Shown in pieces: positions 1 to 64,000 of a stretch of DNA of 64,000 nt; position 1 is the first letter of the stretch; each line of letters starts with the position of its first letter. The stretch comes from Prorocentrum cordatum. Its lineage: Eukaryota > Sar > Dinophyceae > Prorocentrales > Prorocentraceae. The stretch spans positions 462,001-526,000 of the forward strand of contig CAUYUJ010003614.1 of assembly GCA_963575745.1 (NCBI GenBank), in the 5' to 3' direction. The notes under the pieces are model-generated. The model searched no databases. It was not told where the DNA came from and was given only the letters and a program-made list of their open reading frames with translations. Position numbers and translations under genes: made by a program.

Positions 1-9340: not shown

Positions 9341-10240
9341 TCATCGCCGCCATGCACGGCGCAGCTGGAACCTGACTGCGGGAACCGCTGCCTGGGCCCT
9401 CTCGGGGCGGATGATTGCACCACGGTGGATGCTGCGAAGCTGATGGTACAGCAGCGTGGCAGTTCCAGGAAAAATTAATGCGGCTGGGGATGGATCAGAG
9501 AGACCGAGACGAGCAACGGGGGATGAGGGGAGCGGGGGACACGAGAACTCAACAAGGACAGAGGAGAGCAAAGCGAGACAATATGGACAATACCCGACAT
9601 GCTCGAGAGAATCAGATGGGCCGTGGCAGCACATGCACGGCTCTACCTGCTGAAAACGACGGGCAGTCGCCCACGCGCCCATGAGCAAACGCAGGACCTG
9701 AAACGCGGCCGTGGGAGACATCTGTGCCAACGTCGCTCGAATCTGTGGCCAAGGAAGATTCGTGGCTTCGTCGATCGCTATCGGGAGCCAGCTCGACAGA
9801 CGCGACGCAAAAGTAAAGATAAGCGTATCGTGATACATGTGTGTAGTTATATCCTGATATAACAGGTTCTGCACTCGGATTTTACGGACGGGCTCAGGGT
9901 TGCGGAGGAGGGAACGGACATGGGAGAGAGCAGGGGCAGCAGCAGCAGCAAAACGGGAGCGAAGGACTGGGGTGGAGGTGATAAGTGACGTGCCAATCTG
10001 CTGAGGAAAACCTTCCGCTGCCGACTGGAGGAATTCTGCAAATGACGGCTGCAACCAAAAGCGGGGCGACATCCTATTGAGCGCAATCTCTGGAAGGGAC
10101 AGGGGCCGATCAGCGGCAGCACTAAGCTGGGGGACGAGTGAACTCCAAACAGAAGAGTTGCCGCTCTCATAAGGGTTGCCGCATTCTGGGCTACTAAGCT
10201 GGGGACCTTTGGCCCTCCCAAGTGCAGAAGCTGAAACCAA
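9341..10240 (-). pseudogene. LINE ORF2 C-terminal part with CCHC knuckle
   Basis: This open segment continues the reverse transcriptase ORF in a different frame. It holds the post-RT region and, near 9,590-9,640, the pattern CMCCHGPSDSLEHVGYC, a Cys-Cys-His-Cys knuckle of the kind found at the end of many LINE ORF2 proteins. Motifs such as LLMGAWATARRF precede it. The true join with the upstream frame lies around 10,150-10,240, where both frames carry plausible sequence. The stop is TGA at 9,341-9,343. A defective copy is certain because the upstream part is in another frame. Confidence 0.8.
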
Positions 10241-10865
10241 CCTTCTCGGGGCAGCGCGCAGAGCGGAGTATGATATCTAAAGAGCGCCACCTCCTCACGG
10301 CAAATGGCACTCGGGAGGGGGAGGAATTGAGAGACGTAAGAGGGAACAGAGGTAACACGCACAGGGTAGAGATACAAGATGACACGGAGCGCGGCGCCTG
10401 TCAGAGCTAACTCAGGAGTGCGAGACCTCCATTTCGCAATCGGCGCGCGCCAGCTGTGATCGACAGCCGCAGGACCAAGCCACATTCCCAAGTATTTCAG
10501 AACACCTTTGATGGGAATATGGGCACAATCTGAAACAAGTTGTGCAATCGCCGCTTGATATTCTGCTCTGAGAGCCGGCGTGCAGGGTCCACTCAGGGGG
10601 GCGATGGCGCACTTTTTCAACTTCCGCATCGGCGCAGCGACTCGTTTAGCCGTAGAGAAGATGCGGCGCATGACACGTAGATGCTCCGGCCGACGAAGGG
10701 CAGCGCCGACATCATCTGCACAAGCGCGGACCACTCCACGATCTTTCAGGCAGATGGATTTGTCGAAGTTGGACATGAACGGGTCTGCTGACAGCGCGAA
10801 CAGGCAGCCCGAGCTCGGGCAGCCTTGTATGATGCCACTGCAGATCCAAAAGAGAAGTGTGAGAT
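10241..10865 (-). pseudogene. LINE reverse transcriptase, fingers-palm part 2
   Basis: This frame carries reverse transcriptase motif B (QGCPSSGCLFALSADPF, about 10,780-10,830), the catalytic ADD in RACADDVGAAL (about 10,710-10,735) and the KYLGMWLGP motif (about 10,475-10,510). The second and third palm aspartates are therefore retained. It connects to the upstream segment only by a frame change between about 10,870 and 11,000. Downstream it continues to about 10,200 before the next frame change. It would act in target-primed reverse transcription of the LINE RNA. Confidence 0.88.
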
Positions 10866-12463
10866 CAGCGCCGACCGCGCCAAAGCAGCAGACACCAGAA
10901 GAAAAATTCTGTGAACTTCACCAGCGGCATCGGCAGCAGCATGGCATTGAGAACTTTCAGAACCCAGCTGTGAGCAAGACTGGGGAAGGCCTGACCAACA
11001 TCGTATCCCACTAAGAGAGGCATGGCTACGGAGACGTCTTCTTGCATAGAATATATTCTTCCATCTGTGTCCAATTCGATGATGTTGTTGCCGAAGTTTC
11101 GAGTCGCGACGAAGCCGCGTTGGATATGATTAACAATTCGATGTAATGATTGATTCAGTCGACGGAATGCCACGCCTGTTGCTATCTTGTTGTCCGTGGT
11201 TTTGAGGCCTAGCGGGCGCAGAACAGAAGGGTGTCTGAGAACTCCATGAGGGGTATCTTCGGGCTCTTCTCCTTTGGGTGCGAATACGCCTAGATGCACG
11301 TTGCATCCCAGGGGCATGGGGCCCCCTTCCAACTGCCACCAAAGTACATCATATAAGATTTGAGTCCCAAGATCTGAGGCCTGCCAAGCACCATGCGGGA
11401 GAGCATCTGGACCTGGACCCGAAGGTGTTTGTTTTATGATGTAGCTTCGCACGTCGTGATACATTGGGGGGGGGGGGAGGGGGGGGGGGGGGGGGTCTCT
11501 GAGGTCGGGGGCGTTCTTGAAGCGGGAGAGGTGAACGTCGGCAGCCGTGTCTTCAATCTCTTTTGGAGCGAACGCTGACCCCCAATGTTGAAAAATAGCC
11601 CGGGCTACACCAGAGGGAGAAGTCAATGTTTCCGCGTCTGTCCTCGACCCCACAAGGCGAACAGATTTGTCGAAGGGCGCCCGCAGTCTACTGCGCTCAG
11701 CGAGTAGACGAGGCTGCTTGCGCACTTTAGCCTGCGAGGCCTGCAAGCCAGCGCTTTGCAGCTGGTCCCGATCACGACGCGGTTCCTCTTCAGCGCCAGC
11801 AACTTGAAGTGCATCCAAAGATTCAGCAACAAGGGCGGGCCTGCACAGAGAGATGCGCTGAGTATCTGGATCGATCGATAGATGTTCGCGGGCAAGTTCG
11901 CATCGTGATAATCGCTTCGCAAGCTGAAGATCCTGACGCCAAACTGCACGAGCAACATATCGGAGTTGTAGTATCTTACTCGCAACGTTCGTCGGGTCAC
12001 CTGAGAACATCGCGTCCCTGGCAAACCCGGCGGCTTCTCGCATCACCTCTTTGCACAGGCGCAGGCGGACAGGAGGCGAGCGCAGAGAGAGATCCAGCCT
12101 TCCCCAGAACTCTTCCAAGAAACACTGAACATCAGGATGTTTGAATAGCGACTTTGGGATCGGCTGGGAGTCCTTCGGCTGCGGCGGCCGATGCTGCAAA
12201 GTGACCTGGAGAGGGGCATGGTCTGAAATGCCCTTCTGCTCTAGCGTCTCGGGGGGGTCCCTCACCTTTGCCGAGACGTGCATCTGAGTGGGAAGCCAAC
12301 TATGAGCGGCCAAAAACACCCCGTCTATCTTAGGTGCGCGCTGTAGATATCCATTGTAGTGTGTGAACTCATCCGAGGGGGCCTCCAGGAGCTGCTGCGC
12401 GAGGGAGTGCCGCGGGGACCTTCTATGCTTTCGCCACTGAGCCAGGGATCTATGGGCATCCAT
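10865..12463 (-). pseudogene. LINE ORF2: endonuclease end, linker and RT motifs 0-A
   Basis: This 532-codon frame starts within the endonuclease: GISDHAPL near 12,210-12,235 is the conserved SDH motif of APE-like nucleases. It continues through a linker into the reverse transcriptase. RPLGLKTTDNKIATGVAFRR (about 11,160-11,220) and GFVATRNFGNNIIE match early RT motifs. GYDVGQAFPS near 11,000 holds the first catalytic aspartate (motif A). It ends at a stop at 10,865 caused by a frame change, because motifs B and C follow in the next frame. A run of about 30 G (11,467-11,497 on the plus strand) encodes prolines. Confidence 0.88.
11467..11497 (+). repeat. G-run, possible G-quadruplex
   Basis: Two long guanine runs separated by one A within the LINE. 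They are on the strand opposite to its coding strand. Confidence 0.85.
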
Positions 12464-13060
12464 GGTATCTGGGGCAGTGATGACCTAGGTGCTTCAGCCG
12501 CTAGATTGAAATCGCCTGCCAGGACGACGTAATATCTATCAGGACGAGGACGTGCGATGTCTATGTGCTGCTGGATAACGAGCTTGGCATATGCGATCTG
12601 TCGTGCGTTAAGGCCAAAGTTATGTATATTGAAGTGCATGATGTACGTGTGCTCTGTGTTGTTCTGGCAGGTGCCTAAGTCGAACTCCGTAAGCAGTACT
12701 CTCCCAGGAACGATAATCTCAGACTCAGCTCTAGCACCTGAACCAGCCCACGACGAAACCTTCGGGAAGAAGGTGACTACGCCCCCCCTCCTCCTCGTGT
12801 CCTCGAAGAAAGCGGCCCGAAACTCAAACTGGCTGTTGGACATGTGGAGACAATCCAAAACGTCATCTTCGCTGCCGCGCGACTCTTGAGTCGCAATGAT
12901 ATTGAAACCTTTTAGGAGCTGGCGTAGGTACTGGAGCTTACTGGTCTTCGTAGCTGGGCCATGATGAAATAGCGCGCGAGCATTCCAAGTGGCGAATGCC
13001 AAGCTGGGTGGAATCGAAGCCGTCGAACGAGACGGCAGCCTCACCAACTTGAAAGTTCTG
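12464..13060 (-). pseudogene. LINE ORF2: APE-type endonuclease, N-terminal part
   Basis: The frame open from 13,881 to 12,325 holds LAFATWNARAL (about 12,975-13,010, catalytic Asn), ATQESRG (about 12,880-12,900, catalytic Glu) and VLAGDFNL (about 12,500-12,525, the GDFN Asp/Asn pair). These are the hallmark residues of the exonuclease-endonuclease-phosphatase fold that nicks target DNA in LINE insertion. The SDH motif follows in the next frame, so a frame change lies between about 12,450 and 12,500. No clear ATG is visible for ORF2 upstream of ATWN. Confidence 0.88.
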
Positions 13061-14183
13061 TTAAAGGCCCCACTCTTCAGCAGCGTCGGGGGCAGTGAAG
13101 ACCTGGCCCAGCGCTGCGGCCACCTGGGCCTTGTCCAAGCCGAGGGCGTCGAGCGCCTTCTGGTCGTACTCAATGATGGGCATGTCATTCTGGCGCGGGG
13201 TGACCTTGACGAAAGCACGCCACTGAGATGATACCCTTCCCTTGTTGCGATCAGCGAAGAAGGTGCGGTCGGGGTAGAGGTCAGCGAGCTTCTATTTAAT
13301 CTTTTTGAGATCGAGTTCGCGGCAAATCTGAGCAAAGTTTTTGTCTGCTGATACGAACATGTCCACGTTCTGGCGCTGGGCGGAGAAGGCGGTGAACCTG
13401 CGGAAGCTGCCATCTGGGCGCTTGATGTTGCCGAGGGCCTGCGAGACCACGCGCGCAGCCCAACCAGGGGCTCCTTTAATTTTGACTGTGAAACGGCGAT
13501 CCGCTGGGTCTCCTCCCACTGACCAAGAGCCCTCTTCGAAGTTGGATGCCGAAAGCCACTCTGCCAGTCCTTGACATACCGCTTCTTTGGCCACCAGTGA
13601 AGCAGTGCGGACGACGAGGGTGGTGGGGTCGGTCTTCCTGTGGAACGCGGCGCTCGGGGGTACCGATGGGGGCGTGTCAGTACGGACAGCATTGAGTAAT
13701 CCTTTTTAAGCTCATTAATATCAGCCTGCATGGTGTCCAGCTTGTCATCGTGGGCATCCAAACGGCGCTCTGTGGCACCGATGCGGGTCTCGACAGTCTT
13801 CTCCACGCTCTCGCAGTGCTGCGTGAAGGTCTTGGTAAGCTGGGACAAGCCGGTCTGCATCTGAGCGATCTGGGCGAGCACATTGGATTTGGTGACGTCA
13901 ACATATGCTTCGAGGGCGGCAACTCAGAGGGGTCGTCGGGAGACGGTCCAAATAATTCGGCATCATCGGGGCCTTGCAGAGGTACCTCACCGACTGGGCC
14001 ACCAGCAGCAGGAGCAGCAGCCAGCGGTGCAGATGAAGCAGACCCTTTACCTTCCTTACCACACTTGGTGCCTTCCGTTCTGGGGGCTTGCGCAGGGCGT
14101 TCAGCAGCAGGTGCGGGGCGACGGGAAGCGCTAGACCGATCAGCAGCGGCTCCAGAAGGACGAGCAGGCGGCGCCTCAGGCAT
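13061..14183 (-). pseudogene. LINE ORF1 remnant, coiled-coil protein
   Basis: A likely start is the ATG at 14,181-14,183 (MPEAPPARPSG), 157 bases downstream of the spliced leader. The N-terminal 90 residues are Ala/Pro/Ser-rich. A heptad-like coiled coil (AQIAQMQTGLSQLTKTF onwards) lies at about 13,720-13,880. A compact domain with RFTVKIKG and ADKNFAQICRELDLKK follows at 13,300-13,600. The domain goes on past an in-frame TAG near 13,290 to AAEEWGL and a TAA at 13,061-13,063. Frame changes are needed near 13,925 and 13,690. This would be the RNA-binding ORF1 protein, but no named domain was assigned. Confidence 0.7.
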
Positions 14184-14339
14184 GGTTGCGGCAGCGTGTC
14201 TGGAACTAGCGTCGTGTCTGCGGGGGCAAAGGGGGCTGGCCAGCCGCAGAGGACATGTAGAAGAGAGAAGTCCGCCTGCGCACGACACGCAGGAAAGCTC
14301 AAAGCGCAGAGCTGCCCGCTCGCATGGGACCTGTTCCCA

Positions 14340-14361
14340 CTTGAGCCAAAATGGCAACGGA
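14340..14361 (-). other. relict dinoflagellate spliced leader
   Basis: On the minus strand the 22 bases read TCCGTTG followed by CCATTTTGGCTCAAG. The known dinoflagellate spliced leader is DCCGTAG followed by the same 15 bases, so only position 6 differs (T for A). It lies exactly at the 5' end of the LINE. Spliced leaders are added to mRNAs in trans, so its presence in genomic DNA marks a reverse-transcribed, trans-spliced RNA. Confidence 0.93.
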
Positions 14362-14432
14362 TCTCCTCCTCCTCCTCCTCCTCCTCCTCCCGCTCCCCCT
14401 CCCTCCCTTCCTCCTCCTCCTCCTCTCCTCCA
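14362..14432. repeat. (TCC)n tract at the 5' border of the LINE
   Basis: TCC units with CGCTCCCCCTCC interruptions. On the LINE strand this is (GGA)n directly upstream of the spliced leader. Confidence 0.95.
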
Positions 14433-14559
14433 TTCCTTTTCTATCTAAGCAGCTTCTCCCTGTCGCACCCGGAGGCCAGTTGTTAGGGCGGTCTGGGCGT
14501 TTCGCCCGAGACTTTCTCACCATTTCTGACCCTGACGTGCGAACTTGACCACAGTTTCA

Positions 14560-14815
14560 ACGATGGAGGGCGGGTCGTTTTCAAGATGTGGTTCTCGCCT
14601 TAGCGCCGCGCAAAGTCGTTCTAAACATTGCAACGGTGTCGCGGATTCAGGGCGGGTAAGTTTCAAAATGTGGCTCTCGCCTGGGCGCCGAGCACATCCT
14701 TTTAAAAGGTTGCAAGAGTTTCACAGATTGAGGCCGGGGGTTTTCAAAATGTGGCTCTCGCCTTAGCGCCGCGCACATTCGTTGTGTAAGCTTGCACGGG
14801 TTTCACGGATTCCCA
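14560..14815 (+). repeat. about 81-bp tandem repeat, three copies
   Basis: TTTCAARATGTGGYTCTCGCC starts units at about 14,579, 14,662 and 14,742. Each is followed by AGCGCCGCGCA-like and TTTCACGGATT-like blocks. Confidence 0.85.
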
Positions 14816-15136
14816 TGATCAGCGTACAAGAAGTGGCGTTCTGGAAGGATTCAGGATTATGAGGGTGCAACAATTACGTGCGTTGATTCGCGGCGTTGAA
14901 GTCCTAGGAATGGCGTTCTGGCAAAAATCAAGATCGTCAAGACGCAGTCAGGTTAATCCGTGGCGCTGGAACCCCGAGAAAGACGTTATGGCATCCATCA
15001 AGGTCATCAAACGGTTGTCTTCCAACGAGGCAGTTCCCTCAGTGGAGATCAACCTTTGTATGGGGCCTATGAAAAAATGAGCTTGGAGGGAGGGTTTATT
15101 CCAACATCGTTGATGACTCTTGGGTCTACACTGATT
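14816..15136. other. no recognised feature
   Basis: TGGCGTTCTGG occurs twice (about 14,834 and 14,909). Nothing coding is recognised. Confidence 0.4.
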
Positions 15137-15232
15137 CTCCTCCTCCCCACCTCTCCCACTCCCCCTCCTCCTTTGCCTCCTCCCCCTCCACCCCCTCCTC
15201 CTCCCCCTCCCCCTCCTCCTCCTCTTTCCCCT
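15137..15232. repeat. TCC/CCCCT polypyrimidine tract
   Basis: Imperfect CTCC and CCCCTCC units. Confidence 0.9.
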
Positions 15233-15261
15233 CGCGTCTTGAAAAGATGCGGACGGGAGGG

Positions 15262-15370
15262 TTTCGGCAGTGTTCGGCCTCGGGGGCCCTCACCAGGCCC
15301 AGGGGCCGTCCAAGAACGGCTCAGGGTAGAAGTCGGTCCTGGGGAAAGGATCGGGGCTTCAGGGGACCGC
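15262..15370 (-). repeat. dispersed repeat family 1, copy 5
   Basis: The reverse strand shows TTTCCCCAGGACC, CCTGAGCCG, GGACGGCCCCTGGGCC and GAGGGCCCCCGAGGCCGAA in family order. Confidence 0.65.
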
Positions 15371-16113
15371 GTACTCAAAAGGAAAGATTACATGACTGTG
15401 TCTTAGTTATTCAATCTCTCACTGTTTCCTCTACTTCGGCCTCGGGGGGCAGTTTTCGGGCCCAGAGGCCATCACAAACAGACCCTGGGCGAGACACTGC
15501 GCCCAGGCAAGGGGGGTCGGGAGGTCTGGGGGGGGGGCGCGAATCGAAATAATCATTGATCGTCGGATGTCTGGGGGGTGCTCGAGGGAGTGCTCGTCCC
15601 AGATCTCCGCGCGTCGCGAACAATATGACGAACGACTGTTGGCCATTCTCGGCTTCGGAGGGCCCTCGCTGGGCTCGGGAGCATTCAAAGACGCAGATGT
15701 CTCCTGGCACAACTCAGGAAATTGCAGTCGTGGGTGGTAATCTAACCCAGTCTCAGCTATCTCTGGGTGGAATCTGTTTGCAGTGTCCTGGTCCCTGGGG
15801 CCCTGCAAGACGACTCGGGATGAAACACCGGTCCCCGCGAAAAGGTGTCGAGACCTCTCCCCCCCCGGACGAAGCGGGGAGGGTCCCGCCTCATCGAAGC
15901 CGAGACCGAGGAGAGCTGGGCCCACTCCACTTCTCGGGCACGCGTCCTCTTCCCAAGAGGTCCGATGTTCCGATGTCTTGCTTTTTCCGATGCGGGGTCC
16001 ACGTAAGTCCAGAGCCCTCCCACCCGAGAAACAGGGGGTACCCCCCCCAAGGAGGGTGGGGGCCATGAGGCGCCCCCCTCTCACTTCTCCTTTCGCTAGA
16101 ATCCCGAGGGCCA
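15371..16113. other. no recognised gene
   Basis: GC-rich DNA with scattered fragments reminiscent of family 1 (GGGCCCAGAGGCC near 15,458). No intact element or coding signature. Confidence 0.4.
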
Positions 16114-16157
16114 ATGATAACGACGACGACGACGACAAAGACAAAGACGACGACAAA

Positions 16158-16202
<45 letters not shown>

Positions 16203-16203
16203 T
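16114..16203. repeat. (GAC)n microsatellite
   Basis: GAC units with two AAAGAC interruptions. Confidence 0.95.
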
Positions 16204-16270
16204 CATCCTGAGTCGTTTCTGGATGGCCCTAGGGTCTGGCGAGGGCCGCCAGGGGCCGAAAACGGCGGCC
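16203..16270 (+). repeat. dispersed repeat family 1, partial copy
   Basis: TCATCCTGAGTCGTTT, GGATGGCCC, GCGAGGGCC and GGGGCCGAAAACGGCG follow the family order from its middle onwards. Confidence 0.6.
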
Positions 16271-16681
16271 TCGATCGAGGCTCGGCCCTCGGCGGCCTCA
16301 GGCTGGCCCGCCGCCAGGGCCAGCAGGAGAACGACGAGACCCAGTCTGAAATCTGAGGCGAGCTCCCGCTGCGACCGTCCCACGGAAACTGGCCCGTCAA
16401 AACTCTCAGGACCGGCCCGTCAACAAGAAAACCGTCGGCGAGCAGGAGCTCTGGCGAGCTCGAGCCTCACGCTCTCTCCCGACCCGAGGCAGCAGCGGGG
16501 GCGAGGGAGGAGGAGGACGCACTGATCCGGGCCAATCCAGACCAAGGTCAGTCAGGCTCTGCAGGATCGGCAACATCCTGCAGGAGCCTGCGCCCAGACC
16601 CAGGTCGGTGCACCCCTGGCTCTCCAGCATCCTGCAAGGTCCGGCGCTCTGGCTGACCCCTGTTTGCAATTGACCCCGTCT
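16271..16681. other. no recognised gene
   Basis: GC-rich. CCTGCAGGA/TCCTGCA words near 16,560-16,640 form a small local repeat (GGATCGGCAACATCCTGCAG, TCTCCAGCATCCTGCAAG). Confidence 0.4.
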
Positions 16682-16742
16682 CAAGGCTCCCGAGGGAGGA
16701 CGAGGAGGGGGAGGAGGAGGAGGAGGAGGAGGAGGAGGAGGA
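16682..16742. repeat. (GGA)n microsatellite
   Basis: GGA units on the plus strand. Confidence 0.95.
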
Positions 16743-17289
16743 CTGGGGCCACGGGCGGGCGCCGGCAGGCGTGTCCTGCGGGGCGGCGGCGCCGCAGTGG
16801 ACGCAGTGCAGCGGGGCGAGGCCGCCCGTGCCTGCCCCGCGCGAAGAGTGCGGGGGGCCATCTGCTTCCGCTGGCGGCCTCGTGCGACCATCGGGCACTC
16901 TGAGCACAGGGGAGGCCAATCAATCAATCAATAACGCCGTGTCTGCACGACACATCGGCTGAAGAAGTGCCGCCGGCTGGAGGCGCATGTCCAGACCAGG
17001 GCACAGAAGTCAAGGACAGTTCAGGAGAAGGCGTACTGGCTGGCGATTGTCCTCCACACGTGCGGGTTATAGCGTCCAGGACTGAGAAATTGAAACGAAT
17101 CGCTCTCCTGAGGGGCAGGGGCGGGGAGAGGGAGGGCAAGAGGGGGGGGAGAGGACGAGGAGGGGGGGGAGAGACCCCTGATCTCCACAAGAGACCTTCC
17201 ACAAGAAACAAACTCAACCCTGAGACCCCAAGACGCGTGCTGACATTTTTGGTGTGGGAACGTCACCCCTTCCACAGCATAACCATCGA
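16743..17289. other. no recognised gene
   Basis: Purine-rich GGGGCGGGGAGAGGGAGG tract at 17,110-17,170. Nothing else identified. Confidence 0.4.
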
Positions 17290-17625
17290 AACCCAAGAAA
17301 CCTAGGGCACCCTGGAGGCAAGTAAGGTGTTTCTGAGGAGAGCTCAGAATCGAATCGATAAGTCGGATCGGCGATCGGAATGAACCGAATCGGCGGAAAT
17401 CGGGAGCCAAATCGGGAAAGTCGAATCGGCAGAAATCGGCAAGTTACTAGGCTTCCGTTGAGAGATCGGAATCCAAATCGGAATTCGAAGCCGAATCGAA
17501 TCGGAATCGGAAGCCATCGACATGGACTCGAATCGGAGGAAACGAGACGAGCCCTGCAAGACCATCGAAAGCCGAGAAACCCAGGGCACCCTGGACGCAA
17601 GCAGAGTGCTTCTTGGCGTAGGTCC
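17290..17625. repeat. GAATCG-rich block flanked by direct repeats
   Basis: A degenerate GAATCGG/AAATCGG stretch (17,346-17,540) lies between two similar segments: GAAACCTAGGGCACCCTGGA (about 17,297) and GAAACCCAGGGCACCCTGGA (about 17,576). They are about 280 bp apart. Confidence 0.75.
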
Positions 17626-17639
17626 CCACTGTGAGGCAC

Positions 17640-17735
17640 GAAGGGGCACTTCCGGCCACGGCGCGCCCCGGTGCCCCCAGGAGGGGGGCCCAGAGAGGCC
17701 CCCAGAGCAACCCCAAGATGGCCCCAAGAGGCCAA
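17640..17735 (+). repeat. CCCCAAGAGG-type repeat (family 5)
   Basis: CCCCAAGATGGCCCCAAGAGG directly precedes a GTC microsatellite and the tail 2 motif. Confidence 0.7.
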
Positions 17736-17736
17736 A

Positions 17737-17777
<41 letters not shown>
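17736..17777. repeat. (GTC)n microsatellite
   Basis: About 14 GTC units. Confidence 0.95.
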
Positions 17778-17778
17778 C

Positions 17779-17818
17779 TTCAGGGTCCGCGGCACCAGCC
17801 GCAAGGCCTTCGCAGTAA
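17779..17818 (+). repeat. tail 2 motif, copy 1
   Basis: TTCAGGGTCCGCGGCACCAG followed by CCGCAAGGCCTTCGCA. An almost identical segment follows the TCC tract at 24,480-24,518, also downstream of family 5. Confidence 0.8.
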
Positions 17819-18420
17819 GCTTCCCGACCTGGCTCCAACGAACGGCCCGAAAGCCAGGGCCCCAGCTGAGCCAAGAGGAGGGCTCTTCTTGCCGTCGCCC
17901 CGACGTCCAGTCCCCGGGCACGCTTCTTCGTGCGCACGTCTTTCCGCAAGAGGACCCAGGACGCGCCTCGATGGACCGCGCGGAGGAAGCAACGACGCGC
18001 GCACGTGCGCGAGCGCTGCCAGGCGGGGCACCCACGAGGCGCTCACGACCGACCGCGGGCCGGCGCCAGGCGAAGCCCTGGCGGATGCCCCCCCCCCGCC
18101 CGCTGCGCGCGGGGCGCCCGAGGCGCCCCGCGCGCACGCGAGGCCCCGGCGGGCCCCCCCAGCGCACGGGGCGCCCGCGAGGCGCCGACGCGCGGCCGCG
18201 GGCGGGCACGCTCAGTTCCCGAAGTCCGCCGGAGTGCCCCATGCTGGCACCGGCAACTGGGGCCACGGAAGGTGTCAGCCCTGGCCCTGCAGCCCGAGCA
18301 TCGGCCCTCCGTCCGATCCGACGCGGACGAACGAAACAGACGAGCCCTCGAGGGCGCCCCGTGCAAGCTTGAACGGCACCTCTTGAACAGCATGACGGTC
18401 ATGAGGACACCCGTCTGAAA
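17819..18420 (+). other. GC-rich region with weak open frame
   Basis: A 162-codon plus frame (17,930-18,418) ends with a run that looks protein-like (VSALALQPEHRPSVRSDADE). The upstream part is Arg/Pro/Ala-rich with no domain. It could be a terminal exon, but the third-position bias is only moderate. Confidence 0.2.
18104..18136. repeat. perfect 15-bp hairpin, 3-nt loop
   Basis: TGCGCGCGGGGCGCC (18,104-18,118) pairs exactly with 18,122-18,136 over CGA. Confidence 0.9.
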
Positions 18421-18959
18421 ACCAGGGTTGCTCTCAACTCTCGTACCGACTGGTCACCAGAGGAAAGATGTCGAACACTTAGAAATTAAAATGACAATTT
18501 GGATGACTGCAAACTCGTTCGTTACCCAATGCATAATGCAAACCGCGACGCGATTCAGCCTGGTTCCGCTGAGTGCGAATTCACATCCACCAGCGTATGC
18601 CTTGGCAACTCCTCGCAATCCTTCATAGTCCTTGCATTGCAAAGGTACCCCGTCATGACCGCCGCTCTGCGACCGCTGCGACCGCCCATCTTCGTGCTAC
18701 CACCCTTGCTAGTTCGGAGCGAACCACGCACCACGCACCCCGCTGACACCTAGCCCCGTCAGGTGAGCCCTTCGTCGACATAGCAACCCCTTCACGTCCA
18801 CACTCCACACTCCTGTTCGCACCTTCCTCAACCATGGGGCCACGCCCTCTTCGACCTGCTGCACATCCACGCCGCAATTGGGCCTCTTGCCCTGCGCAAG
18901 TCTGGAAATCGAGCCCTGTTGACCTCGCCAACCTGGGCGTGCGTCGTTAGGCATGAACC
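18421..18959. other. no recognised feature
   Basis: AT-richer than its neighbours. No gene or repeat is identified. Confidence 0.4.
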
Positions 18960-19085
18960 GAACTGGTCTTGAGGGAAACGGGCCCTGGACCCTGGGGCCT
19001 TCCCCTGGGACCAGCTCTTCATCCCGATTCGTTTGCTGACAGCCCCAGGGCCCGCGGGGCCCCCCATGAGGCCGACAGCGCCACG
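18960..19085 (+). repeat. dispersed repeat family 1, copy 6
   Basis: CCTGGGACCAGCTCTTCATCC, GATTCGTTTGCTGACAGCCC and GGGCCCGCGGGGCCCCCC. Confidence 0.7.
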
Positions 19086-19254
19086 CTCGCTGGCGCTGCC
19101 GCGGCAGCGCCCGCCGTGCACGTGGCCGCAGCAGGTGGAGCGCCCCCGGACGCCGCATGCATCCGCCTCGGCCCAGTCGGCGCCCGTCGCTCTGACAACC
19201 GCGAACTGCTGAGTTTGCCGTCGCACGCCGGGTACGACGCGGCCATCCACGGTC
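19086..19254. other. possible exon relic, strand ambiguous
   Basis: Both strands have a GC3-rich frame (plus: AGYDAAIHGHELLH; minus: MQKFVTVDGRVVPGV). The bias does not decide between them and no domain is recognised. Confidence 0.2.
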
Positions 19255-19450
19255 ACGAACTTTTGCATAGCGTGGCGCGGCGGCGGCCTCGGCGACACTC
19301 GATGCCCTGCGAGCGGATGGCGTGTGGCTCCGCTCCGCTCCGCGGGCCGGGAAGCTTGGAAAAGACTCGGGACGTTGACGCGAGGGGACCTGGAAATTGA
19401 TGGCGTGTCGCGCCAAAGCGTGGTGGGCCAGGACCAGTGGAGCGACACGT
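19255..19450 (+). mobile_element. family 2 hairpin element, copy 1
   Basis: Begins GAACTTTTGCATAGCG and ends with AGCGACACGTTAAG. It contains GGCGTGTCGCGCC and GTGGTGGGCCAGGACCAG. Four copies of about 200 bp, all in plus orientation, occur in the window. Confidence 0.75.
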
Positions 19451-19510
19451 TAAGCCAAAGTCCCGGACCGTATGGGCGGGGCACACCGACTACGCAGTCT
19501 TGGCTGCGAT

Positions 19511-19824
19511 GCCGCAGGTGTTCGTGTACCTGGTGCCACAGGCTAGCCAATGCCACCACGGGAATACACGACCTCCGACCTCCTCCGTCCGGTTCCCGCA
19601 CGCGCTCCACTCGATCTACCGAGGTCGCCGCAAACGAGGCGCCCAGCTGGTTCAGAGAGCAGCTGGTGCCGCAGGTGTTCGTGTACCTGGTGCCACAGGC
19701 TAGCCAATGCCACCACGGGAATACACGACCTCCGACCTCCTCCGTCCGGTTCCCGCACGCGCTCCACTCGATCTACCGAGGTCGCCGCAAACGAGGCGCC
19801 CAGCTGGTTCAGAGAGCAGCTGGT
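19511..19824. repeat. identical 157-bp tandem duplication
   Basis: 19,511-19,667 and 19,668-19,824 appear identical base for base, from GCCGCAGGTGTTCG to AGAGAGCAGCTGGT. The duplication is recent or under conversion. Confidence 0.93.
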
Positions 19825-19990
19825 GTAGCCCACAGGCTTCTGAAGGGCCTGCGAGGATCTCGCCGCTGCACATCTGACAGGTCGCTGGATGCAAAGCACT
19901 GTACGTCTCAGCGAACGCCACCGTAATGAGCTCGCCCGCAGCGTCGGGAGGAAAATGGTACATATGAGCGCGGCGTGGTTTAGAATCTGC

Positions 19991-20251
19991 TACAACCCTC
20001 GTCAAAATTAACCTCAAACATGTCTTACGTGGCTGAACTGCTTGTAAGGAGACACTGGGCAGAGTGGCGGTGACTGCGAGGTATGCGCCGCCCCTTCAAT
20101 GTCGGTCATCACCGAACTTCCGAGTCGTTCCCGGTCAGACCACTTTTGCCCTGGCCCCGACATTGGAGGGGCGTCTATCGACATTGAAGGGCGCGCCGAC
20201 ATCGCAGGGGCGTGGTCGCCATTTTTGAGGTTCATTTTGACGAGGGTAGTA
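19991..20251. mobile_element. MITE-like element with 30-bp TIRs
   Basis: The left end TACAACCCTCGTCAAAATTA is inverted at the right end (TACTACCCTCGTCAAAATGA on the reverse strand). 27 of 30 positions match. TA at both borders could be the TA target duplication of Tc1/mariner-type elements. At 261 bp it has no coding capacity. Inner GACATTG(G/A)AGGGGCG-like words repeat three times. Confidence 0.8.
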
Positions 20252-20435
20252 GGACAGATGTCAGAGCAGCGCTAGGTATGCAAATCATTCCTCGAGTGGG
20301 CGAACATCTTCTGTGACTTTGCGGCCTTCCACCCGTGCGAGGGCGCGAGGAAGGGTGGGATATTTGGGTCCGCCTTGTCGCCGCCCCCACTGAGGAAGAA
20401 TCCACTGCCACTCTGGCCCTGGTCGCTTCTCTTCG
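20252..20435. other. no recognised feature
   Basis: Nothing identified. Confidence 0.4.
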
Positions 20436-20665
20436 ATGAATAGATCAGCATCGAATCGGGAAATCGGACCGAACCAAAATGTTTGTCGGATGGGGCTGCA
20501 TAGACACGGAATCACAATCGAATCGAATCGGCCGCGCCTAGATGCACAACAACGGGTCGCATCCGATCGTCGGCGTATCGGAATCGAATCGGCTCAAGAC
20601 GCCCAACATCGATATCGAAGCGGATCGATCGCATCGAAACGGACCGTGCCTTGTCGTCGCAAAAT
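20436..20665 (+). repeat. dispersed repeat family 4 (CGAATCGG), copy 1
   Basis: AGCATCGAATCGGGAAATCGG, a GGATCGATCGCATCGAAACGG block and intermediate CGGAATC words match the units at 50,850 and 51,218. Confidence 0.7.
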
Positions 20666-21336
20666 CAGCGTCTCCTCCACGCGTGCCTTCTTGCTTTCCA
20701 TGTCCAGTCGCGACCGCGGCTGCCCCACTGCTTTGGTTCAACTCTCCACTGTCCGCCCTCCCAGCCCCATCCTCCTCATCCCCCTATCCCGTGCTGCCGC
20801 CTGCTGATGCTAGCGCCTCGGCCAACTCACCCGTCCCTGGTCTGGTCCCTGCCCCCTGTCCTCCATCTTGCCACTGGCGGCACGGGCGCTTGCAGTGGGC
20901 GCCTGTGCAGCGACCGTGGACGAGGGCCCCGATGGCCCGATATGGCCCTCAATCGAGGCCGTGGGCAGGTGCTTGGCCCACTGTGACGGGGGTCGTGGGC
21001 CACCCAGATGGCGTAGAGAACAACTCGGGTCGCCGCACGTCCCGGCGCACAGTCCGCGAGTTGCGAATCTGGAAAGGCGGCGCAATTACCACTGGCGCGA
21101 GCCGCCAGGGAGGGTCCTCCCGGTGGCGTAGTCACCCGCCTCTCGCTCGAGACACCCCTGGTCTCCAGCTCGGGAGGCATCGTGGACCCCTCTCTGGAGG
21201 TGGAAATCCCTGGTGGTGGTGGTGCCGCCTCTCTCCATCCCCCGACCCAGTCACGCGGGCAGGGATGCCGGCAGGAAACCTCCCTCGGCTGGACCCTCGT
21301 GCCCCCCTGGGGACAGATACCCAGATATCGCGAAAC
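20666..21336. other. no firm gene; weak coding-like run at 20,890-21,005
   Basis: The plus run GACAATVDEGPDGPIWPSIE has GC3 bias, but there are no clear splice borders and no domain. The rest is unassigned. Confidence 0.25.
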
Positions 21337-21497
21337 TAATGGTAGGCTTGTTTTCCACCGCCACCGCCATAAGTAGGAGGGGGAGGGGGTCCTCCTCCTC
21401 CTCCTCCTCCTCTTCTTCCTCTTCCTCATCATCCCTCACCTTCTTCCCCCCCTCCAACTTATGGTGGTGGTGCTGGTGGAAAACAGGCCCATCAACT
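21337..21497. mobile_element. TIR element with (TCC)n core, family 10, copy 2
   Basis: GGCTTGTTTTCCACCGCC to CATAAGTAGGAGGGGG at the left is inverted at the right (CCCCCTCCAACTTATGG to GGAAAACAGGCCCATCA). The core is a TCC tract (21,391-21,432). Confidence 0.75.
21391..21432. repeat. (TCC)n microsatellite
   Basis: TCC with TCTTCTTCC interruptions, inside the family 10 element. Confidence 0.9.
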
Positions 21498-21522
21498 AAA
21501 ACTGCATCAACCTAAACTGTTG

Positions 21523-21660
21523 GAGGTCCGCGCGGACCCCCAGTATCTGCGCTGGAGTCCCCTCCATGGCGCGCGGAGCCCGCCAGGGACGGCGCCGAAG
21601 GCGCCGCTAAGGGGGCCCTAGCGCAGATCCAGGAAATCCGCGCGGAGCTCCGAACGTTTC
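21523..21660. mobile_element. family 6 foldback element, copy 1
   Basis: GGTCCGCGCGGACC at the left and AGGAAATCCGCGCGGAGC at the right are inverted copies. The middle has CATGGCGCGCGGAGCCCGCC. It is homologous to 31,300-31,445 and 31,883-32,011. Confidence 0.75.
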
Positions 21661-21663
21661 ATG

Positions 21664-21957
21664 TTTGAGATTCTCTTCGAAGGAAACCTGCCTCGGTTGA
21701 ATAGCCATTGAGCATCGTTTAACCGATCCCCATCCCCACCAGCGTGGGCTGGGTCCCCCTGGCCGACTGACCCCCCTGGATGGGGATATGGGCTGCTCTC
21801 TTCGGGTTCCGAGAGGCATATCCCCAACTGAGGTGGTGAGACGGCGGGGCCCGAGATGTGGATGGGGACGGGGATAGGGATCGGTGAAACGATAGTGACC
21901 ATCCATGCTCTTGGAATTCTCTCCGAAAGCAACCTGCCTCGGTTGAACAGCCGTGCT
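21664..21957. repeat. TIR-like block between 45-bp direct repeats
   Basis: CTGCCTCGGTTGAATAGCC (about 21,690) and CTGCCTCGGTTGAACAGCC (about 21,933) are direct repeats with their upstream ATTCTCTTCGAA/ATTCTCTCCGAA. Between them ACCGATCCCCATCCCC (about 21,720) is inverted near 21,860-21,890. Confidence 0.65.
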
Positions 21958-22136
21958 TCCCCGTGGACGGATGCCGCGCAGCCGCAGCGAGAGACACCGC
22001 CGACCCGGGAGCAGCGGCCTCGCAGCTGCTCCGCCAGCGCCGCGGTGGGCAAGGGGCGGGCCGTGAACAGCAGCAGCACGGAGGCCTCCTCCAGGCGGTG
22101 GCTACATGAACGCCTCCCCCTTTCGACGAATCCCGT
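21958..22136. other. no recognised feature
   Basis: Nothing identified. Confidence 0.4.
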
Positions 22137-22192
22137 CCTCCTCCTCCTCCTCCTCCTACTCCTCCTCCTCCTCCTCCTCCTCCTCCTCCTCA
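22137..22192. repeat. (TCC)n microsatellite
   Basis: TCC units directly followed by ATC units. Confidence 0.95.
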
Positions 22193-22349
22193 TCATCATC
22201 ATCACCATCATGAGCAGCATCAGCATCAGCATCAGCATCAACATCAGCATCAGCACCAGCATCATAATCAGCATCATCATCAACATCATCATCAGCATCA
22301 TCATCATCACCATCATCAGCAGCAGCATAATCCTCATCATCAGCATCAC

Positions 22350-22381
<32 letters not shown>

Positions 22382-22410
22382 CCATCATTATCATCATCAC
22401 CATTATTCGT
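22190..22410. repeat. (ATC)n microsatellite
   Basis: CATCATCATC and CATCAGCATCAG units over about 220 bp, decaying into AT-rich sequence to about 22,500. Confidence 0.95.
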
Positions 22411-23519
22411 ATAATAATGTTCATTCTTATAGTGACCATTCTTATTCATATGATTGGTATTAATATTTTCAGTGTTATTATTATCATTGCTATATTTATG
22501 TTCTACGAATCCCGTCCTCTTCTCCCTGTCCCTGCCATCCGTCATCTGGCACGCTTGAGATGGCTGCGGGGAAAAACGGGTACGATGCCGAGCAACAACT
22601 AATGCCCAAAGCCGACAGCTTCCGCTGTTGGACAAGCGACTTATTGTCTCAAGTGGACAACGTCCGCGGCGGCAGCGACAGCGAGTCCGGATCAAGTGGG
22701 CAGTTATTCGTCACTATTTTCTTGTTACTCAGTTCGATCCTCCAGGGTCCCCTTCCCTCACTCTCTTCGCCTCGCCGTCTTGCCAGCCGATCCACATGCT
22801 GGCCGTGCTGGGGAAGGTAGGGGAGGGAGTTCGGGGATCGACGGAAATGAGGACGAGGGCGGGGAGGTGCTGGATATCCATAGGAAGAAAACAGAAACCT
22901 TCCAAAACGGCTAAATCGAGCCCCCCCAGGCCTTTCTAAGAAGGCGCCTGCCTTCCAGGAAGCCCCACGCCTTCCTCGAGCCCTTCCCCCCCGCGTCACC
23001 CCTCTGCGCGCGCCGCACACATCTGATGAAAGACGCCGAGCCGACGGTGACTGGGGCACACCGCGAGGGAGCAACATGGAAATTCCTCAGGGGCGGTGCG
23101 GGCCCAGAATCGCCGACGCCGTCTCGCCCGCTCTCTGCACTCCTCGTGCCACCAGAAGGAGTGCTGTCCGACCAGCGAAGGGACGTTCCTGGCCACGTCA
23201 AGACTGGACCACTAAGAGGTTCCCAAACCTAGATCTAAGGTTAGGTCGGGAGTGTCCTCCTGCAGGGGAAAGTGGACGAAAAATGAAGCCAGACTCGACC
23301 GTCGGCGTGTGTGAGGGGCTCCTCCGTTCAAGTCGTCGTCTCCGTCATTCATTGGTCGTCGTCTCTGTCGTCCCCTTTCCCTGCCTCCCCCCTTTCCCTG
23401 GGCTCGTCGAAGCTCCCCCCTTTCCCAGGGACCTCCTCAGCGCGCCAGCCAAAGCAAAGTTGAGCAACGTCGTAATTGAGTCGAAAGGAAGCCCCTTCCC
23501 TTCGATCCCTCCCCCGCCG
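22411..23519. other. no recognised gene
   Basis: Mixed sequence. CCTTTCTAAGAAGGCGCC (22,931) is a short inverted motif. No domain or repeat family was identified. Confidence 0.4.
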
Positions 23520-24230
23520 GGGAGGTGGGGGTGCCCGGGGGGGGTCCCAAGGGGGAGGTCCCGGGGGAGGTCCCGGGGGGGGGGTCAAATACGACGCCCC
23601 CCCTGGGAGTCCCGGAGCCCAGAAAAGCCCCAAGACGGGCCAAGAGTGCCCCGAGAGGCCCCAAAGACCTAAGACAGTCCAAGAGAACCCCGAATCGTCG
23701 AACGATCTGTCCAAGATGCCTTGACGGCCTCCAGACGGCCCAAGAGGCCTGCAAAGCGCCCCAAGAGGCCTCCAGGAGCTTTCCCACGAGAGCCCCAAAA
23801 GGCACAATTCATGGGCTTCCCATACGTTTTTGAAAAGTTTCGGCGTTCTTGCCTCTTCCGCTTCCCGACGCGCCAAGACCGCCCAAGAGGCCCCCAAGAT
23901 CGCCCCGAGACGGCCCAAGAGGCCCCCAAGAGGGTCCCCTAACGGCCGAAGAGGGCCCCAAGACGGCTCCAGGAGAGTGCCCAGACGGGGGACCCGAACG
24001 GACATTTCAAGCTCTCAGCCCCAAGAGGCCCCCAAGAGCCAAGAGGCCTCGAAGAAGGCCCAAGAGGCCCCAAGAGGCTCCCAAGGGTCCCCCAAACTGC
24101 CCCAAGACAGCCCAGGAGAGCCCCAAATTGCCCAGGAGGCCTCCAAGAGTGCCTCGAGACGGCGCAAGAGGAGCCCTGGACGGCCCAAGACGGCCTCAAG
24201 AGAGCCCCAGGCTGTCCCAAGAAAGCCTCT
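23520..24230 (+). repeat. long CCCCAAGAGG-type repeat (family 5)
   Basis: Over 600 bp of CCCCAAGAGGCC and CCAAGACGGCCC words, with a distinct insert at 23,800-23,870 (GTTTTTGAAAAGTTTCGGCG). The insert resembles 57,285-57,340 and marks the same long repeat. Confidence 0.7.
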
Positions 24231-24237
24231 GGCCTTC

Positions 24238-24440
24238 TCCTCTTCTTCCTCCTCCTCCTCCTCCTCCACCTCCTCCTCCTCCTCCTCCTCCTCCTCCTCC
24301 TCCTCCCCCTCCCCCCCCTCTGCTCCCCCTCCTCCTGCTCTCCTCTGCCTCCTTCTCCTCCTCTTGCTTCTCCTCCACATCCTTTCCCCCTCCTCCTCCC
24401 TCATCCACCTCCTCCACCCTTCCTCCACCTCCCACTCATC
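24238..24440. repeat. (TCC)n microsatellite
   Basis: TCC with CTCCCCCTCC and CTGCTCCTCC variants. Confidence 0.95.
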
Positions 24441-24479
24441 CTCCTCCCCCTGCCCCCCCCCGTTTTCATTTTCGTCGTT

Positions 24480-24518
24480 CTCAGGGTCGGCGGCACCAGC
24501 CGCAAGACCTTCGCAATC
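24480..24518 (+). repeat. tail 2 motif, copy 2
   Basis: CTCAGGGTCGGCGGCACCAG followed by CCGCAAGACCTTCGCAATCA. See 17,779-17,818. Confidence 0.8.
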
Positions 24519-24765
24519 AAACCATATTCAAAACATTACCCTGTGACGTACCCAACCCATTTGTATCATGGGAAACGAGGAGTGGGCCGAAACTTGCATG
24601 GACAATCAAATTGCAGGATCAGTTGTTTGATATGTAAGCTACTTGGGACACGCGCCTCTGGCATGATGCGCAGGAGAACCATACAAGAACGAGGGGCGAC
24701 AACTACAGGCTCGAAGAGGATATGGGGAGTCGGGAACGAAGAGCAGGAGAAAGACGTGCGGGAAA
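24519..24765. other. no recognised feature
   Basis: Spacer before satellite A. Confidence 0.4.
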
Positions 24766-26995
24766 CCCACTGTGCTGTGCCCCTCAGCAGCCCTCGAAAG
24801 TGGCGACAGTTTCACAGATCGCAGCCCCCCAGGGACGGCGAGGTCTGATTTGAGTCTGCGGTGAGTACCCACTGTGCTGTGCCCCTCAGCAGGCCTCGAA
24901 AGTGGCGACAGTTTCACAGATCGCAGCCCCCCAGGGATGGCAAGGTCTAATATGAGTCTGCGGTGAGTATCCACTGTGCTGTGCCCCATCAGCAGCCCTC
25001 GAAAGTGGCGACAGTTTCGCAGATCGCAGCCCCCCAAGGATGGCAAGGTCTAATCTGAGTCTGCGGTGAGTAATTACCCACTGTGTTGTGCCCCTCAGCA
25101 GCCCTCGAAAGTGGCGACAATTTCACAGATCGCAGCCCCCCAGGGATGGCGAGGTCCCATTTGAGTCTGCGGTGAATGCCCGCTGTGCTGTGCCCCTCAG
25201 CAGCCCTCGAAAGTGGCGACAATTTCACAGATCGCAGCCCCCCAGGGATGGCGAGGTCCCATTTGAGTCTGCGGTGGGTACCCACTGTGCTGGGCCCCCC
25301 AGCAGGCCTCGAAAGTGGCGACAGCTTCACAGATCGCAGCCCCCGAGGGATGGCGAGGTCCCATTTGAATCTGCGGTGAGTACCCACTGCGCTGGGCCCC
25401 CCAGCAGCCCTCGAAAGTGGCGACAGCTTCACAGATCGCAGCCCCCGAGGGAAGGCGATGTCTAATCTGAGTCTGCGGTGGGTACCCACTGTGCTGGGCC
25501 CCCCAGCAGCCCTCTAAAGTGGCGACAGTTTCACAGATCGCAGCCCCCCAGGGATGGCGAGGTCCCATCTGAATCTGCGGTGGGTACCCACTGCGCTGGG
25601 CCCCCCAGCAGCCCTCGAAAGTGGCGACAGCTTCACAGATCGCAGCCCCCGAGGGATGGCGAGGTCCCATTTGAATCTGCGGTGAGTACCCACTGTGCTG
25701 GGCCCCCCAGCAGGCCTCGGAAATGGCGACAGTTTCACATATCGCAGCCCCCCAGGGATGGCGAGGTCCTCTTTGAATCTGCGGTGAGTACCTACTGTGC
25801 TGGGCCCCCCAGCAGGCCTCGAAAGTGGCGGCAGTGTTACAGATCGCAGCCCCCCGGGGATGGCGAGGTCCCATTCGAATCTGCGGTGAGTGCCCACTGT
25901 GCTGGGCCCCCCAGCAGGCATCGAAAGTGGCGACAGTTTCACAGATCGCAGCCCCCCAGGGATGGCGAGGTCCCATTTGAGTCTGCGGTGAGTACCCACT
26001 GTGCTGGGCCCCTCAGCAGCCCTCGAAAATGGCGACGGTTTCACAGATCGCAGCCCCCCAGGGATGGCGAGGTCGAATCTGAACCTGCGGTGGGTACCCA
26101 CTGCGCTGGGCCCCCCAGCAGGCCTCGAAAGTGGCGACAGTTTCACAGATCGCAGCCCCCCAGGGATGGCGAGGTCTAATTTGAGTCTGCGGTGAGTGCT
26201 CATTGTGCTGGGGCCCTCAGCAGCCCTCGAAAGTGGCGACAGTTTCACAGATCGCAGCCCCCGGGGGATGGCGAGGTCACATTTGAATCTGCGGTGAGTA
26301 CCCACTGTGCTGTGCCCCACAGCAGCCCTCGAAAGTGGCGACAGTTTCACAGATCGCAGCCCCCCAGGGATGGCGAGGTCCCATTTGGAATCTGCGGTGA
26401 GTACCCACTGCGCTGGGCCCCCCAGCAGCCTTCGAAGGTGGCGACAGTTTCACAGATCGCAGCCCCCCAGGGATGGCGAGGTCCTCTTTGAGTCAGCGGT
26501 GGGTACCCACTGTGCTGGGCCCCCCAGCAGCCCTCGAAAGTGGCGACAATTTCACAAATCGCAGCCCCCCAGGGATGGCGAGGTCCCATTTGAGTCTGCG
26601 GTGAGTACCCACTGTGCTGGGCCCCTCAGCAGCCCTCGAAAGTGGCGACAGTTTCACCGATCGCAGCCCCCCAGGGATGGCGAGGTCTAATCTGAACCTG
26701 CGGTGGGTGCCCACTGCGCTGGGCCCCCCAACAGGCCTCGAAAGTGGCGACAGCTTCACAGATCGCAGCCCCCCAGGGATGGCGAGGTCCCATTTGAGTC
26801 TGCGGTGGGTACCCACTGTGCTGGGCCCCCCAGCAGGCCTCGAAAAGTGGCGACAGTTTCACAGATCGCAGCCCCCCAGGGATGGCGAGGTCCTATTTGA
26901 ATATGCGGTGACTGCCCACTGTGCTGGGCCCCCCAACAGGCCTCGAAAGTGGCGACAGTTTCACAGATCGCAGCCCCCCAGGGATGGCGACGAGC
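24766..26995 (+). repeat. 102-bp satellite A, about 22 copies
   Basis: The unit starts CCCACTGTGCTGGGCCCC and contains CGAAAGTGGCGACAGTTTC and CAGATCGCAGCCCCCCAGGG. Most unit starts are exactly 102 bp apart (for example 24,766, 24,868, 25,077, 25,179, 25,281). Copies differ by scattered substitutions. Since 102 is 34 codons, repetitive frames stay open on both strands. These are not evidence of a protein. Confidence 0.97.
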
Positions 26996-27014
26996 GAGGT
27001 CAAAGGCAGGGGGG

Positions 27015-27057
27015 AAGAGAGGGACGGGAAGGAAGGAAGGAAGGTTCGCGCGAGCAG
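27015..27057. repeat. purine-rich GGAAGG link
   Basis: AGAGAGGGACGGGAAGGAAGG between satellite A and the tail motif. Confidence 0.85.
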
Positions 27058-27105
27058 TGCTCTATTCAAAACGAGAACCCAACGCAGGAGGGTTGGGAAT
27101 ATTCA
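27058..27105 (+). repeat. shared array tail, copy at satellite A
   Basis: CTATTCAAAACGAGAACCCA then ACGCAGGAGGGTTGGGAATA. The same tail ends the other three A/C arrays. Confidence 0.8.
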
Positions 27106-27198
27106 AAATCAGTCAACAAATACTCAACAAATCGTCCCCGTACTATGTTTAGACTATTTTTGGATATGCCTCCTGTAGAAGGACAGGCCCGCGGCCTC
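27106..27198 (+). repeat. short dispersed motif, family 11
   Basis: ATTTTTGGATATGCCTCC and GTAGAAGGACAGGCCCG (27,157-27,190) recur at 33,147-33,180. Confidence 0.6.
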
Positions 27199-27700
27199 GC
27201 AAATTACGCGCGGCGCTGCAAGGCGCCAACCTTCATCGGGGTGCTCACACCCACGTCGCTGGGCGTCGGCGCCCCCCTCGGCCCCCTGACCAAGCCGCGC
27301 TCCGCGGCGCGCCTGGCCTGGGAAGCGCGCGGAGCGCCCGTGTGAAGACGAAGCTCTGAATGTAGAGGGCGGCGGGCGGGAACAGAAACAGCGACCTCCC
27401 CGCAGCGCCGCCACGACACTTGGCGCTGCGAGGGGGCCCGCGCGCAGGCGCGCGCCCCACGGCATCTCTCGGCGGCCGCTGCAGCGTCGCGCGCGGCGCG
27501 TGGCGGCGGGCCGCGCTTCCGAGCGCTGGGCGCGGCCTGCGATCGCGCCTCCGCGCGAAGCTGCGACCGCCCGCGCGAGCCCCGCGACCCCTGCGAGACC
27601 CAAGGAGCTCGATGGACCAACAACGAATCACGCGCGGCGCTGCAAGCCGCCACCCGTCATCGGGGTGCTCGCGCCAATCGGCGCCCCCCTTAAGACGAAG
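27199..27700. repeat. direct repeat pair, 420 bp apart
   Basis: ACGCGCGGCGCTGCAAG to CATCGGGGTGCTC occurs at about 27,207 and 27,630. The intervening DNA is extremely GC-rich with open frames on both strands but no domain. Confidence 0.75.
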
Positions 27701-28454
27701 CCGGGATCGGGGCAAAGTTTGACCAGGATAAAAATCATGCTCGGTTTTTCAAATCACCGGGGGCGCCGCCGAACGGGCCTGCCACGCCTTGGGCGCCATC
27801 GGCTTCGCGAGGGAAGGAATGCGCCCCGGCGCAGATGGGGCCACGGCGCGTATTTGGCCACGCGCGCGCCCGAGGGAATTCAGCGCCAAGCGCCTTTCAC
27901 CCCAGAAGACCCGACGTCAGCAAAACAAACTTGAGGCCCCAAGGGGGCCCCAAAGAGGCGGACCGCCAAAACAATCACGCAACCAACGCAACGAAAAACA
28001 CATGTAAATGTCAAAAAGCGCAGTACTCAGTGACCTCTTCGGCCACGCAACACCGCGAGAATGCCCGAGAAGGCATTGGAAAAAGAGCCCGCGCGCGGCC
28101 TGGCGACTTCCCCGCGCCGCCCCAAGGTCCCCGAAGCGCGCCGAAATAACCGTAAAGAAAACCCCGGAAAGTCTTTGGAAGGCCCCCGCACCATGCAATA
28201 TCCGCCACCGAAGCATCTCGCGGACACCTAGCGCGCACGCGCGGGCGTCCACCATGGATGCCCAACTCCGGTTTCGGAGACAATCGCGCGCAACCGCCCG
28301 GGGGCTTCGGCAACCTCGCGATTGGCCCAGGGGCCCGAGGGCCCCAAGGAATCGAGGACCGAGTTCGCGACTCCGGAAGCATCGGGCGCGGCGCCAGCCA
28401 GTCGCTCGTCTCTGGCTGACAGTGGGACGCCTGGAGATCCGGTAAAACCTGAGG
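27701..28454. other. no recognised gene
   Basis: GC-rich. No repeat or coding signature that could be supported. Confidence 0.4.
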
Positions 28455-28665
28455 ACAGAGATTCACAGAACCAGAAAACGGGGCGCGCCAAATTCTCGCG
28501 TCCGAGCTTCTCTGAGAATCTCTGAAAATCTCTGAACTAGACACCCCGCGCGAAACATTCCCATAAACCCAGAACCTCGGAGCTGGCCGAAACTCTCTGA
28601 GAGTTTTTCGGCCCGCGAAATTTGGCGCGCCCGGGTTTCCCGTTCCGAGATTATCTGAAATCGGC
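28455..28665. mobile_element. TIR element upstream of the two-exon island
   Basis: GGGGCGCGCCAAATTCTCGCG (28,480-28,500) is inverted at 28,613-28,633 (CGCGAAATTTGGCGCGCCCG). The similarity continues outward (GAGATTC, AACGGG). The inside holds repeated TCTCTGA words. Confidence 0.6.
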
Positions 28666-28684
28666 ATGCGGCGGCGCCCAGCAG

Positions 28685-28867
28685 GTCCTCACGCGCCGAG
28701 GGTGGGGGCCGTGGACATCGCAGGCCGCGATGGTCCCGACCACGAGGTCCTTCCTCCTGCCCCTCGACGAGTCCACGCTCATGGACACGCTCTCTGCGCT
28801 GAGCGTGGACCGCGCCATCCGCCGGTACTTCTGCGCGACGACAGCCAACTGGCCGCCGACAGACAAG
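28685..28867 (+). CDS. exon-like island, unknown protein, exon 1
   Basis: A plus-strand frame with strong GC3 bias, notably from an ATG at 28,730 to LPLDESTLMDTLSALSVDRA and IRRYFCATTANWPPTDK. The upstream border could be GCGCCCAGCAG|GTCC at 28,684 or ATCGCAG|GCC at 28,723. The downstream border GACAAG|GCGATTC would be a GC-type donor, as dinoflagellates often use. The next exon keeps the phase (phase 0). I do not recognise the protein. If read without splicing, the frame meets a TAG at 28,910. Confidence 0.45.
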
Positions 28868-28951
28868 GCGATTCTTTTCCGAGCTGCGCGTGCCACCGAA
28901 AACGTGCAATAGCCCCGGGCTCGGGGAGAAACACTTTCGACGCATTTTCAG
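28868..28951 (+). other. putative 84-bp intron
   Basis: Runs from GCGATTC to CGCATTTTCAG. It contains the in-frame TAG and loses the GC3 bias of its flanks. Confidence 0.35.
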
Positions 28952-29118
28952 GCCGCCAGCGTCGTGGCCGCCGACCCGCCGCGCGCCGACCGCGAGACTA
29001 GCTGGGCCCACTACGTCCACGGCGGCGGGCGGGCGCCCAAGAGAGCTGTCGCGACGGTGCGCGCGGCGGGGCGCCCGCCCCGCTGCAACCGCGCATGCGG
29101 CCTCCATGGCGCCACAGG
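28952..29118 (+). CDS. exon-like island, unknown protein, exon 2
   Basis: After CATTTTCAG the frame continues AASVVAADPPRADRETSWAH and YVHGGGRAPKR with the same GC3 bias and phase. The end is uncertain, with a border possible near CCACAG|GCG at about 29,118. No domain is recognised and no further exon was identified. Confidence 0.4.
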
Positions 29119-30786
29119 CGTAATAAGCGCGACGCACTCTCGGGCCCCCCATCAACGCATCGGCCAGCGCCCAAGCCCCTGAAACGCAAACCTACTGCGC
29201 CCCCCGTGCAAGCCGCGCGCCCGCTCCCAATGCTCGTGCGCACCAGCTTTTCTGCCCGCCCTCAACAGTTTAATTGAGCGCCCATGCTTTACTTGGGCTC
29301 CTCAAGCCCTCGAAAAGTCCTTGGGGAACTTCTGCGAATGCGCGCGCTGCGCTCCACAATTCGGCGTTCTATTTTTCTTTGGAACTCTCCCAAAATCTCT
29401 GGTTCCGATTTGTCCCGATCTTCCGCTCAACTGACCCCTCGCCCCCCCCCGGCCAAGCCGCGCTCCGCAGCGCCCCTGGCCTGGGGGCCGCGCAGAGCGC
29501 CGGGGTGCAAGAAACCCATCGCCAGCAGGCACCCCAGAGCTGCGTGCGGCGCACGCGCGGCGCGCCCGAAATCCCATCGGCAGCGCGCCCGACGATTCGG
29601 CAACGAGGGCCGAGATCACGGTCTCGCTCCAACACGCGCATGTCCAAATGTGCAAGGAAAGCTGGATACCTCGGGAGCGCGCCCACACTGACGCCGCGCG
29701 CCAGCGGGGCCCAACGCAGCGCCTCCACTCTCCGGCGCGCAGACCCAGCTGCAATGCAACCCGAAGTTCTCACATCCTGAGGCGCGCGACGCCTCGCGTG
29801 CACTCTGGGCAAGGCACAGCGCGCTGGATGCCGCGCGATTCGGCGCGACCCCCGCGGAAATCGCACGCGCGGTACATGCTGGCATCAACCGCCCCCAGCG
29901 CGTGGAGCGGCCTGCGCGGAGTGCTGAGGGCCAGCGCGGGCGCTATCCCCGGGAACAACTGTTTCGGGCGTTGCTGGAAGCACCCCTGGCCCAAGGCGCC
30001 CCCAGGACTTCCAAGGGGTCCCACGGCCTCCAGGGCACCCCTCACGAGGTCCAGGAGACCCAGGAGTTCCAAAACTGAGCGAAAAACTGAAGGCTTTTGG
30101 GCCAGGGGCATCTTAGCGACTCTTCGCCATGATGGTGCCCAACCAGCCGGCGCCCCACCGCGTGGACCGGGCAGGTGGGCGGGGGGCGCGCGCGCCAGCA
30201 CCTGCGCGTAATGGGGCTTCCTTGCCTCCTGCTCTTGCGCTGCCGCACCCGCAAACAGAGCTCACCCCAGAACGCCCGCTTGCCAAACCAGCGGACTCCC
30301 GCTGTCCCCCGCGCGCGACGCGCGGGGCCCTCGGCAGCCCCCGCGACCAGCCCAACGAGGAGCGGCATCCTGACGACTTGCGGCGCGCGAGGCACATACA
30401 GACCACGCTGGGCAACTGCCGCCGCTACGCGACTGACGAGCAAAGGTCTCAAAACCGCGGCGCCCGCTACGGCAACCCAACCGCCTAAGCGAACGTGCGC
30501 CGCACCATTGGCGTGAGTGCCCGGGCATCTGAAGCCAAGAGAAGAGAGAAGAGAAGAGCCGCGCACGTCAGAGGTGCGTTGGCGGATAAGTGAAACAACA
30601 AGTTCTGCTCGCTGCTAGAGGCGCGGCTCCGAAACAAGAAGACGCCGAAAACAACCCTTCAGCCGTCGGGGGCGAGGGCTGGCGGGGCCCAAGGGCCAGC
30701 ATCGCGCCTGCGCCAGCGAACCGGCAGCGCAGGCCAGGCTGCGCGCTCGAAATGCTGCTCGGCACAGCTGCCCAGCAGAGCGGACG
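29119..30786. other. no recognised gene
   Basis: GC-rich DNA with many overlapping open frames. GGCCAAGCCGCGCTCCGC at 29,450 echoes 27,290. A CCCAAGG/CCAGGA texture near 29,985-30,070 resembles family 5. Confidence 0.35.
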
Positions 30787-30897
30787 GAGGAGGAGGAGGA
30801 GGCGGTGGAGGAGGAGGCGGAGGAGGAGGAGGAGGAGGAGGGGGAAGGAGGAGGAGGAGGAGGAGGAGGAGGAGGAGGAGGAGGAGGAGGAGGAGAC
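30787..30897. repeat. (GGA)n microsatellite
   Basis: GGA units on the plus strand with GCGGTGGA interruptions. Confidence 0.95.
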
Positions 30898-31299
30898 TAC
30901 GCGGCGCGCGCCCGCTCCTCTCGGTCGCCCTGGGACGCCACTGGCGCGCGCAGCGCCCCCGCAGAACTGCGCGGCGCCCGCGCTCGAGACCTGCGCAACG
31001 CTCCCTGCCGCGCGCCGCGCGGCACGCACGAGGGACCAGGACGCAGCCCGCGCCCGACGGCAAAGAGAACGACGACGAGAGCGCAGCGCGAGCGAGCGCG
31101 ACATGCACACGACTGGAGTTCGCCGTCGCAACCAGCCGGGCACCGCGGTCTGCGCGCCGCGCATCTGGAGCGTACGGCACTCCTACGAGGCCGCCCCAGA
31201 CAGCGCCACGTCATTCCCCCCCCAAAGCGCGCGCAAGCATTCTCCGCAAACAGCGACGCGGCCCCAACGAGCAGCGGCAATGGTGCCGTCGGATCCAAC
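30898..31299. other. no recognised gene
   Basis: GC-rich, Arg/Ala-coding frames only. Confidence 0.35.
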
Positions 31300-31445
31300 T
31301 GTTGCTGGTCCGCGCGGATTTCTTGGATCTGAGCTGGAACCCCCTCCCTGGCGTGCGGAGCGCGCCAGGGGCGCCGCTAGAGGCGCCGCCAGGGGGCCCA
31401 GCGCGGATCCAAGAAATCCGCGCGGAGCGCCGAAAGTTTCTGTTT
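31300..31445. mobile_element. family 6 foldback element, copy 2 (best preserved)
   Basis: 31,309-31,329 (TCCGCGCGGATTTCTTGG then ATC) is a perfect 21-bp inverted repeat of 31,406-31,426. Weaker complementarity extends outward (AACTGTTGCTGG against GAAAGTTTC) and into the core. Confidence 0.88.
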
Positions 31446-31882
31446 ATGCAGCTTTTTCGTCTTGGACTGCACTCTCTCCGTCCCCACCCCAATCGTGCCG
31501 ACCTCCGCTCTTCCCTCGTGCCTTTCCCAGCGTGGGCCCCTGGAGGTCCGCGCCCCGTCCTCGGCCCCCGGCGGCCCTTGGAACAACCAGAGAGCCTTCC
31601 GTGGCACACTGTTTCACGAAGCGACCCTTCTCGGGCCGCAGCTCTCGCGCCTCCCGCGGCCGCTCGGGACGACGCGGGCCCCCCCTGGACGCTCCTCCTC
31701 GAGGCACAGCTGCCAGCAAGCGCCACGAGGCGGGAAAGCCTCTCGTCGAGGCGCAGCTGCCAGCAAGCACCCCGAGGCGAGAAAGCCTCCAGAAACCCTC
31801 CGCCGCGATGACCCCCGATCCCCCCTGGAGCGTCGTGAGAAGTAGTCGAAGATGCGGAAACGGCATAACAGAAACAGTCGGA
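31446..31882. other. no gene; short tandem pair
   Basis: GCAGCTGCCAGCAAGC lies in two tandem units of about 51 bp (31,700 and 31,751). Otherwise unassigned. Confidence 0.5.
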
Positions 31883-32011
31883 GGTCCACGCAGATTTCCT
31901 TGGATCGGCGCTGGACGCCCCTCCCTGGCGCGCGGAGCGCGCCCGCTGCGGCTCCAGAGGCTCCGCCAGCGGGGCCCAGCGCCCATCCGAAAAGTCCGCG
32001 AGGACCTCTGA
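31883..32011. mobile_element. family 6 foldback element, copy 3
   Basis: GGAGGTCCACGCAGATTTCC at the left and AAAGTCCGCGAGGACCTC at the right are diverged inverted ends. The core CCCTGGCGCGCGGAGCGCGCC is shared with copy 2, about 570 bp away. Confidence 0.7.
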
Positions 32012-32439
32012 CAGTGTCAACTTTGGCCCGCGCTCCGCGTGGCGCGGAGCGCGAACCACTTCGCGCTCGCGCGCCGCACCACTGGGGGAGAAGCGAAGGA
32101 CGAGGCAGAAGAGGAGGAGGAATCGCTAATCGCGAGCCGCAAATACCAGGCATGTTTTGCTTAAGGCATGGATATCGGCACTTGGCCGAGGGGAGAGGGA
32201 GGGTGGGGGGTCTGGGTATGGGCTGGTGCTTAGTCGATTGGCTTCTGCCAGTCGCGCAAGCAGACTGAGGGAGAGGGGACCAGTCGCCAAAAGCAACCGC
32301 CATGAGCAGCACAATATCTGGTCTACGAAGGGGGGGGGCAGGCGGGGCGGGGCGGGGGCATGCGCCGATCGGCGAAACAATACGTAAAAAACAGCTTCGC
32401 GCCCTCGCGGCGGACTTAGTCTTGGGCAGACCTAGATGT
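32012..32439. other. no recognised feature
   Basis: Nothing identified. Confidence 0.4.
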
Positions 32440-32600
32440 AACCCATGCCGCTGCTCCCCGGACCTTTCCCGGGGTGCGTTCTGACCAGGACATCGGGGCG
32501 AACCCAGCCGTGGCGACTAGGACCTCCCAAGTGGGCCAAAACGGGGAAAACGAGGGACGGGTAACATTTTGGATACCTTTTCCTCCTCTGATGTCCACGA
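32440..32600 (+). repeat. dispersed family 3-like copy
   Basis: ATGCCGCTGCTCCCCGGACC, TGCGTTCTGACCAGGA, CCAGCCGTGGCGAC, AAAACGGGGAAAACG and ATACCTTTTCC. It matches 45,835-45,990 closely. Confidence 0.8.
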
Positions 32601-32602
32601 TA

Positions 32603-32799
32603 CGGAAACTTGAGATAGCTTGTCGCGGCGGCGGCCCTGGCAACACGCTATGCCCGGCGAGTGGATAGCGTATCGCTCCGCTCCGCGAGGCGGAAAGCCC
32701 GGAAAAGGCTCGGAACGTTGACACCTGGGGACCAGTAAAGTGGACAGCGTGTCGCGCCGAAGCGTGGTGGGCCAGAACCAGCGGAACGACACGCTATCC
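32603..32799 (+). mobile_element. family 2 hairpin element, copy 2 (best preserved)
   Basis: The left hairpin (GATAGCTTGTCGC against AACACGCTATGC) and right hairpin (GACAGCGTGTCGC against AACGACACGCTATCC) flank a core with GGAAAAGGCTCGGAACG. The ends are inverted to each other over about 12 bp. Confidence 0.8.
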
Positions 32800-33247
32800 A
32801 TCCCGTGCATTTGTCGGTTTCGTGTGCTTATTTTCTGCAATTTCGTGACCCGTCCCTCTGAGCGGCTCGCTCTCCCCTCCTCTTCTTTCGGCCACCTCCT
32901 CAGCCTCTCCCCCCAGTGCATGGTGGCACATTTCGCTTCAACGGCATCCCCGTTCGATAGCTCTTTTCGCTAGACGACCCCTGCCTCGCCGCCGACGTAA
33001 AAACAAAAAACATGTTCCTGTTTGGCTTCGCAAGATGATCCAAGATTTCGGTCGGGCATGTATGAAATCTGCCTGTAGGGGGAATAGTTAGAAGCAATAC
33101 TCAAAAAAAAGGTGAAACGATCGTTCCCAGAATATTTTTTTACAATTTTTGAATATTCCTCTGTAGAGGGACATGCCCGACTGAATCCGAGATGCTCCTC
33201 GATGGACCCGTCCGAAGGATGCCCGGGCCGCTGTTTCTCTCCCTCGG
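32800..33247. other. no gene; family 11 motif at 33,147-33,180
   Basis: AATTTTTGAATATTCCTC and GTAGAGGGACATGCCCG match 27,157-27,190. The rest is unassigned. Confidence 0.4.
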
Positions 33248-33355
33248 GGCGTGGGCTTCCGGGCCGCGTTGGCGCCCCCGCCCGCCCCCACGGCGGCGTC
33301 CCGAACGGCGGGGTGGCCCGCCAGGATCGCCGCGGCGCCGGGGATGCTCGACGCC
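33248..33355 (-). CDS. exon-like island, unknown (weak adenylation-domain echo)
   Basis: On the minus strand an acceptor-like CCGCGGCAG|GGCG is followed by 36 codons, nearly all ending in G or C, including AAAILAGHPAVRDAAVG. HPAVRDAAV resembles the segment that follows the hinge in the C-terminal subdomain of adenylate-forming enzymes (NRPS/acyl-CoA ligase), but the expected upstream ELGEVE-like residues are missing. Another minus frame is also open and Arg-rich. The match may be chance. Confidence 0.25.
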
Positions 33356-33423
33356 CTGCCGCGGCGGGCGGGCGACGGCCATCTCCTCCTCATCATCGGC
33401 GCTATCATCGTGGTCGTCGCCCC

Positions 33424-33474
33424 TTCCTCCTCCTCCTTCTCCTCCTCCTCCTCCTCCTCCTCCTCCTCCTCCTC
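33424..33474. repeat. (TCC)n microsatellite
   Basis: TCC with one TTCTCC. Confidence 0.95.
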
Positions 33475-33499
33475 GTCCCTTCCCGTCGGGGGGGGCCTC

Positions 33500-33800
33500 G
33501 AATTGGCCTCAATCGAATCCTGCCACTAGGGCTGGATCCGGCTCGAAAGAAATCCCACTCGGGCTCGAGAAAGCTCAAGTAGAATCCTACCAAGTCTAGG
33601 TCCAGCTCTGATAAGAACCTGTTAGGGCTGGATCCAGCTCGGATGGAATCCCAGAAAGTCTCGACCGAACTCTAATCGAATCCTGCTACGAGGGATGGGT
33701 CCAGCTCCAATGGAAACCTATAGAGCTCGATCCGCTTATTTGAATCCTACTATGGGCTGGATCCAGCCCAAATAGGATCGCACATGTGCCCGATCCAATT
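33500..33800 (+). repeat. degenerate GGCTGGATCCAGCTC minisatellite
   Basis: About five to six units of 50-60 bp, each with GCTGGATCCAGCTC-like and AATCCTACT-like blocks. Confidence 0.75.
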
Positions 33801-34139
33801 GCAAAAAGGTCATAAGATGGTCTGGATGCAACTCTTACCGAACCCTATACAACCGTAATACAACCCCACGAGGGCCCCGTACAACCCTACTAGGGCCTGA
33901 TCCGGGATGGGGAGAGAGGGTCCGCCCCCGACCTCTGCCCCAGCAACGTTCGGATGGGAGGCTGTTTTACACCCCCCGGTTCGAACCCGGGGGGGGGGGG
34001 GGGGCGATAGCGGCAGAACACGCTCAGTGATATTTGAAAGATGGTGCAGTGGTCGCAAGCTTGCCAGAGGGGCGCGAAATTTCTGGGACAAAACAAATCT
34101 CACAACCAACCCGCACCAGACGACTAAAACAACCAATCT
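33801..34139. other. no gene; GGTTCGAACC near 33,978
   Basis: CCCCGGTTCGAACCCGGGGG is a B-box-like palindrome next to a G-run. AGCGGCAGAACACGCTC follows and recurs as AGCGGTAGAACACGCTC near 45,503. No tRNA fold fits. Confidence 0.4.
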
Positions 34140-34585
34140 GGCCCAGCGACCACAACGCCCAAGACGACGACGACGTAAACAACCACAATAACGACGTCGA
34201 CGAGGACGACGACGGCGACAATGATGACCACGACGAAGGCGGCGAAGACGATCATGACAACGACCACTCCGCCAGCTTCGGTTGAGGCTGCGGGCTGCTG
34301 GAGAGGAGGTCCGCACGCGTGGTCGGCACAGACACCGCCTGCCCGGCCCGCCTCGCCCTGTGGTCGCAGCCGCCGTCGCCCTCGCCGTCGACCTCGCCGC
34401 CGTCGCCTCTTCGCCGTCGTCGACGCCGCCGAGAACGTCGCCCTGCTCCTCCAGTCGTCGTTCTCGTCGCAGCCCTCTTTCTTCTGGTGCTCGTCGTGCG
34501 TCGTCGTCGTCGTCGTCGTCATCGCTGTCATCGTGGCCGTTGTTGGTCATTGTCGCCGTCGTCGGTCGTCGACGTCGTCGCAGTC
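34140..34585. repeat. GAC/GTC-rich low complexity
   Basis: GACGACGACG at 34,160-34,250 and GTCGTCGTCG at 34,375-34,585. Confidence 0.85.
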
Positions 34586-34690
34586 GTCTTCGTCCTCCTC
34601 CTCCTCCTCACTCCTCCTCCTCCCTCCTCCTCCCTCCTCCTCCTCCTCCTCCTCCTCCTCCTCCTCCTCCTCCTCCCACTCCTCCCCCTC
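34586..34690. repeat. (TCC)n microsatellite
   Basis: TCC units with CTCACTCC interruptions. Confidence 0.95.
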
Positions 34691-34696
34691 CTCCCA

Positions 34697-34735
34697 CCCT
34701 GCCCTACCCTACCCTACCCTACTCTACCCTACCCA
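34697..34735. repeat. (CCCTA)n short tandem repeat
   Basis: About seven CCCTA units, one changed to CTCTA. Confidence 0.9.
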
Positions 34736-35159
34736 TCCGCTCCGCACTCCCCTTGCACCCTCTCCGTGATTCTCTGTTATTTGACTGAATGAACAGATTC
34801 GTGAAGGGGGGAACTGAACTATTAGACCGCACTAAAGAATATGCTTTGCCACTTGGGATGTGTTCGAACGAGTTCTATCAATCTCGGCAATGTTTACAAC
34901 ATGTACCCTGTGTGGGGTGCACATCTGGGAAGTATCTGAATTAGTTCCCCAAGCATTTCTTGCACTTTAGGTTTCTGATTCCTTTTCACAAGATCTGGGC
35001 TGTGTGCTGGTCTGATGGCTATGTAGCCGCCCCGTCGCCGCCTCATTGCCGCCGCGTCGTCTGGGCCTGTTTGTCCGTCTGCAGGCTATGTTGCCGCGGT
35101 CGCCGCCCTGTCGCCGCCTCGTCGCCGTCCGTCGTCTGGGCCGGCGTGCCGCTGTGGCA
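34736..35159. other. no gene; local GTCGCCGCC duplication
   Basis: CCCGTCGCCGCCTC and CCTGTCGCCGCCTCG (35,027 and 35,107) with GTCGTCTGGGCC form an 80-bp tandem pair. The rest is AT-richer and unassigned. Confidence 0.5.
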
Positions 35160-35245
35160 GCTATGTAGCCGCAAAAGGCACCACGTAGATTGCACAACGC
35201 AAGAGTGCACCACATAGATTGCACACGTAGAATGCACAACATAAC
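35160..35245 (+). repeat. GCACCACATAGATT-like repeat, short block
   Basis: GCACCACGTAGATTGC, GTGCACCACATAGATTGC and similar. Same type as 36,390-36,660. Confidence 0.75.
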
Positions 35246-36389
35246 ATGGGATGACATGCGCACGCGCGCGTCGTCGCGCGCGCATGCCGACGGCCTTCGA
35301 AAACATCACATGTCGTACGGATTTCAAAATATAATGTTCCGAAGACATATGAACACACATGGTTTTGCAGCGTTACCTTTCCAAAAACGTCCGCGCGCGC
35401 GCTCTCGCGACGGCGTGCGACAACCATGACTGTTCGACCGATTCATGTAATTCTATCAGACAGGTCTCCCGCACCGCATGCCGAAATCATTCGAACGCCC
35501 TTGCACCGGATATATTATCCTTTTTACAACAAGGAATATATTTCCCCCCCCGGGTTTTAATGGTCCAGCTTGGGGATGCGCAGTCAGCATATGAATCTGC
35601 CGACTCTTTCATTCACGATATGAATCCATACCATCCCAACCAGGCCGGTCTACCCCCCGTCATCTTCGTCAAACAATTCTATGCGCGCGCATTCGTTTAT
35701 CAAAAAACACAAGTTTGTTGTTCAAAAGTCCGTTGCAAAACCATTGTGGAATTCACAATAGAATGTTCCGTATACACATTCAAAACCGTTGTTTTATACG
35801 ATGACGTTATTCTTGAAATCTCGTTTGCAAGTCTGCGCGCGCTCTTGCAAATCCATACGAGAACTATTGGATTTCAACCTGTTCATTAGGTGCGACCAAA
35901 AAGCCTCTCGCGCGCGCATGTCAAACTTATTCGAACGCCCCTGCGAACGTCCAGGGGGGCACGAGCCCTTTCAAATGTGACCATGCAGGCCACTCGCGCG
36001 CGTCGGCCGCGCACGCGTAATCAGCATCGGCGCTGCCATTGGCATTGCCGTCGTCAACGTCATCATCGTCACCATCATCGTTACTATCATCATCGTGTCC
36101 ACTCTTGTCGACGTCGCCATGATACTGCGCCCGCCCAACTTACCGACTCCCGCTGAACTGCCCGCTCGGAAGTGCCCAGCGGTCAGCGCCACCGCGGCCG
36201 GGTTGATCGCGCCAAACTAGCTGGCCGCTGTGCGCGCGAGCATGCGCGGGCTAGCGAGGCCGCAGAAATGCACCAGCCAACACCGAGCACTCCTCGCAAT
36301 CGCCGCCGCATGTGATTTGCAAACCAAGTTTTGGGAGGATGGGTGAGATGATTGCGCGAGCAGTGGGGTTGACAGCTCCAAGTTCCCGA
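35246..36389. other. no recognised gene
   Basis: Mixed composition with CGCGCG words and AT-richer parts. A short ATC-rich tract lies at 36,050-36,110. A 176-codon frame (35,359-35,889, +) has no domain and poor third-position bias. Confidence 0.4.
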
Positions 36390-36660
36390 AACTGATTACA
36401 CCACAGAGATTGCGCACCACATGGACTGCGCACAAAATGGACTGCATAGAACAGATTGTGCATCACAAAGATTGCGCATCAGAGATTGCACCACATATGT
36501 TGCACCACATAGAATGCATAGCATTCGCACCACATAGATTAAAGCACATATATTGCACCACATATATTGCTCCAGCAAGATTGCACAGCATATATTGCAC
36601 AACGTAGTTTGCACCACGAACGTACCACCAAACATGTTGCTCCACACAGGTTGCACCATA
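36390..36660 (+). repeat. degenerate 15-bp repeat AGATTGCACCACATA
   Basis: About 16 diverged units, ending in an AT dinucleotide tract (36,657-36,680). Confidence 0.85.
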
Positions 36661-36819
36661 TATATATATATATATATACTTCTTGATACTCACTATTTGG
36701 AGCCCACGCTGACTAACCTTCAATTGTTATGGGGCGCTCTTTTGGACATGAGCTGATTTGTTTGGGGCAAAGTCCCGGCAACGAGCGTCGCAGCAAACGC
36801 CATGAGAGCGCTTCCGGCT

Positions 36820-36975
36820 ACACCTAGTTACACCTAGTTACACCTAGTTACACCCAGTTACACCTAGTTACACCTAGTTACACCTAGTTACACCTAGTTA
36901 CACCTAGTTACACCTAGTTGCGCCCAGTTACACCTAGTTACACCTAGTTACACCTAGTTACCCTCAGTTTCCCTC
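36820..36975 (+). repeat. 10-bp minisatellite CACCTAGTTA
   Basis: About 15 units, with rare CACCCAGTTA and CGCCCAGTTA variants, decaying into CCTCAGTT. Confidence 0.95.
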
Positions 36976-37034
36976 AGCTACCCGAGTTAAGGCATGACGC
37001 AATCAGTCTGAATCGGAGTGCAGGCATTCGAACC

Positions 37035-37100
37035 TGGAACCTCGGTCCTCGATCCTCGCCTCGGTCATCGATCCTATCCTCGGTCCTCGATCCTGGTTTC
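37035..37100 (+). repeat. CCTCGGTCCTCGAT short repeat
   Basis: CTCGGTCCTCGATCCT and variants in four to five units. Confidence 0.8.
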
Positions 37101-37119
37101 ATTTTTCAAGACAACCTCG

Positions 37120-37250
37120 CCGACACATCGGCGATACATCGGCGATACATCGCCGATGCATCGGCGACATCGGCGATGTATCGACGACGCCAGCGCGGAG
37201 AAAATCGAGCTCCACATCGGGCCGCATCGCCGATGCATCGACGATGCGGC
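37120..37250. repeat. ATCGGCGAT palindromic short repeat
   Basis: ACATCGGCGAT/ATCGCCGATGC words alternate in both orientations. Confidence 0.85.
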
Positions 37251-37827
37251 GCGATCCTCCAACCCCATCTGCTCGGACCCAGGGGGGCCAGGAAGAGGGG
37301 GTGGTGCGCACTGGGGCCAAAAGCATGGGGCGCGGACGAGCGGAGGCCTTGGAGCGTGTTGAACAAAGAAGCAGAAGAATAACAAAAAGGAGAATAATAT
37401 TAATATCAATAATAATGATAAAAGTGAAAAGAATGTTATGAATTATACGACAATAATGATTATACTCATGGTCTCATGATCATAGACATCACAACTACTG
37501 ATAATACTTATAGAAAAATACACATGATACGAATAGGAATGCGAATACGAATGCGAGTACACATAGGATTGCGAAGAACAATCATGCGAACAAGAAAGCA
37601 ATACCAAATACAACATCCGCCGGCCCCCTTGTGGGGCCACCAGGCTGTAGGCACGTGATTCGCAGTTTCCTGTACCAGTTGTAGCTTGTAGTTTCCAGTG
37701 TTACAGTTCTGCTTCTTGCTGGTTACTGTAACTAGTTGATTGACCGCGCGAGGGAGGGGGAGGCCCAAACGGATTTTTAGCGTCTCCTGGGCGCGTTGTC
37801 TGAATTGCTGGGGGGGCTCGAAATCGA
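37251..37827. other. no recognised gene
   Basis: An A-rich stretch at 37,360-37,620 (AATAATATTAATATC) and unassigned DNA before satellite B. Confidence 0.4.
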
Positions 37828-38712
37828 CACCCCTCACGCAGATCCGCGGGGTCAGGGTCCAAAAACACAGGGGATTTGCCACATTTCTGAAATTCGGTGC
37901 CACCCCTCACGCAGATCCGCGGGGTCAGGGTCCAAAAACACATGGGATTTGCCACATTTCTAAAATTCGGTGCCACCCCTCACGCAGATCCGCGGGGTCA
38001 GGGTCCAAAAACACATGGGATTTGCCACATTTCTGAAATTCGGTGCCACCCCTCACGCAGATCCGCGGGGTCAGGGTCCAAAAACACATGGGATTTGCCA
38101 CATTTCTGAAATTCGGTGCCACCCCTCACGCAGATCCGCGGGGTCAGGGTCCAAAAACACATGGGATTTGCCACATTTCTGAAATTCGGTGCCACCCCTC
38201 ACGCAGATCCGCGGGGTCAGGGTCCAAAAACACATGGGATTTGCCACATTTCTGAAATTCGGTGCCACCCCTCACGCAGATCCGCGGGGTCAGGGTCCAA
38301 AAACACATGGGATTTGCCACATTTCTGAAATTCGGTGCCACCCCTCACGCAGATCCGCGGGGTCAGGGTCCAAAAACACATGGGATTTGCCACATTTCTG
38401 AAATTCGGTGCCACCCCTCACGCAGATCCGCGGGGTCAGGGTCCAAAAACACATGGGATTTGCCACATTTCTGAAATTCGGTGCCACCCCTCACGCAGAT
38501 CCGCGGGGTCAGGGTCCAAAAACACAGGGGATTTGCCACATTTCTGAAATTCGGTGCCACCCCTCACGCAGATCCGCGGGGTCAGGGTCCAAAAACACAC
38601 ATTTGCCACATTTCCACATTTCTGAAATTCGGTGCCACCCCTCACGCAGATCCGCGGGGTCAGGGTCCAAAAACACAGGGGATTTGCCACATTTCTGAAA
38701 TTCGGTGCCACC
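37828..38712 (+). repeat. 73-bp satellite B, 12 copies
   Basis: The unit CACCCCTCACGCAGATCCGC then GGGGTCAGGGTCC, CATGGGATTTGCC and TTTCTGAAATTCGGTG repeats every 73 bp with very few differences. One unit near 38,590-38,630 has an internal indel. Confidence 0.97.
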
Positions 38713-38724
38713 CTTCACGCACAT

Positions 38725-38840
38725 CCATCGCAAGGCGTGGTAACCCAAACTGCGAGAACTCCCTCGGCCCTTTAATCGCAAGGTGTGGTAACCAAGCCCG
38801 TAAACCATACACGTCTTACCAATCGCCAGGTGTGGTAACC
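38725..38840 (+). repeat. ATCGCAAGGTGTGGTAACC repeat, three copies
   Basis: Copies at about 38,728, 38,774 and 38,820, 46 bp apart. Confidence 0.85.
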
Positions 38841-39581
38841 CCTCTTGTGATCAGTTGGTTTTGCTGATTGCGAATCGGCTTCGCATGAAATTTCGATACT
38901 GCTTCACGACAGCGCCAAGGCCTCATGACTTAGCTCTTCCATGGCCCATTCTCCGAGAGAGGGGGCCGGCGGCAGGGGGCGAAGCCCTTACGGATAACAA
39001 CAAACAATGGTAACTATCAGTGTTATGACGAAGAGGGCGAAGAATACGAATAAGACAATAATAATCATAATGTAAATATAAGAAAAAATAAGAAGAATAA
39101 TAAGAAAAAGAAGAGGAAGAAGAAGACGAAAAATAAGGAGAGGAAGAGGAAGAAGAAGAAGAAGAAGAAAAAGTCACAGTCCTGACCCCCTGTCGGGCGC
39201 CTGGTGTTTTCAGGACGCCACACCTGGTCTCCAGCGGCCTCTCACGGGACGATCCGGGCACACCTGAGGGGGCGCTCCTGGCGAGGCGCGGCTGCGGCTG
39301 AGCATCCGGAGGCTGGCAAAACCCCAGGGAGCCCACGAAAACGCCAGCAAAGAACCTCCCTGGACGAGGCCCTACACCTCGCGAATGATGGGAAACGCAA
39401 TTTTCCTTCAAAAGCCGCACTCAATGAGCCACAATAGCGTTTCCCACGGACGACTGCCGCCCTGTAGTCCCTCTCTGGCGCCCCCGATGATGCCTCGACG
39501 GCGCCTAGAAATCTGGGCCCCTCCCGTTCCTGTCGGCCCCTCGAACCTCTCAAGTGGGCGGTCTCGGAGACCTTGAACTCA
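38841..39581. other. no gene; AAG-rich tract at 39,060-39,175
   Basis: GGCAGGGGGCGAAGCCCTTACGG at about 38,970 matches 6,570. An AAGAAG/AATAATAAG purine tract follows. The rest is unassigned. Confidence 0.45.
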
Positions 39582-39631
39582 AAATTGTTCCCAACCATCC
39601 TGTGGTGTTGGGTCCTCGTTTTGAAGAGACG
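39582..39631 (-). repeat. shared array tail, copy at satellite C
   Basis: The minus strand reads CTTCAAAACGAGGACCCAAC then ACCACAGGATGGTTGGGAAC, homologous to 27,058-27,105. Confidence 0.8.
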
Positions 39632-39647
39632 GTGGCCCGCGTCTCCT

Positions 39648-39728
39648 CTCCTCCTCCTCTCCTCCTCCTCCTCTCCTCCTCCTCCTCCTCCTCCTCCTCC
39701 TCCTCCTCCTCCTCCTCCTCCTCCTCCC
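39648..39728. repeat. (TCC)n microsatellite
   Basis: TCC tract between the tail and satellite C, followed by CATCATCATCGTCATCAC. Confidence 0.95.
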
Positions 39729-39750
39729 ACCACATCATCATCGTCATCAC

Positions 39751-40915
39751 CCAATTCGGCACACCCCTCACACGTTTCGTGGCCCCATAGGAGCTCCGCC
39801 GAAGGCCCCAGTGCTGCCGCCCGCATGCGTCACCCACACCCAATTCGGCACACCCCTCACACGCTTCGTGGCCCCATAGGAGCTCCGCCGAAGGCCGAGC
39901 GTCACCCACACCAATTCGGCACACCCCTCACACGTTTCGTGGCCCCATAGGAGCTCCGCCGAAGGCCCCAGTGCTGCCGCCCGCATGCGTCACCACCCAA
40001 TTCGGCACACCCCTCACACGTTTCGTGGCCCCTTAGGCAAGCGGCGTTTCGTGGCCCCATAGTCCCAGCTGCCGCCCGCATGCGTCACCCACACCCAATT
40101 CGGCACACCCCTCACACGTTTCGTGGCCCCATAGGGAGCTCCACCGAAGGCCCCAGTGCTGCCGCCCGCATGCGTCACCCACACCCAATTCGGCACACCC
40201 CTCACACGTTTCGTGGCCCCATAGGGAGCTCCGCCGAAGGCCCCAGTGCTGCCGCCCGCATGCGTCACCCACACCCAATTCGGCACACCCCTCACACGTT
40301 TCGTGGCCCCATAGGAGCTCCACCGAAGGCCCCAGTGCTGCGCCCGCATGCGTCACCCACACCCATTTCGGCACACCCCTCACACGTTTCGTGGCCCCAT
40401 AGGGAGCTCCGCCGAAGGCCCCAGTGCTGCCGCCCGCATGCGTCACCCACACCCAATTCGGCACACCCCTCACACGCTTCGTGGCCCCATAGGAGCTCCG
40501 CCGAAGGCCCCAGTGCTGCCGCCCGCATGCGTCACCCACACCCAATTCGGCACACCCCTCACACGTTTCGTGGCCCCATAGGAGCTCCGCCGAAGGCCCC
40601 AGTGCTGCCGCCCGCATGCGTCACGCGCACCCAATTCGGCACACCCCTCACACGCTTCGTGGCCCCATAGGGAGCTGCACCGAAGGCCCCAGTGGCGGCG
40701 CCCACATGCGTCCCCGCCACACATCCCAGTACACCCCTCACGCGCTTCGTGGCCCCATAAGGAGCTCCGCCGAAGGCCCCAGTAGCGGCGCTTACATGCG
40801 TCTCCGCCACCCATCCCGGCACCCCCCCCGCAGCAGCATCATGTTTCGGGGACCCAAAGGGAGCTCCACTGGAAGCCCCAGCGGCGGCCCTCACATGCGC
40901 TTCCGCCACCCATGT
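39751..40915 (-). repeat. about 90-bp satellite C, 13 copies
   Basis: Unit: CCAATTCGGCACACCCCTCA, CGTTTCGTGGCCCCATAGG, AGCTCCGCCGAAGGCCCC, CCGCCCGCATGCGTCACC. Spacing is mostly 88-90 bp, with a short 71-bp unit and a longer one near 40,020-40,080. The last three copies diverge. It is called minus because its tail lies at the low-coordinate side. Confidence 0.95.
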
Positions 40916-41170
40916 CGGCACGCTCCAGGCGAATTGTCATTTATTGGGGGGACATTTTCTACTTCCGACGACCTTCCGCCGCCCTCCCGCTGCCTTTTGC
41001 CGAGGAAGAGATGACAACTCCTTCGACCCTTGAAGGCAAGGCGCTTTCTGAAACGCCCCACGTGGCGCTTGCAGCCTGTCGAATATCTCTCTGGAAAACC
41101 GGGCCCCGTCGCGACAAGGACGCGCTGGCAGTCCCAACAAAGGCCCAAAACCGCCAGGAAGCCTACGGCC
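40916..41170. other. no recognised feature
   Basis: Nothing firm. GGAAAACCGGGCCCCGTCGC may be a decayed family 3 fragment. Confidence 0.35.
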
Positions 41171-41366
41171 AGGGACTTTTGCTGAGCGTGTCGCAGCGGC
41201 GCCCCTGGCGGCACGCTATGCTTTGGCGAGCTGATAGCGTGTCGCTCCGCTCCATGGGGCGGGAGGCTGGCAGGAGTTCGAGGAGATGACGCTGTGCGCT
41301 GTGGGACCGGATCGTGCTTAGCATGCGGCGCCGCAGCGTGGTGAGCCAGAACCGGCGGCGCCACAC
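41171..41366 (+). mobile_element. family 2 hairpin element, copy 3
   Basis: GGGACTTTTGCTGAGCGTGT, GGCACGCTATGC, GATAGCGTGTCGCTCCGCTCC and GTGGTGAGCCAGAACC occur in family order. Confidence 0.75.
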
Positions 41367-41367
41367 T

Positions 41368-41545
41368 CCTCCTTTTCCTCCTCCCCCTCCTCCTCCTCCT
41401 CCTCCTCCTCCTCCTCCTCCTCGTCCTCCTCCTCCTCCTCCTCCTCCTCCTCCTCCTCCTCCTCCTCCTCCTCATCCCCCTCACCATCACCACCACCACC
41501 ATCCTCCTCCTCCTCCTCCTCCTTTTCCTCCTCCTTTTCCTCCCC
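41368..41545. repeat. (TCC)n microsatellite
   Basis: Long TCC tract with CATCACCACC interruptions. Confidence 0.95.
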
Positions 41546-41589
41546 CTCGTTGTCCTCAACCCATCATGTTGTTCATCCCCGCCGTCCGT

Positions 41590-41712
41590 CACAATCATCA
41601 TCATCTCCTCATCGTCACACGCATCGTCATCAGCATCCTCATCATCATCATCATCGTCATCATCATCATCGTCTTCATCATCATCATCGCCATCATCATA
41701 ATCATCATGAGG
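41590..41712. repeat. (ATC)n microsatellite
   Basis: ATCATC and GTCATC units. Confidence 0.95.
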
Positions 41713-41850
41713 TCGCGACCCCGGAAAGCCTGACGCCCCGAAGCACGAGGGGAGGAGGAGGAAGAGGAGCAACGACAGCAGGAACAGGACAAGGATAACG
41801 GAGGGGGGAGGAAGCAACACGAGGGAGGCAGAGCAGCGAGGAAGGATGGC

Positions 41851-42213
41851 AAAGGAGGGGGCGAAGGAGGTGTTGACAAAGGGGCACCGCTGTCCCCCTA
41901 AGTTTTCCATCAGTTTCGTCTCAGTTTCTTGCGTCAGAGAGAGGTTGCAGTTGTAGGATACCACGCCGCAAACGCAGCGCCAGGAAAGCTAGATGCAATC
42001 AAGAGGAAACTGAGTGCAACTGAAGGAAACTGAAAGGAGGGGGCGAAGGTAGGTGTTGACAAAAGGGCGCCGCTGTCCCCCTCAGTTTTCTCTCAAGCTC
42101 GTTTCAGTTCCTTGCGTCAGAAAGAGGCTGCAGCTGCCGGATACCAAGCCGCAAACGCAGCGCCAGGAAAGCTAAATGCAACCGAAAAGAAACTGAGCGC
42201 AACTGAGGGAAAC
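41851..42213. repeat. 182-bp tandem duplication
   Basis: AAAGGAGGGGGCGAAGG starts at 41,851 and 42,033. The copies share GCACCGCTGTCCCCC-like, TTGCGTCAGA and CAAACGCAGCGCCAGGAAAG blocks with about 10% differences. Confidence 0.9.
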
Positions 42214-42395
42214 TGAATGTAACTGAAGGAAACTGAATGTAACTGCGGGAAACTGAGTGTAACTGAAGGAAACTGAATGTAACTAAAGGAAACTGAGTGT
42301 AACTGAAGGAAACTGAGTGTAACTGCGGGAAACTGAGTGCAACTGAGGGAAACTGAATGTAACTGAGGGGAACTGAGTGTAACTGAGGGGTCCGA
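42185..42395 (+). repeat. 20-bp minisatellite AACTGAAGGAAACTGAATGT
   Basis: About ten units with AACTGCGGG and AACTGAGGG variants. It grows out of the end of the 182-bp unit. Confidence 0.92.
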
Positions 42396-43267
42396 ACCGG
42401 CTGCGTCCGACGCCGCGCGCGGCCACAATGGTTCGGGGTGCACTTCAGGGAACTCGCTGAATCAGTCCAGGTGGCGCATCGGATAGGGGGACATCTGAGC
42501 CGCTCAGCATATCGCGCCACTGTCCACGCCAAGTCCGCGCCGAACATGTGCCGAGCGCGTCGAATCCCTGTTGAACGCACGTGGAGCCCGTATCGAACCA
42601 TGTCGAATACGCGTCGAACCCGCGTCAGGCACAAGAGAAGCGCACGAATTTCAGGGCAGGCAAGGGACCTCAAAGATGCAGTGCAACTGGACCGGCTCTT
42701 GGATGCCTCCCTTCCTGCCCGGCAACCCCTGACCTCCAGAGACCCGCACCCCCTTTTGTCGCAACCGCTTCACCAATGAGTTTGTCCACATTGCTTGCCG
42801 GTCAACGTGTTGCGGAGAGCTGACACCCACCGCCACATCAATACCCTGAATGCATCACTCCACAACATGGCATCCAGACAGTCCAGCAGCTGTACAACGG
42901 GGGATTATCGTAATTATTTGACGCATCATCGATGTCGGTGCCATGGAGGAATCTGCGCTTGCTCCAGAAGGCCGCACCCCCTGACCTCCAGAGGACAGCC
43001 CCAGCACCCGCGGCGCTCGCAGTGGCCACAACTTCAGACGCCAGCTCAGCTTAGACTCGTGCATCGATGTTGTGTCGAACGTCCGTCGACTTGAGTGGAG
43101 CTGTAGTCGAACTTAAGTGACCTTAGGCCGCCTTCGAGTCAAACTAAAGCCGCGTTGGAGTCGAACGGATCCGTCATAAGGTGGGCCACTGGAAGGCCTC
43201 CCCAAAACGAGCATCGCACTCACCCGCCCCTCTCTCCACAGCCATCGCATTCCCTGGATGGCGGGTC
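42396..43267. other. no gene; CGTCGAA words at 42,530-42,630
   Basis: GTCGAATCCC, GTCGAATACGC, GTCGAACCCGC form a degenerate short repeat. Related GTCGAACT words occur at 43,090-43,170. Confidence 0.45.
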
Positions 43268-43391
43268 CTCTCGGAGTCGTTCCAGGCGGTCAGCAGGCCC
43301 TCCACCTGCAGGCAGGGCAGCGACTTGGCGAAGGCCACCGCCCCCGGGCCGCCAGCGTCGCCGAAGAGCAGGCAGGCCAGGCGGGGCAGAC
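43268..43391 (-). CDS. exon-like island, unknown protein
   Basis: A 124-base island on the minus strand bordered by CAGCAGCCAG|GTCTG and CCGAGAG|GACCC, the latter a GA-type donor of the sort dinoflagellates use. In one frame nearly every third base is G or C. It encodes LPRLACLLFGDAGGPGAVAF and AKSLPCLQVEGLLTAWNDSE. The peptide has normal amino-acid composition but no domain I know. The frame stays open beyond both borders, so a longer unspliced ORF (43,174-43,536) is possible. No partner exon was found. Confidence 0.5.
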
Positions 43392-44545
43392 CTGGCTGCT
43401 GTGCGGAGCTGGAGGCAACGCCAAAGTGGAGGAAACGAGCGGGAACGCTGAGGCCAGAGACACAAGCCCCTTGAGGCCAGCAGGGGAGCCGCCTGGGCCA
43501 CCCACCTTGCCATGTCCACGCCGAGCTGGCAACCAACGGAGCGGCATGCTGGCCTGTCGACTTCTTGGCCCTGGCTTGGCCAATCGGTGCGCCCCACTCC
43601 CTGCGCCGCGGAGTAAAACGGCCGTTCCGGAAGTGAGGGCGGGTGTAAGAATGTTAGGCCCTCGCGGGTGTTCCCCGCCCTCAAGAGGTCAAGAGGAGGG
43701 CGAGGGGGAGGATCGGGTCGCCAAACAAAGGACGCAGGACCCACTCCCCCGCGGCCGGAAAAGTCAGCAGACATCATGGTGGTGGAGACGTGTTGATGTG
43801 CTCCGCCTGGGCTTGAACCATGTACAGACCGCGGAACCGTGTCGGCGCCCGCTGATCAACCGCCCCACGACAGCGGCCGCCCGCTGCCGACGGCCATGAG
43901 GGGGAGGAGTGGGCCAACGGAGCACTGCAGCACCTCCCCTCGCTCAATTATTCCTCCTCCCTGCGGCCATCCCCTCGTCGCCCACTCCCCCCCTGCGTTC
44001 GTCTCCCTCCTGCGCCCCCTCGCACGGCTCATGCAAGATCCTAGAGCCGCTCCTGCCTGAGCCCGTAAAACTCCCGACCCCGTGGAGACTCACGTGATTG
44101 CGGCTACCGTTCTACTCCTTGTGGCAGTTTGCGTCACTCTCCTTGGAGATTGAACCACCCATCATATCACTGGAAAGGAGCAAGCGGAAACAAACATCAG
44201 AGTGAGGGGGCCGAACGGTCATTATCTGTCCCTGGGCGCGTTGCTGAAGTGAGGTTCTCTGAGCTGTCTCGGCAGGAGCGTGCTCTGAGAACATCGCGTG
44301 CAAAGCGCAAAAAGTTCTTAGAGCATTCTTCGGTGGGCCTCTCAGCGACTCACGACGGTTCGCCACCGCTTGACCATAATTGAAGGGGCCCTGGGACACA
44401 CAAATAAGAGAGAGCGTGATCCACCGCCGCTTTACTGTGGAAAATTGCCGCCCTTTTCCTCCGGAACCCGGGGGTCCCCCCCCTCCCGAAAATCCCCCCC
44501 CCTGCTGGACCCCCCCCCTCCCCCCGGCCAAAACCCCCCCCTCCC
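43392..44545. other. no recognised gene
   Basis: GC-rich DNA, unassigned. If the preceding island is an exon, part of this is intron. Confidence 0.35.
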
Positions 44546-45510
44546 CTACCCCCCCCCCCTCGAACTCGAAAACTTGAAAACTTGGGGGGGTCACTACCAA
44601 ATCGACCCCCCCCCCCGCCTCGAAAACCGGAGGGGGGGGGGTACCGGTTCGAACCCCTCCCCACCTCCCCTCTCACCTCCAGCAAACGACTCCCGGTCCC
44701 TACCACCGTCCTCACCACATCCCCCACTGTTGTTCCCAGCGCCACTGTCCTCACCACCACTGTCCCCACTGGTTCCACCACCGCCCCTACTGTCCCCACC
44801 AGTGCCACCACCACTGTCGCACTGTCCCCCACTGTCCCCACCACTGTTCCCACCACGGTTCCACTCTCCCAACTTTCTCCACGACTATCCCCACTGTCCC
44901 CACTGTCCCACTGACTCCTCCGCTGTCCCACTGAGCTGTCCCACTGTTCCCACCACTGTCCCCACTGTCCCCACCACTGTCCCCACTGTACCTCTGTCCC
45001 ATTGTCCCACCGCCGTCCTCGCCACCGCCTTCACCACTGTCCCCACCACCACTGTACCCTCCACTGTCCTACTGTTTCCACCACATTCCCACTGTCCCCA
45101 CACCACTGTCCCCACCACCACCGTCCCCACCACTGTCCCACTGTCCCCACTGTTCCCACCATTGTCCTCACCATTGTCCCCACCACTACCGTCCCCACCA
45201 CTGTCCCACTGTCCCCACCACTGTCCCGTTGTCCCCTCACCACTGTCCCCACCACCACCGTCCCCACCACTGTCCGCACCACCCCTCGGTTTTCGAGGGG
45301 GGTGGGGGGGTTCGAACCGGTGGTGACCCCCCCCGGTTTTCGAGCTCGAGGGGGGGGGATTCGAACTGGTAGTGACCCCCCCCCCTTTTCATGATGAACT
45401 GGGGGGGGGGGAGGGGTTCGAACCGGTAGTGACCCCCGGGTTTTCCAGAGGGGGGGGGGGATGGCGGGGTTCGAACCGGTAGTGACCCCTCCAGGTTTTC
45501 CGCCAGCAGC
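44546..45510. mobile_element. inverted-flank cassette around a CCACTGTCCC minisatellite
   Basis: The left flank (GGGGTCACTACC, CCTCGAAAACCGG, GGTTCGAACCCC, 44,585-44,660) is inverted at the right (GGTTTTCGAGG, GGTTCGAACCGGT, GTGACCCCCC, 45,288-45,345). The right module then repeats three more times to 45,510. Between them about 620 bp consist of CCACTGTCCC-type units. No coding capacity is credible. Confidence 0.75.
44660..45285 (+). repeat. CCACTGTCCC minisatellite
   Basis: Dozens of degenerate 9-12 bp units (CCCCACCACTGTCC, CCCACTGTTCCC). Confidence 0.95.
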
Positions 45511-45529
45511 GGTAGAACACGCTCTTTCA

Positions 45530-45672
45530 CAAATAAATACACACAAATGAAAGAATTCCCCAGATTTTCCCATATTTTCTGGGCTTTTGTCTTCCCCCCC
45601 ACTTCGCATATTTTCCTATATTTTTGGGAATCGACGATTAATTGTGTCTGTGTGCTGTTTCCCCTCTTGAAT
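45530..45672 (+). repeat. dispersed repeat family 9, copy 2
   Basis: ACACACAAATGAAAGAATTC, TTCCCATATTTTCTGGGC, GGGAATCGACGATTAATTG and TGTGTCTGTGTGC. Confidence 0.85.
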
Positions 45673-45834
45673 AATAGAGAGCAAGCAATACAACCACCCT
45701 CAGAATAAACACCCCCACAAACAAAACGAAGCAACCGGACCGGGCAGGGCTGTTTCGTAAACGTCCAGGGCCGTTTAGCAAACGCCAACTACCAAGAGCG
45801 AGCTGGTTTGGGGGGAAACCGCAGGGTACCGATG
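45673..45834. other. no recognised feature
   Basis: Nothing identified. Confidence 0.4.
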
Positions 45835-45990
45835 CCGCTGCTCCCTGGACCTCTCCCGGCCTGCGTTCTGACCAGGATCTCAGGGCGGATCCAGCGGTGG
45901 CGACGAGGGCCTCCGAGGAGACCCGCACAGGGGAAAACGGGGGAAGGCTGGCGGTATGGGTACCTTTTCCCCCCCCCTTGACGTCAGCAG
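45835..45990 (+). repeat. dispersed family 3-like copy
   Basis: ATGCCGCTGCTCCCTGGACC, TGCGTTCTGACCAGGA, GCGGATCCAGCGGTGGCGAC and TACCTTTTCCCCCC match 32,440-32,600. Confidence 0.8.
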
Positions 45991-46002
45991 CGCTGCCCCC
46001 AC

Positions 46003-46108
46003 CCCGACAGGCGGCGCGGCGACCCCCCGCGGCCCCGCGCAGCGCGGCGGCCACCGCGTCCACGGCGCGCGGCAGCCCGCCGGGCGGCGGGCGCTCGCCC
46101 GAGAGCAC
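46003..46108 (-). CDS. exon-like island, unknown protein
   Basis: A minus-strand run after CCGACGAAG|GTGC with 35 codons that end almost exclusively in G or C. It encodes VLSGERPPPGGLPRAVDAVA and AALRGAAGGRRAACRG. A GT donor (CTGTCGGG|GTGG) could close it. No domain is recognised. The composition (Ala/Arg/Gly) weakens the case, because GC-rich DNA alone can mimic bias. Confidence 0.35.
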
Positions 46109-46219
46109 CTTCGTCGGGGGCGGGGAGGAGGAGGCTCTTCCGTGGCAGCACGCCCCTTCCCCCCCCCTGTGGCTGACCCTAGACGGGAGTCCAGCTGAAA
46201 GCAGCTGAAAGGAGGTAGT
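46109..46219. other. spacer, no feature
   Basis: Nothing identified. Confidence 0.4.
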
Positions 46220-46400
46220 GCAATACAGGTTTGGGGCAGTCGTGTTGCAAATGTGTTGCGCCAGCAATTTATGCTGCAACCGTTTCTGTTGCAACGAATG
46301 CACTGCACGCGACAGCCCAGCAATACATTTGTGCACCGGAGTGTATTGCACGCCCCAAATCTGTTGCAACCCCGCAAATCTATTGCACCACCCCCTTGTC
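46220..46400 (+). repeat. degenerate TGTTGCA repeat
   Basis: TGTTGCAAC, GTGTTGCGCC, TATTGCACC words recur over 180 bp. Resembles the 36,390-36,660 repeat in texture. Confidence 0.6.
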
Positions 46401-46672
46401 GCTGCACCCCCTGTTGGGTCAACCAGGCCCCCCCCCCTCCCTCGGTCCCTGGTCCTGGTGGGGGGTCGGGTGGGGGGCAGGAAACGGGGACCCTGACCAA
46501 GACGGAACCCGCGAGCGTCGCGTCGATCTTGGTCACCGTCGATCTCGGTCAGCGTCAACTCGTGCGTCCTCCTGTCGAACCGGCGACGGCCGACGCGGAC
46601 CTTGGCCAAGATCAGCATCGACAAAGTGCCGCGACGTCCTGGTCATGGTCTCCGCGCTTCTGAAGGGGAACC

Positions 46673-46674
<2 letters not shown>
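46401..46674. other. no recognised feature
   Basis: CGTCGATCTTGGTCA/CGTCGATCTCGGTCA (46,528 and 46,541) is a short tandem. Otherwise unassigned. Confidence 0.45.

Positions 46675-46758
<84 letters not shown>
46675..46758. repeat. (CA)n(TA)n compound microsatellite
   Basis: About 22 CA units followed by about 20 TA units, directly upstream of a family 9 copy. Confidence 0.97.
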
Positions 46759-46759
<1 letters not shown>

Positions 46760-46760
<1 letters not shown>

Positions 46761-46902
46761 TACACACAAATAAAAGGATTCACCATATTTTCCCATATTT
46801 TCTGGGATTCTGTCTTCCCCCCCACTTCCCGTAGTTTCCCATATTTTCCCGGGAATCGACGATTAATTGTGTCTGTGTGCTTCTTCCCCTCCTGAGCTTC
46901 TT
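46760..46902 (+). repeat. dispersed repeat family 9, copy 3
   Basis: ACACACAAATAAAAGGATTC, TTTTCCCATATTTTCTGGG, GGGAATCGACGATTAATTG and TTCTTCCCCTCCTGAG. Confidence 0.85.
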
Positions 46903-47332
46903 CCCTCGACCTGGGGAGGGGGCCCCTTCCCGTGCGCCGCACCCCGTCAGGCGAGGCGCCCTCCTTGTGTAGCGCAGCGGACCGCGTCGCCCACTCTTCG
47001 GTGGGAGCTCAGGAGAGCCTCCCATACCATCGTGTCGGCTCTTGCGAGTCGACGCTAGTCGACGCTAAATCGAGGCTAATCGCTAATCGACGCCAACCGG
47101 TGCTAAGTCGGCACATCTCATCGACTCCCAGACGCTAGTCGAGGCTACTTAATCGACGACAAAGACGGAGTTAAGAGGGTATACCAAGCTCCTATGACTT
47201 GCTACCGAACCACTCAGCATCCAGTCGCTGGCCCTGCTGTTCCAAGCACGTGGCTTCACATTTTTCACAGGCCAGGCCAGGGATGCGTCTCTGGAGTGCT
47301 TCCTGTGCCTCCCTTCGGGGGCATCCAGGAGG
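46903..47332. other. no gene; TCGACGCTA repeat at 47,047-47,155
   Basis: GTCGACGCTAGTCGACGCTA and variants form a short degenerate repeat. The rest is unassigned. Confidence 0.5.
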
Positions 47333-47395
47333 GTGGCGTCCAAGAGGGGGACTCGCAAGGTATGGCCCGAGGCATGTGCGCAAACAAGAGGGAGA
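47333..47395 (+). repeat. dispersed composite family 7, copy 2 (partial)
   Basis: GGTGGCGTCCAAGAGGGGGA then GGCCCGAGGCATGTGCGC. Confidence 0.65.
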
Positions 47396-47560
47396 TTGTG
47401 CTTTTCACGGTTTGCAGTAACGGTCGTTTCTCAGGGGGGGGGGGGGGCTGGGGCCCGCCGGGTAACAATAACACTTGGGCGGGGCGGGGCACGTCGGGGC
47501 GGTGGTACGCTACGATCGCCACAGCACGCGCGCGAGCACAAGCATGTGAGAGGGGGCCCA
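47396..47560. other. no recognised feature
   Basis: Contains a G-run at 47,434-47,446. Confidence 0.4.
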
Positions 47561-47562
47561 TA

Positions 47563-47759
47563 CGGCAGGTTCGTGTCGTGTCGACCCCGGCCTTGGTCTC
47601 TCTGACACCACGGGGATCGTTCAACCTTGGATGATTGGCCGTTTCCGAAACGTCAGACCGTTCAACATCCACAGATTCTGGGGCGCTGCGCTGACGGCGG
47701 CGCTCAACGTTGACGCTGGCGGCGGGGTCGCCGCCGGTCGACACGACACGAACCAGCCG
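47563..47759. mobile_element. MITE-like family 8 element with 24-bp TIRs, TA borders
   Basis: GGTTCGTGTCGTGTCGACC (47,568-47,586) is perfectly inverted at 47,736-47,754. With CGGCA/CGGCT outside, the TIR is 24 bp with one mismatch. TA flanks both ends (47,561-47,562 and 47,760-47,761), as in Tc1/mariner-type insertions. It is a 197-bp non-coding element. A diverged copy is at 4,518-4,712. Confidence 0.88.
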
Positions 47760-47854
47760 TACCCCACCCCACCACCTACGATCGCTGCCCTCAACCTCAC
47801 CCTGGGGGGGAGCCAGGCAGCGACCGGTGCGCACCAGAGAACAAAACATCTCCG

Positions 47855-48425
47855 TCCAAGAGGGGGGCTCACGAATCAAAGCCCGAGGCATGTGCGCGGG
47901 TGAGGGGGGAGCAGGGGACGTGATGAGAGAAGATGAAACGGGGGCCATGATGTCCAGGAAGATTTCATGGGCTCAGCAGCCACGGCATCGACCCCCTAGT
48001 CATCACCCCCCTCTTTGCCGCCCCCGAAACCTGCGGGCAAACGGGGGGGCGCCAAGGCCGGGGTGATCGACCTCGTCGGCTGCCAGTGGCCCAGGGAAGA
48101 GAGGGGACATGGACCTATACACCTCCAACGTGCTATTAGGCGCTGAATTGGCGATAGGGGGTCGACGCATCCCCCTCTGAGCCTATCCCCCCTAATGCGG
48201 CCCCCTGACCAGGGGACGTTTTGAGAGAAGGAGGCAAGGATGCCCAGGGAAATTCCATGGCCCCGCCATGATATCCACTGTACACCCCTCACCCAATTAT
48301 CACCCCCCTCTTGGCCGCCCATGACAGCTGCTGGCAGGGGGGGGGGCGAAGCCAAGGCGATCGACTTCGTCGGCTTCTGGTGGCCCAGGGAAGAGACCGG
48401 ACACGGTCCCAGACCTCCGACGTGT
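47855..48425 (+). repeat. family 7 copy and about 290-bp tandem duplication
   Basis: GTCCAAGAGGGGGGCTC and CCCGAGGCATGTGCGCGG start the block. Then GAGCAGGGGACGTGATGAG to GTGGCCCAGGGAAGAGAGG (47,912-48,110) recurs as CCAGGGGACGTTTTGAG to GTGGCCCAGGGAAGAGACC (48,207-48,402). Confidence 0.8.
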
Positions 48426-48429
48426 TGCA

Positions 48430-48505
48430 AATCTCGGGCTCCCGGGGTCGCCGGGCCCTGGGTCGTCAAAGGACGACTCAGAATGAAAAGCTGGCCCTGA
48501 CGATT
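48430..48505 (-). repeat. dispersed repeat family 1, copy 7
   Basis: The minus strand shows GGGCCAGCTTTTCATTCTGA, GTCGTCCTTTGACGACCC and AGGGCCCGGCGACCCC. Confidence 0.65.
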
Positions 48506-48955
48506 CTGCGCGTCCCATGGTGCACAAATCTATTTTTGGCATGGCGTGCGCTTTCAATCATCTTCCGCAACACTTAGTCGACCGCCCGTCGGGGATAATC
48601 AAGTTCGGGGTCATGGGTGGACAGTATTTTGTCGCAGAGGTATCGATGTTTGGATGTCTGGATAGGCCTTGAATGACCTCCAAGCTGATCTTGAGAAGCC
48701 CATCCCTGGAGCTTGTTCGAAGGAGTTGGGTGAGCCCGTCCAGAGAAATACCATAGTCGAATGATGCACTGGCCACTATTGGGGGGGGCATGCCTAGAGG
48801 TATGGGACGAGTGCGACACCTGTGAAATACGACGGTTCTATGGCACATTGGTCCCTTTGAGGGGGAGTGCATTGAGATGTAGGAGGAGCAAGAAACCTGT
48901 CAAATACGATAGTGCAGTGACACATTGGTTCCTCTCGGCCTGGGCGCGGAGGGAG
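48506..48955. other. no gene; 85-bp direct repeat pair
   Basis: ACCTGTGAAATACGACGG and ACCTGTCAAATACGATAG, each followed by CACATTGGT (about 48,820 and 48,895). Confidence 0.6.
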
Positions 48956-49085
48956 AAGGAGAGGAGGAGGAGAAGGAGGAGGAGGGGGAGGAGAAAGAGA
49001 CGATCATGAACAGGAGGATAACAGAAGAGGACGAAGAGGACGAGAAGACCACGAAGAGGAGGGAGAAGAAGGAAGAGAAGGATTT
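48956..49085. repeat. GGA/AAG purine tract
   Basis: AGGAGGAGAAGGAGG and AAGAGGACG words. Confidence 0.9.
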
Positions 49086-49700
49086 CCAAACAAGCAAATA
49101 AACTTATATGTACAAACCTCAAAGGTTCGTGATGTTGTCCTGTCGTCGTGTAGGAGTACTCATGGCTACTTGTTGGCTGTGCTTCAAAACATGACGGAGA
49201 TACATAAGTCCTGCGGGGGAGCAGCGAGAGGGAAGGATAGGATAAGGGGAAGGAGGACAATAAAGATAAGAGAAGGAGAAGGAGTAAAAGGAGGAGAAGG
49301 AGAGGGAACATGATAGACAAGAAGGATAAGGAGTAGGACGAGGACAAGAGAAGGAGGAGGAGGACGACGGGGAGAAGGAGGAGTAAAAAGAAAAGGTGAT
49401 GTCAAGAGACATCAAAGTTCCGGACCTATCAAATTCGATTTGTAATACTGAAAGATTCTCGGTGGTTTCCTACTCGTCGTGTGGGAGTACTCATGGTTGC
49501 TCTGTGGGGGTGGTAACTAATGACGGCAATCAAAAGAGTTCAACCGGGGCGCGGAGGGAGGAGGGAGAGGAGGAGGAGTAAAAGGAGGAGGAGGCAGAGA
49601 AGAGAAGGAACGGAAGAGAAACAGTAAACAAAATAATACGAATTACTCGTGGTGCTATGCAACACTACATCCTCGCGGAATTGATAATACGGATTACTCA
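49086..49700. repeat. alternating TCGTGTGGGAGTACTCATGG units and purine tracts
   Basis: CGTCGTGTAGGAGTACTCATGG (49,142) and CGTCGTGTGGGAGTACTCATGG (49,477) are direct repeats. Each is followed by GGAGGAGAAGGA-type tracts (49,240-49,390 and 49,552-49,615). A third, diverged ATTACTCATGG unit lies at about 49,690. Confidence 0.7.
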
Positions 49701-50849
49701 TGGTGTCATGCATGCTATGCAGGTCAGAACGACGATGTGAACTTTGGGGGAGATTGTAAAAAAACACCCGAAATTCGTCCCCCGCGCCTCTTGTGGCCAT
49801 TTGAACCCACATACATCTCGTGACTCGTGGATAATCAGATAGAGAGGGTGAAGGAAGGGGGGTCACCTTTCGTATCCGCGGCATGCGGCTATTAAAGGCT
49901 ACGGTCCACTGCAGTTGAGGCAATCAAGTCAGGCCCACAGTGCGCGGAACATCCTTTCCAGCGTGCCGTGCCGCGCTCCGCAGTTACCACTCGTGCGAGT
50001 TCCAGTCTGAGGACTCGTGGCAGGGAAGGGTCGCCACCGTCTCCGTCTTCGTCGCTGTCGTCGTCGTCGCCGCCACCAGCGTCGACGTCGGAGCCGCCGC
50101 TGGCGCCTTCGCCGTCGCCGTCACCGCTGCCTGGCCACACAATCCACACTGACACACTCCGCTGATCGTGGACGACGACACCATTCCTCACCTTTCGAAG
50201 AGAACATCAGAAGAGCCGCAATGGGCAAGATAATGTCGCATGTCCGGGGGGGGGGGAACTTGCATGTCCCATTGCGCCGCCGTCCGCGTCGCATCCAGGT
50301 GGATCATCGAAGCCGCGTCGATTCCGCATCGTATCCACGCGGACTCCGCGCCGAATCCACGCAGAGCAGACGACGGACGCCAGAGAAGACATCAATCATT
50401 AATGCAGAATCTTGCCGAGAAACAGGCGGGGGAGGCTGGAAGCCGGACTGGCCAGCCTCTAACGACGCAGGCCCCACAAAATTTGTCCGTCGGCGGCGAG
50501 GTAGAGTTGGCTGCACCAACGATAGAGCTAAACGGGGGCAACGAGAAGCGACTTGGCCAGCGTGCATGAGCAAGAAGAGGGCAGAGGGGGTGGCCGCGGA
50601 GGGGGGGGGGGGGGAAACAGGCCCCACAACAAGCGAGACAAAAAAGACTCGCCAGAATAAGCAATACGGATTGGCCACGCAGCTGGGACACGGTGCTCGT
50701 CTTCACGAGATCAACAGCACACTCGCCGAACTCAACACTGTCATCGCCACTGTGCAACCTGAAATGAGAAACTGACGACACAAACGGATGCCTGGGCTGG
50801 TATAACACAATCAGCACGCAATAGAAATCTTAAAAGCAGGGTCAATCAC
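49701..50849. other. no recognised gene
   Basis: A GTC/GCC-rich stretch lies at 50,040-50,140. GCGTCGATTCCGCATCG/CGGACTCCGCGCCGAATCC words occur at 50,290-50,370. No coding signature with splice borders. Confidence 0.4.
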
Positions 50850-51450
50850 CATCGAATCGGGACATCGGACCGAATCGATATGTGGGTCGGATCGGGCCAC
50901 ATTAGCACGGAGTCGACATCGAATCGGATCGGCTGCGCCAACTGCGCTGGGCAAGCATCGGGCCGCATTGGATCGCAAGGATATCGAAGCCATACCAGAT
51001 CGAGGCGGGCTCGGCATCGAATCGGATCGATCGCTTCGAAACGGGCCCTGGAAAAGTGCTCGTCCTCAACGTTTCTACCATCAACAACACTCGCAAAATC
51101 AGCATCGTCATCACCACAATGCGGCCTGAAAAACGATGCTGGTGGCGCACATAGACGCCTGGGCCGGTATAAACAGATTCGGCACGCAAAACGACTTGCA
51201 AAGGAAGAATCAGTCACCATCGAATCGGGAAATCGGACCGAATCGAAATGTGCGCCCGATCTGGCCACATCGGCACGGAGTCGACATCGAACCGGATCGG
51301 CTGCGCTCAGACACACAACTGCGCTGGGCAAGCATCGGGCCGCATCGGACCGACAGGAGATTGGAATCTAATCGGATCGAGCTGGCATCGAATCCGATTG
51401 ATCGACTCGACATCGAATCCGATCGATCGAATAGACATGGGCCCTGCAAG
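50690..51450 (+). repeat. dispersed repeat family 4, tandem pair of about 370-bp units
   Basis: CACCATCGAATCGGGACATCGG (50,848) and CACCATCGAATCGGGAAATCGG (51,217) start matching blocks with GCTGCGC, AACTGCGCTGGGCAAGCATC and GGGCCGCAT. The preceding CCTGGGCYGGTATAA segment is also repeated. Confidence 0.85.
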
Positions 51451-51587
51451 GTGAACGATGGGCGGCGGGGGGAACACGACGCCCCTCCGATCGGAAGCCC
51501 CCGACGCGGTGCCAGCCAAGCTGGCGCCTGCGCGGTGACGGAGGCGGCCCGAGACCGGATCTCCTGGGGGCGGGGGTGTGCCGAGGA

Positions 51588-51768
51588 GGAGCAGGAGGAG
51601 GAGGAGGAAGAGGAGGAGGAGGAGGGGGAAACGGGAGAAGGAGGAGAGGGAGGAGGAGGAGGAGGAGGAGGGAGGAGGAGGAGGAGGAGGAGGGAGGAGG
51701 AGGAGGGAGGAGGAGGGAGGAGGAGGAGGAGGAGGAGGAGGAGGAGGAGGAGGAGGAGGAGGAGGATG
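51588..51768. repeat. (GGA)n microsatellite
   Basis: GGA units on the plus strand. Confidence 0.95.
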
Positions 51769-52137
51769 TTTCTGTAGCTTTGGAGCAGGCCCCCAGTCAG
51801 ACCGGTGTCGGCAAAGCAGCTGCGCGGAGGGAAAAATAAAGCAGGGCCGCATCGAATGCCAAAGGGGCCCCAAACTCTACTCTGGCCACTGCCTTGGCCA
51901 CGGGCTCTGCCACTGTTCCGTTCTTCATTTTGCCTCTATTCATGCTCAAGACCACAAACTGAACATACAAATTCGACCTCGAGGCAGCGTCATTATGCAA
52001 AGGCTGCGAATGGGAACGATTCAGGGAGGTCATCGTCGGACGATCGTGGTGGGAACGACTGAGGGGCGATCGAGTCCAATTACGTGGCTACTTACTCAGG
52101 CCGCAAGATGTTCCTCCGCAGCCTCATGTGATGACGA
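51769..52137. other. no recognised feature
   Basis: Nothing identified. Confidence 0.4.
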
Positions 52138-52310
52138 CGACGGACCGACCGACCGACGACGACGTCCGACCGACCGACCGCCCGACCACGACGAAGACGC
52201 CCACCGACCGACGCGCCGGCCCAGCGACCGACCGACCCGCCGACCGATCGACCGACCGATCGACCGACCGACGACTACGATCGACCGACTCGCCGACCGA
52301 CAAGGAAACC
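52138..52310. repeat. (GACC)n-type tetranucleotide repeat
   Basis: CGACCGACCGAC with CGCCCGACC and GATCGACC variants. Confidence 0.93.
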
Positions 52311-52389
52311 CCCTCCCCGGTAGAATCGTAGCGTTGGTTTGCAGACTCGCGACTCCGTGGACCCCAATTTTGTTTTCACGTTCTGAACT

Positions 52390-52436
52390 ATTATTCCCAA
52401 CCCTCATGCATTGGGATCTCGTTTTAGATAGAACAC
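52390..52436 (-). repeat. shared array tail, copy at the second satellite A array
   Basis: The minus strand reads TCTATCTAAAACGAGATCCC then GCATGAGGGTTGGGAATA, homologous to 27,058-27,105. Confidence 0.8.
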
Positions 52437-52449
52437 TGGGGTCATCACC

Positions 52450-52505
52450 GTATTCCTTCCCGCCTCCTCTCATTCCTCTTCCTCTCCTTTCTTGCCTCTT
52501 ACCTG
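52450..52505. repeat. pyrimidine-rich link
   Basis: CTTCCCGCCTCCTCTCATTCC to TTTCTTGCCTC, between tail and array. It is the mirror of the purine link at 27,015-27,057. Confidence 0.8.
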
Positions 52506-52553
52506 GCTCGCATCTGCCTGCCAACCTGCCTCCCACCTCGCCGTACTACATGA

Positions 52554-53420
52554 TCTCGCCATGCCTGGAGGGGTGTGAAGTGCAAAGCTGTCGCTACTTG
52601 CTACTTTCGAGGGCTGCTGGGGGGTCCAGCGAAGTGACATCTTACAGCATATTCATATTAGACCTCGCCATCCCGGGGTGGGTGCGAACTGCGAAGCTGT
52701 CGCCACGTTCGAGTGCTGCTGGGGGGTCCAGCGGAGTAACATCTTAGCGCGGATTCAGATAAGACCTCGCCATGCCTGGGGGATGTGAATTGCGGAGCTG
52801 TCGCCAGTTTCGAGGGTTGCTGGGGGGTCCACTGGAGTGACGTCTCACCGCAGATTCAGAATAGACCTCGCCATCCCTGGGGGAAGAGGGGGTGCCAACT
52901 GCGAAAGCGTTGAGACTGTCAAGGATTATTTGGGGGGGGCCAGCGGGGTGACGCCTTACCACAGATACACGGCATCCCTTGGGGAGATGAGAATTGCCGA
53001 ACTGTCGCCACTTTGGAAGGCTGCTGGAGGATCCACAGCGGAGTGACGCTTTACTGCAGATTCAGATTAGACCTTGCAATGCCTGGGGGGCTGAGATCTG
53101 CGAAAGGGTCGCCGCTTTCGAGGGCTTCTGGGGGGTTCCAGCGGAGTGACGTGGTAATGCAGATTCCCATTCGACCTCGCCATGCCTGCGGGGCTGCGAA
53201 CTGCGGAACTGTCGCAACTTTCGAAGGCTGCCAGGAGGGGTCCAGCGGAGTGCGCGTTCACTGCAGAATCAGATTAGACTTCGCCATAGATGGGGGGCTG
53301 CGAACTGCGAAACGGTCACCGCTCTCGAGGGCTGCTGGGGTTCCCAGCGGAGTGACGCCCCGCCACGGATTTAGAGTAGACTTCGCCATCTCTGGAGGGG
53401 CTAAGAACTGCAGAACAATT
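52554..53420 (-). repeat. satellite A, second array, inverted and diverged
   Basis: Eight to nine units of about 100 bp with GACCTCGCCATCCCTGGGG, CTGCGAAACTGTCGCC-like and TTCGAGGGCTGCTGGGGGG blocks, the reverse complement of the 24.8-27.0 kb unit. Divergence between units is much higher than in the first array. Confidence 0.9.
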
Positions 53421-53759
53421 TGCTGCGATGCTGACCAGCAGCCCGCCACTAGAGGAAATCGTCACGCTCCTTTCTCATCCCTCTGCCCTAGTCGTCGTCC
53501 TCTTCACCCTTCCTCCGTCCCCCTGCTGCTGGCTCACTGGCTCACTCCTCGTCGTTACATGAATGTCCTGTGACTCGTACAACGCGCGCAAGTCTCATGC
53601 AGCTTGCACAACAAATCACGATTTCTGCATGGTGGTTATTCATAGATACTAATGGGTGTCTACTCCTCTTGACACTGTTGCAAATGATTTGGGTACGTCG
53701 CGATGTAAGTATATTCTTGTGTACAAGCCTTCAATGTGTGTGTGCGAAGCGCTACGGTC
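53421..53759. other. no recognised feature
   Basis: Unassigned, AT-richer towards 53,750. Confidence 0.4.
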
Positions 53760-53942
53760 GGAAACTTCTGCATAGCGACTCGCGGCGGCTGCCCTGGCGA
53801 CATGCTATGCTAGTAACGTGCCGCTCCGCTCCGAAGGGCGGGAGAGTCGGAAAAGCTGGGGGCGTTGGAGCCTGGGTGAAAATGGATAGCGTGTCGCGCC
53901 GAAGAATGGTGGGCCAGAACCAGCGGAGCGACGCGCTGTCCA
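53760..53942 (+). mobile_element. family 2 hairpin element, copy 4
   Basis: GGAAACTTCTGCATAGCG, GGCGACATGCTATGC, GGATAGCGTGTCGCGCC and CCAGAACCAGCGGAGCGACG. Confidence 0.8.
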
Positions 53943-54003
53943 AAGCTTCCCGACCGCCGTGGAAACATCCGATCGCGTACCCAGACCCCCGACGCTGCGA
54001 TTG

Positions 54004-54125
54004 TTTCGTGACGTCGACCCCCGGAGACCTCGGCCCAGTTCCCGGGACCAGCGTTTCATCCCGAGTCGCTTTTCGACGGTCCCGAGGCCCGGCAAGGGCC
54101 CCCAGAGGCGGAAAACAGCGACCCT
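54004..54125 (+). repeat. dispersed repeat family 1, copy 8 (well preserved)
   Basis: TTTCGTGACGTCGACCCCCG, TTCCCGGGACCAGCGTTTC, GCTTTTCGACGGTCCCGAGG and AAGGGCCCCCAGAGGCGG. It lies 60 bp after a family 2 copy, as copy 6 lies before another. Confidence 0.8.
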
Positions 54126-54463
54126 CCCCCCCGTCGTGACTTGTGGTGTCCAAAACCAGGACAGCGGAGCAACACGAGCTTCCCGAAGATCCTTCGAAGG
54201 AGCTCTGGAAGCTCTGGGAAGGAGCTCCTGGGAAGCTTGACGGCAAACGTGTTGGGAAACAAACTGTTAGCAAAGGCCTTCAGGGACACGCTGCGACCTT
54301 AAGCAATTTCCTGCGAGGTGCCCTGCCAGAAGCTGGAACGAGCGCCGGAGCAACCCTTGCCAGCTGGCTTCTCGTCTGAAGCTCCCTTAGCTCTCCAAGA
54401 GCTGTCCAAATTTTTGGTTTCATGGCCCGAGGGAGGGGCCGCCGCCCGTCGCAGCCACCGTTG
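54126..54463. other. no recognised feature
   Basis: AAGGAGCTCTGGAAGCTCTGG is a local inverted/direct motif. No gene. Confidence 0.4.
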
Positions 54464-54491
54464 CCGCCGCCGCCGCCGTCGCCTTCGCCGC

Positions 54492-54527
<36 letters not shown>

Positions 54528-54533
54528 CGTGGC
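54464..54533. repeat. GTC/GCC-rich short repeat
   Basis: CGCCGTCGCC to GTCGTCGTCGTC. Confidence 0.9.
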
Positions 54534-54544
54534 CCAGCAGCGCG

Positions 54545-54644
54545 GCCCCGCGCGAAGCCGCTCCTCGCGGCCCAGCGCCCGCTGCGCGCCCCCGAAGAGG
54601 GCGCCGAGGAGGGCGGCGGGGGCTCGCGTGGCGCTCTCGGCGGC
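54545..54644 (-). CDS. exon-like island, unknown protein, strand uncertain
   Basis: On the minus strand, after CCGAGTCCAG|GCC, a GC3-rich frame reads AAESATRAPAALLGALFGGA and QRALGREERLRAG. The plus strand has a competing GC3-rich frame (KPLLAAQRPLRAPEEGAEEG). Neither has a domain I know, so both the strand and the coding status are open. Confidence 0.25.
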
Positions 54645-54683
54645 CTGGACTCGGCACCAGCGCCGCGCGGCCGGCGGCTTCCT

Positions 54684-55095
54684 CCTCCTCCTTCCCCTCC
54701 TCCACCTCCTCCTTCTTCCCCTCCTCCCTCTCCTCCTCCTTCTCCTCCTCCTCCTCCTCCTCCTGCTCCTCCTCCTGCTCCTCCTCCTCCTCCTCTCCTC
54801 CTCCTCCTCCTCCTCCTCTCCTCTCCTCCATCCTTTCCTCCTCCCCTCCTCCTCCTCCTCCTCCTCCTCCTCTCCTCCTCCCCTCCTCCTCCCTCTCCTC
54901 TCATCTCCTCCTCCTCCTCCCTTTTCCCCCTCCTCCTCCTCCTCTCCTTCCTCCTCCTCCTCCTCCTCCTTCCTCCTCCTCCTCTTCTCCTCCTCCTCCT
55001 CTTTCTTCTCCTCCTCCTCTCTTCTTCTTCCTCCTCCTCCTCCTCCTCCCTCCTCCTCTCCTCCTCCTCCCCCTTTTTCCCTCTCCTCCTCCGCG
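54684..55095. repeat. long (TCC)n tract
   Basis: About 410 bp of TCC with TCTCC and TTCTCC variants, the longest polypyrimidine tract of the window. Confidence 0.97.
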
Positions 55096-56099
55096 CGCGG
55101 GCGCGGAGGGAAAAGGCCGCGGCAGCCTGCGCGCCCCCCCTTGCTGGCGCACGCTGCTTGAGTTTCTCGCGGACGCTCGCCACCGCCCTTCTCGAACTGT
55201 TCGGTCCTCCTTGGCTCTGTGGACATCCGACGTTCCCCCAAGCAAAGACCTCTGGAAACCTCCAGGTTCATCTAGAAATCCCCCTGCGTCCCCCTCCTCC
55301 TCGTCCTGCTCCTTCCTTTCCGCTCAGCGTGCTGGATAACTGCTCTGCTGTCGGCCGTGCTTGTGAGATGCCGCTCCAGGACTCTAAACAATCATACTCC
55401 ACTCATCGTTCCGCTTACATTCCTAATCCTGCTCAGCCGTCCGCCGTTCCCCACCTCGCTCTCCTTCCTATCCTCCTCCCCTGGTCCCCAACGCAATCAT
55501 CACATTGAGAGGGCCAAACGGTCTTACACCATCTCTTGGTGCGCGGGCGAGATGGAATTCCGACGTATTCCGTGGCCTGGATTCTGCTTGTTTGCCGTTG
55601 TCGATATTTCTTGCAGTCGACGGAGGGGGTGGGAGGAGGATGGTATGGCCACGGTCGGACACAATCCCAGCTCAACCTTTCTTGGCACGAGCGGCAAACG
55701 TTTGGAATCGACAGCTCACGGAAGAGCTCACAACATGGTGAACATTCGTCGTAATGAAACCTCGCTCTCCCTGGATGAAATACCACAGGAAAAAATCGAT
55801 GCACAGACCCAGGCCGACAAAGTGTGTGGAGCCTGGGTGTCCGCACTGGGTGGGAATGCGCATACAACAAACATCAATAGCACGGACCGAACAAACACGG
55901 GAAGTGTCGCTGTCGGAACCTTTCCGGACAAGAACGGGAAGCACCGCTTCTCTGAGCTTGCGTGCGCACGCGCAGGGCTTTGCACACAACGTGGAATGTG
56001 TGCACATGGGGTTGGTCGTCGCTGGGCTTCCCTAAACGCACAGATGGTTGCCATGAGTAGCTTGTGTTGAGTGGTTGCCTCTGGTTGGGTTGGTCAGGT
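55096..56099. other. no firm gene
   Basis: A 237-codon plus frame (55,357-56,070) and several minus frames are open. Third positions show no bias and no domain is present. QPFLARAANVWNRQL in another plus frame faintly recalls LINE ORF2 ends but is too short to call. Confidence 0.3.
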
Positions 56100-56215
56100 G
56101 CTGCGTGTGGCCTGTATGCGTGTGTGCGTGTGTGTGCTTGTGTGTGCGTGTGCAGGTGCGTGTGCGGCTGTGTGCGTTTGTGTGCCTGCGTGAGAGCGTG
56201 TATGCAGTATGTGTT
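56100..56215. repeat. (TG)n-rich tract
   Basis: GTGTGTGCG/GTGTGCG alternations, followed by G-rich runs up to 56,290. Confidence 0.92.
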
Positions 56216-56299
56216 CTGGGGGGGCGGGACGGGGGGGGGTGCGGTGTTCGTGCCGGGTGTGTGCTGGGCGGGCGGGCGGGGGGGGGAGTACGGTGGGCG

Positions 56300-56660
56300 T
56301 CCGGTTTAAACCGCATGGCCGTTTTAACCCGCCTGGCCGTGGAAAATGATCTAGATCAAGCGTGGCCGTTTTAACCCGCGTGGCCGTTATAACCCGCGTG
56401 GTCGTTTTAACCCGCATGGCCATTTTAACCCGCCTGGCCGTGGAACGTTACCTAGATCAAACGTGGCGTTTTTAACCCGCGTGGCCGTTTTAACTCGCGT
56501 GGCCGTTTTAACCCGCATGGCCGTTTAAACCTGCCTGGCCGTGGAATGCTACCTAAATCCAGTGTGGCCGTTTTAACCCGCATGGCCGTTTTAACCCGCG
56601 GGGCAGTTTTAACCCGCATGCCGTTTTAACCCGCCCGAGCGTGGAATGCTACCTAGATCA
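56300..56660 (+). repeat. 18-bp minisatellite with about 100-bp higher-order unit
   Basis: GTGGCCGTTTTAACCCGC repeats about 17 times. A distinct block (CCGTGGAAYGNTACCTAGATC) interrupts it at about 56,335, 56,436, 56,540 and 56,639. Confidence 0.93.
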
Positions 56661-56874
56661 TATTCGACCGAGTTGGCGATCGATCTGAACAACTCCAGTT
56701 TCCGAGGATGTCTCGAGCGAGAGCCTCACTTTCAACACTAAGACGTCTTACAACAAATGTTTCAACATCTCCGTTGTTCGAGGATGTCTCAGGCGAAACT
56801 GCCATTTCCGAATACTCGGTCGATTTCGCGACCCCCAGAAGCTTTCAAAAGGCCTCATTTCCGCGGCTGTTTTT
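56661..56874. other. no gene; short duplication
   Basis: CCGAGGATGTCTCGAGCGAGA and TCGAGGATGTCTCAGGCGAAA, about 78 bp apart. Confidence 0.5.
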
Positions 56875-57010
56875 TTCCGCGGCAGCGTGTTCCGCGGATG
56901 CTGTAATGCAACGTATCCAATGCATCCAATGATTGCACAATTGCCACATATTGCACTGCGCTGCAATAACATGTCTCCCCCCCTACACCCTACCCCCCCA
57001 CCCCCCCGGA
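56875..57010 (+). repeat. dispersed block, first of a pair
   Basis: GCGGCAGCGTGTTCCGCGG, TGCTGTAATGCAACGTATCC and TTGCCACATATTGCACTGCG. It is repeated at 57,752-57,880. Confidence 0.85.
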
Positions 57011-57084
57011 CTCGCGCCACTTCCGTCAACTCAAAGCTGGAGGGCCCTTTCTGGGCTGTAAAACCTAAAAAAACGAGCGGAAAA

Positions 57085-57660
57085 GTTATGTTGTCGGCCC
57101 CTTGGGCCTCTTCGGGGTCTAAAAAGGCGTGAAGACGGCTCAAGATGCTGTCAGAACGGGACAGGGCGGCCCCAAGACGGCCCAAGATGGCCCCAAGAAG
57201 GCCTACAAAGACCCAAAGACGCCCCGAGAGGGCCCCCAGAGGACCCCCAGGAGCACCTCCAGAAGCCAAACACAGTTGATGTCCCAATGTTTTTTTGAAG
57301 ATTTCAACGTTCCCGCCTGATTCGACTTTCAGAAGTCCAGGACGGCCGAAACAGCCTCCGAAGTGGCCCCCTGGCGGCCCAAAAAGCCATCTAGAGGGCC
57401 CCAAAACAGCCCAAGAGGGCGCCCGGACAGCCCAGAGAGGCCGCCGAGATGCCCCAAGAGGCCCCAAGACGGCACAAGAGTGCCCCATGACAGTCTCCGA
57501 AGGGACCAGACAGCGCAAGAGCGCCCCCGAGACGCCCGCGCGGGGCTCCAAGAGGCCCCCAGGAGGTTTCCCAGAGGCCCCTCAAAGGCCTCCCAAACGC
57601 CCCCCCGCGAGGACCCAAGAGGCCCCAAAGAGGCCCCCAAAGGCCCCCCCCAAAAAGTTC
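57085..57660 (+). repeat. family 5 long copy
   Basis: Starts GTTATGTTGTCGGCCCCTTG, then GGGCGGCCCCAAGACGGCCC and CCCCAAGAGGCC words. The insert GTTTTTTTGAAGATTTCAACG (about 57,288) corresponds to 23,828. The head matches 59,393 onwards. Confidence 0.75.
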
Positions 57661-57751
57661 TCGAGAGCCAGACAACGATTGGACCGCGCGCGCCCTGGAC
57701 GCGCGCCCCGCGAAGCGAGGGGAATCCACGTCCGGATGCGACGTGCTGAGC

Positions 57752-57880
57752 GGCAGCGTTTTCCGCGGGCGCTGTAACGCAACGTGTCCACTGCGCCCAA
57801 CGAGTGCATAATTGCCACATGTTGCGCTGCGCTACGTGCCCCCCCATGCCCCATCCCCCCCGGACCGTAAAACTGATAAG
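57752..57880 (+). repeat. dispersed block, second of a pair
   Basis: GCGGCAGCGTTTTCCGCGGG, GCTGTAACGCAACGTGTCC and TTGCCACATGTTGCGCTGCG. Confidence 0.85.
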
Positions 57881-57972
57881 AACAAACCTGGCGAAGGACC
57901 CAACCATATGCAGTTGTGAATACCGCAAGTATGAATATCGTTTTCGGTGGTGCTACCACTTGGTAAGGGAAA
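57881..57972. other. spacer, no feature
   Basis: Nothing identified. Confidence 0.4.
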
Positions 57973-59165
57973 CGCATGCGAACACCCCCACTGGGGCCTT
58001 TGGTGAAGCTCCCTATGAGGCTACGAAACGCTGCCCTGGGCTGTGGAACCGCATGCGGACACCCCCCCTGGGGCCTTCGGTGGAGCTCCCTATGGAACCA
58101 CAAAGCGCTGTCCTGGGTAGGGGAACCGCATGCGCCCTCCCCCCGTTGGGGCCTTCGGTGGAGCTCCCTATGGGGCCACGAAGCGCTGTCCTGGGTGGGG
58201 GATCCGCATGCGCCCCCCCCACTGGGACCTTCGGTGGAGCTCCCCATGGGGCCACGAAGCGCCACCCTGGGTGGGGGAACTGGGGCCTTCGGTGGAGCTC
58301 CCCATTGGGCCACGAAGCGCTGCCCTGGGTGAGGGAACCACATCCGCCCATCCCCCACTGGGGCCTTCGGTGGAGCTCCCTTTGTGGCCACGAAGCGCTG
58401 CCCTGGGTGGGGGAAACGCATGCGCCCACCCCCACTGGGGCCTTCGGTGGAGCGCCTCGTAGGGCCACGAAACGCTGCCCTGGGTGGGGGATCCGCATGC
58501 GCCCACACCCACTGCGGCCTTCGGTGGAACTCCTGTGGGGCCACGAAACGCCGCCCTGGGTTAAGGAAGCGCGCGCGCCCACCCCCGCTGGGACCTTTGG
58601 TGGAGCTCCCTATGGGGCCACGAAGCGCTGCCCTGGTTGGGGGAACCGCATGCGCCCACCCCCCGTTGGGGCCTTCGGTGGAGCTCCCTGCGGGGCAACG
58701 AAACGTTGCCCTGGGTGGGGGAACCGCACGCGCCCACCCCCACTGGGACCGTCGGTGGAGCTCCCTGTGGGGCCACGAAACGCTGCACTGGGTAGGGGGA
58801 CCCCATGCGCGCACCCCCACTGGGACCTTCGGTGGAGCTCCATATGGGGCCACGAAACTCTGCCCTGTGTGGAGAAACCGCATGCGCCCACCCCCACTCG
58901 GGCCTTCGGTGAAGCTCCCTGTGGGGCCACGAAACGCTGCCCTGGGTGGGGGAACCGCATGCGCACACCCCCACTGGGGCCTTCGGTGGAGCTTCCTATG
59001 GGGCCACGAACGCGCTGCCCTGTGTGAGGGAACCGCATGCGCCCGCCCCCACTGGGGCCTTCGGTGGAGCTCCCCGCGGGGCCACGAAGCGCTGTCTTGG
59101 GAGAAGGAGACGCATGCGAACGCCCCCACTGGGACCTTCGGTGGAGCTCCCTATGGGGCCACGAA
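57973..59165 (+). repeat. satellite C, second array, inverted orientation
   Basis: About 15 units of 76-86 bp: CACTGGGGCCTTCGGTGGAG, CTCCCTATGGGGCCACGAAG and CGCTGCCCTGGGTGGGGGAACCGCATGCGCCCAC-like ends. The core is the reverse complement of the 39.75-40.9 kb unit, but the part between cores differs. Confidence 0.93.
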
Positions 59166-59325
59166 GCTTTGAAATGATGATGTTGGTGACGATGGCGGCG
59201 GCGATGACGACGACAACGACGACGATGATGACGATGACGACGATGACGACGATGATGGCGATGATGATGATGATGGGAGGAGGGAGGAGGGAGGAGGGGG
59301 GGAGGGCGGGAAGGAGAAGGAGAGG
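59166..59325. repeat. GAT/GAC tract followed by GGAGGGA tract
   Basis: GATGACGACGATGATG to about 59,272, then GGAGGGAGGAGG. It mirrors the TCC and CATCATC link of the other satellite C array. Confidence 0.92.
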
Positions 59326-59334
59326 AACGCGGGG

Positions 59335-59388
59335 CGCCGTCCCATCAAAACGAAGGCCCAACGCCGCATGATGGTCGTGAACTAATGG
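59335..59388 (+). repeat. shared array tail, copy at the second satellite C array
   Basis: GCCGTCCCATCAAAACGAAG then GCCCAACGCCGCATGATGG. It is homologous to the tails at 27,058, 39,582 and 52,390. Confidence 0.75.
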
Positions 59389-59392
59389 AAAA

Positions 59393-59600
59393 CAATGTTT
59401 TCGGCCCCGTGGGCCACTCAGGGGTCTGAGAGGGCGCGACTCAATATGCTCTCAAGATTGGGCGCGGCGGCCCCAGGACGGCCCAACATGGCCCCAAGAG
59501 GGCTCGCCGCGCCCCCGAGATGCCCAAGAGGGCCCCAGGAGCGCCCAACAGAGCGCCCCCTGAAACCATCAACGCTGATTTTCCTGAGGTCGCCAAGCGA
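59393..59600 (+). repeat. family 5 head copy
   Basis: ATGTTTTCGGCCCCGTGGGCC, ATGCTCTCAAGATTGGGCG and GGCGGCCCCAGGACGGCCCA match 57,085-57,200. Confidence 0.8.
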
Positions 59601-59740
59601 TTTAAGCCGCATTCGCGGCGCCCATCGGGCCCGGCCTTGCGGCTGTTCGCGCAGACACCCCTGCCCGTAGATGCTGCAGGCTTGGGGGGAGGGGGGGGGG
59701 TACTCGAACCAGCATGCCTATGTTGGCGCGGCGCTCACCT
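59601..59740. other. no recognised feature
   Basis: Nothing identified apart from a G-run at 59,686-59,699. Confidence 0.4.
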
Positions 59741-59900
59741 CGCCGTCGTCCTCATCATCGTCATCATCGGCGTCACCATCCTCGCAATCATCACGATCGT
59801 CATCGTCGTCATCGCCATCGTCATCATCATCACCAGCATCGTCATCGCCATCATGATCACCATCACCATCGTCAGCATCATCATCAGCCAGCCCTTCGCC
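59741..59900. repeat. CATCGT/CATCAC tract
   Basis: ATCGTCATCATCGGC and ATCATCATCACC units. Confidence 0.93.
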
Positions 59901-60474
59901 TCCGCCAACATTGCCATGATCAACATAATCATACCGTCATCGTCGTGTCAATCACAACCAACTTCGTTACGATCACGGCTTGCGTCTGAATCGTCCTTGT
60001 CCCATTCATTGTGGCCAACACCGCCGTGATCAAGGTAGACAGCATTACGATGACCATGACCGATGCCGCGAAGATGCAGGACCGCAGTCGACATGGAGCC
60101 GTTGAGTGAACCTCCGAACCCACGAACATAAAAGTGGATCTACGGCCAAAGGTGATGACAGATGCTACAATGAATGGAAATACGCAATGACGAAGAAGAG
60201 GGAATCGAGGATCGACAGACCACCAAAATGAGGGTGCAGGGGGGCGTCGAAGCTCAGGAGAAGGACGAGATGAAGGGGAAACTGACGGATCAAACAAGAA
60301 ACCACGGAGGAAACGAAATCGAGAGTTGAGGGGGACCCAAGGAAAGGGCTCAAGGAGGAACCAAAGAGCTTCAGATGGAACAGCAGACCCCCAGAAGAGT
60401 AGGACGAGAAGCGCGAGGGGGAAGCTGGATGGGGGCCGAATGAGGAAAAGGAGGAGTAGGACAAAGAAAGGGAG
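59901..60474. other. no recognised gene
   Basis: AT-richer to 60,190, then purine-rich. No coding signature. Confidence 0.4.
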
Positions 60475-60770
60475 GTACAGGAGGAGGAAGAGATGGAGGA
60501 AAAAAACGGAGGACGAGGACGAGCAGGAGGAGGAGCAGGAGGAGGAGGAGAAGGAACCGAAGGGGGAGGAGGATTAAACAAAGAAAACGCGACGAGGAAA
60601 CGGGGAATGCAAGGAGGAGAAGAAGCACGCAGCAAACGGCTGCCAGAGAAGGAAGGAGGCAACACGAGCAAGCTGGAGGAGGAGGAGAAATCGGAGTGAA
60701 CAGGAAACCGTGAGGAGGAGGAGGAGGAGGAGGAGGAGGAGGAGGAGGAGGAGGAGGAGAAAGAAGCAAA
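60475..60770. repeat. GGA purine tract
   Basis: GGAGGAGGA with AAGGAACC and ACGAGG interruptions. The cleanest part is 60,713-60,760. Confidence 0.92.
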
Positions 60771-60959
60771 CAACGAAGATAGGAGGAGGAGGGGGCAAGA
60801 GGAACATGAAGCAGGAACTCGGGGGATACATGGGGGGAATCGACGAGCAAAAAAAACAAACAGGATGATGGGGGGAGGGGGCACGAAGATGAAGTAGGCC
60901 GAAAAAGGGGCAGACAGGAGGAAGCGAACGAGGTGGGAGGAGGTAGGCAGCAATATGAG
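60771..60959. other. purine-rich spacer
   Basis: Continuation of GGAGGGGGC-type sequence without a gene. Confidence 0.4.
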
Positions 60960-61200
60960 GCTCACAAGCAAAAGAGGACCCTAAGAGAACCCCAGAAGCG
61001 ATCCAAGAGCCCCCCAAGACGGGCCAGCAGGACCCCAAGAGAACCCAAAAGGCGGCTCCAAAATGAACGCCGGCCCGGAGTCCAAAACTGCCAGACGACA
61101 CCAGGGCGACCAAGGACAGGCACACGCCCCCACGAAGCTCCCAAAAGGCCCCACAACGACTGGATTCCAGGTGCTCCGGACGTGCACCCCGCGAAGCGAG
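60960..61200 (+). repeat. family 5 copy with CGCGAAGCGAG end
   Basis: CCCCAAGAGAACCC and CCCCCAAGACGGGCC, ending CACCCCGCGAAGCGAGAGGA. The end corresponds to GCCCCGCGAAGCGAGGGGAA at about 57,703. Confidence 0.7.
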
Positions 61201-61559
61201 AGGAATACTTATTGCTAATTTGCGGAAGATTGGCGCCGCGCTCTCGCTCGAGCGTGGGCGACGATTTCTTTCAAAACCAGGCTCACGCTTAGAGCACGGG
61301 CGTCCTTTCCAAACGTAGGCCGTTGGCCCCCAGACTGCGCTCCCAAATGCTCAATGGTCCTAGATGCAGCATGTATCCATCATGATGGCTCGCCACATTA
61401 TGGGTGATATTTCTTGCACGAGGGGGGATCCGATATTCCCTGACCCAGATCTCCCGTACGAGAAGGTTTTGGCAACACTTTTCCGCTGCACCTCAACATC
61501 TCCGGCTCGGATGGCACGTCGCCTTCGCAATCGCCCTGCCAATGCCTTGCGTCTGGACA
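61201..61559. other. no recognised feature
   Basis: Nothing identified. Confidence 0.4.
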
Positions 61560-61690
61560 CCACCGCGCCCGAGTGGCCCCAAACTCCTTGGACAGGCCCC
61601 TTGGACAGCCTCTGGGCCCCCCTGGACAGCCCCCAGAGAAGCTTCAGAACCCCCAGGAGCCTCTCAGCCTCTCAGCAACGCTTCAAAACT
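61560..61690 (+). repeat. family 5-like stretch
   Basis: GGACAGCCCCCAGAGAAGC and CCCCTGGACAGCC words. Diverged. Confidence 0.5.
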
Positions 61691-61896
61691 GAGCTGGGGG
61701 GGTTCGGGGCCTCTTGACGGAGGCCTCAGTGCATTGTAGGGACATGCATGGATCGGTGGAGTCTTTAGGCCTCGGGGGGAGGAGGAAGAATAGGAGGGAG
61801 CAGGAAGAGGAGGGATGAGGAGGGAAGACGAAGGGGGGAAGATACGACGCTGCCAATAGCATCCGCCGCGCAAAGCGACTTGGCGGGCACACGCGA
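61691..61896. other. no recognised feature
   Basis: Purine-rich towards the end. No gene. Confidence 0.4.
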
Positions 61897-62060
61897 GGGA
61901 GGAGGAGGAGGAGGAGGAGGAGGAGGAGGAGGGAGGAGGAGGAGGAGGAGGAGGAGGAGGAGGAGGGGGAGGGGGAGGGGGAGGAGGAGGAGAGGAGGAG
62001 GACGAGGAGGAGGAGGAGGAGGAGGAGGAGGGAGCAGGATGAGGAGAAGGAGGAGAAGGG
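61897..62060. repeat. (GGA)n microsatellite
   Basis: GGA units with GGGGGAGG interruptions. Confidence 0.95.
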
Positions 62061-62199
62061 AACATGCTTGTTTTTGACATGAGCCTTCCCCTGGAGAGTG
62101 CACGCCAGGGCTGAACCAGGGCCATCTGAAGGCACTGCAGGAAAATGCTGGCCGACGCAACGGACGGCCCCCCCAGGACCGAAAGCTCAGTCGGACTCG

Positions 62200-62556
62200 C
62201 TAGACTTCGCTGACCTTGCACGAGCAGCTATGACGGTAGGGCGGGCCCTGAACGATCGAAGCTGCACGGGCTGGCCACCCCTTTGCGCATTGGGAGGGGG
62301 GCTGCTTGCGGAAGCCACCTCCCCCGTCTCGCTGGGGGGGAAAGGGGGCAAAACCAACGCCGGGGCCGAGGAGGGCGGCGGCCGCTTCGTCCTCACCCTC
62401 GGAAGCCTGAGAGGCTCCTCCCGCAGGCCTCGTCTGACCTCCAGGGTCAGGAGGTGGGGCCGAGGAGCTGGACTGGTGAAGCGGCCCAGGCTCAGCAGCG
62501 ACCGCGACAGTAGGAGACGAGGTAGACGAGAGATCTGCTTGTTTCTTGCTGCTCAT
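62200..62556 (-). CDS. putative Pro/Ala/Ser-rich ORF, unknown
   Basis: A minus-strand frame of about 118 codons from the ATG at about 62,554-62,556 (MSSKKQADLSSTSSPTV). It is rich in Ala, Pro, Ser and Gly, with an acidic patch (EGEDEAAAALL) and a Cys pair near the end. The composition resembles the N-terminal part of the LINE ORF1 at 14,183. It lies just downstream of the second LINE on the same strand, so it may be the start of another, truncated element. No domain is recognised. Confidence 0.25.
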   Translation of the reverse strand: MSSKKQADLSSTSSPTVAVAAEPGPLHQSSSSAPPPDPGGQTRPAGGASQASEGEDEAAAALLGPGVGFAPFPPQRDGGGGFRKQPPSQCAKGWPARAASIVQGPPYRHSCSCKVSEV

Positions 62557-62940
62557 TCTGGGCGGGGCCGTAAGACTCAAGCTGTTCCTGTGAGGGGGAC
62601 CTCCAGGTAGACCCCTTCACGGCGAGGGTGCTTACCCTTACAAATGCGGTACTTCCACCGCTGGGCATTGTTTCTCGTTGGGTGGGTGCATTCTTTCCCC
62701 AGCAGCGCGAGGGGCTCCAGGGTAGACACGGACTTACAAGAAACGCAAACAAAAAGCAGTGAGTCATCACTACATTGAAAAGAGCAACCTGTGCCCTAAG
62801 GCCCCGACATTGTTGATGCAGTCGGGGACCTTGCCAGAACATGCAGAGGGGTCGGGGCAGGGTGAAGCTCCGTACTTGAAATCCGCCTGCCTCCGAAGCC
62901 GAAGGCACACTCTGCACCGCCAGTAAGAACGACTCCATTC
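62557..62940. other. 3' flank of the second LINE, unassigned
   Basis: On the minus strand a run NNAQRWKYRICKGKHPRREG precedes the Pro-rich ORF. It could be a small Cys/basic domain but is too short to name. TTGTAAGT words (62,733 on) resemble splice donors. Confidence 0.3.
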
Positions 62941-63444
62941 CTAATCATGCTGGAAACTGGCAATGGCGGCCGACTGCTCTGCCTTTGGGGGTCTGGCCAG
63001 CTCGGTGCCGCTGAGATCGAGGCGAAGCCACAGCGGCAAGAGCTCGGCGCCTCGGCGAATCGCTGCCTTGGCCACCCGAATCTTGTATGCGAGGTCATCC
63101 TGCGCCTCGTTGGATGCAAGAGGGTGACAAGAAAGGCCAGCCTTCGCGGCAATGTCGGCAGCATCGTTGCCGCGGTTGTTGAAAGTCTGCCGAGGTGTGA
63201 GGTCGCCAGAGTCTTCGACGTGAGCCTTGACCTTGACAGCAGGCTCCCACGGGACGGCAAGGGAGGTGAACAGCATGCCTGAGTAGGGGCGCCTATGAGA
63301 GAGCTTCCACTCCATGGGTCCCCCAAAAGCTCGGACAACATTGAGGCAATCCGAGTGCCCTCTCGAAGGGCCTGTGATACACTGGGAGGCCGCCTCGAAG
63401 GCCCCAAGCTCCCCCGCCTGGCTGGTTTGGGGAGGGGGGCCCAC
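62941..63444 (-). pseudogene. LINE RNase H domain, C-terminal part
   Basis: A 167-codon frame with GELGAFEAASQ (candidate catalytic Glu), GHSDCLNVVRAF (catalytic Asp), VKVKAHVED and NNRGNDAADIAAKAG (last catalytic Asp). It ends in ASFQHD. The N-terminal strand of the domain lies in another frame (62,796-63,959 segment), where FTECSC stands at the place usually occupied by FTDGSC. The first catalytic Asp is thus Glu and the Gly is Cys. Together with the frame change this marks an inactive copy, unless the shift is a sequencing error in the G run. Confidence 0.85.
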
Positions 63445-64000
63445 ATGGGGCCATAGACTGAAACAAGGAGGGCCCCAGAATCTGACAGGGCTGTAACCCC
63501 CCAGCTTGATCGGGACAACTCCTTAATGTTGTGCTGACGACAACTGCATTCTGTAAAAATATCGCCCGGGACTTCTGTATCGAGTCTATCGGGGTCACCT
63601 TCCCAAGATACAAGAACACCACCGGTGGCTCGCGGTCGAGGCCACAGGTCGCCTGGGTGCGGGAAGACGCCCTTGGTGAAAAGAGCAACGCAGTCAGCAC
63701 TCACAGGGTCGAGGGATCGGGCAGCCTCCTGGATGTCTCTTTTGACCAACTCGTCTCTCAGCTCTTGGGCGCTGGGGTAAAACCACATCCGATGCATGAT
63801 GGAGTCGGGGGCGGCACTGCACATGGGGCACGCATCAGAGCTCAGCTTGTAGCCGCACGCGATGGCCCGATCAGAAAACCGGGTGGCGACGCAGCACATA
63901 TCGCGGATGCAGCCCTTCTCGAGGGCCATGAACTTAGACGAGCGGAGGGCGGCCTCCACAACATCGTAGCAAACTATAGCAAACTCTGGACTGCATTCCC
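62941..64000 (-). mobile_element. 3' part of a second LINE: CCHC knuckle and RNase H
   Basis: The minus-strand frame is open to the right window edge, so the element continues beyond it. From the edge inwards it carries DACPMCSAAPDSIMHRMW (Cys-Cys-His knuckle, about 63,795-63,850) and a linker. The RNase H domain then starts at GDIFTECSCRQHNIKELSRS (about 63,500-63,570). After a frame change near 63,432, in a run of seven G, it continues GELGAFEAA, SDCLNVV, KVKAH and RGNDAADIAAKAG, to a stop at 62,941-62,943. RNase H removes the RNA strand of the cDNA hybrid. Confidence 0.85.

Follow-up and report, generated by a model that had tools for sequence, protein, structure and literature searches.

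A LINE family of Prorocentrum cordatum whose copies mostly begin with the dinoflagellate spliced leader

A decayed LINE of Prorocentrum cordatum begins with an encoded dinoflagellate spliced leader (SL), as do most of the family copies examined. The original prediction is borne out as an observation, and the phenomenon extends further than it supposed. In the family studied here the leader is most likely inherited from an ancestral capture by trans-splicing, rather than added anew in each cycle of retrotransposition; trans-splicing and RNA 5' ends are deduced here from genomic DNA.

The LINE and its leader

The element lies in a 64,000-nucleotide stretch of genomic DNA, called the window below, and spans positions 14361-9306 of the minus strand (about 5.06 kb). 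Its parts and flanks are as follows.

14362..14432 (far limit approximate), minus strand: (GGA)n-rich microsatellite, 5' flank of the element (sequence reading)
14340..14361, minus strand: encoded dinoflagellate SL, T6 variant (21/22), the first bases of the LINE (pattern match and family ends)
14269..14361, minus strand: conserved 5' module of about 93 nt, comprising the SL and 5' UTR, with a predicted fold and the end GGCGGAC (alignments, fold, pair counts)
14184..14339, minus strand: 5' UTR from the SL to the ORF1 ATG, 156 bases (sequence reading)
13061..14183, minus strand: ORF1, decayed, with two frameshifts and one in-frame stop; ATG at 14183 (ORF reading)
9341..13060, minus strand: ORF2 region with endonuclease, reverse transcriptase (RT) and a C-terminal Cys/His motif (by eye), three frameshifts and the stop at 9341-9343
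9306..9340, minus strand: short 3' UTR with a 3' terminus kept in the family, ...CGCCTCGGCCACGCGC (family alignment)
9100..9305, minus strand: (GGA)n-rich microsatellite, 3' flank, same motif and strand as at the 5' flank (sequence reading)

A pattern search permitting up to three mismatches found a single SL match in the window, at 14340-14360 of the minus strand with one mismatch in 21 bases, and none in 100 shuffled windows (0/100). Base 14361 is T, which is permitted as SL base 1 and brings the total to 21/22. The minus strand of 14340-14361 reads TCCGTTGCCATTTTGGCTCAAG; the sole difference from the consensus DCCGTAGCCATTTTGGCTCAAG, as given in passages of PMC6050394 and PMC7245778, is at position 6, where A is replaced by T (T6). 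The upstream (GGA)n run stops where the SL starts. An SL at the LINE 5' end adjoining a GGA microsatellite, as originally predicted, is therefore confirmed, and the ORF1 ATG does lie just downstream, at a distance of 156 bases and not the 157 claimed.

The N-terminal half of ORF1 is coiled-coil-like by eye; no Pfam family scored above cutoff for this frame. ORF2 contains an apurinic-type endonuclease domain (Pfam Exo_endo_phos, 29.3 bits against a cutoff of 24.5, E 8.9e-7), while RVT_1 on the broken window frame stayed below cutoff (E 0.08). The ORF2 read-through matches Prorocentrum RVT_1 proteins, the best at E 8e-117 with 29% identity over 97%. Among 7996 candidates scored it had 14 protein matches, 11 of them named Prorocentrum cordatum, and its best relatives are 24-45% identical. 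An earlier protein search gave no match among 7998 candidates, probably owing to low-complexity proline words crowding the list. One ORF2 piece had no relatives in IMG/VR (0 of 12 stretches confirmed), and no phage relatives were found for one endonuclease-containing piece. Terminal repeats are absent: the long direct repeats in 8000-15500 are microsatellite or lie outside the element. By its apurinic-type endonuclease, its RT and the variable-length target-site duplication (TSD) of a family copy, the element is classified from sequence as a non-LTR retrotransposon (LINE).

Other repeats of the window include three direct repeats of about 82 bp right beyond the LINE 5' flank (14567-14811) and tandem arrays at 24765-26990, 37828-38726, 39748-40921, 52552-53410 and 57959-59167, with offsets of about 102, 73, 90, 100 and 77 bases, respectively. 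The array at 52552-53410 is an inverted relative (about 72%) of that at 24765-26990.

Family copies and their ends

The assembly was searched with 962 bases from the SL inwards, which gave 45 matches (40 of 224 candidates scored). Six other copies are 87-91% identical across all 962 bases and start at SL base 1. ORF1 homology was found at 21 places including the window; two of these are on contigs 99.8% identical to each other (L074 and L075), which leaves 20 independent copies. With the same 40 of 224 candidates scored, 18 of the 20, window included, start with the SL, although the match is weaker in two of the 18 (20/21 bases in L076, 17 in L078). The remaining two are L064, which begins 18 bases inside the SL, and L074/L075, which has a different 5' end and no SL within 1.1 kb. 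The leader is thus a regular part of the family, and none of the 20 independent copies (0/20) was seen to extend upstream past this point without a leader, the observation that would have spoken against the original prediction.

In one family copy (C21671), GAGGGATGGAGCAGCCCC stands directly before the SL and again directly after CACGCGC, forming an 18-bp TSD. The window element has its last base at 9306 (CGCCTCGGCCACGCGC) and is followed by (GGA)n on the same strand; four other family copies end in ...(CAC/CAG)GCGC and then pass into GGA-rich DNA. When eight family 3' regions were compared with the window 3' end, five matched (L079, L080, L083, L085, L086), L081 lacked a match where one was expected, and L082 and L084 read as N. 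As the TSD of C21671 touches both the SL and the 3' terminus and the 5' boundary is common to the copies, the predicted copying as far as SL base 1 is upheld, and for the same reasons the window SL is taken as the exact 5' end of the element, the TSD of the window copy being not delimitable within (GGA)n.

Two loci have unusual arrangements. The SL of L066 is preceded, at about 45-70 bases, by an SL-like sequence of the opposite strand that borders the same (GGA)n, an arrangement that suggests a head-to-head pair of elements. On contig C13501 two starts of SL plus module (L105, L106) are 162 bases apart on the same strand, with TCC-rich DNA before each.

Microsatellite setting

We collected 57 junctions of module-bearing copies, namely the window, 36 chosen from the family search and 20 from a search with the SL-module pattern (see below); many of these copies are known by the 5' module alone. 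Within 60 bp upstream, 32 junctions have GGA, 20 have TCC and 5 have neither, so 52 of the 57 lie in (GGA)n or (TCC)n. Of the first 30 SL sites listed genome-wide (contigs C1-C3), 14 are preceded by (TCC)n and 7 by (GGA)n at a distance of up to 60 bp (21 in all), and none (0/30) is followed by either within 60 bp. As background, 20,000 random positions were drawn in the 8-kb loci around 20 of these sites, of which 805 (4.0%) had such a repeat, and another 20,000 in the window, of which 1,295 (6.5%) did. A count of the (GGA) pattern gave 2268 forward and 835 reverse sites, of which the forward ones are partly listed repeatedly and the reverse ones look usable, though without an exact denominator. 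Judging by these flanks, copies with the module are located chiefly in (GGA)n or (TCC)n, as microsatellite-targeting LINEs are in simple repeats.

A conserved 5' module with its own leader variant

The first ~93 nt are kept across aligned copies whose downstream sequence diverges. A pattern of the SL plus the first 5' UTR bases, with position 6 free and up to three mismatches, found 192 copies (control 0), 100 of them listed. In the 48 exact family copies among the matches listed, position 6 is T in 36, A in 8, G in 3 and C in 1, whereas the 100 SL sites listed genome-wide have A in 94 cases, G in 5 and T in 1 (Fisher p 7e-23 for the excess of T6 in the family over the genome-wide listed sites). 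Agreement at position 6 between nearest 5' UTR neighbours was 0.73, a value reached in 15 of 1000 permutations, which indicates modest clustering. The leaders of A6 copies looked cleaner than those of T6 copies, the T6 rows having been partly picked for mutations.

RNAalifold predicted pairing of SL bases 1-4 with the 3' end of the module and of bases 7-9 and 16-19 with the 5' UTR, with a covariation term of only -0.2. The fold was evaluated on a set of 35 sequences, 30 of them distinct; the structure itself had been derived from 22 of the 35. L064, which has lost the SL, and L074-L076 were dropped from the module alignments. In the predicted fold 98.0% of cells are paired, the covariation score is 0.096 against 0.062 +/- 0.005 in shuffles, and double-change cells number 11 against 2.5, none of the three being equalled in 500 shuffles (0/500). 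Only three pairs show double changes, a number reached in 33 of 500 shuffles, and one of the three involves an SL base: C18 with G44 in L097 and, by eye, the same bases in L100. Further pair types did not exceed the shuffled level (14 against 12.9; 145 of 500 reach that), and taken by itself the window module has a fold no better than those of its shuffles (z -0.88, 40/200). A ribozyme was also considered. An Rfam scan of the module gave no ribozyme family at E<=5 and only SOX2OT_exon3 at E 4.1, so an HDV-like ribozyme, being without a match, was set aside; a new ribozyme class is conceivable. By eye, no threading of the module as a double pseudoknot was found.

Tandem leaders

Tandem leaders, which the original prediction proposed to count, occur exactly at 4 of 30 listed SL sites and at 1 of the 57 module junctions. 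The latter, L092, reads (TCC)n-TCCGTAGCCATTTTGGCTCAAG-CCATTTTGGCTCAAG-module, a canonical SL joined to an older SL without its first seven bases; the older leader no longer has its base 6, so whether it was A6 or T6 is not readable. The same tandem of SL and CCATTTTGGCTCAAG is present in L042 and L048, both LINEs by tblastn. The older leader is cut after ...TAG, just past base 7, that is between CCGTAG and CCATTTT, and T6 makes TTG of this TAG. The relict form CCATTTTGGCTCAAG has been described in retrogene transcripts, and TG suggested as a non-canonical acceptor, in passages of PMC12014239; since TG is proposed there as an acceptor, T6 need not block re-splicing. These tandems suggest that some SL-headed copies, L092 with the module of the window family and L042 and L048 among other LINEs, were trans-spliced again and then retrotransposed.

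Leader-headed LINEs across the genome

The assembly searched comprises 4.13 Gb in 21,875 contigs. The SL pattern, with position 6 free and at most one mismatch, matched 12,880 + 12,937 times (25,817), and the reversed-pattern control 0 + 0 times. The first 20 sites listed, all on contig C1, were examined with 7.5 kb of downstream sequence each, and in 13 of the 20 LINE-like coding sequence follows on the strand of the SL. Seven of these were recognised by a same-strand tblastn match to RT proteins, five by Pfam (L034, L039, L043, L046, L052; four only via scores below curated cutoffs) and one by tblastx (L036). In L038 the SL is followed by an open frame of 1869 codons with endonuclease and RT domains above cutoff. 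In L039 the 14-15 bases before the SL are repeated after an A8 tail 6.6 kb downstream; in none of the other 19 sampled loci did the same script, with low-complexity words excluded, detect such a pair. By eye, and without a chance control, at least 12 of the 20 loci (L034, L036-L038, L040, L042, L043, L046-L049, L051) show, 5.0-6.6 kb further down the same strand, another run of the trinucleotide of their 5' flank, and L044 is flanked by (TA)n on both sides. As far as coding content tells, SL-headed LINEs at the sampled sites are of several kinds and not a single-family oddity.

Several further features were seen at such loci. In L038 (6118-6150) and the related L051, a long hairpin forms the end of the element and directly adjoins the microsatellite; 30 and 8 of 200 shuffles, respectively, fold equally well, and L040 and L042 have no such hairpin. 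At L040 (6304-6376) one (TCC)n run contains both the end of the LINE and the start of a second SL (L041), so that elements may stack in one microsatellite. Outside the assembly, a 7.2-kb viral-collection contig of 22% GC (IMGVR_UViG_3300045993_001077; L001, 2746-2913) contains a pair of exact SLs at a spacing of 147 bases, and the second of them precedes a long open frame unlike its AT-rich surroundings; this may reflect host mRNA within a virus, a chimera or mimicry. One Dehalococcoidia-binned contig (JAKUNN010000063.1; L003, 4334-4354) has an SL followed by GTACGC, which resembles a dinoflagellate SL RNA gene and is probably contamination.

Origin of the leader

We consider it probable that the best explanation combines an ancestral SL capture, a heritable T6 module, target-primed reverse transcription from the encoded SL base 1 and occasional re-addition. 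The RNA of an ancestral LINE would have been trans-spliced and reverse-transcribed to its cap-proximal base, so that the SL entered the DNA of the element. In the window family the SL would then have become heritable as part of the ~93-nt module, with A6 changed to T. New copies would arise by target-primed reverse transcription of an RNA that starts at the encoded SL base 1, replacement by the canonical leader being unusual; the exact 5' end of such T6 RNA might come from processing, from a promoter located at the SL or from a T6 leader RNA. In some copies a new SL would have been joined to the older one cut just after base 7, giving the tandem, and the (TCC)n flank could serve as the pyrimidine tract for such re-splicing. 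A reset by exact swap at the terminal CAAG is conceivable. The leader looks inherited because it is mostly T6, a form rare in the genome-wide list, and because it is part of the conserved module. The originally predicted trans-splicing of the LINE RNA itself accordingly stands as a plausible ancestral event, which the tandems of L092, L042 and L048 suggest was repeated in some copies, but it is not supported as the source of a fresh leader in each cycle.

The main rival to inheritance would have the SL added afresh by trans-splicing every cycle, with T6 arising from family-specific miscopying at a modified leader base 6. The tandem leaders speak for it, as do the A6 copies scattered through the family (8 of the 48 exact copies among matches listed) and the occurrence of T, A, G and C alike at base 6. 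So does the behaviour of other shared SL variants, which do not track 5' UTR similarity: the mean distance was 0.352 between copies sharing one and 0.308 over all pairs (a value as low arose in 1606 of 2000 permutations), in a sample partly picked for such variants and with L064 (SL lost), L092 (tandem) and L074-L076 dropped. Nevertheless, if a canonical leader were added every cycle, T6 should not typify one family, whereas among the matches listed it does so in 36 of 48 exact copies against 1 of 100 sites listed genome-wide, and T6 accompanies the module even where the following sequence diverges. We therefore regard fresh addition as unlikely, while T6 itself could have come from a copying error at a modified base 6 or from a T6 leader RNA.

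A minor T6 spliced-leader RNA, spliced to the window family, would account for the family-specific T6 by ordinary trans-splicing. Against it, the four SL+GTANG sites in the assembly, which are candidate SL RNA genes, are all A6, a weak argument in that the real genes could be collapsed or missing, or could use a different donor; we hold this source to be improbable. Relict leaders are known to mark dinoflagellate retrogenes (passages of PMC6050394 and PMC12014239), yet an ordinary processed retrogene in place of a LINE is ruled out, its probability being very small, by the coding of endonuclease and RT and by the SL-headed copies. That the match arose by chance, or that the 5' UTR has nothing to do with the leader, has next to no probability and is ruled out by the family and genome data: the SL does form part of a conserved 5' module, but it matches at 21/22 bases with none in the shuffles, sister copies have the canonical A6 SL at the same junction, and the SL heads other LINEs.

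Beyond inheritance of the leader, we speculate that a LINE lineage captured the host SL as a heritable 5' module and mutated its inner AG to TG, that its DNA would now supply both the exact 5' end and the identity tag of its mRNA, and that it would mostly no longer need or get trans-splicing. We offer this fuller reading tentatively, as something short of an even chance.

Comparison with known systems

DinoSL-tagged retrogenes of dinoflagellates were reportedly described by Slamovits and Keeling in 2008. As presented in passages of PMC6050394 and PMC12014239, such retrogenes resemble the LINEs studied here in having a genomic SL at the 5' end of a reverse-transcribed RNA and in the tandem relict. 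They differ in that here the tagged RNA is that of a LINE, and the SL recurs across copies and, in the window family, appears to be inherited with a variant of its own. The type of retroelement behind dinoflagellate retrogenes is called unknown in the portion of the review PMC6050394 that we cite, which leans to LTR elements, and passages of PMC10235124 argue for LINEs, partly from proximity. With the SL carried by LINEs themselves, LINEs become natural suspects and the question becomes testable. A search of mostly open-access papers, covering their main texts in part, found no report of a LINE that begins with the dinoflagellate SL.

Microsatellite-targeting LINEs include names such as Dong. 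Those treated in the consulted portion of PMC4640811 likewise have copies within simple repeats; their endonucleases are restriction-like, in contrast to the apurinic-type enzyme here, and the present LINEs occur in both TCC and GGA orientations, belong to several kinds and are SL-headed. Dinoflagellate LINEs are also represented by SymbioLINE-Dnmt of Symbiodinium, for which the available text of PMC5890265 contains 'spliced leader' 0 times; in the window ORFs scanned with Pfam, no DNMT family was found.

The trypanosomatid L1Tc/ingi LINEs with Pr77, according to sections of PMC8190864, share with the window LINE a short conserved 5' module (77 nt against ~93 nt here) and a trans-splicing host. 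However, L1Tc has unspliced RNA, its own promoter and an HDV-like ribozyme, while the module of the window LINE begins with the SL and has no ribozyme match in Rfam. The window family suggests how a LINE could manage its 5' ends where a leader RNA supplies the 5' ends of mRNAs. Finally, the dinoRNAV with a 5' dinoSL, discussed as mimicry in part of PMC10235124, is another case of parasite RNA with the host leader; it is an RNA virus, whereas the window element belongs to an integrated LINE family. The window family also suggests a route by which a host tag may become a component of a parasite.
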